Shown one piece after another: positions 1-57,548 of a stretch of 57,548 nucleotides of DNA (positions are counted from its first letter, which is position 1; every line of letters starts with the position of its first letter). The stretch spans positions 1 to 57,548 of the forward strand of contig PNAA01000011.1 of assembly GCA_003169975.1 (NCBI GenBank), in the 5' to 3' direction. Position numbers and translations under genes: made by a program. Under the pieces are notes generated by a model. The model worked only from the letters and a program-made list of their open reading frames with translations, made no database searches and was not told the origin of the DNA. The DNA is from Spartobacteria bacterium. GTDB taxonomy: Bacteria; Verrucomicrobiota; Verrucomicrobiia; Chthoniobacterales; UBA10450.

Positions 1-2
1 TG

Positions 3-626
3 CACGATGCGATCGACTCAATTCTCACAGAAGATCCCGGTGCAATTCCCGCCGCGGCCGATACCTGGTTTCTTTGCGCGCTAGCGGAACGCGATGCAAC
101 GGCGGCGAAGCGGGCCTTGGCGGCACTGAACCATACTGCTGCTTTTGGCGAAGGCGGCGTCTATTTGAGCGCCAGCTTTGGCGAAGGTTTGCTGGCGCGG
201 GTTACCAAAGACGAAGCGGCTGCGCGCGCCGCGTTCGACAAGGCCCGCGTCGAGCAGGAGAAAATTTTGGAAGCGCAGCCGGATTCTGGACCTGCTCTTT
301 GCGTGCTTGGTTTAATCGATGCCGTCACGGGACGCAAAGAGTCTGCCTTGCTTGAAGGACGGCATGCGATCGAGCTTCTTCCGGTAGACAAAGACTCCAT
401 CACTGGCAGCCTTATGATCCAGCTCTTCGCGATCACTGCGGCGTGGACAGGCGAGAAGGATCTGGCCGTGCACCAACTGGAACTTGGAGTCCGCACTCCA
501 GCCGCAGGAATTGTGGTTACTTACGGTGGATTAAAGTTGTTGCCTTTTTGGGACCCGCTCCGCGGCGATCCACGCTTTGAAAAGATCGTCGTCTCTCTGG
601 CGCCGAAAACGGGTCCGAAACCGTGA
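3..626 (+). CDS. TPR protein, C-terminal part (5' end outside window)
   Basis: The reading frame is open from base 3, so this is the 3' part of a gene that begins upstream of the window. The visible part is alpha-helical and TPR-like. It ends in a motif (residues F-W-D-P-L-R-G-D-P-R-F) shared with the C-terminus of the next gene (L-F-D-D-L-R-G-D-P-R-F). That ending is usual in TPR proteins linked to serine/threonine kinases or TolB-like domains in Acidobacteria and Verrucomicrobia. The stop overlaps the next start in a GTGA tetranucleotide at 623-626, so the two genes are probably translationally coupled paralogues. The missing N-terminus, possibly a kinase, cyclase or TolB-like domain, cannot be judged from here. 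Confidence 0.75.
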   Translation, partial: HDAIDSILTEDPGAIPAAADTWFLCALAERDATAAKRALAALNHTAAFGEGGVYLSASFGEGLLARVTKDEAAARAAFDKARVEQEKILEAQPDSGPALCVLGLIDAVTGRKESALLEGRHAIELLPVDKDSITGSLMIQLFAITAAWTGEKDLAVHQLELGVRTPAAGIVVTYGGLKLLPFWDPLRGDPRFEKIVVSLAPKTGPKP

Positions 627-2392
627 AGATCGACAACTTCTTCGCTGAGCTGAAGCGGCGCAATGTTTACAAAGTCGCGGTCGCGTATCTCGTCGTTTCC
701 TGGCTGCTCATTCAGGCGGCGTCGATTTTCCTTCCGGCTTTCGATGCGCCGCCGTGGGTGATGAAGGTATTTATCATCGTCATTATCTTCGGCTTTCCGG
801 TGGCGCTGATTTTTTCCTGGGCGTTTGAGATTACGCCGGAAGGAATCAAACTCGAATCCGAGATCGAGCCGACCAAATCGATCGCGCGGCGCACGGGACG
901 AAAGATTGTTGCCGTCACGATCGCGCTGGCTGTCGTGGCGGCCGGTCTGTTCGTGTATCAACTCTTGCGCTCGAACAACGCAGTGGCGCCTCGACAGAGC
1001 GAGGCGGCTACAGTTCCGAACAAATCGATCGCGGTGCTGCCGTTCGACAATCTCAGTCGCGATCCGGACAATGCTTACTTCTGCGAGGGCGTGCAGGATG
1101 AAATTCTCACGCGGCTGGCAAAGGTCGCCGATCTGAAGGTAATTTCGCGGACATCGACGCAACACTTCAAAAGCGCACCGGACAATCTTCCCCAGATCGC
1201 AAAGCAACTTGGCGTAGCGAACATTCTCGAAGGCAGCGTGCAGAAAGCGAGCGATCAGGTGCGGGTGAATGTGCAGTTAATTAATGCGCTGACCGACGCG
1301 CATCTTTGGGCGGACACTTACGATCGCAAACTGACCGACATTTTCGCGGTCGAAAGCGACATCGCGAAAACAATCGCGGAAACGTTGCAAGCACGACTCA
1401 CCGGCTCGGAGAAAAGCTCGATTGCGAAAACGCCGACGGTGAATCCCGAAGCTTACGAGCTTTATCTCAAAGGAAAATTTTTCGCCGAGAAGCGGACCGG
1501 CGCGGACCTGCGTAAATCGATCGAGTATTACGATCAAGCGATCGCAAAGGATCCTGGTTACCCGCTCGCTTATGTCGGCCTGGCTGATTCTCATCTGCTT
1601 CTTACCGCCTACGGCGCTATTTCTACGAAAGAGGCAGCTTCTCCCGCCAGAGCCGCTCTAAAGAAAGCGCTGGCCCTGGATGATTCGCTGGCGCAGGCCC
1701 ACGCATCATCGGGATTGCTTGCTAACCTCGAACTCGACCTCAACCGCGCGATTACCGAATTAGAGCGCGCGATTCAGCTAAATCCGAATTATGCGACGGC
1801 GCACCATTGGATCGCACTTCCGTTGATGGCGATCGGCCAGTCTGATCGCGCGATTGTGGAAGGAAAACGCGCGATCGAGCTCGATCCGCTCTCGTTAATT
1901 TGCAACGCCGATCTCGCTTGGGTCTATTTTAATGCACGCCGCTACGACGAAACGGAGGCGCAGGCTCGCAAGACTTTGGAAATGGACCCGCGTTTTTATG
2001 TGGCGCATTACTATCTCGGGGAAGCCCTTCAGTTTAAGGGGAAACTCACTGACGCGACTGCCGAGTATCAGAAATCCTTCGAATCAAATAACGATCCGTT
2101 CTCGCTCGCCATGCTCGGCCAGGCGTATGCTCGCCAGGGAAAAACCGACGAGGCGCGAAAGGTTCTCGCACGCCTGAGGGAACAGGCAAAATCGCAATAC
2201 GTCTCCCCCTATGCTTTCGCGGTTGTTCTTACTGCGTTAGGCGATAAGGCGCACGCGATCGACGAATTGGAGCATGGCTACGACGACACCGGATTCTACA
2301 TTTCTCTCATCAAAGTAGATCCACTGTTCGACGATCTTCGCGGCGATCCGCGTTTCGACGCGCTCGTGCAAAAGATTACCCGCGGCAAATAA
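623..2392 (+). CDS. Membrane-anchored TolB-like/TPR protein
   Basis: A protein of 589 residues with GTG start inside the GTGA overlap. Residues 1-70 hold a short conserved module with two membrane segments (about 17-38 and 46-68). A third membrane segment lies at about 94-114. Residues 134-255 form the FlgO/TolB-like domain (S-I-A-V-L-P-F-D-N-L-S start, G-V-A-N-I-L-E-G-S-V-Q core) that often sits between adenylate-cyclase or winged-helix domains and TPRs. From about 270 to 560 there are TPR-type helical repeats. No catalytic or DNA-binding domain is visible, so it probably acts as a membrane scaffold or signalling protein. The exact role is unknown. Confidence 0.88.
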   Translation: MKIDNFFAELKRRNVYKVAVAYLVVSWLLIQAASIFLPAFDAPPWVMKVFIIVIIFGFPVALIFSWAFEITPEGIKLESEIEPTKSIARRTGRKIVAVTIALAVVAAGLFVYQLLRSNNAVAPRQSEAATVPNKSIAVLPFDNLSRDPDNAYFCEGVQDEILTRLAKVADLKVISRTSTQHFKSAPDNLPQIAKQLGVANILEGSVQKASDQVRVNVQLINALTDAHLWADTYDRKLTDIFAVESDIAKTIAETLQARLTGSEKSSIAKTPTVNPEAYELYLKGKFFAEKRTGADLRKSIEYYDQAIAKDPGYPLAYVGLADSHLLLTAYGAISTKEAASPARAALKKALALDDSLAQAHASSGLLANLELDLNRAITELERAIQLNPNYATAHHWIALPLMAIGQSDRAIVEGKRAIELDPLSLICNADLAWVYFNARRYDETEAQARKTLEMDPRFYVAHYYLGEALQFKGKLTDATAEYQKSFESNNDPFSLAMLGQAYARQGKTDEARKVLARLREQAKSQYVSPYAFAVVLTALGDKAHAIDELEHGYDDTGFYISLIKVDPLFDDLRGDPRFDALVQKITRGK

Positions 2393-2450
2393 CGCCTTCC
2401 GAATTGAACGCCCGCTCGCGAAAGCTTTCGGAGTTGAGCGTTCCTCCTTT

Positions 2451-2534
2451 GCCCCGCCGAGCGGGGCTACGGCGAGACAAGTGAGCGCCTGCCACGCCGA
2501 AGCCTTGGTGTAGGCGGGTTTTCCCGTCCGCTAC
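2451..2534. repeat. GTAG-headed REP-like palindromes
   Basis: The first hairpin is GCCCCGC-CGA-GCGGGGC at 2451-2467, followed by CTAC (2467-2470), that is a GTAG head on the minus strand. A second unit starts with GTAG at 2510 and ends with CTAC at 2531-2534, directly against the stop codon of the minus-strand gene. The location between two convergent genes suits a bidirectional terminator. The GTAG head plus short palindrome is the pattern of REP sequences mobilised by RAYT-type Y1 transposases; related pairs lie at 11912, 17578 and 25896. Confidence 0.6.
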
Positions 2535-2999
2535 TTACGCTTTGTCGTAAACGATCTTCTCTTTGAACTTCTTCCCGTCCGCGCCGGTGCCGCTTATGTT
2601 GAGCGTGCGCGATTTGCCATCCTTCGCGACGACGCTTCGGCCACTCCACGACATTTTCCCGTCCTTCATCGCGGTAATGTCGTAGGTGTGATCATCCACC
2701 ATTTTGTAAGCCATCGCGTCCCAGGCCAGGTTGCCCTTAACCTTATAAGTCTTGCCGTCAGTCATGCCCATCCAGACGCCGTGCGTTGGTTTCCCATCCT
2801 TGTCGACGCCGTCCACCGTCACCTGGATCTTGTCTTTCTTCTCGGCATAAACGACGGTGTTCGTCTTGCCCATTCCCGGCGCCACCTTTGATTTCGCCTC
2901 ATTGGCCTTCCATGTTCCAACGTGCGCGTTAGCCGCAAAACAAGCTGTTGCCCCCACAAACGACAGGGCCGCAGCGACTGCTGCAATTCGAGTTTTCAT
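2535..2999 (-). CDS. Exported small protein, paralogue of 29135-29599
   Basis: A protein of 154 residues when started at the ATG that opens a signal peptide (M-K-T-R-I-A-A-V then a hydrophobic run ending A-C-F-A). The in-frame ORF extends 15 codons upstream, but the chosen start gives exactly the length of its paralogue at 29135-29599, which shares the signal peptide, G-T-W-K-x-N-E-A-K-S-K, V-T-V-D-G-V-D and the C-terminal V/G-V-Y-D-K. The mature part looks like a small secreted beta-rich protein. No catalytic motif is recognised. It is convergent with the TolB/TPR gene across REP-like palindromes. Confidence 0.8.
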   Translation of the reverse strand: MKTRIAAVAAALSFVGATACFAANAHVGTWKANEAKSKVAPGMGKTNTVVYAEKKDKIQVTVDGVDKDGKPTHGVWMGMTDGKTYKVKGNLAWDAMAYKMVDDHTYDITAMKDGKMSWSGRSVVAKDGKSRTLNISGTGADGKKFKEKIVYDKA

Positions 3000-3150
3000 C
3001 ATGCGGGCGATTCCGGCAGAAGTGCCCTTGGGCGTCAATACCAATCAACTTAACCGCGGATTACGCGGATTAAGACGGATACCAACTAGCAAATCAGATC
3101 AGTTTCAATTCGAACAATCGGGCGGAAGGTGCAAGTTCTAGGTATGTAAT

Positions 3151-6100
3151 ATGGACGCCATTAATTTAATTACCCAGTCGATGATCGACGCCTTTGTGCG
3201 AGCGGAGCCGCGCCGCGCCCAAGAGATCATCCCCGAACTTGTCTATAATCTCATCTGCGCGGCAGACCAGAAACCGACGAACCTAATCTTTCCGTTAGGC
3301 GATAGCGTTGGACAACACGGCCCCGATGGAATTCTGACACCGTCGACCGCTTTCCCGCCCTTTTTCCCCGCCTTCACCAGCTATTGGCAGGTAGGAACCG
3401 ATTTGGATCCTGGCGATAAGGCGACCAGGGATTATAAGGCGCTCACCAAAAACGTTTCGGAGGACACCCGACAGCAGAGCGCGTTCATATTCGTTACCCC
3501 GCTGTCCGGAGTCAGAAATACATGGGTGGAAAAAGCAAAGGACAAGTGGATTAAGAAACGACAAGACCAACAGGCGTGGCTCGAAATACGCGTGATCGAC
3601 GGCACGCAGCTCATCAATTGGATGCAGAAGTTCCCCGGTGTTGACCGCTGGCTGGCGCTTCAGATGGATGAATATCGGCCTGGTCTACGGACAGTGTCTC
3701 AGCATTGGGCAGGCATCGAAAAGATCGGCGACCCGCCGCCCCTAAAGACAAATCTTTTCCTCAAAGGGCGAGACAATGCGGCCTCACAACTGCAATCAAT
3801 TCTCCAAGGAGAAACGTCTTCTTTAGAGCTTCGCATCGAAACGAGAGATCCCGACGATTTTCTGGACTTCGTGTCAGCCGTGTGTGCGTCGATTCCGGCA
3901 GAACAGATAGCCCACCTCGCCGGTCGCTGCATCATCGTGGAAAATGAAGAATGCTGGCGTTGGATAACAACCAGAAAAACGCCTCACGTCTTGATTGTCG
4001 CGCCGAACTTGTCGTTGGGAAACAATTGGCAAAATTTGTTTCCTCTCGCGAAAGAGAATAAGCACACAGTAATCTATGCGGCATTGCCCGGCGGAGTTCC
4101 GAACTGGAACAGCATCCTTCTGCCGGGACCTAGCGCGACAGATATCGAAACGTGCTTGCGCGAAATCGGCTATTCCGAAGAGCGGGCAAGACGGCTGTCT
4201 ACGCGTTGCGGTCAGAGCCTTCAGGAACTGAAGTTGTGGATTCAAAATCTGTCCACTTTTCCCGAGTGGACACAGGGATCTTCGGGAGCCGAACTGCGGC
4301 TAGCCACCGTCATCGGTAGTTGGAGGAGCGATAGTGTAGGAGATCGGGAAGCAATTGAGGCTTTCTTGGGAAAATCTTACGGGGAGTGGATCACGAATCT
4401 GATTCCAGTAGCGGCCCGCGTTGACGCTCCCCTGAAAAACAACGGTGAGGTTTGGGGCTTTACATCCCGTTTTCGCGCTTGGCAGGCATTGGGCAAACAA
4501 ATCACCGACGAAGACCTTGAAAAATTTCAGATGCTCGCGACAACTGTTCTTTCAGAGCGCGATCCACAGTTCGAATTAGAACCCGAGGATCGCATGTTCG
4601 CGCGCATGCGTGGCAAGGTTGGGAAGTATTCGGCAACTCTTCGCGAAGGAATCGCTAACACATTGGCGCTTCTCGGTAGTTACCCCGCAGCTCTCTCGGC
4701 ATGTACTCCGGGAAAACCTGAAGTGATCGCTGTTTTGACGCTGCGCAAAATTCTTGAGAATGCTGACTGGATACAGTGGGCCAGCTTGAATGACGTTTTG
4801 CCATTACTAGCAGAAGCCGCACCTGACGAATTATTGGATGCTTTAGAGTCTGTCTTGAAGCAACCAAGCGAAAGCGTCTTTCCCAGTGTGTTCGCCCAGG
4901 AACGTTCAGCAATCGAAGGCAGAAACTACATGACCGGGTTGTTGTGGGGATTAGAAACGCTTGCGTGGCACGAGGATTACCTGATTCGCGTCGCTGTAAT
5001 CCTAGGACAGCTCGCTGAGATAGATCCCGGCGGAAATTGGACAAATCGTCCGCTAAATTCAATCACGACCATTTTGCTACCGTGGTTTCCTCAAACTTGT
5101 GCTCCCGTATCGAAGCGAAAGTCGGCAGTTGAGGCAGTAATTGAAGAAAGTCCCGAGATAGGAGGGAAGCTCCTCTTAACTCTCCTGCCAAGCGGTCACG
5201 GAATTTCGAGTGGTAGCCGTAAACCAGCCTGGCGAGAGTTCATTCCGTCTGACTATTCGAACAAAGTAACAACAAAGGCATATTGGGATGAGATTGGTGG
5301 CTACGCCGAGCTTGCCGTTCGAACTGCCGCCGCTGACCTTGGCAAACTTAGAAGCCTAATCGAGCGACTTCCTGATCTTCCGGCGCCAGCCCACACTGAG
5401 ATCCTCAAACACCTTTCATCTGAAATAGTTCTTAAGCTTCCCGACTCGGAGCGATCACCCCTGTGGGAGGCCTTGGTATCGCTGGCCTCAAAGCACCGAA
5501 AATTTCCGGACGCCAAATGGGTCATGGAAAACCACAGCATTGAGAGAATCGAAGAAGTGGCACAGTTGCTTCGTCCAAGTTCACCGCATTTCTATCATCG
5601 TCGTCTTTTCGGTGCCAGAGATTTCGAACTTATGGACGCCAGCGCCGATTACGAAGAACAGCGCCGACAACTAGAGGTACGCAGGCAAGAGGCAATCTCC
5701 GAAATTTTTCGCCAATCGAACATTGAAGGAGTCCTTGAGTTTACAAAGACTGTCTCAGCCCCATGGCAAGTGGGGTTGGCGTTCGGCGCGATTGGTCCGC
5801 AGGAAGTCGATGCTGAGTTATTGCCCAAACATCTTGCTATAGAAGATAAAACGATAGCCCAGTTCATGGGTGGTTTCGTCTGGGCCCGGTTTTGGAAGAG
5901 CAAGTGGGAATGGGTTGATCGAGTCATAACGCAAGATTGGAATTTGGATCAAAAAACTTCGTTCCTCTTGTTGCTTCCTTTTGAACGAGAAACTTGGAAA
6001 CGGGTCGATTCATTTCTTGTCGACAGGGCCTCAACATACTGGAAACAAGCAAATGCCAATCCCTATCAGGGCAAGGATGATTTGGGCGAAGCTGTGGAAC

Positions 6101-6960
6101 GGTTGCTCGAACACGATCGACCTCGCGCCGCAATTCAATGTTTGGAAACATTGGTTCTTCAAAAGGGCAGCGTTGCGCCAACTCTTGTTTCTCGCGCCCT
6201 TATAGCAAATTTGAACTCCGAAGAGCCGACAAACGCATTTGATCGACATGCGGTGATCGAATTAATAAAATGGCTTCAAGGCAATGGTGAGACTGATCCG
6301 AAAGATTTGTTTAAAGTGGAGTGGGCCTACTTAGCACTACTCGATCGATTTTCGGGCAGTTCACCAAAACATCTCGAGAAGCAGTTGGCGGAAGATCCAA
6401 GCTTCTTTTGCGAAATTATTCGCACGATTTTCAAATCGAAGAGGGAAGATGTACCCGTGGAAGCGCCGACGGAAGAAAAGAAGCGAATTGCGGAAAACGC
6501 GTATCGCCTCTTGCACCAATGGCAAACGCCTCCTGGAACTACTCAAGGGGCCGAATTCGATGTTTCAGCGTTCAATAAATGGCTTGCCGTTGTTAAGAAA
6601 TCCTCCACTGAGTCAGGTCACTTCGGTATTGCTATGAGCCAAGTCGGGCAAGTTCTTCCGTACGCGCCCCCGGACTCTACGGGTCTATGGATTCAGAAGG
6701 CGGTTGCCGAAGCACTCAACGCTAAAGACGCTGAGGAAATGCGATCTGGTTTTACAACGGAACTGTTCAACATGCGTGGGGTTCATGGCTTCTCGGGTGG
6801 CACAGACGAAACGGAGCTTTCGAAGCAGTACCGCGAAAGAGCAAACGCACTTGACGACGCCAACTTTCATCGATTCGCAACTTCGATTCGAGAGTTGGCT
6901 GTCGGATATGAGCGCGATGCGAAACGAGAAGCCGCGAGAAATCCGTTTGAGGACCTTTGA
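3151..6960 (+). CDS. Large putative defence protein: nuclease-like N-terminus, degenerate NTPase-like middle, helical tail
   Basis: A single-gene ORF of 1269 residues with more A/T-rich codon use than its neighbours. Residues about 30-175 carry D51, D59-G60, W79-Q80-V-G-T-D, K90 and Y95, then an F-V-T-P-L motif and W-L-E-I-R-V-I-D-G-T-Q-L. This order of D, E/Q and K resembles PD-(D/E)xK restriction-type folds, with Q in the usual E position. Residues about 200-400 begin F-L-K-G-R-D, like the start of a STAND-type NTPase, but no G-x4-GK-[ST] Walker A is present. From about 420 to the end the protein is helical and repeat-like (HEAT/TPR type). The build recalls AVAST-like single-protein sensors, but I cannot name a family. 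It stands alone, flanked by REP palindromes and an unrelated small gene. Real gene: very likely; function: inference. Confidence 0.8.
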   Translation: MDAINLITQSMIDAFVRAEPRRAQEIIPELVYNLICAADQKPTNLIFPLGDSVGQHGPDGILTPSTAFPPFFPAFTSYWQVGTDLDPGDKATRDYKALTKNVSEDTRQQSAFIFVTPLSGVRNTWVEKAKDKWIKKRQDQQAWLEIRVIDGTQLINWMQKFPGVDRWLALQMDEYRPGLRTVSQHWAGIEKIGDPPPLKTNLFLKGRDNAASQLQSILQGETSSLELRIETRDPDDFLDFVSAVCASIPAEQIAHLAGRCIIVENEECWRWITTRKTPHVLIVAPNLSLGNNWQNLFPLAKENKHTVIYAALPGGVPNWNSILLPGPSATDIETCLREIGYSEERARRLSTRCGQSLQELKLWIQNLSTFPEWTQGSSGAELRLATVIGSWRSDSVGDREAIEAFLGKSYGEWITNLIPVAARVDAPLKNNGEVWGFTSRFRAWQALGKQITDEDLEKFQMLATTVLSERDPQFELEPEDRMFARMRGKVGKYSATLREGIANTLALLGSYPAALSACTPGKPEVIAVLTLRKILENADWIQWASLNDVLPLLAEAAPDELLDALESVLKQPSESVFPSVFAQERSAIEGRNYMTGLLWGLETLAWHEDYLIRVAVILGQLAEIDPGGNWTNRPLNSITTILLPWFPQTCAPVSKRKSAVEAVIEESPEIGGKLLLTLLPSGHGISSGSRKPAWREFIPSDYSNKVTTKAYWDEIGGYAELAVRTAAADLGKLRSLIERLPDLPAPAHTEILKHLSSEIVLKLPDSERSPLWEALVSLASKHRKFPDAKWVMENHSIERIEEVAQLLRPSSPHFYHRRLFGARDFELMDASADYEEQRRQLEVRRQEAISEIFRQSNIEGVLEFTKTVSAPWQVGLAFGAIGPQEVDAELLPKHLAIEDKTIAQFMGGFVWARFWKSKWEWVDRVITQDWNLDQKTSFLLLLPFERETWKRVDSFLVDRASTYWKQANANPYQGKDDLGEAVERLLEHDRPRAAIQCLETLVLQKGSVAPTLVSRALIANLNSEEPTNAFDRHAVIELIKWLQGNGETDPKDLFKVEWAYLALLDRFSGSSPKHLEKQLAEDPSFFCEIIRTIFKSKREDVPVEAPTEEKKRIAENAYRLLHQWQTPPGTTQGAEFDVSAFNKWLAVVKKSSTESGHFGIAMSQVGQVLPYAPPDSTGLWIQKAVAEALNAKDAEEMRSGFTTELFNMRGVHGFSGGTDETELSKQYRERANALDDANFHRFATSIRELAVGYERDAKREAARNPFEDL

Positions 6961-6970
6961 TTCTGATGAC

Positions 6971-7195
6971 CTAAGCGGAAACTTCACTACTTCCTTTGAT
7001 AAAATCATCGCCGGTTAAAGTACTCGATCCAAACGCGACGTCATATGTCGGACCGGCCCGTTTCTGTGCGGCGCGAGCTTCGGTCTCGTTAGTGTAAAAC
7101 CCGAAAAGGTGCCAGGGCTCCAAACGGTAAACCGCCCAGCCAATCACACGGTTGCCATTGACAGGATCTCTGGGAAAATTAGATAGGTCGATCAC
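6971..7195 (-). CDS. Small conserved-looking hypothetical protein
   Basis: About 74 residues if started at the GTG at 7195 (V-I-D-L-S-N-F-P). The frame stays open upstream into the dehydrogenase gene, but that extension is arginine-rich shadow sequence. The central part (W-H-L-F-G-F-Y-T-N-E-T-E-A-R-A-A-Q, then Y-D-V-A-F-G) reads like a compact alpha/beta domain of the kind annotated as a stand-alone hypothetical. It lies just downstream of the dehydrogenase on the same strand and faces the end of the large defence-like gene. No Shine-Dalgarno is evident and the function is unknown. Confidence 0.5.
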   Translation of the reverse strand: MIDLSNFPRDPVNGNRVIGWAVYRLEPWHLFGFYTNETEARAAQKRAGPTYDVAFGSSTLTGDDFIKGSSEVSA

Positions 7196-7230
7196 TTCGC
7201 TGGCCGGAAAAGAAGATATCGATCTGCCGA

Positions 7231-8388
7231 TTACGAGCTGGCGTAATCGGCGATGGCTTTGGCTACGTCGAGCGTTGAGTCTTTCCCACCCATATCGTAG
7301 GTGCGCACTTTGCCTTCCGCGATGACGCGGGCAACGGCGGTTTCCAAACGCGTGGCCATGTCGGTTTCTTTGAGCCAATCGAGCATCAGTTTGGCGGTCA
7401 GGAGCATGGCGATGGGATTGACCTTGTATTGACCGGCATATTTCGGCGCTGAGCCGTGCGTCGGTTCGAACACGGCGTATTTGTCACCGAGGTTGGCGCT
7501 GGGTGCGAAGCCGAGTCCGCCGACCAGGCCGGCGCAGAGATCGCTCACGATGTCGCCAAACATATTCTCCGCGACGAGCACCGAATAGTCCTGCGGATTC
7601 TTAAACATCCACATGCAGATGGCGTCGATGTTCGCGTCGTCGGCCCGGATGTCGGGGTAGCTTTTCGCTACTTCTTTGAAACAACGCATCATCAGGCCGC
7701 CGGTTTCGCGAAGCACATTTGGTTTTTCGATTAGCGTGACGCGCTTGCGTCCGGTGTTTTTGGCGAACTCAAAGGCCTGTTTGCAGATGTTCGTGCAACC
7801 CTGCTTGCTCATGATGCGAGTGGAGAGCGCGATATTATCGAGGCCGGCTTTCTCTTTCCACGGCTTCATTTTCGGGTTGGCGCAGAGCGCGGTGTAGACC
7901 GACTCGGGCAGCGGGAAAAACTCGACGCCGCCGTACATGCCTTCGGTGTTTTCACGAAACACGACCTGATCGATCGCGACATCTTCGCCGCTCGGGTTGG
8001 TGATCCTGGTGCCGCGATAATTGAGCGGATTACCGAGGTAGCTTTTACAGGGCCGCATGTTGGTGTGCAGGTTAAACATCTGGCGCAGCTTCACGATGGG
8101 CGAGAAGTAAACCAGCCCCTTGTCTTTCAATTCTGGGATTAGTTCATTCTTGGCTTCGCTTTGCGGCTTGCTCGTGATCGCGCCGAAAAGACCGCAGGTG
8201 GTTTCCTTGAGTGCCGCGACCGTGCGATCCGGCAGGGCGTTGCCTTCCTTGCACCAAAAGTCCCAGCCGATGTCGCACGGCACATATTCGGCATCAAGTT
8301 GCAGGCGATCGAGAACGATCCGCGCCGCCTCCATGACATCATTGCCGACTCCGTCACCAGGCATCCACCCGATTTTGTATTTTGACAT
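7231..8388 (-). CDS. Isocitrate/homoisocitrate-type NAD(P)-dependent decarboxylating dehydrogenase
   Basis: A protein of 385 residues of the isocitrate/isopropylmalate dehydrogenase family. It starts with the G-D-G-V-G nucleotide-fold motif, contains F-R-E-N-T-E-G-M-Y-G-G and carries the family signature N-M-F-G-D-I-V-S-D-L-C-A-G-L-V-G-G-L-G-F. The C-terminal half has E-P-T-H-G-S-A-P-K-Y-A-G, the cofactor loop. Such proteins oxidatively decarboxylate isocitrate to 2-oxoglutarate, or homoisocitrate in lysine synthesis. Nearby aconitase and ATP-citrate lyase genes on the same strand favour isocitrate. The sequence alone does not settle substrate or NAD versus NADP. The start ATG is followed by S-K-Y-K-I-G-W-M-P-G-D-G, as expected for the family. 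Confidence 0.88.
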   Translation of the reverse strand: MSKYKIGWMPGDGVGNDVMEAARIVLDRLQLDAEYVPCDIGWDFWCKEGNALPDRTVAALKETTCGLFGAITSKPQSEAKNELIPELKDKGLVYFSPIVKLRQMFNLHTNMRPCKSYLGNPLNYRGTRITNPSGEDVAIDQVVFRENTEGMYGGVEFFPLPESVYTALCANPKMKPWKEKAGLDNIALSTRIMSKQGCTNICKQAFEFAKNTGRKRVTLIEKPNVLRETGGLMMRCFKEVAKSYPDIRADDANIDAICMWMFKNPQDYSVLVAENMFGDIVSDLCAGLVGGLGFAPSANLGDKYAVFEPTHGSAPKYAGQYKVNPIAMLLTAKLMLDWLKETDMATRLETAVARVIAEGKVRTYDMGGKDSTLDVAKAIADYASS

Positions 8389-8504
8389 TTGATCGCGACT
8401 TTATCGACGAGCGTCGCCACCCGCAAGTCCCGGCCGCCCGGTTCATCAGTTGCTGGCTTCGCACGGTGAGGCAGCGAAGAATGTTGATGGTTGAGGGTTG
8501 ATAG

Positions 8505-8738
8505 TTGATAATCGAAGCCGTGGATGCAGTTCTGCCATTGGATCGCATGACGGTGGAAGAGAAGCTCAAAGCCATGGAAATGCTTTGGGACGATCTATGT
8601 CGGAACGAGGGGAAAATTCCGGTGGCCGATTGGCAGAAGGAAATGCTCGACGAGCGGCAACGACAGATCGAGGCGGGGGAAGCAAAATTCTCCGATTGGG
8701 AGTCGGCGAAGAAGCGAATCCGCCAGCGGACCTCGTGA
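8505..8738 (+). CDS. Addiction-module antitoxin component
   Basis: A small protein of up to 77 residues. The motif E-K-L-K-A-M-E-M-L-W-D-D-L is typical of the 'putative addiction module component' antitoxin family paired with RelE/ParE toxins. The start is uncertain: TTG at 8505, GTG at 8520 and ATG at 8547 are all in frame; the family usually has about a dozen residues before this motif, so 8505 or 8520 is more likely. The stop overlaps the toxin start as GTGA (8735-8738), typical of toxin-antitoxin pairs. The pair is inserted on the opposite strand between the dehydrogenase and aconitase genes. Confidence 0.75.
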   Translation: MIIEAVDAVLPLDRMTVEEKLKAMEMLWDDLCRNEGKIPVADWQKEMLDERQRQIEAGEAKFSDWESAKKRIRQRTS

Positions 8739-9028
8739 CGATTGAGATTCTGGACAAGGCGGAGGACGACCTTGTCAGTGGATTCTCATTCTATGAGTCG
8801 CGACAAGCTGGCCTCGGCGCTTACTTTCGGGAGAGTTTGAGTTCCGACATCGAATCGCTTCGGATTCATGGGGGAATTCATCGCATCGTCTACCGGAATT
8901 ATCATCGCGCGCTGAGCCGCCGATTCCCCTTTGCGATCTTTTACACGGTTTCTGGCGCGACGGTCTTCATTCACGGAGTCGTTGATTGCCGGCGCAGGCC
9001 AGCGTGGATCAAGGAACGTCTGAAGTAG
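8735..9028 (+). CDS. RelE/ParE-family toxin
   Basis: A protein of 97 residues started at the GTG overlapping the antitoxin stop. It begins V-T-I-E-I-L-D-K-A-E-D-D-L and contains G-G-I-H-R-I-V-Y-R-N-Y-H-R-A-L, R-R-F-P-F-A-I-F-Y-T-V and a final V-V-D-C-R-R-R-P-A-W-I: the order of the ParE/RelE plasmid-stabilisation fold. The reading frame is open far upstream but overlaps the antitoxin gene and is not coding there. It would act on gyrase (ParE-like) or ribosome-bound mRNA (RelE-like); the sequence does not decide which. Confidence 0.8.
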   Translation: MTIEILDKAEDDLVSGFSFYESRQAGLGAYFRESLSSDIESLRIHGGIHRIVYRNYHRALSRRFPFAIFYTVSGATVFIHGVVDCRRRPAWIKERLK

Positions 9029-9081
9029 CAGGGTCCTGCCCGCGTGCGGCCGACGCACTACGATCAATATCAGACGGCTTC

Positions 9082-11058
9082 TTACGGCTTCGCGCGAAGC
9101 CGTGCGGCCACCAGATTTTCGGCGCCGCCGGCCACAATCAATTCCTGCGCCGCTGGACTGAGCGGCGGGAAGGTAAATAATTTTCCGTCGATCGTCAGGA
9201 CGGATTTGCCGTAGCCGATCGTGATCTCGGAGGACACCGTGGTGGGCGTACGATTGGTGAGAGTAGCGCGCAGGTGCTCCACCAACTCTGGGCACTCAAA
9301 GACGACGAACCCGTTGTTAAAGGCGTTGCGCTTGTAGGTCTCGGAAAAACTCGCGGCAATGACGCAGGGAATGCCTTTGAACTTGAGCGCGGTCGCGGCC
9401 TGCTCGCGGCTCGAGCCGGTGCCGAAGTTCAATCCGCCCACCACGACATCGCCCTTTTGATACAGCGTGTTGAAGTTGGGATCGTAATTTTCAAAAGTCA
9501 CCGCCGCTATCTGCTCCGGCGTCATGTCGTCGCGATAAGTGTGCTTGCCGGCGTAAATCCCGTCGGTATTCAGATTGTCCTTATCAACAAAGAGGACGCG
9601 ACCGGTCACGCTCGGCGGGAAGCCATCGATGATTTCGACCGAAACATCCGCCTGCGGTTTGCTTTGCGCGCGCCGGATGGCGGTGCCCGCCGGGCGCTCC
9701 GCAAATTCTTGCGGCGCACAAATGAATCCGGCGAGGGCACTCGCCGCCACCACGGCCGGCGAACCCAAATAGACCTGCGCATCGGGATCGCCCATCCGGC
9801 CTTTGAAATTTCGATTCGTGGCGCTGATCGCGATCTCCCCTTTGCCCACGAGTCCGCGGCCCAGGCCGATGCACGTTCCGCAACCGGGGGGCAGGGGAAT
9901 CGCGCCCGCATCCACCAAAGTTTGCCAATCACCGACTGATTCGGCTTTCGCCTGCACCTCGGCGCTCGCCGCGGCTAGATAAAATTCTACGCCGTCGGCC
10001 ACGCGCTTTTTGCTAGCGCGCACCACTTCGGCGGCGTCATGCAAATCCTCCACGCGCGCGTTCACGCATGACAACAAATACGCCTTCTGAATCGCCACGT
10101 GCTTGCGCTGCATTTCCGGGAGCGAGACCATCGTCTTCACTTCGTTAGGCCCAGAGACGTGCGGAACCACGGTCGCAAGATCCAGCTCCAGCTCGATCGC
10201 ATAGGCCGCGTCCGCATCCGCGCTGAGGTTGGCGCGATCGTGCCACCACGCATCGATCTCGGCGTTGCTGTAGCCGGAGCGACTCTTGGCACCGCGCGTT
10301 CCCGGCCGGCCGGGGTTGCTGAACGCGTCGACCCGCGAGCGCAGATATTTCACCGTCATTTCGTCGAACGGAAACACCCCGGCGAGCGCGCCCCACTCGG
10401 TCGTCATGTTGGCGATCGTCATCCGCGCATCCATCGAAAAAGCCGCGATGCCGTCGCCCACGAATTCGACCGCGTGATTCAGCACCTCGTCTTTATTGAA
10501 GAGCCCGCACAACGCGATGATCACATCCTTGCCGGTCACGCCGGGGAAAAGTTTTCCTTTCAACACCACCTTGGCCACCTTTGGCACCTGCCACCACGTC
10601 ACCCCGGTGGCCCAGATGCTGGCCGCATCCGTTCGCACGACCGGCGTGCCTAACGCCGCGACCGCGCCATACAAATTCGAGTGCGAATCGCTGGCCACGA
10701 CCAACGCCCCGGGAACGACATAGCCTTGTTCCACCATCACCTGATGCGAAATGCCGGTGCCGGGCGGGTAATAATCAACGCCTTGCTCGCGGCCGAATGC
10801 TTCGATCTTCGCGTACTTCTCCAGGTTCTTCGGCGTGACATTTTGGATATCGTGATCGATCGCGAAAACCGGCTGGCCCGGATCCAAGATCGCGGTCGCG
10901 CCGATCTGCTTGAACTTCGGCATGACTGCGGCGGTGTTGTCGTGCGTCATGACATGGCGCGGCCGGATCGAAACAAAATCCCCCGCGTGCACCACCGCAC
11001 CGGGAGCGAGCCCATCCGCATGCCGCGCAGCAATTTTTTCAACGAGCGTAAGACCCAT
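9082..11058 (-). CDS. Aconitase/homoaconitase family hydratase
   Basis: A protein of 658 residues with both halves of the aconitase superfamily: the [4Fe-4S] hydratase part (about 1-470) and the swivel domain (about 490-658). The three cluster cysteines are C331 (L-L-S-C-V-N-A-R) and C393/C396 (P-P-G-C-G-T-C-I-G-L-G). The swivel loop is G-T-G-S-S-R-E-Q-A. D-S-H-S-N at about 124-128 is a substrate-site motif. Its length is that of single-chain mitochondrial/bacterial aconitases and fungal-type homoaconitases. With a neighbouring dehydrogenase and citrate lyase, citrate-isocitrate isomerisation is the likely job. The VapBC genes lie directly upstream on the same strand. Confidence 0.88.
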   Translation of the reverse strand: MGLTLVEKIAARHADGLAPGAVVHAGDFVSIRPRHVMTHDNTAAVMPKFKQIGATAILDPGQPVFAIDHDIQNVTPKNLEKYAKIEAFGREQGVDYYPPGTGISHQVMVEQGYVVPGALVVASDSHSNLYGAVAALGTPVVRTDAASIWATGVTWWQVPKVAKVVLKGKLFPGVTGKDVIIALCGLFNKDEVLNHAVEFVGDGIAAFSMDARMTIANMTTEWGALAGVFPFDEMTVKYLRSRVDAFSNPGRPGTRGAKSRSGYSNAEIDAWWHDRANLSADADAAYAIELELDLATVVPHVSGPNEVKTMVSLPEMQRKHVAIQKAYLLSCVNARVEDLHDAAEVVRASKKRVADGVEFYLAAASAEVQAKAESVGDWQTLVDAGAIPLPPGCGTCIGLGRGLVGKGEIAISATNRNFKGRMGDPDAQVYLGSPAVVAASALAGFICAPQEFAERPAGTAIRRAQSKPQADVSVEIIDGFPPSVTGRVLFVDKDNLNTDGIYAGKHTYRDDMTPEQIAAVTFENYDPNFNTLYQKGDVVVGGLNFGTGSSREQAATALKFKGIPCVIAASFSETYKRNAFNNGFVVFECPELVEHLRATLTNRTPTTVSSEITIGYGKSVLTIDGKLFTFPPLSPAAQELIVAGGAENLVAARLRAKP

Positions 11059-11135
11059 AGCAGTTATTCCAAGTTAAGAGTCCGAGTAAACTATCCAGCC
11101 CCAGTTCGCGCGTCCAGCGCGGCGAAAGCGCCGCG

Positions 11136-11573
11136 TCATACCTCCCGTAGGACGAGCAGATGTCGCCCCTTTGCCTTGGACACTGCCGCCAGAGCGATGG
11201 CACGGTCAAAAGTAACCAGTCGACCGCCGTTTTCCTGGGCCAGGCCGAGCAGATAGATATCGGTCAGAGTTCGTGGTGTAAGAATCCTCTCCGAATCGAA
11301 GCGGCTGGCATCGCACAGAGAAATGGAATCAGACCAAAAGGTATGTTCCGGAACAGCCACCGCGGACGCGAACCGGCGCGTAATCTCCGTCACCGCCAGA
11401 CGGCCGGGATAGCTTGGCTGGGACATCACGCGAATGCAGCCATTTTGCGTGATGGGGCAAGTCGCCCAGCCGAGCGACCGATTCTTCGCCATCCAGGCGT
11501 GGGCCGCTTTGTGATGCACATGCGCTGCGTCGAAGAGCGCGATCAGCAGGTTGATATCCAGCAACGCAATCAC
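11136..11573 (-). CDS. vapC: VapC-type PIN-domain toxin
   Basis: A protein of 145 residues with a PIN domain. Acidic residues expected for the Mg2+ site are visible at D6 (I-A-L-L-D-I-N), D105 (T-L-T-D-I-Y-L-L) and D123 (L-V-T-F-D-R-A). The motif C-P-I-T-Q-N-G-C-I-R-V at about 39-49 is typical of the VapC subgroup that follows a ribbon-helix-helix antitoxin. The start overlaps the antitoxin stop by 4 bases. Such toxins are RNases acting on tRNA or rRNA. It precedes the aconitase gene on the same strand with about 75 bases between. Confidence 0.87.
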   Translation of the reverse strand: MIALLDINLLIALFDAAHVHHKAAHAWMAKNRSLGWATCPITQNGCIRVMSQPSYPGRLAVTEITRRFASAVAVPEHTFWSDSISLCDASRFDSERILTPRTLTDIYLLGLAQENGGRLVTFDRAIALAAVSKAKGRHLLVLREV

Positions 11574-11806
11574 GCTTCGCTCGATTCCTCGAGGATCTTC
11601 TGCACCAGCTGCGGCGTGATCACCCGATCATCCCCGGGCAGGATCTCAAATCCATTGCGGATTTTCTGACGGACCTTGCCGCGCTGGGTTTGAATGCCGC
11701 GCCGCGCCAGTTCAGAAATCACTTTCCCCGCCGTTTTCTTTTGATGAAGAGCCAGCTCCTTGGCTGCTCCGAGGATATCGTCGTCAATCTCGAGGGTGGT
11801 TCGCAT
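11570..11806 (-). CDS. vapB: Ribbon-helix-helix antitoxin of the VapBC pair
   Basis: A protein of 78 residues beginning M-R-T-T-L-E-I-D-D-D-I, the beta strand of a ribbon-helix-helix DNA-binding domain, followed by two helices (A-A-K-E-L-A... and G-K-V-I-S-E-L-A-R-R-G). The C-terminal tail would bind the toxin. It shares a 4-base overlap with the toxin gene. A perfect 10-bp inverted repeat lies one base upstream of the start codon and is the likely operator, so the pair is probably autorepressed. Confidence 0.87.
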   Translation of the reverse strand: MRTTLEIDDDILGAAKELALHQKKTAGKVISELARRGIQTQRGKVRQKIRNGFEILPGDDRVITPQLVQKILEESSEA

Positions 11807-11807
11807 A

Positions 11808-11831
11808 CATCTGATGCTAATGCATCAGATG
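11808..11831. promoter_or_regulatory. Palindromic operator of vapBC
   Basis: CATCTGATGC-TAAT-GCATCAGATG is a perfect 10-bp inverted repeat with a 4-base centre. Its edge is one base from the vapB start codon (11804-11806, minus strand). Ribbon-helix-helix antitoxins bind such dyads. No Shine-Dalgarno fits between the dyad and the start, so the mRNA may be leaderless or start inside the dyad. Confidence 0.7.
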
Positions 11832-11911
11832 CCGCGTGCAAGCCTGTTCATGGGTCAAAGGTTTTTGAACGGTGGTGTTCGTCGATTGTCAGTCGCGGGC
11901 TGCCGCTGGTC

Positions 11912-11991
11912 GTAGCCGGGGTCGGTGACCCCGGTCGCACCTGGCTGTGGCGACGCTCGCCCCCCGGGATCACCCGCCTCAGGCGGGCTAC
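11912..11991. repeat. GTAG-headed REP-like pair
   Basis: The left unit is GTAG plus hairpin CCGGGGTC-GGT-GACCCCGG (11912-11934). The right unit is the inverted arrangement CCCGCC-TCA-GGCGGG plus CTAC (to 11991). This is two GTAG-headed hairpins facing each other, as in BIME-type REP pairs. It lies in the 250-base gap between vapB and the HD-domain gene. Confidence 0.65.
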
Positions 11992-12003
11992 AACTCTGGC
12001 TTG

Positions 12004-12036
12004 CGATCTGAGCGAACCGACCAACTCACAATCAAC
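12004..12036 (-). repeat. 33-bp dispersed repeat, copy 1
   Basis: The sequence from 12004 (CGATCTGAGCGAACC...) matches the reverse complement of 29025-29057 at 32 of 33 positions by eye. Both copies are non-coding and near gene 3' ends and hairpins. Function unknown. Confidence 0.6.
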
Positions 12037-12055
12037 AAACACTTCCTTTTTGAAG

Positions 12056-12655
12056 TCACTTCTTCGCTGCACGTTTCCCAAGGATTTTCGCGATGTCAAA
12101 ATCGACGAAATCGGCGTGATGAAAGATGATCGATTCGATCGAGCGCTCCATTTTGTCGCCTTCGTGACTGTGGGTCGCGATGATGTGCATCACTTCGCCG
12201 GGAATGCCGTGTTTGTAGGCGAGCGCGACCCCGCTGAACGGGTGCCGCACCTGTTGCCCGAATTTTCCCTGGATCACGTTGCCCGACGCGTCCTTATCGA
12301 ACTCGAGCGGTTTGCCCACGTCAGCGAGGAGCGCGCCCGCGATGAGGTAATCGCGCTGAATCGGGATGGAGCAGCGGAAGGATTTCTTGAGCACGTCGGC
12401 GATGGCGATGCATTGCCGCGCGCAGGAATTGAGATGCTCGACGAACCGCATGTCGATGTCGCCGGCCAACAGGGTGAACTTGACCGCGCGCAGCTCGGCA
12501 AAGGTCCAGCCCTTGCCGCCACAGCCTGTGGCGATGGCTTCGCTCCAGACTGCCGCGACCTTCTCGCGCAACGACCTGTTCTTGATCTTCCTGATACTGG
12601 GAAAGAGTTGCGCGATCTTGGTCACGCCGTAGACGGCTGGTTCGTTTGCTTTCAT
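12056..12655 (-). CDS. HD-domain-like protein with altered HD pair
   Basis: A protein of 199 residues started at the ATG before K-A-N-E-P-A-V-Y-G; the longer ORF upstream overlaps the next gene and is not used. It has H74, a helix ending L-I-A-G-A-L-L-A-D-V-G-K (residues about 104-115), H138 (R-H-P-F-S-G-V-A-L-A) and H162/H164 (A-T-H-S-H-E-G). This is the layout of the HD phosphohydrolase superfamily, but the second motif reads A111-D112 instead of H-D, so metal binding and activity may be altered. Substrate unknown. It lies downstream of the small protein and ATP-citrate lyase genes on the same strand. Confidence 0.75.
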   Translation of the reverse strand: MKANEPAVYGVTKIAQLFPSIRKIKNRSLREKVAAVWSEAIATGCGGKGWTFAELRAVKFTLLAGDIDMRFVEHLNSCARQCIAIADVLKKSFRCSIPIQRDYLIAGALLADVGKPLEFDKDASGNVIQGKFGQQVRHPFSGVALAYKHGIPGEVMHIIATHSHEGDKMERSIESIIFHHADFVDFDIAKILGKRAAKK

Positions 12656-12660
12656 GGTCG

Positions 12661-12942
12661 TTAGGTTGGTTTCAGCCGATATTTCTGAGGTTTTGAAGAG
12701 GTTCTTTCGACGATTTTTCTGGCTTCCAAATCGAGCTTCACGGTTTCCGCATACCAATTGATCTTGCCGGAGAATTTGTCCTCGAGACGCTGGTTGAGGC
12801 GGTCGAACAATTCGGTGTGGGTGAGCTCCTTGTTCCGCAAGGCCGACAAGATCGCCTTCTTCAGCGTTTCGTATTTTGCCTTGCTGATGTTCACCCCTTT
12901 CTTGCCTAACGGGTGTTTGGTCAGAATTTTTTCTTCCGCCAT
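12661..12942 (-). CDS. Small conserved protein, winged-helix-like
   Basis: A protein of 93 residues from the ATG at 12942 (M-A-E-E-K-I-L-T-K-H-P-L-G-K-K-G); a TTG six codons upstream is the only alternative. It contains Y-E-T-L-K-K-A-I-L-S-A-L, a central helix pair, and W-Y-A-E-T-V-K-L-D-L-E-A-R-K-I-V-E-R, which looks like a winged helix with its recognition helix and wing. It resembles DUF6958-type proteins as I recall them, but this is unverified. It starts 18 bases after the stop of the ATP-citrate lyase alpha gene, so it is probably in the same transcript. Confidence 0.7.
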   Translation of the reverse strand: MAEEKILTKHPLGKKGVNISKAKYETLKKAILSALRNKELTHTELFDRLNQRLEDKFSGKINWYAETVKLDLEARKIVERTSSKPQKYRLKPT

Positions 12943-12960
12943 TTTGTTCTTCTTTAGCAA

Positions 12961-14676
12961 TCAATCTTTCGACAGGCTCCTCGGAGGAGGGCCGTCGTAG
13001 CCGTGCTTGACCGGATCGATCCGGCGCATCGGCTTCTCGCGACTTTGCTCCTCGAGGACGTGCGTCACCAATCCGGGCGTGCGCGCGATCATGAAAATGC
13101 CGTTGAAGGCCGCGGGATTCATTCCGAGATCGGCAAGGATCGCGCCGATCGCGCCATCCACATTGATCGGGAGCGGCTTCTTCGCCTCGGCGAAAGATTT
13201 TTCCACCGCCCGCGCCGCCTGCATGTGCGCTCCGTCCACGCCAGCCTCGCGCGCCAGCTCGAAGAGCCGCGCGGTCCGCGGATCCTTGGTGTGATAACGA
13301 TGACCGAACCCCGGCATGCGTTCGCCCGCTTCCTTCATCTCCGCCAGGGTGCGTGTCGCGGCTTCATCCATCGAAATCGATTCGCTCTTGGCGCGATCGG
13401 CGATCTTCTTCAGTTGCCGCGCGCAATCTTCAATCGCGCCGCCGTGATGCCGATTGATCGACATGATCCCTGCCGCGACCGATGCGCTTAACGACGCGCC
13501 GGTAGAAGCCACGGTGCGCGCGGACAACGCGCTCGGCGGTGTCGCGCCGTGATCGATCGACGAGACCAAAATCCCGTCCATCAATTTCCCGATCGCGGGC
13601 GACGGCAGCTCGCCGTTCAAAATCAAATAGACCGCCGCACCGAACGACGCGCGTCCCATGAGATCCGCGATGTCGTAGCCGCGCACCGCAACGCGGTTGG
13701 GTTCGATGCGAGTCACGGCGGTATTCCAAACGGCGTTTTTGTCGGTTTCACTCATCAAGCTTTGTCCTTTCATGCCCATGAGAATGTCGACCACCGCCCC
13801 CGGCAGTTCACCAAAAGCGTCGACCACGGTGGCGCCGGCTTCACGCAACGCCTGCACTTTGCCGGCGTGTGTGCCGCGACCGCCCTCGATGATCGCGCCC
13901 GCGTGACTGAAGCGGGTGCCTTCGCGCGCCGCCTTCCCGCCGATGTAGGCGATCACCGGCTTGGTCACTTTCCGATCGCGAATCAGCTGCGCGAGTTCCT
14001 CTTCCTGTGACGAACCGATTTCACCAAAGATGACGATCGCTTCGGTCAGCGGGTCGGCTTCGAACATCAGCGCCGCATCGGGAATCCGAACTCCCAGAAC
14101 CGCGTCACCGCCGATGTGCGCGATGGTGGAAATGCGCACGCCCGCCTGTCCCAGGTAATAGCCCGTGCTGGAAGCCATGCCGCCGGAACGACTGATCACT
14201 CCGACACCGGTTGGGAGGCCGGGCTTGAACCATTGTCGCGCGCTTTCCGCGCGACCGCCGATCATCCCGACCACGGCTTTGCCCGGGCTCAATACCCCGA
14301 GTGTGTTGGGTCCAACAAAAATCGCGCCATTCGCTTTGGCCGCAGCCGCGATCTCCATCGCGTCCCACACCGGCACGCGATCGGGCACCAACACCGTGAG
14401 CTTGATCCCCGCTTCGATCGCGGAAATGGCCGCGTCTTTCACGCCGGCTGCGGGCACAAAAAGCACGGAAATATCGATGTCGCCCAGTTCCTTGACCGCT
14501 TCCTGCGGCGTGTTGAAAACCGGCACGCCGAGAACGCTCTGCCCGCCTTTGCCCGGCGTCACACCGGCGACCACGTTGGTTCCGTACTCGCGCATCAGGC
14601 GCGTGCGCGCCTGACCTTCGCGGCCCGTGATCCCTTGCACCAAAACGCGCTTCGTTTCGTCGATCAAGATTGCCAT
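12961..14676 (-). CDS. aclA: ATP-citrate lyase, SucD-citrate-synthase-like subunit
   Basis: A protein of 571 residues with two parts. Residues 1-300 match succinyl-CoA synthetase alpha: CoA-binding G-I-T-G-R-E-G-Q-A, P-N-T-L-G, S-R-S-G-G-M-A and the phospho-histidine loop F-S-H258-A-G-A-I-I-E-G-G. Residues about 320-571 match the citrate synthase fold: S-S-I-D-H376-G-A-T-P-P-S-A-L-S-A-R, G-F-G-H459-R, D-P-R and N-V-D508-G-A. This fusion is the large subunit of bacterial two-subunit ATP-citrate lyase, which makes acetyl-CoA and oxaloacetate from citrate, ATP and CoA. The start follows the beta-subunit stop directly (TAAATG), so expression is coupled. Other citryl-CoA synthetase/lyase fusions are possible but less likely. 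Confidence 0.87.
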   Translation of the reverse strand: MAILIDETKRVLVQGITGREGQARTRLMREYGTNVVAGVTPGKGGQSVLGVPVFNTPQEAVKELGDIDISVLFVPAAGVKDAAISAIEAGIKLTVLVPDRVPVWDAMEIAAAAKANGAIFVGPNTLGVLSPGKAVVGMIGGRAESARQWFKPGLPTGVGVISRSGGMASSTGYYLGQAGVRISTIAHIGGDAVLGVRIPDAALMFEADPLTEAIVIFGEIGSSQEEELAQLIRDRKVTKPVIAYIGGKAAREGTRFSHAGAIIEGGRGTHAGKVQALREAGATVVDAFGELPGAVVDILMGMKGQSLMSETDKNAVWNTAVTRIEPNRVAVRGYDIADLMGRASFGAAVYLILNGELPSPAIGKLMDGILVSSIDHGATPPSALSARTVASTGASLSASVAAGIMSINRHHGGAIEDCARQLKKIADRAKSESISMDEAATRTLAEMKEAGERMPGFGHRYHTKDPRTARLFELAREAGVDGAHMQAARAVEKSFAEAKKPLPINVDGAIGAILADLGMNPAAFNGIFMIARTPGLVTHVLEEQSREKPMRRIDPVKHGYDGPPPRSLSKD

Positions 14677-16212
14677 TTAGCGTCCGCCTCCGATCAGTTC
14701 GTCCAGCCCGGGAATATCAAGTTCCAAATAGAAGCCCTCGACGCCGGCGAGTCGACATTCGACATCGCAGGCGAGCAACTCGGAATCTTTGTTGGCGAAC
14801 TCGTCACTCGTTAGGGCGACTGCCGGCGCGCCATTTCGATCCGTGATCAATCCACCCGAGTGCGTCTCGACGGCGCGGCGAATTTGCGGCCACTTCGCGG
14901 TCTCGATCCAGACGCGACCCCCTTTCACGGGAAGCATTTTGGCCGCTGGGTCCCTAACGAACTTCGGAACGCGCGGCGCGCGCGGTTTCCACGCCGTGCC
15001 TCCCGCGCTCGCGACGAGTTCCGCGAAGCGCTCGGCGATCATGGCTGGCGCGTCGGTCTTGCGATAGCACTCGACCGGCGCGCGCAGCAGTTTCGACAGG
15101 CGCCGCAAAATATCGACCGCGCGATCTTCGGTGTTGCCGCCCAACCGAATGACCGCAGGAATATCCAGATCGAGTTCCCAGAATGCCTTGGCCAGTCCAT
15201 AGGCAGACCAATATTGTTCCTGGCTCGCCACCCCGGAACCCGATCCGAAATAGCCCACCAGATCCGGCTGAGCCAAAATAATCCGGCTCGCGCGATACAC
15301 TTTGGACGCGGAAGGATTGCCGCTGGTGTCGGTGAAATTGGCGATCGTGAATCCGGCGTTCACGATGGCATCCATCGACATCATCGATCCGCCGCCGCCC
15401 GCGCCGTGAAAACCGACCAGGCCCTTGGAATCCTCCGCGGCCGCGGTCGCCAACTGCGCGAAATAGAAGGTGCCGCGATGATCGCTCTGTTCGACGGCAT
15501 AGGCGACGCGTTCCAACTCCGTCGGCGGATGATCGAACTCGCGCGCAATCTCGATCTTCAATTCCGGGTGCCGAGCGACCGCGTAATCATCAATCGTTAG
15601 GCGGCAGTCCGCCGCGACGAATTGGCCATCTTTGGTCAAGACCAGCGGGTTGATTTCCAGCGAGCGCGCTTCCACGCTGCGCGCGGCGGCAAATAGTTTC
15701 CGAATCGAATCGCCGAGTTGGGCCGCGTGTTCGGGCGAAAGTCCGCACGAAGCGGCGGCTTCGTTCACGGCCGCATCCAGCGGTCCGCGCTTCACGTCGC
15801 AGGCGATGCGCTTTGTCGAAGCGGCGCGCTCTTCGATTCCGCTCCCGCCGCCGGGAGAAAAAATAATCACCGGCGCGCGGGCGCCGTCATCGATCGCGAA
15901 AGAAAGAAAAAACTCCCGGTCGATCGCGATCTTCTCTTCCACCAGCACGGTCTCGACCGGAAACTGTCCCACCTTCATCGCCAGCATCCGCTCGGCGTGG
16001 GCGCGCGCTTCCTCGGGCTCCTTGGCGAAGGCGACGCCGCCGATCCCGGCGCGGCCCGTGGTCCATGCCTGGATCTTGATCACGACTTCGCCGCCAAGTT
16101 CCTTGGCGGCCTTGACGGCTTCAGCAGCCGTCTTCGCAGGGCGGCCGCGCGGAATCTTGAACCCGTTGGCGGCAAGAATCTCCTTGCCCTGATATTCGTG
16201 CAGTCGTGCCAT
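14677..16212 (-). CDS. aclB: ATP-citrate lyase, ATP-grasp (SucC-like) subunit
   Basis: A protein of 511 residues. It begins with H-E-Y-Q-G-K-E-I-L, the start of SucC-type ATP-grasp domains, has the E-I-N-P-L-V-L substrate/Mg loop at about 195 and, from about 250, the CoA-ligase part with G-F-H-G-A-G-G-G-G-S-M-M-S-M-D and F-T-D-T-S-G-N-P. The subunit would phosphorylate the partner histidine. It is longer than the about 400-residue AclB of green sulfur bacteria, with an extra 100-residue C-terminal region. It is the first gene of the aclB-aclA-12942 run and is divergent from the thiolase across a 125-base gap. Confidence 0.85.
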   Translation of the reverse strand: MARLHEYQGKEILAANGFKIPRGRPAKTAAEAVKAAKELGGEVVIKIQAWTTGRAGIGGVAFAKEPEEARAHAERMLAMKVGQFPVETVLVEEKIAIDREFFLSFAIDDGARAPVIIFSPGGGSGIEERAASTKRIACDVKRGPLDAAVNEAAASCGLSPEHAAQLGDSIRKLFAAARSVEARSLEINPLVLTKDGQFVAADCRLTIDDYAVARHPELKIEIAREFDHPPTELERVAYAVEQSDHRGTFYFAQLATAAAEDSKGLVGFHGAGGGGSMMSMDAIVNAGFTIANFTDTSGNPSASKVYRASRIILAQPDLVGYFGSGSGVASQEQYWSAYGLAKAFWELDLDIPAVIRLGGNTEDRAVDILRRLSKLLRAPVECYRKTDAPAMIAERFAELVASAGGTAWKPRAPRVPKFVRDPAAKMLPVKGGRVWIETAKWPQIRRAVETHSGGLITDRNGAPAVALTSDEFANKDSELLACDVECRLAGVEGFYLELDIPGLDELIGGGR

Positions 16213-16337
16213 GGTTGGCTGCTATTTCCACGATCCTAACCAATTTTCAAAGCTGTTTGCGAGAGGCTCCTGGAAAAATCTCCCGCCCGGACCTGGGATG
16301 ACAGGCCCGGGATTTTGGCTTAGGTAGACGGTACTCT

Positions 16338-17573
16338 ATGGAACCAGTTTACATTCTCGGCGCGGGCCGAACCGACTTTAAGCGCAACCTCAAAAAAGAG
16401 GGCAAGGCGCTGCGCGACGTGATCAAGGAAGCCGGCCGCACAGCGCTCGATGACGCGAAGATCGATCCGGCGGAAATCCAGGCGGCGGCGGTCGGGAATT
16501 TCAATGCCGGCCAGTTCACCAAGCAGCTCCATCTCGGCGCGTTCATTCCCGAGATTGACCCGAAACTGCATGGCATCCCGACGATGCACACCGAGGCGGC
16601 CTGCGCTTCGGGGGCGCTTTCCGTCCTGCTCGGCGCGACCTGGATCATGGGTGGATTTCACGACGCGGTCCTCGTCGTCGGCGCGGAACAGCAGAAGACG
16701 ATGTCATCGCGCGACGGTGGCGACGTCCTCGGGGCGGCGGCGGACTTCGACGTCGAACGGCCAGAGTATGGTGACTTCATGTTCCCGAAGTTGTTCGGGA
16801 AGATCGCGCAGATCTACATCGATAAATACGGCGCCAGTCCGGACGCTCTCGCCGCCGTCGCCTACAAGAATTACGCGCACGCGCGGCTCAACCCGCTCGC
16901 GCAGATGCGCGAATCAACTCTCACTTTCAGCGATGCGCAGCAGATATCGGAAAAGAATCCGAGCGTGGCCGAGCCATTGCGCCTGACCGATTGCTCGCAG
17001 ATCACGGATGGTGCGGCCGGTCTCGTGTTGGTATCGGGCAAATACCTCGACCGCATCGGTCGCGATAAATCGAAGCTCCCGCGTCTGCTCGGTTACGGGC
17101 ACACAACCGATTATCTCGCGCTCGCGAAAAAGGACGCCCCCACTTTCAGCACCGCGCGCAAAGCTGCCGCCAACGCCTTCGGGATGGCAAACCTGAAGCC
17201 GCGCGACATGCATGGTGCGGAAGTGCACGATTGTTTTTCGATCACCGAAATCGTCGCCTACGAAATCCTCGGGTTCGCCGAGCCGGGCAAAGGCGCGGAG
17301 CTGGCGAAGAGCGGCGCGACCGCCTTGCCCCAGGTGCGCGGCGAACACCTCAGCGGCAAAATCGATTTCGAGATTCCGGTCAACGCCGGTGGTGGATTGA
17401 TCGGCGACGGTCATCCGGTCGGCGCGACCGGGGTGCGCCAGGTGGTCGATGCCTATCAGCAGCTGACCGAAGGGGCCGGCGCGCATCAGATCAAAGGCGC
17501 GAAAAAATTCCTCACCTTCAACATGGGCGGCAGCCTAACGACTTCCGTGGCCATGATCTGGGGCACGGACTAG
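16338..17573 (+). CDS. Thiolase / acetyl-CoA C-acetyltransferase family
   Basis: A protein of 411 residues. The acylated cysteine is C89 in T-E-A-A-C-A-S-G-A. The other active-site motifs are H297 (E-V-H-D-C-F-S-I) and H359 (G-D-G-H-P-V-G-A-T-G). The H-D-C-F pattern places it with SCP2-type thiolases rather than classic AtoB/PhaA (N-E-A-F). It would condense acetyl-CoA units or cleave beta-ketoacyl-CoA. Its position, divergent from ATP-citrate lyase, fits use of citrate-derived acetyl-CoA. It is convergent with the following lipoprotein gene across a REP-like pair. Confidence 0.87.
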   Translation: MEPVYILGAGRTDFKRNLKKEGKALRDVIKEAGRTALDDAKIDPAEIQAAAVGNFNAGQFTKQLHLGAFIPEIDPKLHGIPTMHTEAACASGALSVLLGATWIMGGFHDAVLVVGAEQQKTMSSRDGGDVLGAAADFDVERPEYGDFMFPKLFGKIAQIYIDKYGASPDALAAVAYKNYAHARLNPLAQMRESTLTFSDAQQISEKNPSVAEPLRLTDCSQITDGAAGLVLVSGKYLDRIGRDKSKLPRLLGYGHTTDYLALAKKDAPTFSTARKAAANAFGMANLKPRDMHGAEVHDCFSITEIVAYEILGFAEPGKGAELAKSGATALPQVRGEHLSGKIDFEIPVNAGGGLIGDGHPVGATGVRQVVDAYQQLTEGAGAHQIKGAKKFLTFNMGGSLTTSVAMIWGTD

Positions 17574-17577
17574 TTCT

Positions 17578-17665
17578 GTAGCCGCCTCCCTGTGGGAGGC
17601 GCGAGAATTGATTCCCGCCTCGACGACGGACACTCATCACGCGCTTCGCAGAGCGAAGCGTCTAC
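17578..17665. repeat. GTAG-headed REP-like pair between convergent genes
   Basis: GTAG-C-[CGCCTCCC-TGT-GGGAGGCG] on the left and [CGCTTCGC-AGA-GCGAAGCG]-T-CTAC on the right: two 8-bp hairpins with 3-base loops and outward GTAG heads. The right CTAC (17662-17665) contains, read on the minus strand, the TAG stop of the lipoprotein gene. The same composite, with nearly identical hairpins, is at 25896-25988. Probably also a bidirectional terminator. Confidence 0.75.
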
Positions 17666-18108
17666 ATCTTCTCGGGGATGTAAGTCACTTCCCCGGTCTG
17701 GTCGTCGAGGTGCGCCGTTCCCATTTTTCGCAGCGGATTGGCGGATACGTAGACGTTCAAGGTCACATTTTCCCTGGGAAATTCCTTCGCCATCTCCGTC
17801 ATCATCGTCCGCATCAAGGCGGGCACCTTGTCCGGTGTCACGCTCGATGAAAGCACCACGCCGAGATGCTTCTGCTCGTCTAGCGTGGTGCGATCGATGG
17901 CTGAGTTGAGCGCATCGCTTTGCCGGATGCGATTCAGATAAGTCCACTGCTGCTGGATCGATTCGGGCGCTTCCGCAGCTTGTGCCGCCCCGACTTGTCG
18001 CTCCGAAGGAGTGGCGGTTTCCGACGCCGGCTTCGTTTTGTGACACGCCGCCATCGACAGCAAGGCGGCGCCCAGGATCGGGAGCAGGCATTTGGGCTTT
18101 CTTCTCAT
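17662..18108 (-). CDS. Small putative lipoprotein
   Basis: A protein of 148 residues from the ATG at 18108 (M-R-R-K-P-K-C-L-L-P). The N-terminus has a positive start, a hydrophobic run and L-S-M-A-A-C, a plausible lipobox with the lipidated cysteine at about 22. The mature part has a helix rich in Q and A and ends T-G-E-V-T-Y-I-P-E-K-M. The frame stays open far upstream but overlaps the NYN gene and is not coding there. Function unknown. Its TAG stop is part of a REP-like GTAG head. Confidence 0.7.
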   Translation of the reverse strand: MRRKPKCLLPILGAALLSMAACHKTKPASETATPSERQVGAAQAAEAPESIQQQWTYLNRIRQSDALNSAIDRTTLDEQKHLGVVLSSSVTPDKVPALMRTMMTEMAKEFPRENVTLNVYVSANPLRKMGTAHLDDQTGEVTYIPEKM

Positions 18109-18174
18109 GGCACGCTTGATCCTATGAAGTTTTTTCTGTTTCGCGACTGCGATCGCGCCTACATCCTCTGAACC

Positions 18175-18978
18175 ATGAGCGCATCCGATGCCGAGGCCAC
18201 CATGGCCGTCTTTCTCGATTTGGAAAATATCGCCCTCGGCGCCCACGACGCGCAGTTCCCGGCCTTCGATGTCCGCAAGGTGCTCGAGCGGCTCCTCCTC
18301 AAGGGCCACATCGTGGTGAAGAAGGCGTATTGCGATTTCGAGCGCTACAAGGCTTTCAAGCGCGGCCTGCACGAAGCGGCCTTTGAGATGATCGAAATTC
18401 CGCACGTCCGCCAGTCGGGCAAAAATTCCGCCGACATCCGGATGGTGGTCGATGCGCTCGATCTTTGTTACACGAAAAGCCACGTCGATACCTTCGCCAT
18501 CATCAGCGGTGACTCCGATTTCTCGCCGCTGGTGAGCAAGCTGCGCGAGAACGACAAGACCGTGATCGGCGTCGGGGTGAAGAAATCGACCTCGGATCTC
18601 TTCATCACCAACTGCGACGAATTCATCTACTACGACGACCTTGTGCGGACCGAGCCGGCGCGGAAACGGCCAGGCGCGACCGCCGTGAAAGCGCCCGTGA
18701 AAACGCCGAGGGAACCAAATCAGGGACCGCCGATCGAAGAAGCACTCGATTTGCTCGCGAACACCCTCGACGCTTTGCGGGCCGAGCGCGGGGAGGACTA
18801 TCCGGTGCACGGCTCGCGCGTGAAGCAGGCGATCAAACGCCAGCATCCCGGGTTCAACGAGCGGGCATATGGTTTTCGCACCTTCAGCGATCTCCTCCTC
18901 GAAGCGCAAAAGCGTCGCCTCTTGAAATTGGAAAGCGACAAGAACGCCGGCGGCTTCTACCTCCACCCGGCGGAATAA
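18175..18978 (+). CDS. NYN-domain RNase-like protein with C-terminal LOTUS/OST-HTH domain
   Basis: A protein of 267 residues. Residues 10-160 form a LabA/NYN PIN-like domain: V-F-L-D-L-E-N-I, N-S-A-D-I-R-M-V-V-D-A and I-I-S-G-D-S-D-F-S-P-L-V with the acidic residues that bind metal. After a K/P/T linker, residues about 185-265 form an OST-HTH (LOTUS)-like helical domain (H-G-S-R-V-K-Q-A-I-K-R, F-S-D-L-L-L-E-A), as in many DUF88 proteins. The likely role is RNA binding or cleavage in the cytoplasm. It stands alone on the plus strand; an exact GCCTAACGA motif lies 14 bases after its stop. Confidence 0.87.
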   Translation: MSASDAEATMAVFLDLENIALGAHDAQFPAFDVRKVLERLLLKGHIVVKKAYCDFERYKAFKRGLHEAAFEMIEIPHVRQSGKNSADIRMVVDALDLCYTKSHVDTFAIISGDSDFSPLVSKLRENDKTVIGVGVKKSTSDLFITNCDEFIYYDDLVRTEPARKRPGATAVKAPVKTPREPNQGPPIEEALDLLANTLDALRAERGEDYPVHGSRVKQAIKRQHPGFNERAYGFRTFSDLLLEAQKRRLLKLESDKNAGGFYLHPAE

Positions 18979-19075
18979 ATCAGCGGCGCTCGCCTAACGA
19001 GAGCCGCAATGGTGGTCGCCGTCGCGTTGTGCAGCGGCGTCATAGGTCATATAGGTGTTCCATAGGACCTATCAC

Positions 19076-20059
19076 ATGGAATACACCCGGCTCGGCCAAT
19101 CCGGCCTCAAAGTTTCGCGGCTCTGCCTCGGTTGCATGACCTACGGCGTGCCGGAGCGCGGCAGCCATCCCTGGAGTTTGAACGAGGAACAAAGCCGCCC
19201 CTTCCTCGCTCGCGCCCTCGAGCTTGGGATTAATTTCTTCGATACCGCGAACGTTTATTCCGACGGCACCAGCGAAGAAATCGTCGGCCGCGCCCTGCGC
19301 GAGATGGGCCGGCGCGACGAGCTGGTGGTCGCAACGAAAGTTTTTTTCCCGTGGCGCGATCGACCAAACACCGGCGGGCTTTCACGCAAGGCGATCGTGA
19401 CGGCGATCGACGCCAGCCTGCAGCGGCTCGGAATGGATTACGTCGATCTTTATCAAATCCATCGCTGGGATTACGAGACGCCGATCGAGGAAACGATCGA
19501 GGCGCTGCATGATGTCGTGCAAGCTGGCAAGGCGCGCTACCTCGGCGCATCCTCGATGTTTGCCTGGCAATTCTGCAGCGCGCTGCAAATCGCCGAGCGG
19601 CGCGGCTGGACGCGCTTCGTCTCGATGCAGCCGCATTACAATTTGCTCTATCGCGAAGAAGAGCGGGAGATGTTGCCCCTCTGCGCCGCGGAAGGGATCG
19701 GCGTCATCCCGTGGAGCCCGCTCGCGCGCGGCCGACTCACCCGCCCATGGGGTGATCCCGGCGGTGGCCGCGCGGCGCGCGATGAATACGGCAAGGCGCT
19801 CTATCGCCTGACGGAAGCTTCGGATCACGCAGTGGTCGACCGGCTGAATCAGTTGGCCGAGGCGAGGGAAGTGCCGCCCGCGCAGATCGCGCTCGCCTGG
19901 ATGCTGCACAAATCGGCCGTGACTGCGCCGATCATCGGCGCGTCGAAGGCGCATCATCTCGACGATGCCGTCGCTGCGCTCTCGCTCCAGCTTTCGCCTA
20001 ACGAAATCGCCGCGCTCGAAGAGCCCTACGTTCCCCATCCCGTGCTCGGGTTTTCGTAA
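19076..20059 (+). CDS. Aldo/keto reductase
   Basis: A protein of 327 residues started at the ATG before E-Y-T-R-L-G-Q-S-G-L-K-V-S; an ATG 7 codons upstream is also in frame, but the internal one gives the usual AKR start. The catalytic tetrad is visible as D and Y in F-F-D-T-A-N-V-Y-S, K in V-V-A-T-K-V and H in Y-Q-I-H-R-W. The C-terminal NADPH site is I-I-G-A-S-K. Substrate cannot be told. The leader carries ATAGGTC...GACCTAT (about 19041-19071), a 7-bp inverted repeat ending just before the start that could be an operator. Confidence 0.88.
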   Translation: MEYTRLGQSGLKVSRLCLGCMTYGVPERGSHPWSLNEEQSRPFLARALELGINFFDTANVYSDGTSEEIVGRALREMGRRDELVVATKVFFPWRDRPNTGGLSRKAIVTAIDASLQRLGMDYVDLYQIHRWDYETPIEETIEALHDVVQAGKARYLGASSMFAWQFCSALQIAERRGWTRFVSMQPHYNLLYREEEREMLPLCAAEGIGVIPWSPLARGRLTRPWGDPGGGRAARDEYGKALYRLTEASDHAVVDRLNQLAEAREVPPAQIALAWMLHKSAVTAPIIGASKAHHLDDAVAALSLQLSPNEIAALEEPYVPHPVLGFS

Positions 20060-20236
20060 CGACATCGCATCGCAAACTGCGGGGAAAGCATGCGCCCTCG
20101 CGTGCTCTCTTCGGCGCCCCAACCGGCATGCGAGGCGTACGCGCTCCCCGGAGTCGACTCGCGCGCCAGACGAATTGCCGATCGCCTCACACAAATAGCG
20201 CTTTCCGGGTGCTCGCCCGTCCCGTAACTTTCTTTC

Positions 20237-21253
20237 ATGCAATCACTTTACCTCCTCGGTGTCGGAGTGCTGGCGGTCATCGCCCTTGTGCTCGCGATCG
20301 TCATTTTCAATTTCTTCGGCCTGTGGCTCCGGGCCCGCATCGCGAATGCGCCGGTCGGCATCGGCAAGATGGTCGGGATGCGCCTGCGCAAGGTGCCGGT
20401 GGGCTTAATCGTCGACAACCGGATCACCGCCGTGAAAGCGGGGATCGACATCCCGAGCGATCCGCTCGAGGCGCATTACCTTGCCGGCGGCGACGTAAGC
20501 CACGTCATCCTCGCGCTCATCGCGGCGGACAAAGCCGGCATCTCGCTGGATTTCAATCGCGCCTGCGCGATCGATCTCGCGACCAAGGGCACCGGCAAGA
20601 CCGTGCTCGAAGCCGTGCGCACGAGCATTAATCCGAAAATCATCGACGTCCCGAGCGCGGCAATGGGTCGCACCACGATCGACGGCGTGGCGAAGGACGG
20701 CATCGGCGTCAAAGTCAAAGCGCGCGTCACCGTGCGTTCGCATCTCGATCGCTTTGTTGGCGGCGCGACCGAGGAGACGATCATCGCGCGGGTGGGCGAG
20801 GGGATCGTGACCTCGATTGGCTCGGCCGACACCTACAAAGACGTGCTCGAGAATCCAGATCGAATTTCCAAGCTCGTGCTGCACAAAGGTCTCGATAGCG
20901 GGACCGCCTTCGAGATCCTTTCGATCGACATCGCGGACGTCGACATCGGCGATAACATCGGTGCGAAGCTGCAAACCGAGCAGGCGGACGCGGACAAGCG
21001 CGTGGCCCAGGCCAAAGCCGAAGTTCGGCGCGCCGCCGCCGTGGCCGTCGAGCAGGAAATGCGGGCCAGGACGCAGGAGATGCGCGCCAAAGTCGTGGAA
21101 GCCGAGTCGCTCGTCCCCCAGGCGATGGCCGACGCCTTCCGCTCCGGCAACCTGGGCATCATGGATTACGTGCGAATGAAAAACGTGCAGGCCGACACCA
21201 CGATGCGCGAATCGATCGGCGCCGCGGAGAAGCCGCCGACGGAAACCCCCTAA
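20237..21253 (+). CDS. floA: Flotillin-like protein FloA
   Basis: A protein of 338 residues with an N-terminal membrane segment (about 5-28), an SPFH-like domain ([18 protein letters not shown] at about 54-71; I-I-D-V-P...[11 protein letters not shown]) and a coiled C-terminal region rich in Q, A, E and R. Length and motifs fit the bacterial FloA (YqfA) family, which organises lipid-ordered membrane domains. The next gene begins 27 bases later and may be co-transcribed. Confidence 0.9.
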
Positions 21254-21280
21254 CGAACTCGTCACGCGTCACTTTCCCAG

Positions 21281-21895
21281 ATGAACGACACCGTCATCTT
21301 TCTTGTCCTTGCCGGGCTTGCGCTTGTTTTCAAGTGGCTCACCCGTCAGGCCTCCGGCGAGGCGGAGCCGCCGCCTCCCTCGCCTAACAAACAATCCCGG
21401 CAGTCGCCGCCGCCGCGGCCGCCGGCGGACAGCGACGCGGAACGGGTCCGGCGTTTTCTCGAGGCCCTCGGTGCGCCGCCCGGGACGCAACCTCCGCCAC
21501 CGGTGCAGCCGCGGCGGGTGATTACGCCAACCCCGCGCACCCAGCCGCCCAAGGTCAAGCGGAGTTTGCTGCAACCTCTGCCGCCTTTGGTGACCACTCC
21601 CGCAGACCTGCCGCTGCCGCCCCTCAACCCGGCGCCGCCCGAGCCAGTCGTGTTCGAGGCCGCGCCCTCGCCGCCGCCCGTCGCCGCCGCCCCGCCGCCT
21701 CTGCCCGTCGCAGAGACGTCAGTCCATCCCGCGGTTCCGCCGCTGCGCAAAGCAGCGCCGGCGCGGCTCATGCCGCTTCCCTCGTTAGGCGCAATACTCC
21801 GCTCCGTGCGCACCGCCCGGCAGGCCATCATGCTGCGCGAAGTGCTTGGTCCACCGCGGGGCCTGCAGGCCCTCGACGATCTCCGTGGTCCCTGA
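21281..21895 (+). CDS. Proline-rich membrane-anchored protein
   Basis: A protein of 204 residues: an N-terminal membrane segment (about 3-20, V-I-F-L-V-L-A-G-L-A-L-V-F), then about 130 residues dominated by proline, then a conserved-looking C-terminus (L-R-S-V-R-T-A-R-Q-A-I-M-L-R-E-V-L-G-P-P-R-G-L-Q-A-L-D-D-L). The C-terminal coding bases recur at 23686 before tRNA-Leu. It probably belongs with floA (27-base gap). Function unknown. Confidence 0.75.
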   Translation: MNDTVIFLVLAGLALVFKWLTRQASGEAEPPPPSPNKQSRQSPPPRPPADSDAERVRRFLEALGAPPGTQPPPPVQPRRVITPTPRTQPPKVKRSLLQPLPPLVTTPADLPLPPLNPAPPEPVVFEAAPSPPPVAAAPPPLPVAETSVHPAVPPLRKAAPARLMPLPSLGAILRSVRTARQAIMLREVLGPPRGLQALDDLRGP

Positions 21896-21935
21896 ATCAT
21901 CCGAAAAGCCGGCTAGACGAAACTGGCCGACGCGC
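21862..21935 (+). repeat. 74-bp direct repeat, copy 1, with tRNA-Leu 5'-half remnant
   Basis: About 80 percent identical by eye to 23686-23759. It contains the last codons of the proline-rich gene, GAAAAGCCGGC, and then a decayed copy of the first 28 or so bases of tRNA-Leu (GCCGGC...ACTGGC.GACGCGC). The rest of the tRNA is missing here. Confidence 0.7.
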
Positions 21936-21948
21936 GCCAATCTTCGGT

Positions 21949-22503
21949 TCAATCTTTCTGTTCGACCGGCACGGTGGTCAGGAAACCTTCAAAGGTGAGC
22001 GTGATTTTTGTCCCGGGTTGAACCAGGTCGGGTTTGGCCGTCTCATTCGCCCGCGTGCTTTTCCTCTCGGTGCGAACACGCACCTGCGCCACCACGTTAA
22101 CGGGCACGGAGTAACCGTGGTGGTATCCGAAGATTAGCTGCTGGCGGGCCAGGTAAATGTAGTCCGCGCTCTCGCTCACTCCTTCAGCACTTACCTCGTT
22201 GGTGAACTCATTGACGAACCATTGCAGCCCCTGAAAGCGGCGCGTGGCATACCGCCCGCCAGCGTCTTCTTCCGTTTTCGCGGTCAGTTTGCGATACTGA
22301 TCCTGGACGCCCGCGGCGTTGGTGTGGATGAGGTCAATCACGAATTTGGCTACTTCCTCATTGAGTTCGAGCGCTCGGGAGGCGGTGTAGGTCTTGACCA
22401 GCGCAGGATTCGCGTTCGCGGTCTGAGTCTCCTGCGCGTTCGTGATCGGGCACAACAACAGGCTTGAAGCGATGATCACCTGGAGGATTCTTGGAGCGGT
22501 CAC
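21949..22503 (-). CDS. Exported hypothetical protein
   Basis: A protein of 184 residues with a signal peptide (V-I-I-A-S-S-L-L-L-C-P-I-T-N-A-Q-E). The mature part has helices and a late beta region ending F-E-G-F-L-T-T-V-P-V-E. It contains no motif I recognise. It lies inside the segment bounded by the 74-bp direct repeats, on the strand opposite to its neighbours, so it may have arrived with that segment. Confidence 0.7.
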   Translation of the reverse strand: MTAPRILQVIIASSLLLCPITNAQETQTANANPALVKTYTASRALELNEEVAKFVIDLIHTNAAGVQDQYRKLTAKTEEDAGGRYATRRFQGLQWFVNEFTNEVSAEGVSESADYIYLARQQLIFGYHHGYSVPVNVVAQVRVRTERKSTRANETAKPDLVQPGTKITLTFEGFLTTVPVEQKD

Positions 22504-22713
22504 TTCGCAAGGTTAAATCCGCGACCAGCGCGGGCAAGCCGGAAAGCATCGGGAAGGTCATTCAGCGTGAAGAACGCTTGTCTCCCAGCGAATCAGCTGA
22601 CGCTGAGCGATAGCTTACTCCGACTAAGAAAGGCAGAAAAAAGACTGTTCAAAAGTCTTGTTCCCTTCTTAATTTTACATTCACCACGAAGCCCCCGACC
22701 CAGCCCTAAACCC

Positions 22714-23631
22714 ATGCGCCCCTTAAAACTCAATTGTTACGGCGACGATGTCGCCAAATGGCAGCAATTTCTTATCGACGCTGGTTTCAAACCCGGCACG
22801 GCGGACGGCTCCTTCGGTCCCGCCACGGAAGCCGCGACCATAGCCTTCCAAAAGAAACGCGGTCTGACGGCCGACGGCGTGGTGGGTAACGAGACGTTCG
22901 GCAAGGCGATGACGCTCGGGTTCAAACCGCTGCCCGAACATGACGACGAGCCTGCAGACACGAGCACATCGGTCGTCACCACCATTGCCGGCGTCAAAGT
23001 GAACAAACTCGGCGATGGCAGTGCGGTGTTTTATACCGCCGGCATGATGATTGACGCGGACGGCGCTTACCGTGCTTACCACCCTGGCAACAAAGGTCTG
23101 GACTATCTGGCCAACGGGGGCAAGCCGGGCAACTGGTGGGCCTTGGTAACGGACAACGGCCGGCCAAGCGGCGAGCCTATTGTCCAGGGGCCGAACGATC
23201 CGGCGCCCGGTTTTTATATTTCAACCACTTCGCTGGAGGACGCGAACTTCAATCGCAAGGATCCGAGGCGCTATGTAGACAGCGAGACCATTCCCTACAT
23301 CGTCCTGCCCGGTGGAAAGCTCGGCGGCGCCAAACTCGGCGACCTCGCGCTACTCATTAACTTGGAAACCAAGACGCAGGTCAAAGCGATCGTCGCCGAC
23401 GCCGGCCCGCCGAAGAAGCTCGGCGAGGCTTCCATTGCGACGGCCGCGGCACTCCTTGGGCCGGGCAAGGGCAACCCGAAAAATGGCGGTACCGAGAGGA
23501 AGATCATCCGCTACATCGTCTTCTCCGGCTCCGGCGACGGGAGGCCCAAGACTGCCGTCGAGATCGTCGCGCGCGTGGATGGCCTGCTCCACGCCCTTAG
23601 CAAGGAGCAAGTGATCGCCGTCTGCGGCTAG
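22714..23631 (+). CDS. Peptidoglycan-binding GH75-type chitosanase-like protein
   Basis: A protein of 305 residues from the ATG before R-P-L-K-L-N-C-Y-G; the ORF is open 49 codons further upstream, but that part does not look like a signal peptide. Residues 8-66 are a PG-binding-1 domain (D-D-V-A-K-W-Q-Q-F-L; D-G-S-F-G-P-A-T-E; G-V-V-G-N-E-T). Residues about 100-300 match fungal-type GH75 chitosanase: Y-H-P-G-N-K-G-L-D-Y, T-I-P-Y-I-V-L-P and the catalytic stretch A-D229-A-G-P-P-K-K-L-G-E238-A-S. It would hydrolyse chitosan or partly deacetylated chitin or peptidoglycan. No secretion signal is clear from this start. Confidence 0.85.
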   Translation: MRPLKLNCYGDDVAKWQQFLIDAGFKPGTADGSFGPATEAATIAFQKKRGLTADGVVGNETFGKAMTLGFKPLPEHDDEPADTSTSVVTTIAGVKVNKLGDGSAVFYTAGMMIDADGAYRAYHPGNKGLDYLANGGKPGNWWALVTDNGRPSGEPIVQGPNDPAPGFYISTTSLEDANFNRKDPRRYVDSETIPYIVLPGGKLGGAKLGDLALLINLETKTQVKAIVADAGPPKKLGEASIATAAALLGPGKGNPKNGGTERKIIRYIVFSGSGDGRPKTAVEIVARVDGLLHALSKEQVIAVCG

Positions 23632-23685
23632 GAACCGAAGCGATTAAGGGTAGAAGCTGCGGCCCATCCTTGCCGCAGTACGCGG

Positions 23686-23759
23686 CTTGCAAGCCCTCGA
23701 CGATCTCCGTAGCTTCTGACCCGCTCGAAAAGCCGGCGTGGCGGAACTGGCAGACGCGC
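23686..23759 (+). repeat. 74-bp direct repeat, copy 2, leading into tRNA-Leu
   Basis: Partner of 21862-21935. It includes a pseudo-C-terminus (L-Q-A-L-D-D-L-R-S-F then TGA) copied from the proline-rich gene and runs into the first 28 bases of the intact tRNA-Leu. The 1.75-kb segment between the copies holds the exported protein and the GH75 gene. Confidence 0.7.
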
Positions 23760-23815
23760 TGGACTCAAAATCCAGTACTCGCAAGGGTGTGTGGGTTCGA
23801 TCCCCTCCGCCGGCA
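23732..23815 (+). tRNA. tRNA-Leu (anticodon CAA)
   Basis: Acceptor GCCGGCG (23732-23738) pairs with CGCCGGC (23808-23814). The anticodon arm is CTGGA-CTCAAAA-TCCAG, giving anticodon CAA. There is a long class II variable arm and the T-arm has GGGTTCGATCCCC. The discriminator is A at 23815; the final CCA is not encoded (CCT follows). Confidence 0.95.
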
Positions 23816-23827
23816 CCTTTGCCTCGA

Positions 23828-23911
23828 CTCGTGCTCCTGTTCGTGCTCGTAATCGAAAAGCCTCTTGGGATCGAGCACGATGACGATTACGAGCACCAGC
23901 ACGAGCAGGAG
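23828..23911. repeat. Long imperfect inverted repeat (GAGCACGAGCAC type), copy A
   Basis: The left arm (23828-23855) and right arm (23884-23911) are 28 bases each and pair with about five mismatches. The right arm ends 23 bases before the ABC-F start codon. A related element is at 27599-27668; its right arm matches the left arm here at 26 of 28 positions when reversed. Likely a mobile hairpin repeat. Confidence 0.65.
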
Positions 23912-23934
23912 AGAGAGACTACTCGACACTTTCA

Positions 23935-25899
23935 ATGCTCACCGTTTCACAAGTCACCAAATCTTTCGCCGGGCGCATCCTTTTCGAGGATGTCTCGCTC
24001 CAGGTGAATCGCGGCGATCGCATTGGACTCGTCGGGCCTAACGGAGCCGGCAAATCAACCCTTTTCACCCTCATTCTCGGCGAGGCGTCGCCGGATTCCG
24101 GCTCAGTCTCGATCGAAAAAAGTGCGGCCATCGGTTTTCTCCCGCAGGAAACCGCGGCGGCTGGTGAGGAAACGGTCCTCGAACTGGCGCTGGCGACCTC
24201 GCCTGAGTTGGTGCAGGCGCGGCAGCTGATCAAACAACATGAGTCGGGCAACGGCGCGAACGACGAGGCGTATCACGCCGCGCTCCACATTCTCGACGAG
24301 CACGGTGGGTGGCAGCTCGAACCAAAAGCGAAACGCATTCTCGCGGGGCTCGCTTTTCGCGAGAGCGATTTTGCCCGGCCGGCGCGCGCCTTGAGCGGCG
24401 GCTGGATCATGCGCGCGCATCTCGCGCGGCTCCTCGTGATGGAGCCGGATCTGCTCCTGCTCGACGAGCCGACCAACCACCTCGATCTCGAATCGTTAGT
24501 CTGGTTCCAGGAATATTTGAAGAATTATCCGGGCGCGATCCTCATGATCTCGCACGATCGCGAGTTCCTCAATGCGCTCGTTGGCAGCATCGTCGAAATC
24601 GCGCAATCGAAACTGCTCCGGTATCGCGGCAACTGGGACAGCTACGTCGAGCAGAAAGCCGCGCGCGAAGAGCAGCAACTTTCCGCCTATAAAAATCAGC
24701 AGAAAGAAATCGCGTCGCTCCAGCTCTTCGCCGATCGCTTTCGGGCCAAGGCGAGCAAAGCGTCGCAGGCGCAGAGCAAGCTCAAGCAGATCGACCGGAT
24801 GGAGAAAATCGCCGCGCCCACGGCGCAGGCGCGGACAATCAAGTTTCGTTTCCCGCAGCCGCCGCGGAGCGGGCTGCGTGCGATCATGCTCAAGGATGTC
24901 CACCACGCATACGACCAGTTAGTCGTATACGACCAATTGAACTTCGAAGCCGAGCGCGGGCAGCGGACCGTGCTGGTTGGGCCGAACGGCGCCGGCAAAT
25001 CGACGCTCCTGCAACTGCTCGCCGGCGTTTTGCCGGTGCAGCGCGGCGAACGCGCGCCCGGGCACAACGTCCGGGTCGGTTATTTTTCGCAGCATCGCGT
25101 CGAGATGCTGGACGCTAGGCAAACCGTGCTCGAGAGCGTGCTCGACGCGTCCGATCCCGTTCCGGAACAAACCGCGCGCACCGTGCTCGGCTCCTTTCTC
25201 TTTCGCGGCGACGATGTTTTTAAGACGGTCGGCGTGCTGAGCGGCGGCGAGAAATCACGCCTCGCGCTCGTTAAGCTGCTGCTCCATCCGCCGAATCTTC
25301 TCCTCATGGACGAGCCCACGACCCACCTCGACGTCGGCTCGATCGACGCCTTGATCGGCGCGCTCGAACAGTACGAAGGGACGCTCATTTTCATTAGCCA
25401 CGACGTCCATTTCATCCGCGCGATCGCGACCAGCGTCCTGCACATCAACGCGGGTCAGCTCACGCCCTACGCCGGCGATTACCAATATTATCTCGATAAA
25501 TCGAAGGCCACTTCCGCGCGCGCGGCGCTGACCGCGGGCGACGGCCTAACGAACGCGCAACCTGTTGCCGGCCGCGTCGAGGCCGGGGTCACCGCCCCCG
25601 GCTACAACAAACCGGGTTTGCGGGAGCAAAAGGAGCAAAAGCGCGCCGAAGCCGAAGCGCGCAAGGCGCTCGCCAAGATCCGCCGGGAAAATGAAAAGCG
25701 CGTCCACGACCTCGAGATGCAGATCGCGACCCTGGAAGGTCAGCAGAAGGAATTGACCGCGGAGTTGGAAGATCCCGCCGCCTACGAACAAGGTGGGCGC
25801 GCGGTGGCGATCAATCGCGAGCTGGCCGCCGTCACCCACGAACTGGAGCGGCTGACCAGGGGATGGGAAGAGGCGACGGCGGAGCTGGCGCTTCTGTAG
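23935..25899 (+). CDS. ABC-F family ATPase (translation factor type)
   Basis: A protein of 654 residues with two ABC cassettes and no membrane segments. Walker A motifs G-P-N-G-A-G-K-S-T are at 34-42 and again near 350. Each half has an L-S-G-G signature and an L-L-x-D-E-P-T-x-H-L-D Walker B. The linker between them is charged and helical, and the C-terminus (about 560-654) is a coiled coil like that of Uup. ABC-F proteins act on the ribosome. Residues about 545-556 (G-V-T-A-P-G-Y-N) are encoded by a GTAG-type palindrome-like sequence. Its TAG stop belongs to the GTAG head of the next REP-like pair. Confidence 0.92.
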   Translation: MLTVSQVTKSFAGRILFEDVSLQVNRGDRIGLVGPNGAGKSTLFTLILGEASPDSGSVSIEKSAAIGFLPQETAAAGEETVLELALATSPELVQARQLIKQHESGNGANDEAYHAALHILDEHGGWQLEPKAKRILAGLAFRESDFARPARALSGGWIMRAHLARLLVMEPDLLLLDEPTNHLDLESLVWFQEYLKNYPGAILMISHDREFLNALVGSIVEIAQSKLLRYRGNWDSYVEQKAAREEQQLSAYKNQQKEIASLQLFADRFRAKASKASQAQSKLKQIDRMEKIAAPTAQARTIKFRFPQPPRSGLRAIMLKDVHHAYDQLVVYDQLNFEAERGQRTVLVGPNGAGKSTLLQLLAGVLPVQRGERAPGHNVRVGYFSQHRVEMLDARQTVLESVLDASDPVPEQTARTVLGSFLFRGDDVFKTVGVLSGGEKSRLALVKLLLHPPNLLLMDEPTTHLDVGSIDALIGALEQYEGTLIFISHDVHFIRAIATSVLHINAGQLTPYAGDYQYYLDKSKATSARAALTAGDGLTNAQPVAGRVEAGVTAPGYNKPGLREQKEQKRAEAEARKALAKIRRENEKRVHDLEMQIATLEGQQKELTAELEDPAAYEQGGRAVAINRELAAVTHELERLTRGWEEATAELALL

Positions 25900-25988
25900 A
25901 CGCCTCCCTGTGGGAGGCGCGAGTGTCGGCGTGAATTTCTCATCCGAGCGGCGCGTGCCCCCCGCGCTTCGCACAGCGAAGCGGCTAC
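25896..25988. repeat. GTAG-headed REP-like pair supplying two stop codons
   Basis: GTAG-A-[CGCCTCCC-TGT-GGGAGGCG] on the left and [CGCTTCGC-ACA-GCGAAGCG]-G-CTAC on the right. The TAG at 25897-25899 is the stop of the ABC-F gene, and the minus-strand TAG at 25987-25985 is the stop of the acetate symporter. Its hairpins are nearly identical to those at 17578-17665. Confidence 0.78.
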
Positions 25989-27586
25989 AGCGCCTTTTCC
26001 GCGCCCAGCCCGGTATTGGCGCGCACGAGCAGCTCGGCAAAGCGCGCTTCCGCCTCCGGTTCACGGCGCAGGAATGTGCCGAGGATGGCGCCGAGAAATC
26101 CGAGCGGAATGCTGAGGATGCCGGGGTTTTCGAGCGGGAAAATCGGCGGACGCTGAATAAGGTGACGCGCCGCGCCGATCACTGTCGGCGGATCGACTTT
26201 CATGATGCTCGGGCTGAGCGCGATCAGGACTAACGATGCCAGCAAGCCGGTCGCCAGGCCGGCGACCGCCCCGGCGGTGTTGAAGCGCTTCCAGAAAAGA
26301 GAGAGCACGATCACCGGCAGATTGGCCGAGGCCGCAACGGCGAAAGCGAGCGCGACGAGAAACGCCACATTGGCATCCTTGCCCAGCAAGATGGCGACGC
26401 CGATCGCGATCGCGCCGACGAAAAATGCGGTGATGCGTGCCACCCGCACCTCTTCACCGGGACTTCGCTCCGTTCCTTTGTGGATGACCGCAGTGTAAAA
26501 ATCGTGGGCAAACGAAGTCGAAGCGCTGATCGTCAGGCCGGCGACCACGGCGAGGATGGTGGCGAAGGCAATCGCGGCGATGAAGGCGAAAAAAATGTCG
26601 CCCGCCAACGCCTGGGCGAGGAGCGGCGCGCTCATGTTATTCCCGCCATGGCTCGCGATGTGATCGCGCCCGACAATCGTCGCGGCGCCGAAGCCGAGAA
26701 ACGTCGTCATGATGTAAAAGCTCCCGATCAACGCCATCGCCCAGACGACGCTGACCCGCGCGGTCTTCGCATCCGGCACGGTGTAGAAACGGACGAGGAT
26801 ATGCGGCAATCCCGCGGTCCCGAAAACGAGTGCCATGCCTAACGAAATGAGATCGAGCGCGCCGTGATTTGCTGCCGTGTAACGCAGGCCGGGATCGAGG
26901 AAGTTCTTCGTCACCAACTCTCCTTTGTCGTGATAGGTCACGTGGGTGACGGCGTTGAAGAAATTCGACAGGCTCCAGTCGAAATGCGCGAGCACGAGCA
27001 GGCTGAGGAGAATCGTTCCCCCCATCAGCAGGATCGCCTTGATGATCTGCACCCAGGTCGTCGCCAGCATCCCGCCGAAGACGACGTAGATAATCATGAG
27101 GATCCCGACGCCGATGACCGCGGCCTGATAGCTGACGTGCGAGCTGCCTAACAACAGCGCGACGAGCGCTCCCGCGCCGACCATCTGCGCGATCATATAA
27201 AACGTGCTCACCGTGATCGTGCTCAACGCGGCCATCGCGCGGACCGGCCGGGGATTCAATCGGTAGGCGAGCACGTCCGCCATTGTGTATTTGCCGGCGT
27301 TGCGCAGCGGCTCCGCGACGACCAGCAGCACGGTCAGATAGGCGACCAGCCAGCCGACCGAGAACATGAAACCGTCGTAGCCATAAAATGCGATCAGGCC
27401 GGCGATCCCGAGAAACGACGCCGCGCTCATGTAATCGCCCGCGACCGCGACGCCGTTTTGCCAGCCGGTAATGCGCCGGCTCGCGGTAAAAAAGGCCGCC
27501 GCGCTCTGTGATTTGCGCGCCGCCCACCAGGTAATCACGAGCGTGATCAACACGAAGAGCAGGAACATCCCGAGCGCCGGCGTCAT
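25985..27586 (-). CDS. actP: Sodium/solute symporter, ActP acetate permease type
   Basis: A protein of 533 residues with about 13 hydrophobic segments, of the SSS family. It has [15 protein letters not shown] at about 49-63 and [15 protein letters not shown] around the sodium-site helix. It is directly downstream of a DUF485 (YjcH) gene, the constant partner of ActP in the acs-yjcH-actP arrangement, so uptake of acetate or a similar short carboxylate is likely. No acetyl-CoA synthetase gene is in the window. The ribosome-binding region lies next to or inside the long inverted repeat at 27599-27668. Confidence 0.88.
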
Positions 27587-27598
27587 GATTTTTTCTTA

Positions 27599-27668
27599 CT
27601 CCTGCTCCTGCTCGTGCTCGTGCTCGAAGAATTCCCCGATCGATTACGATCACGAGCAGGAGCACGAG
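27599..27668. repeat. Long imperfect inverted repeat, copy B
   Basis: The left arm starts at 27599 and the right arm is 27641-27668. It sits in the 88-base gap between the DUF485 gene and actP. Read on the minus strand, the arm next to actP provides GCAGGAG upstream of the ATG, so folding of the repeat would hide the likely Shine-Dalgarno. Confidence 0.6.
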
Positions 27669-27674
27669 GGGCAG

Positions 27675-28106
27675 TCATCGTGCGGAGGAATCCTTCGCGA
27701 TGATCGCGCGCGCCTGGCGATCGAAACGGTTCGCGGCGCGGACATAGAGCGCGGCGATGATCCAAGCCATAAAAAACTGCGAGAGCGCGAAGAGATAAGC
27801 GAGATTGACCGCACCGAAGACGCGTTTCTCCATCAACGGCTGGGCGTAGCCCACCAGCACCGGGAGCGCGAAATAATAAACAATGAAAACGATCATCGCC
27901 GGGATGATGAACCGCCGTTTCGCGCGCAGCAGTTCCTTGAACCGGGCGCTCGCCGCGATCGCTTCCCAATTGATCGTGCCGGCTTCCTCTGCGGCAGTCC
28001 TTTCGTGTGGCGGCTTCGGTCCGAAGTGGGTCAACGGCGTGATGTCGGTCGCTGCGCCGACGATTGGCGTCGGATCCTGCGGCAGTTTCGGATTGTCAGG
28101 CGGCAT
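27675..28106 (-). CDS. yjcH: DUF485 membrane protein (YjcH type)
   Basis: A protein of 143 residues: a soluble N-terminal 60 residues, then two membrane segments (I-I-P-A-M-I-V-F-I-V-Y-Y-F-A-L-P at about 68-83, and L-F-A-L-S-Q-F-F-M-A-W-I-I-A-A-L-Y at about 105-121). The motif around F-x-x-L-x-x-x-K/R-R-x-F at the first helix is that of DUF485. It is the first gene of the pair with actP. The N-terminal extension is longer than in the E. coli protein (about 104 residues). Confidence 0.85.
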   Translation of the reverse strand: MPPDNPKLPQDPTPIVGAATDITPLTHFGPKPPHERTAAEEAGTINWEAIAASARFKELLRAKRRFIIPAMIVFIVYYFALPVLVGYAQPLMEKRVFGAVNLAYLFALSQFFMAWIIAALYVRAANRFDRQARAIIAKDSSAR

Positions 28107-28666
28107 GCGCTGCGATTAAGCGCGAGACGCTGGCCGGCCGCAAGCAAATGCGGCTGAGGACCCCCGCGGATGGTGCGCATTTCCGGGGAGCGCACACGCG
28201 TCGCGTGCCGTGTTCGGCGCCTCGCTCGACACACTTCGGTAGAAACCGAAGCGGGGATGGAACCGGGGCCAGTGCTTCAAACGGAGTCAGAAGCAGTCAT
28301 GAATGCCATGCTTCAACTCCCACACTCGCAAAGCCGCCATCAGAAGTCTTCTGAGTCGCATAACGGAATCGGTTGGCGGCACTGGCGGGTCCCGTACAGT
28401 CGCCGGCGGCGCTGGGAACTGTCGGGGCCGCTTCAAGCTGCCCGGCCGCTTCCTTCGCGGCGAACGGCAGGAAGGCCGGAGAACCACCCTCAGGTTCTCA
28501 TCGAGGATCAAAAACCGATCCGCATTGCAAGATCTGCGCGGCATATTGGCCTCGCTGGTTTTCGGCCAGAACGCGGCCTTTAATATTTTGCCGCGTGCCG
28601 GGTGGCAGCAATTACTCTTGCGTAACGGTTTTGTTACAAATCCGGATGACGCCTGGGGAATGTGGG
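28107..28666. other. Gene-poor stretch of about 560 bases
   Basis: No convincing coding region; the open frames have arginine- and proline-rich shadow composition. A hairpin CTTCGGT-AGAA-ACCGAAG is at 28234-28251. GTAACGGTTTTGTTAC (28622-28637) is a partial dyad. Some structured RNA cannot be ruled out. Confidence 0.5.
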
Positions 28667-28670
28667 AGGA

Positions 28671-28703
28671 GCCTTTGCGCCCCGATCTTCGCCGCGCAAA
28701 GGC
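28671..28703. terminator. Strong hairpin downstream of 28728-28949
   Basis: GCCTTTGCGC (28671-28680) pairs perfectly with GCGCAAAGGC (28694-28703) across a 13-base loop. It lies 25 bases beyond the end of the minus-strand small gene. There is no clear U-run, so a processing or attenuating hairpin is also possible. Confidence 0.5.
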
Positions 28704-28727
28704 GGCTCCCAGTTCCGGGAATCCGCC

Positions 28728-28949
28728 TCAGGTCATAATGCGAAACCGCTCCAGCAGCTCCTGACGCACTTCCATCGCGAGCTTCGGGGTCAGCCGGCTC
28801 AGCATTTTTTTGCGATGCGCGGCATCCATGGCTGCGAAGGACCTGACAAGATCGTTGCGACTCTTCACTTTGGCATAGCGACTCCAACCCAGGCCGAGCG
28901 CCAGCAAAGCGGACGCTCCCCAAATCGCCAGATCTCGTTGCTCGATCAC
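28728..28949 (-). CDS. Small single-span membrane protein
   Basis: A protein of 73 residues: M-I-E-Q-R-D, one membrane helix (L-A-I-W-G-A-S-A-L-L-A-L-G-L-G-W at about 7-22) and a charged helical tail (R-S-F-A-A-M-D-A-A-H-R-K-K-M-L-S-R-L). Sequence character is protein-like, unlike overlapping frames. No family recognised. Confidence 0.6.
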   Translation of the reverse strand: MIEQRDLAIWGASALLALGLGWSRYAKVKSRNDLVRSFAAMDAAHRKKMLSRLTPKLAMEVRQELLERFRIMT

Positions 28950-29024
28950 CTCCCACGGTAATCACTTAACCGTCCATTTGCCACGGCGGATGAAGCAGAA
29001 TCATCGTGTCTTTGGGTAGCGTTG

Positions 29025-29057
29025 GTTGATTGTCAGTTGGTCGGTTCGCTCAGATCG
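29025..29057 (+). repeat. 33-bp dispersed repeat, copy 2
   Basis: Inverted copy of 12004-12036 with one mismatch by eye. It lies just upstream (on the plus strand) of the strong hairpin at 29065-29098. Confidence 0.6.
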
Positions 29058-29064
29058 TCGCCGA

Positions 29065-29098
29065 ATGCCCTCCTGTTCGGCGGCGAGCAGGAGGGCAT
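29065..29098. terminator. Hairpin after the exported-protein gene
   Basis: ATGCCCTCCTG (29065-29075) and CAGGAGGGCAT (29088-29098) form a perfect 11-bp stem with a 12-base loop, 36 bases past the end of the minus-strand gene. It is a likely terminator, though the U-tract is weak. Confidence 0.55.
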
Positions 29099-29134
29099 CG
29101 AGGCTGGGTTCAGTCCTTGGGGGAAGATAGCCCG

Positions 29135-29599
29135 TTACTGCTTGTCGTAGACCCCCAGGCTGGTGAACTTCTTGCCCTTCGGATTGGTCCCGCTGATCGT
29201 GATGGTGCGGGTCTTGCCATCGGCGGCTACGACGATCCGACCGCTGGGAGTGACTTTGCCGCCTTTCTTGATGGTGATATCCAACGTGTTATCGTCAACT
29301 TTTTTGTAAGACCGCATATCGGATGTCGGGTCGCCCGTAACGGGGTAGTCTTTCCCGTCGAACTTGCCTGTCCACTCATTATGGATGGGCTTGCCCTTGG
29401 CGTCGACGCCATCCACCGTAACCTTGATGCTCCGGCCGGCCGGGGCATAGACAACGGTGCGGTTCTTCGGCATCCACTTAACGAGCTTCGATTTGGCTTC
29501 GTTCAGTTTCCAGGTGCCCATCTGTGGGCTGTTGGCGAAACATGTGGCGCCGCCAATAAAGCAGAGCGCTAGAGCTATTACAGTCGTTTTGGTTTTCAT
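29135..29599 (-). CDS. Exported small protein, paralogue of 2535-2999
   Basis: A protein of 154 residues from the ATG before K-T-K-T-T-V-I-A-L; the upstream open frame is ignored. Signal peptide ends about A-T-C-F-A. It shares G-T-W-K-L-N-E-A-K-S-K-L, T-V-V-Y-A, V-T-V-D-G-V-D and the C-terminal V-Y-D-K with the paralogue and has exactly the same length. A small secreted domain of unknown function. The two copies lie 26 kb apart, both on the minus strand. Confidence 0.82.
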   Translation of the reverse strand: MKTKTTVIALALCFIGGATCFANSPQMGTWKLNEAKSKLVKWMPKNRTVVYAPAGRSIKVTVDGVDAKGKPIHNEWTGKFDGKDYPVTGDPTSDMRSYKKVDDNTLDITIKKGGKVTPSGRIVVAADGKTRTITISGTNPKGKKFTSLGVYDKQ

Positions 29600-29837
29600 A
29601 TAGCCGCCATCGAGCCGGGATTTCCATTTTCCGTCAATATCTATTTTTAAAACTAACGGAGCGGTAATTATTGGAGCGGACGGAAGACGAAAACGGGAGA
29701 CACAGGGCCCAAGCAAACCCAGCCCCCGCTGGTGGGCGGGAGCGCGACGTTTGGGATCTCGACGTAACCATCGGCTTCGGGAACGCATCGACGAATACTA
29801 CCGCCCTCATAACGACGCGGACGATCAAAGAGGTAAC

Positions 29838-30200
29838 TTAGCGACGAAAACCGTATTCGAGGATGAAGAATTTGGGCTTCAGTTTGGCCAGAGGCTCGCG
29901 CAGTTTGGCCAGTTCCTCCTCCGGTCCGTGGATTTCGAGACGCGTCATCGTGGCGACCTTGAATGCCTCATCTAATAACTGTCCTACGTTCCCCAGATGG
30001 GCGAGAAGGCCTTCGGCATCTTCATAGCCTTCCCGGCAATGAACCTGGTTACCGTCAAAGCTGAATCCGTAGTAAAGACACTTCGGTTCATTTTTCGACT
30101 TGGCGACGAACTGCTCACAGAGCTTCTTAAACGCCAGCAGGTCGGCAGTCGGCACCTCGAAGTAAGGGACAATTGTGCAGCACTTATCTTGAGTAGACAT
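29838..30200 (-). CDS. Small ABM-like (dimeric alpha/beta barrel) protein
   Basis: A protein of 120 residues started at M-S-T-Q-D-K-C-C-T-I-V-P-Y-F; a start 26 codons upstream is possible but would overlap the next gene more. The pattern (beta strand, long helix with F-K-K-L-C-E-Q-F-V, then C-L-Y-Y-G-F-S-F-D-G-N-Q-V-H-C-R-E-G-Y-E-D) fits the antibiotic-biosynthesis-monooxygenase-like fold. No specific enzyme role can be assigned. Confidence 0.7.
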   Translation of the reverse strand: MSTQDKCCTIVPYFEVPTADLLAFKKLCEQFVAKSKNEPKCLYYGFSFDGNQVHCREGYEDAEGLLAHLGNVGQLLDEAFKVATMTRLEIHGPEEELAKLREPLAKLKPKFFILEYGFRR

Positions 30201-30241
30201 GAATTTAGACGGTAGAAGCGAGAGGTCAGAAGTCAAAAAAA

Positions 30242-30706
30242 TCAGCTCGATCGTTCTGATCGGGTTTTCCTTTGCCACTCCGAGAGCGGGCCGATGAAAT
30301 CAGTGTCGGGCGGGTCGTCCAGCAAGGCGATGTATTCCAGCGAGTGACCGTCTGGATCCCGGAAATAGATTTGGGCGGATGGCATCCAGCCGATCACCGA
30401 TGGTTCGGTCGTTCTTTGGCCATGGAAGTCCTGGCACGCGATCCCCAAGCCCTCGAGTCGTGGGCCGGCCGCCAGCAACTCCGGCAAAGAAACGGTGATG
30501 GCAAAATGGGACTTGTGAAAATCGCTCCCGTAGGTGGTGGTCGGACCCCAAAGGCCGAGCATCGATCTCCGGTCGCTACCGATAAAGAGAAAAACGATAT
30601 CACGGGTTCGGTCGCGCGAGCCAAATTGTAACCCGAGGATATCGACGTAGAAGGCACACGACTTTTCTGTGTCGGTGACGGAAATATGAGCTTCGTAGAG
30701 ATGCAT
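30242..30706 (-). CDS. VOC (glyoxalase/dioxygenase) superfamily protein
   Basis: A protein of 154 residues with the paired beta-alpha-beta-beta-beta modules of the VOC fold: H7 in Y-E-A-H-I-S-V-T-D, F-Y-V-D-I-L-G-L-Q-F, H-F-A-I-T-V in the middle and the typical ending Y-F-R-D-P-D-G-H-S-L-E-Y, whose glutamate is a usual metal ligand. Substrate unknown. It is separated by 9 bases from the upstream exported-protein gene on the same strand. Confidence 0.87.
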   Translation of the reverse strand: MHLYEAHISVTDTEKSCAFYVDILGLQFGSRDRTRDIVFLFIGSDRRSMLGLWGPTTTYGSDFHKSHFAITVSLPELLAAGPRLEGLGIACQDFHGQRTTEPSVIGWMPSAQIYFRDPDGHSLEYIALLDDPPDTDFIGPLSEWQRKTRSERSS

Positions 30707-30715
30707 GACGCGATT

Positions 30716-31168
30716 TCATTTCGCGGGCGTTGGCGGGATGTGGAAGAGCGCCTCAATTCCCGGTGACTTCGTGGCTCTCTTGAGCCGGTAAACATATCCA
30801 GCCAGGCGCGGATAGTTGTCCAGGTCTGATTGCCAAAGATAGGTCGCCTCGTGCTCCACTCCATCGAATGGGAAGCGCATTCTGAGCACGGCGATGCCCT
30901 CGCTTGTCGTCTCGATCGAGGCGGTGCCTTCGGCGGTCGCGCGATCGATTGTTCGGATCACGTGAAACCCGCGTCCACGCCGTTGCAGGGTGAGCCGCCC
31001 GGAATAGGCAGCACCCGAGTCCGGTTTCTGCCCGATTAGTCGATAGTTTCCGGCGAGGAAGCCCAGCAGAAACTCAACATCAGGTTGCTTGCCGACCGCT
31101 TCGGCTGTCGCGGCACTCCGCAGCAGCAGGAGCGGGATCAGCACGGCGAGTGAAAGGCGTGCGCGCAT
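30716..31168 (-). CDS. Exported hypothetical protein
   Basis: A protein of 150 residues with a signal peptide (R-L-S-L-A-V-L-I-P-L-L-L-L-R-S-A-A-T-A-E). The mature part reads as a beta-barrel-like small domain (F-L-A-G-N-Y-R-L-I-G; Y-S-G-R-L-T-L-Q-R-R-G; A-T-Y-L-W-Q-S-D). It probably forms an operon with the VOC gene 9 bases downstream. Function unknown. Confidence 0.7.
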   Translation of the reverse strand: MRARLSLAVLIPLLLLRSAATAEAVGKQPDVEFLLGFLAGNYRLIGQKPDSGAAYSGRLTLQRRGRGFHVIRTIDRATAEGTASIETTSEGIAVLRMRFPFDGVEHEATYLWQSDLDNYPRLAGYVYRLKRATKSPGIEALFHIPPTPAK

Positions 31169-31372
31169 CGGGCCCAGGGAGAATAAAATCAGCTACCGGG
31201 AGTGAGCGCAAGCTGCATCGCAACTCGTTGCTCGGCAGCGGGATTGTCAAAACTTGCGTGGCAACAGCCAGTGGCCCAATCGGCCTCTTAATCAACTTGC
31301 CCGGCCGGAGTTTACGTACTTGACGCTCGCGCTGCAAGAAGCCAATACTCGGCGCCTAACGAAGGAGAACGT

Positions 31373-32644
31373 ATGTTACATCTCGATACTGGAAATACCG
31401 CTTTTACACTCCTGTGCGCAAGCCTGGTGATGCTGATGACGCCGGGACTCGCCTTCTTCTACGGCGGACTTGTCGGACGGAGGAACGTGCTCGCCATCAT
31501 GATGCAGAGCTTTGTTTCGATGGGCTGGACCACCGTGCTCTGGTGGGCCTTTGGATTCTCGCTCTGCTTTTCCGGCGATCAAAAGAGCGGCACCGACTTT
31601 TTTGGCATCATCGGTAATCTGCACTGGGCGGGGTTGCGCGGGATCACACTCGCCACGCCTTCACCGAACGACACGATCCCGATGCTCGTCTTTTGCGCCT
31701 ACCAGATGATGTTCGCCATCATCACGCCGGCGTTGATCACCGGCGCGTTTACCAACCGCATCACTTTTAAGGCCTACATGCTCTTTCTGACCGCGTGGCT
31801 GGTCCTGGTTTACTTTCCATTCGTTCACATGATGTGGGGCGGTGGCATGCTGGCGCAGTGGGGCGTGAAGGATTTTGCCGGCGGGATTGTGGTGCATAAC
31901 ATCGCGGGCGTCGCGGCGCTCGCGTCCATTCTCTACGTCGGCAAGCGCAAGGTGGTGGACCGCGGGCCGCATAGCATTCCGCTCGTCGCGCTTGGCACGG
32001 GCCTGCTCTGGTTTGGTTGGTACGGTTTCAATGCCGGATCGGAATTTCGCGTGGATTCAATCACCGCGGTGGCATTCATCAATACCGACATTGCTGCGTC
32101 GTTTGCAGCTATTGCGTGGATGTTGGTGGACTGGCGAGTCTCGAAGAAGCCGAAGTTCCTTGGCTTACTGACCGGTGCGGTGGCTGGTCTCGCCACGATT
32201 ACCCCTGCGGCGGGTTATGTGTCGCCGGCGACGGCGGTCATCATCGGTCTCGCGGCGGGGGTCGTTTGCTATTATGCCTGCGCCCTGAAGAACAAGCTCC
32301 AGTGGGATGACGCACTCGATGTTTGGGGCGTGCACGGTGTCGGTGGCTTCCTCGGCATCGTGTTGCTCGGCGTGTTTGCCTCAACGGCGTGGAATCCGGC
32401 GGCCAATGGCGGCGTGAACGGGTTGCTCGCAGGCGATTCGTCTTTCTTTCTGAAACAGCTGGCGGCCGCACTGTTCTCATCTGCCTGGGCCTTCATTTTC
32501 ACGTTAGGCATGTTGTGGATCATCGACCGGATCACGGTTGTCCGGGTGGACGATGCGGAAGAAGAAGCCGGGCTCGATGCATCCCTGCATGGCGAGATCG
32601 CTTACGTGGACGTGGAAGTGGACCGGTCGGCGCCGCCACTTTGA
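31373..32644 (+). CDS. amt: Ammonium transporter
   Basis: A protein of 423 residues with about 11 membrane helices. It begins with D-T-G-N-T-A-F-T-L-L-C-A-S-L-V-M-L-M-T-P-G-L-A-F-F-Y-G-G-L, with the Amt signature G-G-G-x-L-A-Q-W-G-V-K-D-F-A-G-G-x-V-V-H and the pore histidines V-V-H-N and V-H-G-V-G-G. It lacks a long N-terminal signal helix. AGGAG (31363-31367) sits five bases before the ATG and directly follows an exact CGCCTAACGA motif. No PII (glnK) gene is adjacent. Confidence 0.95.
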   Translation: MLHLDTGNTAFTLLCASLVMLMTPGLAFFYGGLVGRRNVLAIMMQSFVSMGWTTVLWWAFGFSLCFSGDQKSGTDFFGIIGNLHWAGLRGITLATPSPNDTIPMLVFCAYQMMFAIITPALITGAFTNRITFKAYMLFLTAWLVLVYFPFVHMMWGGGMLAQWGVKDFAGGIVVHNIAGVAALASILYVGKRKVVDRGPHSIPLVALGTGLLWFGWYGFNAGSEFRVDSITAVAFINTDIAASFAAIAWMLVDWRVSKKPKFLGLLTGAVAGLATITPAAGYVSPATAVIIGLAAGVVCYYACALKNKLQWDDALDVWGVHGVGGFLGIVLLGVFASTAWNPAANGGVNGLLAGDSSFFLKQLAAALFSSAWAFIFTLGMLWIIDRITVVRVDDAEEEAGLDASLHGEIAYVDVEVDRSAPPL

Positions 32645-32815
32645 CGAGGCTCGAAGGCCGTCTTGGCCAGTGTGCTCGCACCGACCATCACGATTGAGTT
32701 GCCGATGGGGCGCGGGGGCTGCGAAGATCGCGGGGCGCGAATCGGTAAGGCGGACGGGGTTGGATTCCGTCTCTGGACAATCGGCCATCGAAACTCGACA
32801 ATCGGAAGTTCATCG

Positions 32816-32887
32816 GTCCCCGTAGTTCAACGGATAGAACGATGGTTTCCTAAACCTTAAATGTGGGTTCGATTCCCGCCGGGGACA
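32816..32887 (+). tRNA. tRNA-Arg (anticodon CCT)
   Basis: Acceptor GTCCCCG (32816-32822) pairs with CGGGGAC (32880-32886), discriminator A. The D-arm is GTTC...GAAC, the anticodon loop TTCCTAA gives CCT, and the T-arm is GTGGG-TTCGATT-CCCGC. There is one T-T mismatch in the anticodon stem. CCA is not encoded. Confidence 0.93.
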
Positions 32888-33193
32888 TGGTTTTAACGTG
32901 TCGTTTTGTCAGTGCGCGGGCTAATTCTCCGAAAAGTCGAATCCCGCCGAATTACGCCGAATGAGCTTGATTTTGCGGCACTTACGAATCGTGAATCGCC
33001 GTTTTCAAACTTGTTAAATCTCCGGGCTAAATCGATCTCTCCGAAACGCCGTCACGAGGGAAAAAGGTGTCAAATCGGAGAAATAGGTCGCGCGGCAAAG
33101 GTGTAAACGCAGGGCCACGGAATTGGCTAATTCTCCGGTTCTTGCAAGGCAAGCGCAGTGAGGTTGCACGATTACCGCAAGCGCGGTGCCCCC
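32888..33193. other. Non-coding stretch after tRNA-Arg with a 13-bp direct repeat
   Basis: No credible gene. GGCTAATTCTCCG occurs at 32919-32931 and again at 33125-33137. I found no copy of the tRNA 3' end downstream, so there is no direct sign of tRNA-targeted integration. Confidence 0.45.
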
Positions 33194-34009
33194 TTAAATG
33201 AGCCCCTTTTGCTTTAGGTGCTCCTTAATGGCCTCTTCGTCGCTGAAAAATATCGGCTGAACGGTGGTGAGATCTGTTACAGCGTTTGACTCAAAATGTG
33301 TCGAGGTGAGGTCGCACTTCGTCGCGAGGGCGCACAACACGACTTCACAAAAGCTCGTGATGAGAATATGCGCTCGGCCAAGCTGATCATACAGTTTCTC
33401 GGAGGACGACGAGAAATCGCTTCCTTCTCCGGCTGCAATGAGAGCGTCGTGGCGAACGGCCTCAGCAAACTGGTAAAAAATGTTGGCGCTGCGCTCTCCC
33501 GTGACGAACGAAGGCTCTGTCGACCCGTTTAGAGCGGGCAATGCGTCCTGAATTCGTTGCTCGTCATGGTGAAAAGCAAACTTGTTTCGGATGATATAAG
33601 GGACATTCCTGCCAGTGAAGAATTGCAGGGTGTCTTGCGCGGCCTTCCGGCCGTTATCATCCAAATCGGCTGCAAGAGTGGTCGTGAGGCCCGACCCGCC
33701 TGGGATCTTCGGACCCTTAGGATTCGAAGGATCCACTTGAAGATTGAACCAACTGCCCGCGATCACCTTCCACGCTTCAACGAGCGTGCCATTCCACAGG
33801 CGAGTCGCAAAACCATTTTGATGAAGAAGAATCTGCTGGACTGCTTCTTCGGCCGGGCGGGCTGCGAGACCGTTTGACTCACGACGGAGCAGATGAGTGA
33901 TGTGCCTGAGGTCATTGTGGATGTGAGCCAAACGGAGAAAGAAAACTCGTTCTGCCTCGGATAAGGCAGAGAACGCGCTGTTTGGGAATGAGAATTTGAA
34001 CAACTTCAT
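33194..34009 (-). CDS. Unknown protein, last of a three-gene run
   Basis: A protein of 271 residues, mostly helical, with codon use less GC-rich than the chromosome. Visible stretches are F-F-L-R-L-A-H-I-H-N-D-L-R-H, Q-N-G-F-A-T-R-L-W-N-G-T-L-V-E-A-W-K-V and N-K-F-A-F-H-H-D. The repeated H, N and D residues in helices could bind metal, but no family is recognised. It starts 15 bases after the DUF2188-like gene. Accessory-gene character suggests transfer. Confidence 0.65.
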   Translation of the reverse strand: MKLFKFSFPNSAFSALSEAERVFFLRLAHIHNDLRHITHLLRRESNGLAARPAEEAVQQILLHQNGFATRLWNGTLVEAWKVIAGSWFNLQVDPSNPKGPKIPGGSGLTTTLAADLDDNGRKAAQDTLQFFTGRNVPYIIRNKFAFHHDEQRIQDALPALNGSTEPSFVTGERSANIFYQFAEAVRHDALIAAGEGSDFSSSSEKLYDQLGRAHILITSFCEVVLCALATKCDLTSTHFESNAVTDLTTVQPIFFSDEEAIKEHLKQKGLI

Positions 34010-34024
34010 GACGCTTGGGTCGGT

Positions 34025-34216
34025 TCAGTTGATCACCCCTTCGACGGCGCCGGCAATGTTGAGGATGCGGACTTCGCCGCCGCTGAATTTCAATCCCTCG
34101 GTTGCGTAGCTGGTAGCGTGCTCCTTCGCATTCGGTCCGACGTAGAACGGTTCAACGCTCGGCGTTTCGAAAACTTTCCAGCCCCCGCAGTACGGTCGCA
34201 CTTCAATCGTTCTCAT
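34025..34216 (-). CDS. DUF2188-like small protein
   Basis: A protein of 63 residues from the ATG before R-T-I-E-V-R-P-Y-C-G-G-W-K-V. The pattern V-R-P-Y-x-G-G-W-K-V...A-x-x-Y-A-T...G-E-V-R-I-L-N resembles DUF2188-type small proteins. The larger open frame upstream is shadow sequence. It overlaps the end of the upstream gene by 14 bases and precedes the 271-residue gene by 15. Confidence 0.6.
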   Translation of the reverse strand: MRTIEVRPYCGGWKVFETPSVEPFYVGPNAKEHATSYATEGLKFSGGEVRILNIAGAVEGVIN

Positions 34217-34478
34217 TCTCTTTTTTTGGGGGCAAGACATTGATTTCCAATACGTCCAGAAAGCAGTTGAAGTCTCGGAACAGATACGTTTGCGGCAGCG
34301 GAAATGGCTTGGGATTCGGAAATATGAACGGCACCGAGTGAAATCTTTTTCCTTCGGAATCAATGGCGATGTGAGCCAGAGTGGGAAACGACGCAACACC
34401 GTTGCTCTCCTCACTTGGCAGTCTGCTTGCGACCTGGGTTTTCGCACAGCTCTCGGCGAATGGGAGCGACTGATGCAC
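34203..34478 (-). CDS. Small hypothetical protein
   Basis: A protein of up to 91 residues. The C-terminal half (F-H-S-V-P-F-I-F-P-N-P-K-P-F-P-L-P-Q-T-Y-L-F-R-D-F) looks protein-like, the N-terminal start is unsure. It overlaps the DUF2188-like gene start by 14 bases and may be the first gene of the three-gene run. Confidence 0.45.
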   Translation of the reverse strand: MHQSLPFAESCAKTQVASRLPSEESNGVASFPTLAHIAIDSEGKRFHSVPFIFPNPKPFPLPQTYLFRDFNCFLDVLEINVLPPKKENEND

Positions 34479-34732
34479 GCCGTGCCGAAGCGATAATCAG
34501 AGTGACTGACGGGTGACCTTCGGGGTCCCGCGCACGGTTCAGTCTGCGGCCAACGAAGCCCAAAGCGGTTCCAAATCCGGGTCGTCCATGGCAGCAGACT
34601 AAAACCTAGCGTCGATCTTTGTCGCGCGGGTCAAGTGCACCCCTCCGACCAACGACTTTGAGTCTGCGATTGTCGCGACCCTCCCGCGGGTTCGTTTGAA
34701 TTGGTTGGGAATTTGGACGACGAATAGAATCG

Positions 34733-37102
34733 ATGCCGATGCGCGCGCCCAAGAGTTCGTCCGCAGCAGCGCTGGTTGGGATTTGGACGATCCTGCTGGT
34801 CGGCTTCGTTATCACCGTTCTATATGTCGGCCGTGAATTGCTCGTGCCCCTCGCGCTCGCCGCGCTATTTACTTTTCTGCTCACTCCGGTCGTCGGGCGT
34901 CTCGAGCGTTTCATCGGACGGATTGCGGCAGTTTTGATCGTCGTCTCGATGCTTTTCGCGGTGTTGGCCGCGGCGGCCTGGCTTTTGACCCGACAGGTGA
35001 TCGATCTGGCCGCCAAGCTGCCTGATTACCAAACGAACATCGAGAGTAAGCTCCACTCCTTCCGCATGCCCGCGGGCGGCGCATTCGGGCGTTTTACTCA
35101 TAGCGTCCAACAACTGCGCGCTGAGCTACCCGGAGCCGCGCCCCCACCGGCGGCCAGCCTATCCGCCTCGGATAAGAAAATCGCCCGCGCAGTCCTTGGA
35201 ATGAACCCCGCTGCTTCCACTTCGCCGCTGCCGGTGACGATTGTCAATTCCCCCAGTGAGATTCCGCGAATGCTGCAAACAGCAGTCGGCACGGTGCTGA
35301 GTCCGCTGGGAACAGCGGCCCTGGTCTTGTTACTGGTGATTTTCATGCTTCTAAAGCGCGAAGACCTGCGCGGCCGTCTCATGCGATTGATCGGCCAGGG
35401 GCACATCAGCGAGACCACGAAGGCGCTGGATGATGCGGGCCAGCGCGTGAGGCGCTATCTGGCCATGCAGTTTCTGGTGAATGCCAGTTACGGAATCCTG
35501 ATCGGGATCGGGCTCTATCTTATCGGGGTGCCAAACCCGAGTCTGTGGGGCGCCTTTGCCGCGGTGATGCGCTTCATTCCCTACGTGGGGCCGTGGATTG
35601 GCGCCGCCATTCCTCTTGTACTTTCCTTCGCGGTTTCGAAAAGCTGGCTGACGCCGGTTTACACTCTGGGCCTTTACGGCACTCTTGAATTGATCAACGC
35701 CAACGCGCTCGAGCCCTGGCTCTATGGCTCCAGCACGGGCGTATCGTCCCTGGCGCTCATCATTGCCGCGCTCTTTTGGACCTGGCTTTGGGGACCGATC
35801 GGACTTCTGCTTTCTACACCGCTGACGGTTTGTGTCACGGTCCTGGGACAGCACGTTCCGCGGATGCATTTTCTCAGCGTGCTCTTGAGTGAAGAAGAAC
35901 CTCTTTCGCCAGCGGAAGAGCTTTATCACCGGCTCCTGGCCCTTGGTTTAAAGCAGGCCGACGAACTCGTGGGAAGCTATTTGAAGGATAACTCGCTCAC
36001 TGCTCTCTACGACTCAGTCATGTTACCGGTCATCACGGCTGCCGAAGTGGACCTGCAGCGGCGGAGCCTGGAGCCTGAGGAGCGCACAACTCTTTTCGAA
36101 AAACTCACCGAAATTATTGAAGACGTTGGTTCCCGGCCCGGGACCGCCTCGAAGTTGGAAGCCGACAAGGTTGTCGCCGCCGCGACTCCTCCGCCTCCGA
36201 GCGCGCCGACCTGTCGAGTCTTATGTCTGCCCGCTCGCGCGCAACGCGACGAACTCGCCGGGCTGATGCTGACCCAGCTCTTGCGGCAACAAAACTTCGA
36301 ATCCGAGAATGTTCCAGCCGCTCTCTCTCACGGCGAACTCGTTGAGCGCGCTGCCGAATTGGAATTTGCAGCGATTTGCATTTCGGTGGTGCCGCCTTCC
36401 ACGCTCGGTCATGCGCGCTATCTCACCGCCAAGCTGCGCGCCCGTTTCCCCGAGGTAAAGATCGTCGTCGGCTTCTGGGGTGCGACCGAAAACTTGGGCG
36501 ACGCCGCTCTCCGAATGCGCGAAGCCGGCGTCGACGAAGTCGTGGTCACCCTTGCCGGCGCGGTCGTGCAACTGCTGAAGTATTCCTCGTTCATCTCTGA
36601 TGAGATGATGGTTGCGCCGCGTCCGGAGAACGAAGAAGCGCGGCTGGCCCAGCTGGAAGCTTTGCACATCCTCGATACGCCTAACGAACGTATTTTCGAT
36701 CGTATGACGGCACGTCTCGCGCGCGTCTTCCAGGTTCCAATCGCCCTAATCTCTTTCATCGATCGTGAGCGGCAGTGGTTCAAAGCGCAATTCGGACTGG
36801 ATGAGCTGGCCCAGGTGGGGACGCCGCGCGATCTCTCGGTCTGCGGTCATATGGTGGCGGCAAATGAAATGCTCGTGGTCGAAGACATTGCGCGTGACCG
36901 TCGCTTTGCGAACAATCCCGTCCTCAAAGAGCGCGGGGTGCGCTTTTACGCCGGAGTCCCGTTGCGCGCCGGCGATCAGCCTGTGGGTTCACTTTGTTTG
37001 CTCGACGTTCGTCCGCGCAAATTTTCCCAGGAAGATCGGCGGGTCCTTCAACTCATGGCTGATGAAGTGATGGAAGAGCTAAGCCAGCGCGTCGCGCCCT
37101 GA
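34733..37102 (+). CDS. AI-2E/PerM-type permease fused to B12-binding-like and GAF domains
   Basis: A protein of 789 residues. Residues about 15-395 are a PerM/AI-2E transporter: two N-terminal helix pairs, a soluble insert, then F-I-P-Y-V-G-P-W-I-G-A and E-P-W-L-Y-G-S-S-T-G-V-S, the family hallmarks. A helical stretch follows to about 480. Residues about 490-620 look like a cobalamin-binding-type Rossmann domain (R-V-L-C-L-P-A-R-A-Q-R-D-E; L-R-M-R-E-A-G-V-D-E-V-V), without an obvious D-x-H-x-x-G. Residues about 630-785 are a GAF domain (L-H-I-L-D-T-P-N-E-R-I-F-D-R-M; P-I-A-L-I-S-F-I-D; R-F-Y-A-G-V-P-L). It suggests a sensor-regulated permease. It is one continuous frame with no sign of frameshift. 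Confidence 0.87.
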   Translation: MPMRAPKSSSAAALVGIWTILLVGFVITVLYVGRELLVPLALAALFTFLLTPVVGRLERFIGRIAAVLIVVSMLFAVLAAAAWLLTRQVIDLAAKLPDYQTNIESKLHSFRMPAGGAFGRFTHSVQQLRAELPGAAPPPAASLSASDKKIARAVLGMNPAASTSPLPVTIVNSPSEIPRMLQTAVGTVLSPLGTAALVLLLVIFMLLKREDLRGRLMRLIGQGHISETTKALDDAGQRVRRYLAMQFLVNASYGILIGIGLYLIGVPNPSLWGAFAAVMRFIPYVGPWIGAAIPLVLSFAVSKSWLTPVYTLGLYGTLELINANALEPWLYGSSTGVSSLALIIAALFWTWLWGPIGLLLSTPLTVCVTVLGQHVPRMHFLSVLLSEEEPLSPAEELYHRLLALGLKQADELVGSYLKDNSLTALYDSVMLPVITAAEVDLQRRSLEPEERTTLFEKLTEIIEDVGSRPGTASKLEADKVVAAATPPPPSAPTCRVLCLPARAQRDELAGLMLTQLLRQQNFESENVPAALSHGELVERAAELEFAAICISVVPPSTLGHARYLTAKLRARFPEVKIVVGFWGATENLGDAALRMREAGVDEVVVTLAGAVVQLLKYSSFISDEMMVAPRPENEEARLAQLEALHILDTPNERIFDRMTARLARVFQVPIALISFIDRERQWFKAQFGLDELAQVGTPRDLSVCGHMVAANEMLVVEDIARDRRFANNPVLKERGVRFYAGVPLRAGDQPVGSLCLLDVRPRKFSQEDRRVLQLMADEVMEELSQRVAP

Positions 37103-37220
37103 CCTAAGGCCGATGATCACGCAGTTTCTTGGGTTCGTTTCTTTTCGCCGCACCGATTGCGCCCCGAGGGTCGAGCGATGGCTAAGTGACCGACAGTCCG
37201 CCTATCCTCCGAAAGCAAGA

Positions 37221-37252
37221 AGGGCCCCGCGCCTGATGACGCGAGGCCCTTT
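37221..37252 (+). terminator. Rho-independent terminator
   Basis: AGGGCC-C-CGCG, loop CCTGATGA, CGCG-A-GGCCCT, followed by TTTTGATTTT. A GC-rich stem with a T-tract, 118 bases after the permease fusion gene and before the convergent glycine-zipper gene. It may act in both directions. Confidence 0.8.
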
Positions 37253-37276
37253 TGATTTTGAATCGTCGACGTAGAG

Positions 37277-37810
37277 TTAGTGAGTCGTTACGGGCGTTTT
37301 GGACATCGACGAGACCGTGATGTCTTCCGCGCCGGCAGTCTTGAAGATGTTTTTGGCAAGATCCTTTCGGTCGCCATCCTGCGCGTGCACCGAAATTAGA
37401 TAATTGCCAGCCTTGAGCTTCTCTTCGTAGCGCTTGGCCTCAATCTCGGGAATCCCGAGTCCGATCAACCCGCCGACGATGCCGCCAGTGGCCCCGCCGA
37501 CTGCCGCACCGCTGAGCGCCGCGATGATCGGACCAGCCGCGATGAGCGGACCTACGCCCGGGATGGCGAGTGCGCCGATGCCGGCGAGCAAGCCAATCAC
37601 TCCTCCAGTGACTCCCCCGGTGACCGCCCCCGTGGTTGCGCCCTCTGGTGCCTTGCTGGATTTTACGTGACCGATGTCATGCTTCCCCTCATCGGCCGGC
37701 AATAAGACAGAGATTTCCGCCGCAGGAAACCCGGCCTTTTGGAGATTTTCCACGATCCGCTCGGCTTGCGAATGTGAAGTCGCGATACAGAATACTGATG
37801 TTTTAGACAT
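37277..37810 (-). CDS. General-stress-type protein with glycine-zipper helices
   Basis: A protein of 177 residues. Residues 1-50 form an alpha/beta unit (S-V-F-C-I-A-T-S-H-S-Q-A-E-R-I-V-E-N-L, G-F-P-A-A-E-I-S-V-L-L) like the GSP17M/YflT-type domain. Residues about 58-120 are very rich in G, A, V and I with G-x3-G spacing, a glycine-zipper region that likely inserts in a membrane. The C-terminus repeats an alpha/beta unit. Such proteins are common in stress loci next to BON-domain genes, as here. Confidence 0.8.
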   Translation of the reverse strand: MSKTSVFCIATSHSQAERIVENLQKAGFPAAEISVLLPADEGKHDIGHVKSSKAPEGATTGAVTGGVTGGVIGLLAGIGALAIPGVGPLIAAGPIIAALSGAAVGGATGGIVGGLIGLGIPEIEAKRYEEKLKAGNYLISVHAQDGDRKDLAKNIFKTAGAEDITVSSMSKTPVTTH

Positions 37811-37866
37811 ACTTGAGTGTTTGTTCCTTGGTTGTTGTTATCTTGTTAATTGTTAGTTAGTCAACC

Positions 37867-38235
37867 TTATTTCGACTCTTTGACTTCGAGCTGGTTATCG
37901 ATTTGCGCGCCGGGAGCCGCAGCTTTGGCAAGTTGATCGATTTTTGTTTTTTCCTGAGCGCTCTTCACCGGGCCCCGCAGCGTGACCAGGCCGCCCGCGG
38001 TGATGATCTTGACGTTCTTAGCCGTCATCGTGAGCGAACGATCTTTCATCACAGCGCGACGAATCGCCGCGGTAATTTTGATGTCTGCAGGGCTGTTAGA
38101 TTGATCGCCGGAAGTTTTGGTTTCGCCGGAGCGATCCCGCTCGTTCCTGGCGGAATTATCCGCCGGCTTGTCCTGGGCAAGAGCGGAGAACGTCAGAATA
38201 GAGAGGCAGAGAAGTGACAGTGTTAGTCGTTTCAT
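37867..38235 (-). CDS. Exported BON-domain protein (OsmY-like)
   Basis: A protein of 122 residues from the ATG before K-R-L-T-L-S-L-L-C-L-S; the signal peptide ends at A-L-A-Q. A polar linker leads to one BON domain (I-T-A-A-I-R-R-A-V-M-K-D; N-V-K-I-I-T-A-G-G-L-V-T-L-R-G-P-V). It is likely periplasmic and membrane-associated and belongs with the stress genes around it. Confidence 0.85.
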   Translation of the reverse strand: MKRLTLSLLCLSILTFSALAQDKPADNSARNERDRSGETKTSGDQSNSPADIKITAAIRRAVMKDRSLTMTAKNVKIITAGGLVTLRGPVKSAQEKTKIDQLAKAAAPGAQIDNQLEVKESK

Positions 38236-38495
38236 TTTTTGTTGTGTTCCGCCGGGTAGCGGCACAAGTGATACGCGGACGCGATGCTTCGTGGTTCCTT
38301 TTTTCGCAAAAAAGGTTGGCAGAGAACAACGTCTATTAGGAATCAGACGCCGTCACCAACACAACACAGCTATCTGGCCCGTCGCCGGTCAGCCTCCATA
38401 CAGGCTTCTTCATTTCTGCGGTGGTCCGGGTAGGTCTCGCACCGCGAATAAAAATGCATCCGCGAGGCATTCGGGAGCCGATAGGAAATTATTAT

Positions 38496-38621
38496 ATGGA
38501 ACTCGAAACTCTAAAAGACCTTTACATTCACGAACTCAAGGATCTCTATAGCGCGGAGAATCAAATCATTAAGGCGCTGCCGAAGATGGCCAAGTCCACG
38601 ATCAATGTAGCTGCCAAATAG
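38496..38621 (+). pseudogene. Truncated YciE/DUF892 (ferritin-like stress protein) N-terminus
   Basis: The 41 residues (M-E-L-E-T-L-K-D-L-Y-I-H-E-L-K-D-L-Y...A-L-P-K-M-A-K) match the start of the YciE/DUF892 family, whose members are about 160 residues. The match ends at about residue 34 and a stop follows. A Shine-Dalgarno-like AGGAA is present upstream. A decayed gene whose remainder has been lost. Confidence 0.75.
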
Positions 38622-38627
38622 ATTGCC

Positions 38628-38744
38628 ATGAAACTTACTCATCGAATCAAAGAATCGGGCGCAGCCGGATATATTTTGCTCTGGTTGCTTGGTATTCCGC
38701 TTCCCATTCTTTTTATCATCTTCTTAATGCGTGGTTGCACTTAG
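38628..38744 (+). CDS. 38-residue single-span membrane protein
   Basis: The predicted peptide starts M-K-L-T-H-R-I-K-E-S-G-A-A-G-Y and continues into a hydrophobic helix (I-L-L-W-L-L-G-I-P-L-P-I-L-F-I-I-F) ending M-R-G-C-T. The start lies 7 bases after the YciE remnant. Small hydrophobic proteins like this are common in stress loci. It is below the usual size cut-off for gene callers. Confidence 0.55.
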   Translation: MKLTHRIKESGAAGYILLWLLGIPLPILFIIFLMRGCT

Positions 38745-38806
38745 ACAGGAGGCTACGCCAGGAAGCTTTCAATGCAGTTTTCCTTTGCTAATCCAAGTCG
38801 AACAAA

Positions 38807-38863
38807 ATGAGCATTGTTCTCTTAATTATTCTCGTCCTCCTATTGATCGGTGCTTTCCCTTCC
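38807..38863 (+). pseudogene. Truncated DUF3309 small membrane protein
   Basis: M-S-I-V-L-L-I-I-L-V-L-L-L-I-G-A-F-P matches the first half of DUF3309, compare M-G-L-I-I-L-I-V-L-I-L-L-L-V-G-A-F-P in the intact copy at 48511-48657. After residue 18 the similarity stops and the glycine-rich turn and second helix are missing. From here to 39163 I see no gene. Confidence 0.65.
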
Positions 38864-39163
38864 TGTTTTGATCCTGATAATCTTGGCGCTCACCGGACGA
38901 CTTTAGCGACCCTGCATTCCAAAGAAGTATTTCGGATTCCTGGGGACCTGGTTGTGAGTAGTGCGCATTTATCTTGATTGGCCAATCTCTGAAATTTCAC
39001 GAGGCGGAACTCCAAGATCGGCTTCAGGAATTGAGTGATGCCGCCGGCATCGAACACCGCGTGTTCCCGTCCCTTCATCACGAAACCGATCCCGCTCCAT
39101 TCGAGATAAGCCAAGGTCGGGCCGCGGGAATCAGGCAGACGCGCTGCCCTCGTTCTCTTTTGG

Positions 39164-40438
39164 CTAAAGTTGGGAACGGAGAAGGGCGGAGGCTCCGTCG
39201 GTCACGCGCTGCCAGAAAGGTCGGCGCCGCCAGTCTTCGTAGGTCACCTCGCGAGAGCGTGCAACGTCGCGGTCAAACGCCTGGCTCTCGGCGGCGGCGA
39301 TCTCGCGATCGATGATGTTAAGGTTCGCCTCGTCGTTCAGGCGAAAGGAGCGGTTGTCGAAATTCGCCGAACCGACCGAAGTCCAGAGGCGGTCGATGAT
39401 CATTGTTTTGCAGTGATACATCGATGGCTCGAACTCGTAGATGCGGACGCCGCGCGCGAGTAACTCGCCCCAGCGATCACGCGAGGCCGAGCGCACGACA
39501 GCCGAATGCATGTGGCGGCCCGGCAGTAACACTTCGACTTTGACGCCGCGCTCGACGGCTTCGACGAGTGTCTGCGCGGTAAGATCGTCCGGGACGAAGT
39601 ACGCGTTCCCGACTTTAACGCTGCGCTCGGCCGCGGCGAGAGAGAGGAGATACATGAGGCGGGCGCTTTCGCTCCCTTCCATCGGCGAGCTCTTGAACAT
39701 CTGACAGCGATGCGAGCCCACCGCCTTGAGCGCGGGGAAATATTCTTCGCCGTGGAGCACGATGGAGCGCGTCTTCATCCAGTTATCGAGAAAGGCAGCC
39801 TGCATCTGCGCGACGACAGGGCCCTCCACGCGATAGTGGGAATCGCGCCATTCCTCCGGCGAAGCGGCGTTGCCGTCCCATTGATCGGCAATGCCGACGC
39901 CGCCGGTGAAACCGATTTGGCCATCGATGATGAGGAGCTTGCGATGCGTACGATGATTCGCACGAGCGATATTCGTGATGTGGTAGACCTCGACCTCCAC
40001 TCCAGCTTCGTCCATTTGGCGCAGGGCCGGTCCATGCACACAATCGCACCCTACGCCGTCGACGAGGACGTGCACTTTGACGCCGCGACGAGCCTGGGCG
40101 GAGAGCGCGTCGGCAAATTTCTGCGCGATCGCGCCCGACCAATAGACAAAGGTTTCGAAGGTGATGCTGCGTTCGGCGCTCTCAATCGCGGCGAGCATGG
40201 CGGGGAAAATCTCGACGCCGTTGCGCAGTGGAACGACGAGGTTTCCATCGAGGATGGGCGGTCCGAGGAGTTGGCTCATCGAGCGCTCAAACTGCGGGTC
40301 GGCGATACCGTAGCGTTGCGCGATGCGGTGTTTGATTTTCCGTTCGCCGCTGATGAAGTTGCGCGCAAAGGTGGTGGCCACCGCGGTGACTAGGGCCGTG
40401 AGCCCGATGGTCAGAAGGGTGGACGGGTGCTTTTTCAT
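39164..40438 (-). CDS. Cardiolipin synthase-like phospholipase D protein
   Basis: A protein of 424 residues from the ATG before K-K-H-P-S-T-L-L-T; a TTG five codons upstream is possible. One N-terminal membrane segment, then two HKD motifs: H-R-K-L-L-I-I-D-G-Q-I-G-F-T-G-G and H-C-K-T-M-I-I-D-R-L-W-T-S-V-G-S-A-N-F-D. This is the bacterial ClsA/ClsB-type layout for joining phosphatidylglycerol units, acting at the inner membrane. Confidence 0.88.
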   Translation of the reverse strand: MKKHPSTLLTIGLTALVTAVATTFARNFISGERKIKHRIAQRYGIADPQFERSMSQLLGPPILDGNLVVPLRNGVEIFPAMLAAIESAERSITFETFVYWSGAIAQKFADALSAQARRGVKVHVLVDGVGCDCVHGPALRQMDEAGVEVEVYHITNIARANHRTHRKLLIIDGQIGFTGGVGIADQWDGNAASPEEWRDSHYRVEGPVVAQMQAAFLDNWMKTRSIVLHGEEYFPALKAVGSHRCQMFKSSPMEGSESARLMYLLSLAAAERSVKVGNAYFVPDDLTAQTLVEAVERGVKVEVLLPGRHMHSAVVRSASRDRWGELLARGVRIYEFEPSMYHCKTMIIDRLWTSVGSANFDNRSFRLNDEANLNIIDREIAAAESQAFDRDVARSREVTYEDWRRRPFWQRVTDGASALLRSQL

Positions 40439-40601
40439 GATAGAGCGATTCAAAGGAATCGGTTGCGCGACGGGTCATGGCTGCGCGGGCGACGGCTAAG
40501 AATCCAAACGCCCGCCGGGTGCAAAGAATGCCGAGGAGAAGCTTCGGTGGTGCGAATAGTGTCGTGGTTTTGCGCCCAGCGAAGGGCCGATCTGCGTATA
40601 G

Positions 40602-41660
40602 ATGGAGATGACCAAGCCCAAAGACCTCGCAAATCCGAACCGGCGTGAGGTGATCATCATCGGCGGCGGGATCGCGGGGCTATCGGCGGCGATCTATCTC
40701 GGGCGCGCGGAACGCGACACGCTGGTGATTGATTCCGGCCACTCGATGGCCAGATGGGAGCCGCAGGTGCGAAATTACCTCGGCTTCCCAGACGGCGTCG
40801 ACGGTGAGGCGCTGCTCAAGTATGGCCGGCGACAAGCGAAGTGGCATCAGGTGGCGTTTGCGAACGACGAGATCAAAAGCGTCACGCGGCGGAAGGCGGG
40901 CTTTTTTCTGCGCGGACGTCGGACGACCTACCGGACGAACCGCTTGCTCCTCGCGACCGGCATTTTCCATCTCCCGCCAAAGATTCCCAGTGTAAAGGAG
41001 TGCCTCGGGCACAGCATGTTTTTCTGCAAGGATTGCGACGCCTACCGCGTGCGTGGAAAACCGATCGCGATCTGCGGCGCGAACAAAGAAGCGGTCGAGT
41101 ATGCCCTCGGGATGTTGCACTACTCGCCCTGCGTGGTTGTGGCGACCAATGCCGAGAGGCCGCACTGGAGCCGAAAGCACGCAGCGCTCTTGAAGGAATA
41201 CGAAATACCAGTGTATCGGGAGAAAATCACAGGGGTGAATCATCGCAAGAACCAGGTGCGCGGACTGCGTTTCAAGGGCGGGACGGAGGTGAAGATCGAC
41301 AACATCTTCACTACGCGGGGAGATGTTATTCATACAGGGCTGGCGGAGTCGTTAGGCGCGCGGCTCGACCGGGAAGGGCAAATCGTGGTGGATCAATGCA
41401 TGCGCACGAGCGTGCCGCGACTTTACGCTGCGGGCTGCGTAACGCCGGCCAATTGCCAGATGATCATCGCGGCTGGGGAGGGCGCGGCCGCCGCGCAGGC
41501 AATCAACCGCGATTTGTTTGAGGAAAGCCTCAGGAATCACTCGCTGCGGCGTTTTCGCGAGGTGCAGCTTGAGGAAGAGAGGACCATGCCGCTGTCGGCT
41601 GTGAATGCCGACGGACGGGCAAGCTCCGACAAGGCTAGAAATCGAGCTCGGAGCGCCTGA
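40602..41660 (+). CDS. Thioredoxin-reductase-like FAD/NAD(P) oxidoreductase
   Basis: A protein of 352 residues. The FAD site is I-I-I-G-G-G-I-A-G-L-S-A-A at about 18-30, and the redox pair C-K-D-C is in F-F-C-K-D-C-D-A-Y-R at about 141-150. The second nucleotide site is degenerate (C-G-A-N-K-E-A instead of G-x-G-x-x-A). The last 40 residues are a charged extension. It resembles TrxB but the changed NADPH motif suggests another partner or cofactor preference. Confidence 0.87.
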   Translation: MEMTKPKDLANPNRREVIIIGGGIAGLSAAIYLGRAERDTLVIDSGHSMARWEPQVRNYLGFPDGVDGEALLKYGRRQAKWHQVAFANDEIKSVTRRKAGFFLRGRRTTYRTNRLLLATGIFHLPPKIPSVKECLGHSMFFCKDCDAYRVRGKPIAICGANKEAVEYALGMLHYSPCVVVATNAERPHWSRKHAALLKEYEIPVYREKITGVNHRKNQVRGLRFKGGTEVKIDNIFTTRGDVIHTGLAESLGARLDREGQIVVDQCMRTSVPRLYAAGCVTPANCQMIIAAGEGAAAAQAINRDLFEESLRNHSLRRFREVQLEEERTMPLSAVNADGRASSDKARNRARSA

Positions 41661-41665
41661 ATTTC

Positions 41666-42670
41666 TCAAGTGCTGGCGCTGCGCTTGACGATGTAAAATA
41701 AGAAAAAGAGCGAAGGGAGCAATAGCACTGCGCCGAGGACCAGCGCAAGCACGAGTAAACGCAGAGTGATTGCAGGAGCGGCCGCGTTGGCAATCGTCAC
41801 ATCGGGGACGATCAAGTAGGGATACTGCGCGAGGCTCCATCCAAGGAGGATCAACGTTGTCTGGCCAATAGCGGCGAGACGCGCGATTTGAAATCGGCGC
41901 CACCAGAGGCTGAGTAGCGCGCCGGCAACGCAGCAGATAGTCGCGCCCACCAGCAGGGCCGCCCAGCGGCTCGCTAGGCCACGGTAGATTTCCGGCGCTC
42001 CCGTCTTCGAACTGAAAAAAGCGACTAGTGCGATCGGGACCAAGGCAATTTCAGATAACAAGGCCCGCAGTCGGAAATCGTCCTGCACTTCCGATTGGCC
42101 GGCTGTGTCGATAGTTAAATAAGTGGCTGCCAGGAAAGCGCACAGCTCAAGGGCAAATAACCCGCAAACGAGCGCGAAAGGTGTCAGCCACGCCACGAAG
42201 AAACCGTTCGTGACGCTCCCATTTTCGATACGGATGTGGCCGGTCGCCAGCGCGCCGAGGGTCACGCCCTGGACCCACGGCGTAAAGCAACTAGCCGCGC
42301 CAAATATCGTGCTCCATCGGTTCTGCACTTCCTCCGCCCGCGAGTCGTATTTTCGAAAGATGAATGCACAGCCGCGGAAGATGACGCCGATTAACAGCAT
42401 TGTGATCGGGATGTAGAGCGCGGTCATCATCCCCGCGAAGGCCCGCGGAAAGGCGGTGAACAAAATCACCACGACGAGGATCAGCCAGACGTGGTTCGCC
42501 TCCCAGATGGGACCAATTGCCTTTGCAATCGCGCGCCGTTGTTTGTTCGCACGTCGTCCAGTCGCGAGCAGATCCCACATGCCGCCACCGAAATCGGCCC
42601 CGCCCGTGACGGTGTAGAAAATCAATGCGAGCAACAGAAACACGGCGACTATGAGTTCAGGGTGCTTCAT
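41666..42670 (-). CDS. cydB: Cytochrome bd-type quinol oxidase subunit II
   Basis: A protein of 334 residues with about eight membrane helices. It contains the subunit II motifs G-G-A-D-F-G-G-G-M-W-D-L-L, I-G-P-I-W-E-A-N-H-V-W and F-R-G-C-A-F-I-F-R-K. It overlaps the cydA stop by four bases (ATGA), so translation is coupled. No cydX-like gene was found between it and the convergent oxidoreductase 5 bases beyond. Confidence 0.93.
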   Translation of the reverse strand: MKHPELIVAVFLLLALIFYTVTGGADFGGGMWDLLATGRRANKQRRAIAKAIGPIWEANHVWLILVVVILFTAFPRAFAGMMTALYIPITMLLIGVIFRGCAFIFRKYDSRAEEVQNRWSTIFGAASCFTPWVQGVTLGALATGHIRIENGSVTNGFFVAWLTPFALVCGLFALELCAFLAATYLTIDTAGQSEVQDDFRLRALLSEIALVPIALVAFFSSKTGAPEIYRGLASRWAALLVGATICCVAGALLSLWWRRFQIARLAAIGQTTLILLGWSLAQYPYLIVPDVTIANAAAPAITLRLLVLALVLGAVLLLPSLFFLFYIVKRSAST

Positions 42671-43986
42671 AGCGCTGACGGATCCGGGACTGGCTCCGAC
42701 GCCTTCATGAACTCGCGGCGCAGAAGATAGAGAACAACGAAGGAGAGGAAGAGGTAGATGACCGTGAAGACTACGAACGGCACCGCAATCCCAGGCACTG
42801 GTGTAACGGCGTCTTCCGTGCGCATCACGTTATAAATAATCCAGGGCTGACGCCCTAATTCCGTCACCGCCCATCCGGCTTCGATCGCTATGAAACCCAA
42901 CGGTCCCGCCGCAACAATCCCACGCAAGAACCATTTACTATCGGGAACGCGCCGGTGCTTCCAACAGAGAAGGCCCGCAGCGAGCGACAAGAAGATCAAC
43001 GCCATTCCCGAAGCGACCATGATGTCAAAAGACAAGTGCACGATGCGCACGTTGGGCCATTCTTTTCTCGGAAATTCTTCCAAACCGGTCACCGTAGCGT
43101 TGGGATCACGCGCGACGAGAAGACTCAAACCATGCGGGATGGTGATGGCGTATTTGGTCGTGCGCGCATCGTCGTTCGGAATTCCGCCAATGAGGATGGG
43201 CGCTCCGGGTTGCGTCCGATAATTCGCTTCCATCGCGGCGAGCTTCGCCGGTTGGAGGCGCGCGACCGTGCGCGCACTGAGGTCCCCACTCAGGAGCTGG
43301 AACGGAGCACTGATGCAGGCGACGCTGAGCGCGATGCCGAACGCGCTGCGATGAAACTGATCGTGCCGGTTCCGGAGCAGAAAAAAGGCGTGGACCGCCG
43401 CGACCGCAAAGCCAGTCCCGATAAAGGCGGCCAGCGTCATGTGCACCACTTCGTGAAAGCTCGCCTGGTTTAACATCGCCGCGACGGGGTCGATGTCGGT
43501 AATCTTGCCGTCGATTATTTTGAAACCGGCGGGCGAGTTCATCCACGCGTTCGCCGTCACCACAAAAATGGCGGAAGCAATTCCGCCGATGACAACCATC
43601 AACCCTGACAGCCAATGCAGGAGCGGCGGAAGGCGATTCCACTCGGCAAGGTAGATACCGAGAAAAATGGCTTCGGCGAAAAAAGCAAAACCTTCCAGGG
43701 AAAAGGGCATGCCAATGATGGCGCCGGCTTTCTCCATGAAAGTTGGCCACAACAATCCCAGCTCGAACGAAAGCACCGTGCCCGAGACCGCACCGACGGC
43801 GAAGAGAATGGCCGAGCCTCGTGCCCATCGTTTGGCGAGCTGGAGATAAACTGGCCGCCCGGTTCGGAGATACAATCCCTCCGCGATCGTCATGAGCACG
43901 GGCATCCCGATACCCACCGCCGCGAAAATAATGTGGAAGCCAAGTGACATGCCCATTTGGGAACGGGCAAAAAGAAAATCATTCAT
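42667..43986 (-). CDS. cydA: Cytochrome bd-type quinol oxidase subunit I
   Basis: A protein of 439 residues with about nine helices. It starts M-N-D-F-L-F-A-R-S-Q-M-G-M-S-L-G-F-H, with the heme-ligand histidine. Further motifs are S-G-T-V-L-S-F-E-L-G-L-L-W-P, the heme region F-H-E-V-V-H-M, and G-W-A-V-T-E-L-G-R-Q-P-W. The short Q-loop places it with the CIO-like/short type. It would oxidise quinol and reduce oxygen under low oxygen or cyanide-type stress. Confidence 0.94.
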   Translation of the reverse strand: MNDFLFARSQMGMSLGFHIIFAAVGIGMPVLMTIAEGLYLRTGRPVYLQLAKRWARGSAILFAVGAVSGTVLSFELGLLWPTFMEKAGAIIGMPFSLEGFAFFAEAIFLGIYLAEWNRLPPLLHWLSGLMVVIGGIASAIFVVTANAWMNSPAGFKIIDGKITDIDPVAAMLNQASFHEVVHMTLAAFIGTGFAVAAVHAFFLLRNRHDQFHRSAFGIALSVACISAPFQLLSGDLSARTVARLQPAKLAAMEANYRTQPGAPILIGGIPNDDARTTKYAITIPHGLSLLVARDPNATVTGLEEFPRKEWPNVRIVHLSFDIMVASGMALIFLSLAAGLLCWKHRRVPDSKWFLRGIVAAGPLGFIAIEAGWAVTELGRQPWIIYNVMRTEDAVTPVPGIAVPFVVFTVIYLFLSFVVLYLLRREFMKASEPVPDPSAL

Positions 43987-44015
43987 GCCTGTGCGGTCGC
44001 CACCTTGGAACGGAC

Positions 44016-44495
44016 TTATTTTGCACGTTCCGTCCCCTCCATTCCGCTCCGCCTTCGCAAGAGAACCAGCGAGATGACGAGGGCAACAATTAGGACCGTG
44101 AGCGCCACGAGTTCCACGATGAAGCGCTGAAAGACGACGTCGGACTTTTCGTCAACTTGGGCGAGCTCCGCCGTCAAGAGCAAGACGCGCCGGATCCCCG
44201 CAATCAGCCCGATCAGGAGAAACGGTTCCGGCATCAGAGTATGCTCACGGAAAGAACCCTGGACCGTGTACAACAACTCCACGACCAACAGAATCAAGAG
44301 GACGCGGTCCAGTAGCGCGACAATGTTTGTCATTAACGAGCCTGCCATTAAATTCTGCCCGAAGATGATCATGCCGCTGACTAAAAGGGCGAGCGAACAA
44401 CCGGCCAGCAGGAGTCCGAGGCCGACGTATACGATATCTTCGACCGTGGTGAAGACGCGGGCGACCCATGCACGTTTTAGCTCTTCTTTCATCAC
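44016..44495 (-). CDS. PsiE-like membrane protein
   Basis: A protein of 159 residues with four membrane helices (about 22-42, 58-80, 93-112 and 130-148). It contains L-L-V-V-E-L-L-Y-T-V and the loop P-E-P-F-L-L-I-G-L-I-A-G-I-R-R, as in the phosphate-starvation-inducible PsiE family. Role unknown. It lies 29 bases upstream of cydA on the same strand, so it may be co-transcribed with the oxidase. Confidence 0.8.
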   Translation of the reverse strand: MMKEELKRAWVARVFTTVEDIVYVGLGLLLAGCSLALLVSGMIIFGQNLMAGSLMTNIVALLDRVLLILLVVELLYTVQGSFREHTLMPEPFLLIGLIAGIRRVLLLTAELAQVDEKSDVVFQRFIVELVALTVLIVALVISLVLLRRRSGMEGTERAK

Positions 44496-44725
44496 GACCC
44501 TTCTTCACCTGATCGGCGCCTCACGAGAACTGCGCCTGGAATCTCATCCTTCTCGCCTGAATCAAAGCTCCGAGGGCGAAAGGAATCAAGACTGGAAAAC
44601 GAATGATGGGTCAGGCGGCTGATTTTAGATGCGCTTTAGTTTCGTGAAGCGGAAAAGCAAAGCGGGTGCGTGGGTGGCGGAGAAGTTCAGCCGCGCCAAG
44701 CTCACACTCTGAGCGGATTGAGAGA

Positions 44726-44876
44726 AAAGGCAAAGGGTCAGCGGTTCGTAGCGGACTGGCTGGTTGATTGGCCATGATCGCTGCATGGCTGATTGCAAAT
44801 CTCCTCGATAGTGTCGATAGCAAGCCTGGAACCCTTTGCTCTACTCGCTCCCAAGCCGAGGTGAGCCTTTGCCTTT
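44726..44876 (+). promoter_or_regulatory. Leader with two mutually exclusive stems before the Nramp-related gene
   Basis: The left element AAAGGCAAAGGGT (44726-44738) can pair with ACCCTTTGC (44831-44839, 9 bp) or with CCTTTGCCTTT (44866-44876, 11 bp). The second partner ends nine bases before the start codon, so that fold would mask the translation start. This looks like a switch, but no known riboswitch core was recognised. Confidence 0.45.
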
Positions 44877-44885
44877 AAAGAAAAT

Positions 44886-46151
44886 ATGAGCATGCCGCCG
44901 AAGCGAAACATCATTCGTCGCTTTTTCGCCAGTCTTGGCCCCGGGGTGATCACCGGGGCGGCTGATGACGATCCGTCGGGCATAGCGACCTATTCGATCG
45001 CGGGGGCGCAACTGGGCACGGCGATGCTCTGGACGGCGTTCATCACCTGGCCGCTCATGGGCTGCGTGCAATTCATGTGCGCGCGGATCGGAATGGTCAC
45101 TGGAGTAGGACTCGCGGGAGCGCTGCGCAAAAAATTTCCAATTTCTCTGCTCATCCTCGCATCTCTCGCGCTGCTCGTAGCCAATACGGTCAATATTGGT
45201 TCCGACCTTTCCGGCATGGCGGATGCGGCCGAAATGTTGACGGGGATCAACTCCCATTTCTACGTCATGGTCTTCGGCGTCGGCATCGCGGCGGCGACGG
45301 TGATGTTTCGCTACTATCAAATCGCCAATATTCTCAAATGGCTCGCGCTCGTCCTCTTCGCTTACGTTATCACCGCGTTCCTGACTGGCCCGGATTGGCG
45401 GAGTGTCGCGTATGCGACTTTTGTTCCTTCATGGCCGAAGGGTCACGAGGCTTGGGCGACGCTGGTGGCCATCCTCGGGACGACGATCAGCCCTTATCTC
45501 TTTTTCTGGCAGGCTTCGCAGGAGGTAGAGGAAGAGAAGGCGATGGGCCGGCGAATGATCCGGCAGCGTGAGGGGGCAACTGGCAAGGAGATCATCACAC
45601 GCAAACTCGATGTTGGCACCGGAACATTCTTTTCCAACCTGGTGATGTATTTCATCATCCTCGCCACCGCGCTGACGCTGCATAAGCATGGCATCATCAA
45701 GATTGAATCCTCGAAACAAGCCGCGGAAGCGCTTCTGCCCCTGGCGGGAAAGTTTGCCTATCTGCTTTACGCCGTGGGCCTCATCGGCGTCGGATTCCTC
45801 GCCGTCCCGACGCTCGCCGGTTCCGCGGCCTATGCGTTTGCGGAGACGTTTCATTGGAAGCAAGGGCTTGATCAGAAGCTGAAGCACGCCCGCGCCTTTT
45901 ACGCGGTTGTGATCCTATCGACGCTCGTAGGCGTGAGCCTCGACTTCGCGGGCGTCAATCCGCTGAAGGCGCTCTTCTGGACCGCGGTCATCAATGGAGT
46001 GCTCGCCCCTTTTCTTCTTGTCGGCATTTGGCTGGTTGCTGCAGACGCCGTAATCATGAAGAAGCAGCCAAGCTCGAAACTATCGCTGGCTGTGGTCGGT
46101 TTTACCACCTTGTGCATGTTCGGGGCGGCCGTCGCGCTGTTCGTCTTTTGA
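44886..46151 (+). CDS. Nramp-related divalent metal transporter
   Basis: A protein of 421 residues with about 11 membrane helices. The first helix reads G-P-G-V-I-T-G-A-A-D-D-D-P-S-G-I-A-T-Y-S. The canonical Nramp D-P-G-N site is replaced by D-D-P-S-G, typical of the Nramp-related group whose metal preference differs (Mg2+ or Mn2+ reported for some). I-S-P-Y-L-F-F-W-Q-A-S-Q-E is a second family motif. Substrate is inference. A possible regulatory leader is annotated upstream. Confidence 0.87.
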   Translation: MSMPPKRNIIRRFFASLGPGVITGAADDDPSGIATYSIAGAQLGTAMLWTAFITWPLMGCVQFMCARIGMVTGVGLAGALRKKFPISLLILASLALLVANTVNIGSDLSGMADAAEMLTGINSHFYVMVFGVGIAAATVMFRYYQIANILKWLALVLFAYVITAFLTGPDWRSVAYATFVPSWPKGHEAWATLVAILGTTISPYLFFWQASQEVEEEKAMGRRMIRQREGATGKEIITRKLDVGTGTFFSNLVMYFIILATALTLHKHGIIKIESSKQAAEALLPLAGKFAYLLYAVGLIGVGFLAVPTLAGSAAYAFAETFHWKQGLDQKLKHARAFYAVVILSTLVGVSLDFAGVNPLKALFWTAVINGVLAPFLLVGIWLVAADAVIMKKQPSSKLSLAVVGFTTLCMFGAAVALFVF

Positions 46152-46171
46152 GAACTAACGGCGTTGCGTTT

Positions 46172-47296
46172 CTAAGCGCATGATTCGGCGTTCTTCTGCA
46201 ATCGGTTCCGGAGAAACTTCAGCACAGCGATTTCTTCCTCGCGAAGATCGTCGATTTTCTCGAGCAGGGTCTCTTCCGTCTTCTGTTTCAAAGCCTCGAC
46301 GAGGGTACCGTCGAGGTAACTCTCGAGCACGATTGGATGGATATAGCATTTGCGGCAAACCGCCGGGGTGTTGCCAAGCATGTGCGCGACTGCGCTAATC
46401 GCATCTTTGAGCTTTGCCTTCGCTTCCTTCTTCGTTGTGAACCCTTGCTGGGTTTTAAGCGCGAGAGACGCGAGGACGGTGCCAGCCCATGTCCGAAAAT
46501 CTTTCGCACTAAAGTCGTCGCCAGTGATTTCCTTCAAGTAATCATTCACATCCTGCGACGTGACGCTCCGCCGCTCGTCAGCGTCATCGAGGTATTGGAA
46601 GAGCTCCTGTCCGGGCAGGTCCTGCAGCTTGCGGATGATTTTCGCGACGCGCCGGTCTGTAAATTCCTTCTCCTGCTTCACGCCGCTTTTCCCGCGGAAC
46701 TGGAAGTGCACCGTGATTCCCTCCACATCGACGTGGCGGTTACGAAGCGTGGTCAGGCCGAACGATTTGTTCTCCTTCGCGTATTCCTCGTTCCCGACGC
46801 GGATGAATGTGCGCTCGAGTAGCTCGACAATGGTCGCGAGAACCTTCTCGCGCGGGAGGCCTGGCAACGACAAGTCTTTCTCGGTGCGTTTCCGGATTTT
46901 CGGCAGCGCCTGGCCGAAGAGGACCATTTTTTCGTACTTGGCTTCGTCGCGCACTTCGCGCCAACGCTCGTGATAGCGATATTGCCTCCGGCGCCGCGCA
47001 TCGTAGCCCGTGGCCTGAAGATGCCCATTCGGCGATGCGCAGATCCAGACGCGATCCCACGCAGGTGGAATCGCCAGACGCCTGATCCGCATCAGCCGCT
47101 TTTCGTCCGTGATCTTTTCACCGTCGGCATCGAAATACTCGCAATCGTCGCCACGTCGCTTGCGAGTATAACCCGTGTTGCGGTCTGAAACGTAGCGTAA
47201 CCCTGCTTCCTCGGCGGCTGCTTCCGAATCAACGACGACTTCGAGATTAGCAACTGTCTTTTTCTGCTCGGAGATCCTCGGCGCGGTGGCGGCCAC
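46172..47296 (-). CDS. DNA topoisomerase IB (poxvirus/bacterial type)
   Basis: A protein of 374 residues. The catalytic pocket is visible: R-L-M-R-I-R-R-L-A-I-P-P-A-W near the N-terminal domain, L-R-N-R-H, K-D-F-R-T-W-A-G-T and Y318 in C-R-K-C-Y-I-H-P-I-V-L-E-S-Y. It would relax supercoils through a 3'-phosphotyrosine. Such single-gene topo IB proteins are scattered among bacteria and often sit in stress loci. Confidence 0.9.
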   Translation of the reverse strand: MAATAPRISEQKKTVANLEVVVDSEAAAEEAGLRYVSDRNTGYTRKRRGDDCEYFDADGEKITDEKRLMRIRRLAIPPAWDRVWICASPNGHLQATGYDARRRRQYRYHERWREVRDEAKYEKMVLFGQALPKIRKRTEKDLSLPGLPREKVLATIVELLERTFIRVGNEEYAKENKSFGLTTLRNRHVDVEGITVHFQFRGKSGVKQEKEFTDRRVAKIIRKLQDLPGQELFQYLDDADERRSVTSQDVNDYLKEITGDDFSAKDFRTWAGTVLASLALKTQQGFTTKKEAKAKLKDAISAVAHMLGNTPAVCRKCYIHPIVLESYLDGTLVEALKQKTEETLLEKIDDLREEEIAVLKFLRNRLQKNAESCA

Positions 47297-47484
47297 GCTT
47301 TAGATACGCGCGTGCGACCCGCGCAGGCTGCAACGAGCGCAAGAATTCGAGAGAACGCGGTGCAACGAACTACGCGCCCGACGCTCTCGCCCGCGTGGCA
47401 TCACGGGTGGAGAGCGGTTGCGCATTCCATTCCGGTTTGCCGTTTATCGCCGCACTGCGAGACTGCGTGGACCGCTCTAAACAG

Positions 47485-48366
47485 ATGAAGACCTTCATTA
47501 TCTGTAATCCTTGTGCCGGCAGCGTGGGGGATCGGGAGTCTACCAGCGAAAAACTGCGGCAGCTCCCCGGCGCCCAAATCTATTTCACCGAGAAAGCAGG
47601 GGACGCGACCCGCTTCGCGCAGGACGCGGTCCAGCAAGGGCAAGACTTGGTCGTTGCCGCTGGCGGGGATGGGACACTCAATGAAGTGATCAATGGGATC
47701 GCACGCCACGCAAACCGAATTCAGGTAGGGCTCGTGCCGCTGGGCACGGGAAATGACTTTGCTCGCACGCTCAATTTGCCCGACTCGATCGAGGATTGCA
47801 TTGACATTCTGCGGGCCGCGAAGACGCGGCCGGTCGACTTGGTGCGGGTCACGAGCGATCAAGTGCGCTACTTTGTCAACGTGGCGGCGGGAGGATTCAG
47901 CGGCACCGTGAATGAGAAACTCACGCCCGAGATCAAGAAAACTTGGGGGCCGCTTGCTTACCTGCGATCTGCCGCGCAAGCGCTTCCCGAGCTACGATCT
48001 TATCGCACGACGATCGTATTGGATGAGGGAACGCCGCTCGAGGTGGATCTTTGCAACGCCATCGTCGCCAATGGGCGTTTTGCCGCCGGGGGCACCCCCG
48101 TGGCGCCTGAAGCGGCCGTGGATGACGGATTGCTGGATCTGGTTTTAGTGCTGCAGAAGCCAATGAGCGAGGTCGTTCTTGTCGCGGCGCGCATGTTGGT
48201 GGGGAAGCATCTTACGAGCGATGCCATCGTCTTTCGCCGCGCTCGAAAGATTTCTATTAATTCCAAGCCCGGTATGTGGTTCAACGTTGACGGCGAACTG
48301 GTCAGTAATGAGCCGTCAATATTTGAGGTGCTTCCGCGGGCGCTCCAGTTTGTCACACCCAATTAG
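47485..48366 (+). CDS. Diacylglycerol/lipid kinase (YegS/BmrU type)
   Basis: A protein of 293 residues from the ATG before K-T-F-I-I-C-N-P-C-A-G; an upstream open stretch of 30 codons is not needed. The DAGK catalytic site is V-V-A-A-G-G-D-G-T-L-N-E-V-I-N-G, followed by L-G-T-G-N-D-F-A-R-T-L. The C-terminal half has N-V-A-A-G-G-F-S-G and P-E-A-A-V-D-D-G-L-L-D-L. It would phosphorylate a membrane lipid such as diacylglycerol or phosphatidylglycerol. Confidence 0.88.
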   Translation: MKTFIICNPCAGSVGDRESTSEKLRQLPGAQIYFTEKAGDATRFAQDAVQQGQDLVVAAGGDGTLNEVINGIARHANRIQVGLVPLGTGNDFARTLNLPDSIEDCIDILRAAKTRPVDLVRVTSDQVRYFVNVAAGGFSGTVNEKLTPEIKKTWGPLAYLRSAAQALPELRSYRTTIVLDEGTPLEVDLCNAIVANGRFAAGGTPVAPEAAVDDGLLDLVLVLQKPMSEVVLVAARMLVGKHLTSDAIVFRRARKISINSKPGMWFNVDGELVSNEPSIFEVLPRALQFVTPN

Positions 48367-48510
48367 AATTGACGCGCGAGTGAGGCGGCTGCAACAAGTG
48401 CAGCAGCATATAGCGAGCAGAGTTTTCATTCGCTCGCTTCGTCGAATCCCGAGTCCTACGCACGCGCCAGGTAAGCCTGGCCATTCCTTACACGTCAGTC
48501 ACCGGCGCGG

Positions 48511-48657
48511 TTACAGGCGACCGAGCAAATACAGAATCAAAACGATGATCAAAATGGTTCCGATTACGCCGTGCGACCCGTAGCCGTATCCATACCCGCG
48601 TGTCGGGAAAGCGCCGACCAACAATAGAATTAAAACGATAAGAATAATTAAACCCAT
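48511..48657 (-). CDS. DUF3309 small membrane protein
   Basis: A peptide of 48 residues: helix G-L-I-I-L-I-V-L-I-L-L-L-V-G-A-F-P, a glycine/tyrosine turn (T-R-G-Y-G-Y-G-Y-G-S-H-G) and a second helix ending L-Y-L-L-G-R-L. This is the full two-helix pattern of DUF3309, usually 49 or 50 residues. A truncated relative lies at 38807. Function unknown; commonly near stress genes. Confidence 0.75.
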   Translation of the reverse strand: MGLIILIVLILLLVGAFPTRGYGYGYGSHGVIGTILIIVLILYLLGRL

Positions 48658-48767
48658 AGGTTGATCTTCGCTTCACAGCCCATTTTGGCAAGCCCGAACT
48701 CGTAGTTCAGTCGGGACAAATGTATGGCGGTGTGATCGAAGTCGCTAGGTGGACAGCCTGGCGTCTG

Positions 48768-49040
48768 TCACTGTTCGGGGCATTCTCGCCAGATCACGAC
48801 GGGAGCGTATTGTCCAGGCGTTGGGACCCTGCTACCGCAGTTTCTTTCGCTCCGCTCCCATCCTCGGCATTCGATCCGGTTTTGGGATACCCCGGGCGCG
48901 CAGACATTCGCCCATTCTCCTCGCACGAGCCGCACCACCTCCCAAGTTTCAATCCCAGGCTCGATAATCTCCACGAGCGCGTCCGCATTCTTCCCTTCGA
49001 CCGTCATTTTGAAGTCGAACAATCCGGTTACGCGGGCCAT
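48768..49040 (-). CDS. Small hypothetical protein (uncertain)
   Basis: 90 residues. The first 50 (L-F-D-F-K-M-T-V-E-G-K-N-A-D-A-L-V-E-I-I-E-P-G) look protein-like; the rest is Cys/Arg-rich and may be out of frame or decayed. No family recognised. Confidence 0.35.
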   Translation of the reverse strand: MARVTGLFDFKMTVEGKNADALVEIIEPGIETWEVVRLVRGEWANVCAPGVSQNRIECRGWERSERNCGSRVPTPGQYAPVVIWRECPEQ

Positions 49041-49170
49041 GTTTCATCATATTGAGGAAACGGCGTCGCGGCAAAAGGGGAATCCCCCGATCCGCTGTGT
49101 CCTCGAGGTGCCCTCTTTTAGTGGGCGGGCAGAGGCGCCATCGAGCAGCGCGGCGGAAAAAGGGTAAAGA

Positions 49171-49202
49171 CCGGGCACCGAAAATGTCTCCACGATGCCC
49201 GG
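49171..49202 (-). terminator. Hairpin after the histidine kinase gene
   Basis: CCGGGCA (49171-49177) pairs with TGCCCGG (49196-49202) across an 18-base loop, 29 bases past the end of the minus-strand kinase gene. Terminator role is likely but the T-tract is poor. Confidence 0.45.
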
Positions 49203-49230
49203 CCCCTGTTGGCCAGAAAGCAGGCACTCG

Positions 49231-50409
49231 CTAACTAGCAGCGGCCAGGCCGCTGGATGCGGAAAAGACTTTCGGCATTGAATGACGCGGCAGGTCGATG
49301 GTGAAGACGCATCCTGCGCCGGGCACGTCGCGGACGCTGAGAGTTCCCTCGTTTACCTCAACGCTACGCCGAGCGATTGACAGTCCAAGTCCAATGCCGG
49401 TCTTGTCCTCGCCCATCTGCGTGAAGGGAAGAAACATCTTTTCCGCGTCGCCCGGCGCAAGTCCCCCACAGTGATCCTGGACTTCGATCAAGATGCGATC
49501 GGCTACTGCGTGGGCGTTTAAGGTGACCTCGCTCTTGGGGTGCGTGAACTTGAACGCGTTTTGCAGCAAGTTTCCCACGGCTGAAGAAAGGAGGTCTCGG
49601 TCCGCCTCAACGGCGAGTCGCGGATCGACGTCGGAGACGCTTAATGCGCATTCATTGATCGTCGCTTCGAGTGACGCGGAGAGCTTGACTTCAGCGATGA
49701 AGTCGGCAACGGAAAATAGTCGCTGTTGCAGCGGCATTCCGGCTGTCATTCGGACCATGGAGAGGGAGCCATCTATGAGATTTCGCATGCCGACCATGCT
49801 ACGGTCCAATACGTCCCCCATCGCTCCATTCAACGCGACATGGCCTTCCTTTATGACGGTAAGCGCCAGCGTGGCGCTATTGAGGAGGTTACGCAACTCG
49901 TGCGCGAAAAATCCCAGCCGTTCATTTTCCGCGAGAGCCTGCTTATTCGCGACGACAAAATCGCGCTGGTGATTGAATCCCGCGACTGCAACTGCGATTC
50001 CGTTGTCGAGGCAGCGGTTGAGAGTTCGGAACTCGTCCATCTCGAACGGCGTGCCGCTTTCAGATGCCAGATCCGTTATTGCCTGGCAGAGATCGCCGTA
50101 GTCGTGGACCACCTGCTCAACTGTGAACCCGCGCCGTAACAAGTCTTGACCGTGCCGTGCCGCCGTTTGACCGATCTCAGACGACTCCGACTCCGCCTTC
50201 CCACCGCTCGATGGACCGGATACCTTGCGGCTTCGCATCGGCTCCGTCGTCTGCTCCACTCGGAGCGTCTTGATGAGCTGGTCAAGAAAGAGCGGTATTC
50301 CATCTTCCAACTCCTCTGCGGTCGGTTTGGGTGCGGACCTTTGAGAGACCTTTGCCCTGCACCGGTGGATCAATTCCATCCGATTGGCGGTCAGGAATTC
50401 ATGCATCAT
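49231..50409 (-). CDS. Soluble sensor histidine kinase with RsbRD-like N-terminus
   Basis: A protein of 392 residues without membrane segments. Residues about 1-150 are a helical region with L-L-R-R-G-F-T-V-E-Q-V-V-H-D-Y-G-D-L-C-Q-A-I, like the RsbRD-N/RsbU-type sensor module. The H-box is F-F-A-H-E-L-R-N-L-L-N-S, the N-box N-L-L-Q-N-A-F-K-F, then D-H-C-G-G-L and G-I-G-L-G-L-S-I-A-R-R. No response regulator gene is next to it, so its partner must be elsewhere. Confidence 0.88.
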   Translation of the reverse strand: MMHEFLTANRMELIHRCRAKVSQRSAPKPTAEELEDGIPLFLDQLIKTLRVEQTTEPMRSRKVSGPSSGGKAESESSEIGQTAARHGQDLLRRGFTVEQVVHDYGDLCQAITDLASESGTPFEMDEFRTLNRCLDNGIAVAVAGFNHQRDFVVANKQALAENERLGFFAHELRNLLNSATLALTVIKEGHVALNGAMGDVLDRSMVGMRNLIDGSLSMVRMTAGMPLQQRLFSVADFIAEVKLSASLEATINECALSVSDVDPRLAVEADRDLLSSAVGNLLQNAFKFTHPKSEVTLNAHAVADRILIEVQDHCGGLAPGDAEKMFLPFTQMGEDKTGIGLGLSIARRSVEVNEGTLSVRDVPGAGCVFTIDLPRHSMPKVFSASSGLAAAS

Positions 50410-50540
50410 ACCAGCAATAGTGCAGCATGCCTCGGTCCCCCCGGCGAATAATTTCTGGCATCAATTCGCCTGCAACGCCCCACAAGACCGCCTCTAATTT
50501 TTAGTTAACCGTCAAGGCCGCGCGCAATGCGACGGATATT

Positions 50541-50765
50541 CTAAAGCTGATGCGCGCTGGAAAACCGAACGCGGCCATCTGCCAAGAACTCGAAATCCCA
50601 ATGTTCCCACTGCGCGATTTCGTTCAGCGCAATCAATTGCGCCTCAAGACCCACCTCGCTGTCGCGGAGCAAGCGCAATTGGTCGCAACCCACACGGCTC
50701 TCCCCATCACGCCGAACATCAACTCGAATTTTCGCGAGCTGAACGGAAATTTCCGGTTTCATCAT
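50541..50765 (-). CDS. Small hypothetical protein
   Basis: 74 residues from the M-M-K-P-E-I-S-V-Q-L-A-K-I start; AGGA lies 13 bases upstream. The sequence ends E-H-W-D-F-E-F-L-A-D-G-R-V-R-F. Compact alpha/beta-like, no family recognised. It is divergent from the island genes that follow. Confidence 0.45.
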   Translation of the reverse strand: MMKPEISVQLAKIRVDVRRDGESRVGCDQLRLLRDSEVGLEAQLIALNEIAQWEHWDFEFLADGRVRFSSAHQL

Positions 50766-50955
50766 GGCGCCCGTCCTTTCATGCAAGATTGTTGATCCTC
50801 TTTGTATGATTTTCCCAGTGATTCGGCCAATACTTCTTTAGTCAGTCGGTCATGCTTGCGGCGTATTGGCAGAGCGCTCCTTCTGTCGCCTTTTCGGCGC
50901 CTAACGAATCAGTTTGGCAAACAAATTTGCAATCCGGTTCGGTATTCAAAGGCGA

Positions 50956-51080
50956 GAGGGGCAATAGGGGTCAGGCAGCAAATCTTGACAGGAAGCAATC
51001 TTGCAGGATGAGGCGGACCGGCGGTTTCTTTGGGAATGGATTCGCTGTCAAGAAATGATGCCTGACCCCTAGTTTCCCCT
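50956..51080. mobile_element. MITE-like element of about 125 bp with inverted ends
   Basis: The ends are long inverted repeats: the left end AGGGG..., GGGGTCAGGCA, CTTGACAG is mirrored on the right by CTGTCAAG, TGCCTGACCCC and ...CCCCT, with only a few mismatches over about 38 bases. There is no coding capacity. It ends exactly where the YihY/BrkB fragment begins, so its insertion probably truncated that gene. The GGGTCAGGC ends resemble those seen near Y1-type transposases, from memory. Confidence 0.75.
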
Positions 51081-51494
51081 ATAAAAGGCTTCAGCCACTA
51101 CATCCAGGCTCTGGTCCCGGGCGGCCTCGTGATCGCTCTGGCTGTTTACTTGATCTTCGATCTGGCGCTCGTTATTTTGCTCTTCGCCATCATTTTCAAA
51201 TTCCTGCCGGACGCAAAAATCAAATGGCGGGACGTGTGGATCGGAGCGGCAATGACGGCGATATTATTCGCCCTCGGCAAATGGGCTCTTGGCCTTTATC
51301 TGGGGAGCGGGAGCGCTGCCTCGGCGTACGGCGCGGCCAGCTCTCTGATCACGCTCCTGCTGTGGGTGTATTATTCGGCGCAGATACTGCTCTTCGGCGC
51401 TGAATTTACGCAGGTCTACGCCCGCCGGGGAGGCCGCGAGATTGAGCCGGACGAACATGCGATTCGCGTTGAGACTAGAGAGGTGAGGTTGTAG
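51081..51494 (+). pseudogene. YihY/BrkB-family membrane protein, 5'-truncated
   Basis: The frame reads G-F-S-H-Y-I-Q-A-L-V-P-G-G-L immediately after the MITE-like element and continues with L-F-A-I-I-F-K-F-L-P-D-A-K-I-K-W-R-D-V-W and Y-G-A-A-S-S-L-I-T-L-L-L-W-V-Y-Y-S-A-Q-I-L-L-F-G-A-E-F, the C-terminal half of YihY/BrkB (formerly RNase BN) proteins. About 150 N-terminal residues are missing and not found upstream. The GTG at 51129 is only an accidental start. Confidence 0.8.
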
Positions 51495-51864
51495 ATGCGG
51501 CAACGCTAGCTAAGGGGGGACGGGCGAATGGGTCGCGACATTTCATTGAACACCGGCCGCCCGGAAGGGCGGCCTTGAGCATGCGCCACGCGCTGCTCCA
51601 GTAGAGCGCCCTGGGCGTCCCGTCAGCGTTGCGCTTCGCGCTTCGGAAAAGTGGAGCCGACAGCGGCGTCCCGCCCGGGACCGAGCCGATTTATTCCTCG
51701 AGCGCGGCGGCAGCGAGCGGATGGACTGGGAAGGAAGCGGCTGATTCGTAATCGGAATTTGATTTTCTCGCCGATATTTGCTCAAATCGCCTAACGTTTG
51801 CTCACCTGGGCAAACAGGCGGTGTGGACGCAAATCGAAAACCGGTTGGGCGAGCCCACTCCTGC

Positions 51865-53232
51865 TCAAATGTGCCTAAAAAACGGCCTCGGGGATACAAA
51901 CAGGGGATACAATTTGGCGTTTAGGCCCTTGGGGGAAGGCCCTGCACCCCAAAAGCCTACCGAGGGTTCGAATCCCTCCCTCACCGCCACTCGTCCCAAC
52001 GCGACAGGAAGCGTCAGCATGCGACCATTTGCCTTATTATCAGCGAGTTCCATCGCTTGATTCCCTTCGCTCCTCGCGTCAGCTTGCGACAAATTCTGCC
52101 CTGCCGCGTCTGCAATCTGTGCGCGTATTTGTGTATCGTCGAAAAGGCGCGGTAGTCCCTTGACGGCGTCGTAAATGGGTAGCTGCGACTCATCGGTGTA
52201 AACCTTGGACGTCAATCTAATGTCGCTGTGGCGAAGCAGCTTCATCGCGAAACGCTGCGCTATGCCATGTCTCTGTAGGAACGTAGCCCAAGTGTAACGC
52301 AGCGCGTGGAAATCCGCATATCTCCCCGACCCATCGCAATAAGCAATCCCGTTGCGTTCAGAATCTCGCCGCAATCGCCGAGCCTGCGGTACTCCATTTT
52401 GAAACACCAAGTCCGACGGCGAATAATTGACGGGCCGATGCGCCTTCAACGCCTCGGCTATTTCTGGAACGAGCGGCACATGCTCCTCTTTCTTGTTCTT
52501 CGCACAAATGACACGAACGCGCACATGTGGCACCTTTTCGTCGAATCGAAGATCGTCCCAAATCAGTTGTCGAAGTTCCTCGTGCCGTAATCCAGTGCGC
52601 GCCGCCGCGAGATAAACAATCCCGCGAGGGCCAGAACCAGCGATCAATCCTCGCAATTCCTCATCAGTGAACGCTCGCCGCACTCGCTTTGACTGTCCGC
52701 GCTCGTCAATTTTCGGTACGAATTTCAAGGGATTGCCCTTGATTCGTCCCACCCGTTCCAGCCAGTTCAGGAATGAAACCATTGCTTGCAGATAGTGATT
52801 CAGCGTCCGGGCTGAATTCTTTTGCCCGCTTCTCCATCCAATAAATGAATCCGCGTTGACGTTATAAGCCACATTCCAATTGCATGCCTTGAGCAGCGTG
52901 CAGACCCGCATCTTGAGTTGGCGCCCACCTCTTCCATTGCGCCCCGCACGATTTCGTTTTTCCAAATCTGCGAGGTAGTCCTCCAGATGTGCGGCCAGCG
53001 GCCTCATTGCAGCATTCCGAATCACTTTCGGTTCCAGGATGCCCGCAGCTTCTCGTTCCTTTTCCTGAATGAATTCGCGTGCTCTCTTATCAGCGACCTG
53101 CCTGTCCGTCACGCCAAGGGCTTTCCAGCGGTCCACAGGCATTTCCCCCACCCGATAGCGCACGTAATAACAGCGCGTCAGACGGAGAACTCCATTCTTA
53201 CGGAAACGCCGCTTTTCGACCTTAAAGATCAT
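51865..53232 (-). CDS. Tyrosine recombinase (integrase) reading through its attachment site
   Basis: A protein of 455 residues. N-terminal arm- and core-binding parts to about 185, then the catalytic set R216 (A-R-T-G-L-R-H-E-E-L), K in A-K-N-K-K-E-E at about 244-250, H309/R312 (F-H-A-L-R-Y-T-W), H335 (L-L-R-H-S-D-I) and Y345. The fold ends near 365. The last 45 residues (with A-V-R-E-G-F-E-P-S-V-G-F) are the antisense translation of a tRNA 3' end, so the gene runs through the att core. It overlaps the HTH gene by 11 bases. It marks the edge of a genomic island. Confidence 0.92.
   Translation of the reverse strand: MIFKVEKRRFRKNGVLRLTRCYYVRYRVGEMPVDRWKALGVTDRQVADKRAREFIQEKEREAAGILEPKVIRNAAMRPLAAHLEDYLADLEKRNRAGRNGRGGRQLKMRVCTLLKACNWNVAYNVNADSFIGWRSGQKNSARTLNHYLQAMVSFLNWLERVGRIKGNPLKFVPKIDERGQSKRVRRAFTDEELRGLIAGSGPRGIVYLAAARTGLRHEELRQLIWDDLRFDEKVPHVRVRVICAKNKKEEHVPLVPEIAEALKAHRPVNYSPSDLVFQNGVPQARRLRRDSERNGIAYCDGSGRYADFHALRYTWATFLQRHGIAQRFAMKLLRHSDIRLTSKVYTDESQLPIYDAVKGLPRLFDDTQIRAQIADAAGQNLSQADARSEGNQAMELADNKANGRMLTLPVALGRVAVREGFEPSVGFWGAGPSPKGLNAKLYPLFVSPRPFFRHI
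51961..51989 (+). other. tRNA-Ser-like 3' end fragment (putative att core)
   Basis: The bases include T-stem GAGGG, loop TTCGAAT, CCCTC, acceptor strand CCTCACC, G and CCA. This is the 3' end of a tRNA, most like tRNA-Ser. The matching 5' acceptor GGTGAGG is absent from the preceding 150 bases. A fragment left by site-specific integration. Confidence 0.75.
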
Positions 53233-53419
53233 TGCTTCTCCTGTTGATGATTTTGTTCACTTCACTCTCTCGAAAACAGACATTCCGACGGACTTTGATT
53301 CGCGTCAGATGGCCATCGATCACCTCTCGCTCCACCGTTTTTATGGAGCAGCCGAGTCGATCCGCCACTTCCCACTTCCGCAGCAGTTTGTCGTTGAAAT
53401 GTGATCCTGCGTCTTCCAT
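53222..53419 (-). CDS. Excisionase/AlpA-like HTH protein
   Basis: A protein of 65 residues with one helix-turn-helix of the MerR/excisionase type: L-L-R-K-W-E-V-A-D-R-L-G-C-S-I-K-T-V-E-R, then a basic tail. It overlaps the integrase start by 11 bases. Such small proteins direct excision or regulate the integrase of mobile islands. Confidence 0.8.
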   Translation of the reverse strand: MEDAGSHFNDKLLRKWEVADRLGCSIKTVEREVIDGHLTRIKVRRNVCFRESEVNKIINRRSNDL

Positions 53420-53431
53420 CTGAAGCCCTCA

Positions 53432-53785
53432 TTAATCCGGAATCACATCTTCCCAAGACTCGCGCGGGTCACGGTTCTCTTCCGGAATGGCAGCAAGATA
53501 GGCTCGATAAACGGCACTGTGATCAGTTTCAATGCCCCTTTTTGTAAGCCATTCCGCGATCGCTCGGAAAGTGAAACTCTTTTCGAACCGCAGAACATTG
53601 ATCGTCCGAATATGATCGCTAATCAATTTCCGCTTCGGCTCACCTTTTGCCTCCTCCAAGAACGCATCAGGTGCGGGAATCTCCGAATTTGGCGCGCGAG
53701 GACGAGGGAGAGACACAGTTTCACGTTCAGAGGCGGAGATTGAGTCTCCTTTTGGCTTTCTTAGCTTCCGTTTGCGTGTTGGCAT
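53432..53785 (-). CDS. Hypothetical protein with HTH-like region
   Basis: A protein of 117 residues: a basic N-terminus (K-R-K-L-R-K-P-K) and a C-terminal helical region F-T-F-R-A-I-A-E-W-L-T-K-R-G-I-E-T-D-H-S-A-V-Y-R that fits a helix-turn-helix. It is 12 bases upstream of the excisionase-like gene on the same strand, so it is probably part of the integration module. Confidence 0.7.
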   Translation of the reverse strand: MPTRKRKLRKPKGDSISASERETVSLPRPRAPNSEIPAPDAFLEEAKGEPKRKLISDHIRTINVLRFEKSFTFRAIAEWLTKRGIETDHSAVYRAYLAAIPEENRDPRESWEDVIPD

Positions 53786-53930
53786 AAAATAGAACTACAC
53801 GAACAGAACGCCCAAGTCAACAAAACAAAATCTAATAATAAATTTTCAGCCTTCCCAACAATTCCACAGGGAACCACGCAAGCAGCAGATGACAGTAATA
53901 AAAATGTAAGGTTCCGGTAAGAAAATGTCC

Positions 53931-53959
53931 TTGACATCACGGGCCGCATCGAAATAAAA
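53931..53959 (+). promoter_or_regulatory. Sigma70-type promoter for the secreted esterase gene
   Basis: TTGACA (53931-53936), a 17-base spacer and ATAAAA (53954-53959). The ATG is at 53967, only 7 bases after the -10, so transcription would begin at or next to the start codon and the mRNA would be leaderless or nearly so. Confidence 0.55.
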
Positions 53960-53966
53960 CGGCTTC

Positions 53967-55097
53967 ATGAAACAACCCTCCCGGAACAATCTCTCAGAAC
54001 ATCATCTGGCCCATGGCTTTGCCCTTTGGGCGGTGAGTGCGCTGCTCTGTTTCCTGTCCACTTTCTTCGGCTCCACGATAAACTGTCACGCGCAGACGCC
54101 ATCGCCCACGCCGATATGGTCGCCCTCGCCGTGCGTAGGCTGTTCACCGCATGCGACCCCGACGAGACCTCCAACGCCGACTCCGATTCCAGATTATTAT
54201 CAACCTAAAGGTCACGACAGCAACGGAACTGACCAGACAATTTTAGAATGGCGTGTGTTTCCTCCCTCTACCATGCCGACCCCGACTCCGCCCTGGCGCA
54301 ATGTAATAGTCGTACATGAAGGTGGATTTGTAATGGGGGATCCCTTTTCGCCCAACGTCGAGGTCGCGGCAGGAGATCTTGCCGCCGCCAATTACTATGT
54401 TCTCGTTGTCACGCATCGAGAAGCTCCATGCCAGCTTATAACAGGCCAACACTGTCACAACGACACCCCTTTGGGAATCCAATCTGGCCGGCCTCCGCAG
54501 CAGACTAATGACATCAAGGCACTGGTGAATGCGGCGCGGGCTGACATGGCGCACTGCAATGGATTCGTCGCCATTGTCGGCGGATCCTCGGGCGCAACGC
54601 ATGCTATCTGGACCGCCTTGGATCAAACTTCAACTTCGCCTGCAGGCGCTTGGCCGTACTGGAGCAAAGCTTCGCGAGTCAACGCCGCAGCCTGTCTCTC
54701 CGGCGCCTATCTCTTCTCTGACGAAACCCCACAACCCGACTATCGGGTAGACCCTTTGCCGAATTTTAATTCTTTTATTTATAACTACACGAATAGCCTG
54801 GACCTAGACGTTCGCGCGAGCCTATCACCGGTAACGTTATTAACGACCTCGACAGCCGACATCAAGCCTCTATTCATCATTACCAGCGAGTTCGACCCAA
54901 TGCCGCGCAACCAAATCGTGGACATAGGGAACGCGTTACAAACCGCAGGTGTTAATACCTTGTTGTACACGATCAAGCCACCAATCCCCGATAGCAACGA
55001 ACATGCTTTCGCCTACTGGCATAGTCTCGATGGACCGGGCGGCCAATTAGTAAGTGTAGATGTGATCAACTTTCTGAATGCGCAGCCGAACCCATAG
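53967..55097 (+). CDS. Secreted alpha/beta-hydrolase (esterase-like)
   Basis: A protein of 376 residues. Residues 1-43 are a signal peptide (cleavage near C-H-A-Q); a Pro/Thr-rich linker follows to about 76. The hydrolase domain has an oxyanion-type H-E-G-G-F (117-121), nucleophile S207 in G-G-S-S-G-A, D310 (S-E-F-D-P-M-P) and H346 (N-E-H-A-F), a complete catalytic triad. Six cysteines could form disulfides. Substrate unknown. It is the first plus-strand cargo gene of the island, divergent from the integrase module. Confidence 0.82.
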   Translation: MKQPSRNNLSEHHLAHGFALWAVSALLCFLSTFFGSTINCHAQTPSPTPIWSPSPCVGCSPHATPTRPPTPTPIPDYYQPKGHDSNGTDQTILEWRVFPPSTMPTPTPPWRNVIVVHEGGFVMGDPFSPNVEVAAGDLAAANYYVLVVTHREAPCQLITGQHCHNDTPLGIQSGRPPQQTNDIKALVNAARADMAHCNGFVAIVGGSSGATHAIWTALDQTSTSPAGAWPYWSKASRVNAAACLSGAYLFSDETPQPDYRVDPLPNFNSFIYNYTNSLDLDVRASLSPVTLLTTSTADIKPLFIITSEFDPMPRNQIVDIGNALQTAGVNTLLYTIKPPIPDSNEHAFAYWHSLDGPGGQLVSVDVINFLNAQPNP

Positions 55098-55150
55098 TCC
55101 CTGAAGCCGTTAGGCGCGTGTTTGTCCATTCAATCTCGCTAACACATGAA

Positions 55151-56707
55151 ATGAAATCATCTCTCTTTGCCCTTCGATCTCAGGCTGTTGCCTGCTTCTC
55201 TGCTTCTCGCCTGGTTGTTCTAATAATCTTCACTTTTTTGGCTCTCATTCAGGACGTTCGCGCGGATAGCTCCACTTGGCTCCTAAATCCTACCAACGGC
55301 GATTGGAACACAGGGGCTAACTGGAGCGCGGGCACCGTGCCGGGCGATATCGCGACTTTTGATGCCTCTAATATGACAGGTGTCTCAGTATCTGCATTCG
55401 CTCCGATTAATCAGATCGTATTCGATTCGAATGCGAGTCCATTCACGATCACTGTTCTTCCAAACCAGCTCTTGGAAGTGTTAGGCTTAGGAGTAACCAA
55501 TAGTTCGAACAACTCCCAGAACGTCGTTGTGGCGGTCGATAACACGGGCGAAGCGGGAAACTGTTCTTTCTTTTCAGGGACTGTTAGCGGACAGGTTCTG
55601 TTTACGACCGAGGCATCGATCATACCTGGGGGATTGCCCGGTGCAGTCGACTTTGATCTTAGTTCTAGCTCGGGCGATGCCACTTTCCACAACCTGGGCG
55701 GCGCAGTCGGCGGCGCGGTCGGCGGCCGCGCCGATTTTTTTGAGAGCGCAAGCGCGGGCGGAAGCACCGTCGTCAACGAAGGAGCGAGCGCGGCCGGCGG
55801 TATTGGTGGGGGGACCTCTTTTTCGCAAAGTAGGCCAAGCGCAGGCAATGCCACGCTCATTGCCAACGGTGGAGCGAGCGGCGGCGGAGGTGCATTCTTT
55901 CTCTTCGCGGACGGGTCGCTAGGGGCGACGGCGCGGCTGGAGGTTTTCGGCAACGGCTACATGGACATGAGCAGTCATACCGGGCCCAGCTTCTCGATCG
56001 GCTCGATCGAAGGAGATGGTCAGGTCTATCTCGGTAAGACAGCGTTCATGGTAGGCAGCAACAACCTGAGCACGACCTTTTCTGGTGTGCTACATCCCGG
56101 CAACCCGACTGGCGGGGGCGGCACCGGCTCGTTAACAAAGATCGGCACTGGCACGCTCACTCTGAGCGGAGCCAACCTTTACACCGCCGGCACGACCGTT
56201 AGCGCGGGTACGCTGGTTGTGAGCAATACGACGGGCTCGGCAACCGGTACCGGCGCTGTACAAGTCAACGCAGGCACGCTTGGCGGGAGCGGGATCATCT
56301 CCGGGGTGGTCAACGTTGGCACCGGCAGCGGAACGGGAGCATTCCTCGCCCCGGCACATGGGACCAACAAGCAGGTGACTCTCAGCGTCCAAAGCGGGCT
56401 GACGCTCAGGGCGGACGCGACCTATACCTACACTTTCAAAGCCAAAAAGAACAAGGCCAAGACCGACAAAGTCATCGCCAACGGAGTGACGATCAGCGGG
56501 GCAAGCTTTGCCTTCCAAGGCACCGCGCAAGGCGCATTAAAGCGAGGCCTCGTCTTGACCGCGATCAGCAATACGGCGGCGACGCCTATCGCCGGCACCT
56601 TCGCCAACCTACCCGACGGCGCAATCCTGACGGTCAACGGGAACAACTTCCAAGCCAACTACGAAGGCGGCGATGGGAACGATCTCACGTTGACGGTCGT
56701 GCCGTAG
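55151..56707 (+). CDS. Secreted protein with autotransporter-associated beta-strand repeats
   Basis: A protein of 518 residues from the ATG before K-S-S-L-F-A-L-R-S-Q-A, with a signal peptide ending at V-R-A-D; an ATG-less extension of 11 codons upstream is also open. The mature part is beta-rich (W-N-T-G-A-N-W-S near the start) and has the PATR-type repeat L-T-K-I-G-T-G-T-L-T-L-S-G-A-N-x-Y-T-A-G-T-T-V-S-A-G-T-L near 327-356. It ends G-D-G-N-D-L-T-L-T-V without a transporter barrel, which is typical of verrucomicrobial PATR proteins. It may be a surface fibre or adhesin. Confidence 0.82.
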   Translation: MKSSLFALRSQAVACFSASRLVVLIIFTFLALIQDVRADSSTWLLNPTNGDWNTGANWSAGTVPGDIATFDASNMTGVSVSAFAPINQIVFDSNASPFTITVLPNQLLEVLGLGVTNSSNNSQNVVVAVDNTGEAGNCSFFSGTVSGQVLFTTEASIIPGGLPGAVDFDLSSSSGDATFHNLGGAVGGAVGGRADFFESASAGGSTVVNEGASAAGGIGGGTSFSQSRPSAGNATLIANGGASGGGGAFFLFADGSLGATARLEVFGNGYMDMSSHTGPSFSIGSIEGDGQVYLGKTAFMVGSNNLSTTFSGVLHPGNPTGGGGTGSLTKIGTGTLTLSGANLYTAGTTVSAGTLVVSNTTGSATGTGAVQVNAGTLGGSGIISGVVNVGTGSGTGAFLAPAHGTNKQVTLSVQSGLTLRADATYTYTFKAKKNKAKTDKVIANGVTISGASFAFQGTAQGALKRGLVLTAISNTAATPIAGTFANLPDGAILTVNGNNFQANYEGGDGNDLTLTVVP

Positions 56708-56996
56708 GGCAACATCGAATCAGACCCGCTAGGCGGAGGTTGAGACATCTCCGGACATCATCCTGCAAACTCTTGCGAATTCCTGATCTCGCTTGCCAAC
56801 GGCGTTGCTAAGTTGTCGCAGCTTACGATACTCTCTGGTATTTGCTGCATCCGGGCTCCCGCTCGTTTCGTATTATGAAAACAGGTCCATTAGAAGCCAC
56901 ATCATTCTCGGCACGGACCGGCTATTTCTACTATGATTCCCTACAAAGTCAGTGGAAACAACCTCCCATCAAGCCCAAGGCGGCCCGGTTCCATCA
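56708..56996. other. Non-coding stretch before the Rep-side hairpin
   Basis: I see no credible gene. The open frame around 56842 is short and low in coding character. Confidence 0.45.
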
Positions 56997-57024
56997 GCAC
57001 CTTTTGGCATTGCCCAAAAGGTGC
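56997..57024. repeat. 11-bp perfect hairpin next to the Rep gene
   Basis: GCACCTTTTGG (56997-57007), six-base loop, CCAAAAGGTGC (57014-57024). It lies 10 bases beyond the Rep-like gene stop. It could be a terminator or a recognition hairpin for the HUH protein; I cannot tell which. Confidence 0.55.
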
Positions 57025-57034
57025 AGCCAAAAAG

Positions 57035-57517
57035 CTAGGGGGAAACTGTTTGTGAGTTCTCCGAAAGTGAAAAAATTCTAGAGTTCTGCGGGTGCCGGTG
57101 ACTCAAAAGCTTGACGTTCCACCACGTACCTTCTTTGCAAACGTATTTAGCGCAATAATCGGCGACATCATCCCGGCTGTTCACCGGTTCAATCCGATTA
57201 CGACCGTAACGTTCAAACCAAATACGCCAAGTGTGCTGCCGTGATTTATTTTTGCAGTCACACCACAGCGCATGCGCATGAAACCCGTCCCTCCCTGGAT
57301 TCTGTTCGAGCGCGTAAAAATACGAGACTCCGCGCATCTCGTTACGCATGAACTTCTCGTAACAACGCTGGGCGGACCAAATAGAAGCCTCCCATGAAAA
57401 CGTCAGGTGCGAAATTACCTGCCAGGGTGCCAGTGAGTGCACCCAATCCCCCATTTCAATATTGCGTTGAGCGGCCTTGAGCCGCAGATCCGGTTCAATG
57501 TTTCGTGCATTGTTCAT
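57035..57517 (-). CDS. HUH-type rolling-circle replication protein (Rep-like)
   Basis: A protein of 160 residues from the ATG before N-N-A-R-N-I-E-P-D, which has GAGG just upstream; an ATG seven codons earlier is also in frame. The HUH metal motif is H80-A-H82 in D-G-F-H-A-H-A-L-W, and the tyrosine motif is Y121-C-A-K124-Y125 (V-A-D-Y-C-A-K-Y-V). The order fits rolling-circle Rep proteins of small plasmids, integrative elements and microviruses. It is short and has no helicase domain. It is near the window edge, so its neighbours are unknown. Confidence 0.78.
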   Translation of the reverse strand: MNNARNIEPDLRLKAAQRNIEMGDWVHSLAPWQVISHLTFSWEASIWSAQRCYEKFMRNEMRGVSYFYALEQNPGRDGFHAHALWCDCKNKSRQHTWRIWFERYGRNRIEPVNSRDDVADYCAKYVCKEGTWWNVKLLSHRHPQNSRIFSLSENSQTVSP

Positions 57518-57548
57518 TTTGCCTCGAAGCCATCTCATAAATAGTACT

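Follow-up and report, generated by a model that had tools for sequence, protein, structure and literature searches.

The forward strand of the window (the whole stretch of 57,548 nucleotides analysed here) was found to carry a horizontally acquired gene for a P-loop-less relative of the PD-lambda-4 A protein, which probably acts as a single-gene effector-sensor against phages or plasmids. The gene (3151..6960) starts with an ATG at 3151 and runs uninterrupted over 1269 codons to the stop at 6960, and the encoded protein has full-length homologues at 40-46% identity. This intact frame together with such homologues marks the ORF as a real gene, far beyond chance. The initial annotation had described it as a lone ORF of 1269 residues, and D59, Q80, K90 and the FLKGRD element (residues 203-208, beginning at F203) indeed lie where it had placed them. 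Judging from the ORF, a PHROGs family match and family-to-family alignment, the protein comprises a nuclease-like domain, a degenerate STAND domain and an alpha-solenoid.

When compared with the PHROGs families, the protein matched phrog_18693 over its full length (residues 6-1263; E 3e-146), and is thereby a member of this unnamed family, which itself carries no functional annotation. Searches of Pfam, NCBIfam and PDB sequences with the window protein returned no matches, a PDB profile search returned nothing but weak and unrelated ones, and no experimentally tested member of phrog_18693 was found in the literature. PADLOC yielded a single match at E ≤ 1, to PD-Lambda-4_A (E 3.3e-5, partial). 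An alignment of the window family (15 full-length members) was compared by hhalign with an alignment of eight PD-lambda-4 A-like proteins (the PD-lambda-4 A protein of G343, at 1103 bits, and seven plasmid relatives), and the two families aligned end to end over 1120 columns (E 1e-19). Whole-length controls gave E 0.42 for the reversed profile and E 0.21-0.91 for five column shuffles, while an unrelated TPR-PIN-type repeat family gave E 0.29 and 0.51. Because the reversed, shuffled and unrelated-repeat controls all stayed at E 0.2-0.9, the homology is not a by-product of helical composition, and on these profiles the window family and PD-lambda-4 A (PADLOC PDLC03991) are distant homologues along their whole length. 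PD-lambda-4 is among the 21 PD systems of Vassallo et al. (2022), all of which were confirmed to lower phage plating (PMC9519451), and a review attributes a P-loop NTPase to it (PMC10952713). In this way phrog_18693, a phage family of unknown function, is now linked to PD-lambda-4.

At 15% identity, PD-lambda-4 A and the window protein have in common a length of about 1260-1280 aa, the domain order and the D...Q positions. Also shared is the FYD-x-x-x-LA-x-W...HP...W element that follows the nuclease; behind the nuclease-like domain of the window protein stands a V-I-D-G..L..W....PGV..W element. The eight PD-lambda-4 A-like proteins carry a DGG[ILV]DV...Q-x-K motif, an invariant G[LV][SA]G[LV]GKTR and a VVDNC-like Walker B, so that PD-lambda-4 A has its own P-loop and Walker B intact, whereas the window family is devoid of both. 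The PADLOC suffix "_A" implies a partner gene for PD-lambda-4, whereas no candidate for one was seen next to the window gene among same-strand ORFs of at least 80 aa.

The N-terminal domain (residues 1-185; 3151..3705, forward strand) is predicted to be a PD-(D/E)xK-like nuclease from its order in the AlphaFold model, its conservation and its hhalign match. In the model of residues 1-700 (mean pLDDT 85), a helix (20-37) is followed by strands 44-46, 60-63 and 76-81, a helix (87-101) and a further strand (110-115), with D59 (nt 3325-3327) beside strand 60-63, Q80 (nt 3388-3390) in strand 76-81 and K90 (nt 3418-3420) in the next helix. This fits the PD-(D/E)xK order (alpha-beta-beta-beta-alpha-beta, with the D in strand 2 and the E/Q in strand 3); the structure-search matches span residues 177-445. 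No Pfam or PDB sequence profile recognised the domain, and hhalign aligned it with the DGGxDV...QxK domain of PD-lambda-4 A at E 3.5e-7 (0.25 for the reversed control). Together with this homology, the succession of strands and helices supports the PD-(D/E)xK-like N-terminus that had been read from the letters, and the model was not devoid of a nuclease-like arrangement.

Among the 15 aligned full-length homologues, D59 was invariant and K90 was present in 14 (Thr in L025). Position 80, by contrast with the Glu of the 14 other members, is Gln in the window protein alone. The Q80/K90 spacing is not D/E-x-K: PD-lambda-4 A has its lysine as Q-x-K on the same strand, whereas the window protein has G82 there and the conserved K90 on the next helix. 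If catalytic, K90 would, according to the model, be a lysine relocated to that following helix. Because Gln occurs here alone and the D/E-x-K lysine lies off its canonical place, the window copy could be nuclease-inactive. It would then be a defence protein of the family with a dead nuclease (E80Q) that binds or blocks or gives a scaffold to another effector, or else a copy in decay, in line with the loss of K90 in L025, with two members without any nuclease module (L022 and L043) and with one in which a stop separates the N-domain from the remainder (L027). However, Gln stands at the position homologous to 80 in 8/8 PD-lambda-4 A-like proteins, as Q-x-K, which argues that it is tolerated in the lineage, and since it is the family residue there, E80Q alone does not mean inactivity. 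As the window protein also has an intact frame of 1269 codons and retains D59, K90 and D94, we consider a dead nuclease unlikely. The N-terminal domain is putatively nuclease-active and would cut DNA.

The middle domain (residues 187-369; 3709..4257, forward strand) is predicted from the VIA and Foldseek comparisons to have a STAND/ORC-type AAA fold that lacks the Walker A and the Walker B Asp. Its best VIA match was Cdc6/Orc1 (1fnn; Z 10.3, 164 aligned residues, rmsd 3.2), and CED-4, Dark and many RFC/ORC chains (the latter at Z above 9) were matched as well; with matches within 1 Z taken as tied, an ORC/Cdc6-like alpha/beta core with helical lid was found at 187-369 as a fold only. Aligned on its own with PD-lambda-4 A by hhalign, this AAA-like part gave a weak match (E 0.01). 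No Walker A was found in the window protein, and neither a P-loop nor the VVDNC Walker B in it or in any of the 15 aligned full-length family members. GKT occurred in 0/15, and the P-loop position, as located by the columns of the family alignment, is occupied by residues of an A-D-S-x-E-E-x-x-A-F type in many members and by TRDPDDFLDF (residues 231-240; 3841..3870, forward strand) in the window protein. The nucleotide site has thereby been lost family-wide and not just in the window copy. The earlier proposal of a STAND-like domain without Walker A is supported, with a loss that extends to 15 of 15 members. In several branches (L002, L021, L030, L038-L043 and L063) the alignment to the window protein begins only at residue 364-385, and an AAA fold is therefore undetectable there.

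A Foldseek search of the PDB with the 1-700 model, which had been suggested as a check, returned as its first match Avs4 bound to phage portal (8dgf; E 1.5e-5, TM 0.23, rmsd 19.7); Avs4 was absent among the best 50 matches listed in a second structure comparison of the model, and PADLOC gave no match at E ≤ 1 to any Avs sequence model. Although Avs4 is the top structural match, the closest known protein by sequence is PD-lambda-4 A and not Avs, to which the initial annotation had likened the domain order. Like Avs4, the window protein carries in a single chain a nuclease-type effector, a STAND core and repeats; unlike Avs4, it has no Walker A, and hence not the STAND NTPase with Walker A/B motifs that drives oligomerisation in AVAST proteins, and it bears a HEAT/ARM-like solenoid instead of a recognisable Avs TPR sensor. 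STAND-shaped domains with lost NTP motifs have likewise been described in the predicted defence proteins iSTAND and BrxB (PMC8195603, PMC12839542). Those proteins belong to multi-gene systems (MoxR-vWA ternary systems, BREX), whereas in the window protein effector, dead STAND domain and sensor lie in one chain, and for the window family, in contrast to both, a sister family with intact P-loop has been identified.

It has been proposed that STAND domains without activity retain nucleic-acid binding (PMC8195603), and among 11 PD systems whose parts bind or cleave DNA, 7 gave direct immunity (PMC9519451). Together with the Cdc6/ORC-like fold of the middle part, this would suit a direct, restriction-like enzyme in which the solenoid or the AAA-like remnant reads foreign or modified DNA, instead of a sensor of a phage protein that triggers cell death. 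We regard such an enzyme as somewhat unlikely, since Avs4, the first Foldseek match, is a sensor of the phage portal protein, and since the place of the nuclease on the solenoid can be taken by SIR2 or other modules (see below), which a general trigger fits better.

The remainder of the protein (residues 371-1269; 4261..6957, forward strand) was modelled at a mean pLDDT of 88.7 as a HEAT/ARM-like alpha-solenoid and is the predicted sensor, in agreement with the long helical repeat region noted earlier. Its Foldseek matches were generic HEAT/ARM proteins such as CAND1 and karyopherins, and a second structure comparison, made with the solenoid model, gave generic solenoid matches alone, below Z 8. 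With the C-terminal part of PD-lambda-4 A it aligned at E 1.9e-14 (reversed control 0.25) and, in another run, at E 3.8e-13. This solenoid of ~890 aa is the constant part of the family, and the interchangeable modules in front of it are of four kinds. The first is the nuclease-like domain of the window type, with or without (often with) an HTH before it; in L037, whose gene follows type III RM genes, this domain is instead joined to a divergent body. The second, about 280 residues long, is an FE...QxK domain (L002, L021, L030 and L041) without any Pfam match, a putative nuclease by its motif. Because this module is unrelated in sequence to the window N-domain (E 0.63), its presence reflects exchange and not divergence. 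The third is SIR2 in L031 (E 4.8e-13), where only the SIR2 region was used given the uncertain N-terminal start of a long GC-rich ORF (the true start of L029 is uncertain as well). The fourth is a short GHN-x-x-GD peptide, in genes that come after GapS6a. A module-swapping family is thus exposed that goes unrecognised by Pfam and NCBIfam and that PADLOC matches only weakly and partially.

With regard to this fourth kind, a GapS6a gene (NCBIfam NF047935; Pfam HetE-N) immediately precedes L022 and L093. Since the E. coli prophage relatives follow gapS6a, membership of GapS6b was considered; it was dropped because elsewhere GapS6a genes are followed by an unrelated protein, apparently of TPR-PIN type, to which the solenoid family has no homology (E 0.29). 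Members of the L022/L093 type and GapS6a nonetheless have a peptide of ~22 aa in common, which resembles effector-associated-domain coupling (PMC8195603).

The firing of STAND immune proteins, whether bacterial Avs or the NLRs of plants and animals, is generally attributed to an ATP/ADP switch. For the window protein, the most likely scenario is that the solenoid senses the invader and triggers the nuclease without such a switch. In this scheme the solenoid (371-1269) would recognise a sign of invasion, and the AAA/STAND-shaped middle (187-369), with its usual nucleotide binding and hydrolysis gone, would serve as a structural hinge, an assembly surface or a nucleic-acid contact. Recognition would then alter the conformation or oligomeric state, the altered state would expose or pair the N-terminal nuclease domains, and these would cut DNA so that the infection is killed off or cleared. 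Because this widespread, mobile family is related to a proven anti-phage protein yet switchless, and in some branches also without any detectable AAA domain, the need for the switch becomes testable. It is possible, and we suggest it tentatively, that the lineage kept sensor and effector while dismantling the ATP switch, from PD-lambda-4 A with intact P-loop, via the window type in which the AAA fold is kept and the P-loop swapped for a conserved non-nucleotide motif, to forms without detectable AAA in which a QxK-domain or peptide directly precedes the solenoid. In that case a single solenoid sensor would set off four or more types of front module with no nucleotide-driven switch.

The distribution of the gene is patchy. 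Among 98 genomes of relatives it occurred in the window's own only and was absent from the 97 others, and class-wide a match was found in 16 of 384 genomes, across 15 genera. Better matches came from other families of the class and, at 43% identity, from a conjugative plasmid of Shewanella baltica. Homologues were found on 22 plasmid records (11 of them conjugative) and, in three scans, on viral contigs, and the E. coli members lie in prophages or integrase-flanked islands. The congener G004 lacks the gene but keeps the icd-aconitase block (about 83% DNA identity), with similarity ending at the icd end that adjoins the window gene; the other congeners are uninformative for the gap site, as a clear icd match was present in G004 alone and the TPR gene upstream occurs in several copies. 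The window gene itself (GC 0.512) has a GC3 of 0.524, the lowest of 21 window genes sampled (0.58-0.82 in the 20 others), which confirms the deviating composition remarked on earlier. With metabolic genes on either side, icd and aconitase adjoining, a housekeeping protein of the window lineage might be considered; given its absence from the other searched genomes of genus and family, the synteny break in G004 and closest relatives in other families and on the Shewanella plasmid, this is extremely improbable. The gene was horizontally acquired.

Individual homologues adjoin defence genes: Gabija lies beside L034 (GajA 5e-231, GajB 2e-199), type I RM flanks L030 on both sides, Abi and SieB share one locus, and other neighbourhoods hold Abi-family, SIR2, RES/Xre and AbiEii genes or HTH, ImmA/IrrE and PDDEXK genes. 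A Wadjet-like cluster beside L027, guessed from sequence, was rejected as it had no PADLOC match at 1e-8. By these loci and by their occurrence on plasmids and prophages, the homologues do not sit in stable housekeeping contexts, and a link to defence is suggested. TA genes were also seen near some homologues, and L020, L023 and L049 have antitoxin-type HTH/HigA-like N-termini, which might hint at an addiction-like protein for plasmid or prophage maintenance or regulation instead of defence. However, the window protein has no HTH, the family is homologous to an experimentally confirmed anti-phage protein, and its effector domains (SIR2, QxK domain) are typical of immunity, making an addiction-like role quite improbable next to the anti-phage or anti-plasmid role that we favour.

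Within the window, no GapS6a was found directly upstream of the gene, where a 169-aa ORF without Pfam family lies on the opposite strand, and no same-strand ORF of at least 80 aa lies wholly between 6960 and icd. The solitary state claimed for the gene finds support, with homologues that are mobile and defence-linked. The adjoining genes are mostly metabolic, with icd and aconitase close by, and a PIN-domain gene at 11136-11573 is the sole neighbour inside the window that is suggestive of defence.

Between icd and aconitase in the window lies an ORF on the forward strand (8498–9028), the product of which was judged by eye to be ParE/RelE-type toxin-like; a Pfam search with this product returned no matches. 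Because icd and aconitase are separated by only ~94 bp in G004, a congener that retains this block, an insertion is indicated to have occurred between these genes in the window. Aconitase is also adjoined by a PIN-domain protein gene (11136–11573, reverse strand; Pfam E 9.4e-7), possibly encoding a VapC-type toxin. Further upstream, the DNA of a TPR protein gene (623–2392, forward strand) resembled dozens of sites in its own genome and in congeners, including 44 matches in genome G000, and the gene belongs to a large amplified family.

At the other end of the window, a tyrosine recombinase gene (51865–53232, reverse strand; Pfam Phage_integrase E 5.7e-19) displayed a low GC3 (0.575) and is adjoined by two more genes of lower GC3, one of which encodes a PATR autotransporter-repeat protein (55118–56707). 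Together, the recombinase and these neighbours possibly constitute a second mobile element.

Among loci carrying homologues of the 1269-aa protein, GapS6a (HetE-N) and a partner were found paired at L093:12980–16098 and L022:7570–10664. The partners are of two mutually unrelated types, and the short N-terminal peptide of each type also occurs at the GapS6a C-terminus. Such peptide-sharing pairs are taken to reflect a general mode of adaptor pairing, which merits separate study.

The homologue split by a stop adjoins an SMC-like ATPase gene with small partners (L027:14869–19999), a set that looks Wadjet- or condensin-like; a PADLOC search of this cluster yielded no matches at 1e-8. Immediately 3′ of the Rhizobium homologue lies a second gene of very large size, a hypothetical one of 1281 aa (L020:11784–15629), on a plasmid that also carries Mu-type transposition genes.

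Follow-up and report, generated by a model that had tools for sequence, protein, structure and literature searches.

The HUH endonuclease gene near the end of the analyzed DNA is most likely the replication initiator of a small integrated mobile element (about 6.4 kb) of Verrucomicrobiota. Judged from its sequence, this would be a rolling-circle element that has integrated, carries cargo and has a replication module resembling that of inoviruses, a reading held with good confidence. The analyzed stretch, here called the window (57,548 nucleotides), is the whole of contig C47 of its own draft genome (G000, 4.47 Mb). All comparisons are drawn from draft metagenome assemblies.

The rep gene and the element of the window

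The predicted HUH endonuclease Rep (160 aa) is encoded on the minus strand at 57035..57517 and matches PF23343 (E = 4e-6). A longer open reading frame (57035-57538, minus strand, 167 aa) starts within the inserted end of an insertion sequence (IS), and the ATG at 57517 is therefore taken as the conserved start. A first-pass annotation had noticed an HUH gene with a perfect hairpin nearby, which is confirmed; its motifs H80-A-H82 and Y121-x-x-K-Y125 are exact when numbered from this ATG. H80-A-H82 and Y121-C-A-K-Y125 are invariant in all three Rep-A homologues, which are 79–94% identical across the three loci. HxH is also present in the Rep types B, C and D of sibling elements, and the type C Rep has one Tyr in the catalytic motif. 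Each of the four types matches PF23343 (REP_ORF2-G2P). The Reps of the window (27.5 bits) and of L003 (Spartobacteria palsa_1395; 27.7 bits) score below the curated cut-off of 27.8, which is exceeded by the Rep of L004 (Limisphaerales bog_1460; 28.7) and the type B Reps (29.3–31.7).

The gene is present in one copy in its own genome. The dN/dS ratios are 0.06–0.13 for Rep-A, 0.05 for Rep-B (the sole pair with correctable synonymous sites) and 0.12–0.16 for ORF112, a 112-aa open reading frame upstream of rep. These ratios indicate strong purifying selection on rep and purifying selection on ORF112; both are functional genes rather than debris. No relatives of Rep-A were found in viral contigs, phages, plasmids or the PDB; its profile has a match in genome G075 (E = 0.007). 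The AlphaFold models of Rep and ORF112 are poor (mean pLDDT of 42 and 45, respectively). Their matches in Foldseek/VIA (ribosomal S24e, permuted S6 and poxvirus RNA polymerase) were taken as a common arrangement only. The listings contain no HUH entry, which excludes nothing.

At the integrase side, the element ends in an att core formed by the 3' end of tRNA-Ser (51961..51986, plus strand), of which 51963-51986 is identical in 24 of 24 positions to G000:C41:846-869. The opposite att site, expected by the first-pass annotation beyond 57.5 kb, is located on contig C41 of the same genome. A genome search with the island end next to the integrase led to C41:755-869, where the 3' end of tRNA-Ser and an end repeat lie together. 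This conserved end repeat (52113..52136, plus strand; ATACACAAATACGCGCACAGAT on the minus strand) recurs at C41:763-785, and L004 and L003 carry it at their ends. It is a candidate arm-type site of the integrase.

The integrase (51865..53232, minus strand) is a tyrosine recombinase (PF00589, 5.7e-19; phrog_1, 1.3e-37). An excisionase-like HTH protein is encoded next to it (53222..53419, minus strand; HTH_17, 9e-5; phrog_66, 2.2e-5); both genes are present in the island of rep, as annotated before. A small HTH-like backbone protein of 117 aa is encoded at 53432..53785 (minus strand; phrog_26158, 7e-4); open reading frames of 145–152 aa resembling it are found at the corresponding position of L004 and L067. 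The cargo consists of a secreted, esterase-like alpha/beta hydrolase (53967..55097, plus strand; Abhydrolase_3, 2.5e-7) and a PATR-containing surface protein (55118..56707, plus strand; PATR, 7e-10). The distal part of the element (G000:C41:22-877) contains ORF112, an origin-like hairpin, an integrase tail and the att site. ORF112 lies at the start of C41 and reads toward the contig end; its counterparts in L003 and L004 are arranged likewise. Accordingly, the gene order between the tRNA-Ser repeats is integrase, xis-like gene, small HTH-like gene, cargo, HUH rep, hairpin, ORF112 and tail.

In an alignment with the homologous L003, which has no IS, window position 57524 falls on base 2848 and C41:22 on the neighboring base 2849. 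The element without the IS would comprise 51963-57524 and C41:22-869, or about 6.41 kb. That rep and integrase belong to one integrative element, as proposed before, and that this element is targeted to a tRNA gene, is borne out by the att site on C41 and by the same arrangement in other genomes. The island does not end before 56.7 kb, and the Rep is not an unrelated neighbor of the integrase. The window element has the integrase and direct repeats of the tRNA 3' end at both ends. An intact tRNA at one end is absent from this copy, where both flanks hold a 3' fragment only and the intact tRNA-Ser(gct) lies in C40; it is present in L067, L070, L072, L080 and L082.

No capsid or helicase gene, for which the first-pass annotation had suggested a search, was found in the element. 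The Pfam scan of seven window ORFs revealed no TraB/FtsK-like or relaxase domain, and C41:1-877 contains no ORF of FtsK/TraB size. ORF112 has no Pfam match, no convincing PHROG match and weak matches in two of 387 genomes. A weak PDB match of ORF112 to the PapF pilin was judged to be a chance result. No extrachromosomal copies were found, and the element had no match in viral, phage and plasmid collections. The peroxiredoxin gene beside the C41 att site was searched for in 39 genomes as a marker of the empty site; in the four regions fetched (three from relatives and one own), none joins both flanks.

Two observations concern the surroundings of the att sites. A 91% identical copy of the peroxiredoxin region C41:1148-1905 is located near the end of contig C39 of G000 (C39:14746-15276; L135) and may reflect either strain mixture or duplication. 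A short ORF beyond the att core of the window (51821-52060, plus strand) reads toward the core and resembles another integrase tail. It is maybe a remnant of a second element at the same site.

Sibling elements and the integrase frame

The window integrase has matches with E ≤ 1e-40 in 14 of 210 genomes of the order. Of the 17 integrase regions fetched, five contain a second tRNA 3' end (distance between the two ends in brackets): tRNA-Gly in L067 (~11.4 kb) and tRNA-Val in L070 (~7.6 kb), L072 (~11.8 kb), L080 (~6.8 kb) and L082 (~4.5 kb). This test covered eight of the 17 regions and additionally L018. No second end was found in L066, L069, L078 and L018, the partner end of the latter being located on C52. 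L068, L071, L073–L077, L079 and L081 were left out due to a close contig or stretch end.

In total, both ends are placed for eight elements (window/C41, C49/C52, L004, L067, L070, L072, L080 and L082), and in each of these an HUH Rep lies beside the end opposite the integrase. The seven further elements are built in the order tRNA end, integrase tail, small ORF (in five of seven), HUH rep, variable cargo, integrase, tRNA. The small ORF between rep and the distal end is present in window/C41, C52, L004, L070, L072 and L080 and was not found in L067 and L082. A regular expression for HUH motifs matched in six of 21 sources; types C and D were found afterwards by eye. Type A Reps are present in the window, L004 and L072 (same contig as L003), type B in C49, L070 and L080, type C in L082 and type D (381 aa) in L067. 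All three Rep-A loci combine rep with att, tail and ORF112. The type A Rep of L072 is 94% identical to that of the window, but its integrase is just 40% identical; thus, modules have been exchanged.

The cargo differs in each element. PADLOC identified a type IIG restriction enzyme in L067 (9e-273), PDC-M28B in L072 (5e-26) and PDC-M48B in L070 (2e-79), and returned nothing for the two cargo genes of the window. The esterase-like and PATR genes, regarded as unusual cargo in the first-pass annotation, are indeed present, but they are only one instance of a variable slot.

Some cargo regions show further features. In L067, a type IIG restriction-methylation enzyme, a DEAD/ResIII-like helicase and a T5orf172 protein form one block (3637-9675), followed by a further integrase fragment in tandem. 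The cargo of L072 (8999-11544; element of G044) pairs a ParA/MinD-like ATPase with TPRs (PDC-M28B) with an uncharacterized protein of 292 aa. In L004, a 212-bp sequence made up of the 3' end of rep and the adjoining DNA beyond it is present twice (6339-6550 and 7898-8109, 95% identical) and flanks two cargo genes, which suggests recombination at the 3' end of rep as the means of cargo exchange.

The 3' end of the integrase gene overlaps the att core. Joining the two ends of the window element extends the reading frame into the tail on C41 and yields a predicted integrase of 492 aa for the circular form; the corresponding lengths are 486 aa (L070), 517 aa (L072), 536 aa (L082) and 502 aa (L067). 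For C49/C52, the in-frame reading is taken from translations and cores and not from a computed join. In L080, the cores differ by two bases and a simple join is out of frame. A comparison of the two sequences suggests that the frame would be maintained only if the exchange falls in the last 11 bases of the core. Differences between seven loci with the A-type tail are mostly at third codon positions (pN 0.06–0.24, pS 0.27–0.73), and the tail is therefore translated at some stage. Of 210 genomes searched with the tail, 11 gave a match, which in several cases lies beside ORF112 or the type B small ORF.

The Islander paper names the integrases of phage Mx8 and SSV as extending across attP (PMC4383910), and thus the principle is not new. 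As in these cases, attP lies within the integrase gene and integration alters the gene. A review from 2021 describes self-disrupting (suicidal) integrases as exclusively archaeal (PMC8371274). Here, unlike in the Mx8, SSV and suicidal integrases as described in these sources, the swap is confined to a conserved C-terminal tail and the catalytic domain stays intact. A tail swapped in this way provides a simple marker at the sequence level by which excised circles can be recognized.

Hairpins and insertion sequence around rep

The perfect 11-bp hairpin (GCACCTTTTGG-CATTGC-CCAAAAGGTGC) at 56997..57024 is located between the convergent cargo and rep genes, 10 bases beyond the rep stop as first annotated. 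It is the sole perfect hairpin of at least 11 bp with a loop of 3–10 nt in the window, compared with a mean of 0.1 hairpins of that class in 20 dinucleotide shuffles. The fold of this DNA region has a z-score of -2.06 on the rep strand. The hairpin was not found in homologous loci, and exact matches occur only in two loci holding the same stretch of the window's own contig. Since it is missing from siblings with 79–94% identical Rep, it is unlikely to be the site of Rep, and the earlier suggestion that it serves as the origin was dropped. Nor is it a clear terminator, since it lies between convergent genes and lacks a T run.

A different, conserved hairpin is located upstream of rep. In the window element it has a 15-bp stem (C41:67-100) between ORF112 and rep, and a long hairpin is present there in all three type A elements (z-scores -3.66, -2.78 and -2.91). 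Its flanks are near-invariant (CGTAACGTGGTCACGCATG before and CCATCCTTGTCCGAGAGGTGTGT after) and have no match in viral contigs. Between C41 and L072, four of the 15 stem pairs are changed on both sides with pairing kept, and one end pair is lost. The stem of L004 is not alignable in register and folds a long stem of its own. This hairpin is the likelier candidate for the double-strand origin and fits this role better than the hairpin past the stop; Rep would presumably nick here. In type B elements (L070 and L080), the small ORF and rep are close or overlapping, and no particular fold is seen in the DNA beyond rep (z about +1).

The window ends in an insertion sequence of the IS4/5 family (57526..57548) with the terminal inverted repeat ATTTATGAGATGGCTTC and the target duplication GA. 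Inverted copies of ATTTATGAGATGGCTTC mark the break between C47 and C41. Of 18 exact copies in the genome, 17 are at most 6 nt from a contig end and one is 211 nt inside, where it runs into the N-terminus of an IS4/5-family transposase (DUF4096, 3e-17). These inverted copies and the adjacent mapping on L003 lead to the conclusion that a single IS copy, itself unassembled, lies between C47 and C41; the latter is a separate contig of the assembly. GAGG and the ATG of rep are kept beside the IS. As the IS parts rep from its upstream region, replication of the window copy may be impaired.

The same IS splits both elements of this genome between small ORF and rep (IS ends at window 57526-57548, G000:C41:6-22, C49:223688-223704 and C52:10543-10559). 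For two hits within 200 bp among about nine insertions, a rough Poisson estimate with a target chosen after seeing the data gives 8e-8 for the whole genome and 6e-6 on the assumption that insertion is possible in only 12% of it. This may reflect selection to silence or rewire rep, or a target preference for replicating DNA. Contig breaks inside the small ORF or rep are also found in the siblings L107 (G024:C46), L110 (G492:C447), L108 (G018:C175) and L074 (G036:C184), which would fit poor assembly of the replication module (through an IS, a multi-copy state or strain variation).

Relation to inoviruses and other integrated elements

The type B Rep profile matches in five of 387 genomes of the phylum and has no match in viral contigs. 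In G172 (3e-17) and G195 (1e-12) these matches adjoin Zot, and the match in G172 additionally lies beside a secretin-like and a small coat-like ORF. In G100, Zot is on another contig; G235 has no Zot. The IMG/VR contig L117 contains Zot (4e-13), a 108-aa ORF and a Rep of this type, in that order. Profile comparison of Rep-B with inovirus Reps gives a probability of 100% (E = 4e-40), and the type B small ORF matches the inovirus small ORF with 92% over 39 residues. Rep-A of the window matches inovirus Reps weakly (65%, 6e-5). ORF112 has no match to the inovirus small ORFs and hardly any to the type B small ORF. An inovirus-type replication module is thus firmly assigned for type B and is probable for type A.

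The elements resemble inoviruses in their size range (PMC6813254) and in a Rep of the PF23343 type that is closely preceded by a small ORF. Integration at tRNA genes or by an integrase occurs in inoviruses (Roux et al. 2019, PMC6813254). Unlike inoviruses, the element lacks the pI/Zot-like ATPase, the gene that defines this group in the same source, and has a cargo slot instead. RS1 and TLC are integrated, rolling-circle-dependent satellites of filamentous phages such as CTXphi (PMC4439123). They are integrated by host Xer in that account, whereas the element uses its own tyrosine integrase at tRNA genes and no helper was found. Plasmids that have integrated and encode a Rep but no capsid are widespread (Kazlauskas et al. 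2019, PMC6668415), and the element resembles integrated HUH-Rep plasmids in being site-specific, bounded by direct repeats and devoid of viral structural genes. The pCRESS Reps of that study have a nuclease-helicase layout; Reps of types A and B (154–215 aa) are too short for a helicase domain. Its main text contains no occurrence of 'Verrucomicrobi'. A published description of such elements in Verrucomicrobiota was not found in a literature search that covered mainly open-access papers. Actinomycete AICEs such as pSAM2 combine an integrase, Xis and a rolling-circle Rep in a tRNA-integrated element. The present elements are alike in having an integrase, an Xis-like gene and Rep at a tRNA, but no FtsK-like translocase was found. 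RepSA matched just one inovirus Rep (E = 0.035).

On this basis, integrase and Xis would release the element in circular form, and in this circle the integrase frame would continue through attP and gain its C-terminal tail. Rep would nick the putative double-strand origin at the hairpin that separates the small ORF from rep, and the circle would then be copied in rolling-circle mode by the polymerase and helicase of the host. The 112-aa protein might plausibly coat the single strand in the role of an SSB. Re-integration at a tRNA 3' end would swap the integrase tail for host sequence, with the cargo occupying a variable slot just downstream of rep.

Since rep and small ORF are inovirus-like and coat and Zot are absent, the element would be one of two things, both narrower forms of the preferred reading: a rolling-circle plasmid that has integrated, or a satellite that depends on a helper. 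The former is favored to a modest degree. Here, Rep would serve copy number or stabilization after excision, and transfer would occur by conjugation or transformation. The widespread integrated Rep plasmids without capsid have the same anatomy (PMC6668415) and siblings carry defense-like cargo genes, but the seven window ORFs scanned include no TraB/FtsK-like or relaxase domain. In a satellite comparable to RS1 and TLC, the single strand made by Rep would be packaged in particles of a helper inovirus and spread the cargo. Consistent with this are the size of ~4.5–11.8 kb, the lack of an own capsid or Zot, and a type B Rep with small upstream ORF that is common to Zot-bearing inovirus prophages of the phylum. 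However, Zot (PF05707) is absent from the own genome and nine other genomes with islands or island ends, and therefore no resident helper is seen in these ten; no packaging signal was identified and the link of Rep-A is weak. Satellite status is thus hypothetical and, for the present, doubtful. More speculative still is a whole satellite family of Verrucomicrobiota that is tRNA-integrated, has kept or borrowed the inovirus replication module, has lost coat and Zot, and spreads exchangeable cargo (type IIG restriction, candidate defense genes, hydrolases) as single strands in helper filamentous particles. The integrase would report its state via attP, the circular form encoding a longer enzyme with a conserved tail that is lost on integration; this full picture is unlikely.

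The window copy might also be a dead remnant, silenced by the IS between ORF112 and rep, with the island fixed in this genome. The position of the IS between origin-like hairpin and rep, repeated in the second element C49/C52, makes this a real though not the favored possibility. Intact rep, ORF112, att and integrase, the dN/dS of 0.06–0.13 across homologues, and the retained GAGG and ATG of rep argue against it. It is very improbable that rep is a transposase-like or REP-associated single-gene HUH element beside an unrelated integrase island, with the hairpin at 57.0 kb as its end. A small HUH protein and an adjacent hairpin would suit such an element, but there is no match to Y1 transposases and the hairpin is not conserved. 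Furthermore, homology spans ORF112 to the common att end with the same integrase order, and the association of rep with att, tail and ORF112 in three of three Rep-A loci contradicts it.

Under the preferred reading of an integrated rolling-circle element, these elements may move passenger genes, including defense-type genes in siblings, among uncultured soil and peat Verrucomicrobiota. The common replication module links capsid-less islands to inoviruses, and a ride on filamentous phages becomes a testable question.

L104 (5299-10539), L105 (9380-15236), L103 and L117 are inovirus-like prophages or contigs, three of them in Verrucomicrobiota. Each has a PF23343 Rep with a small ORF upstream, and Zot is present on the same contig in L104, L105 and L117.
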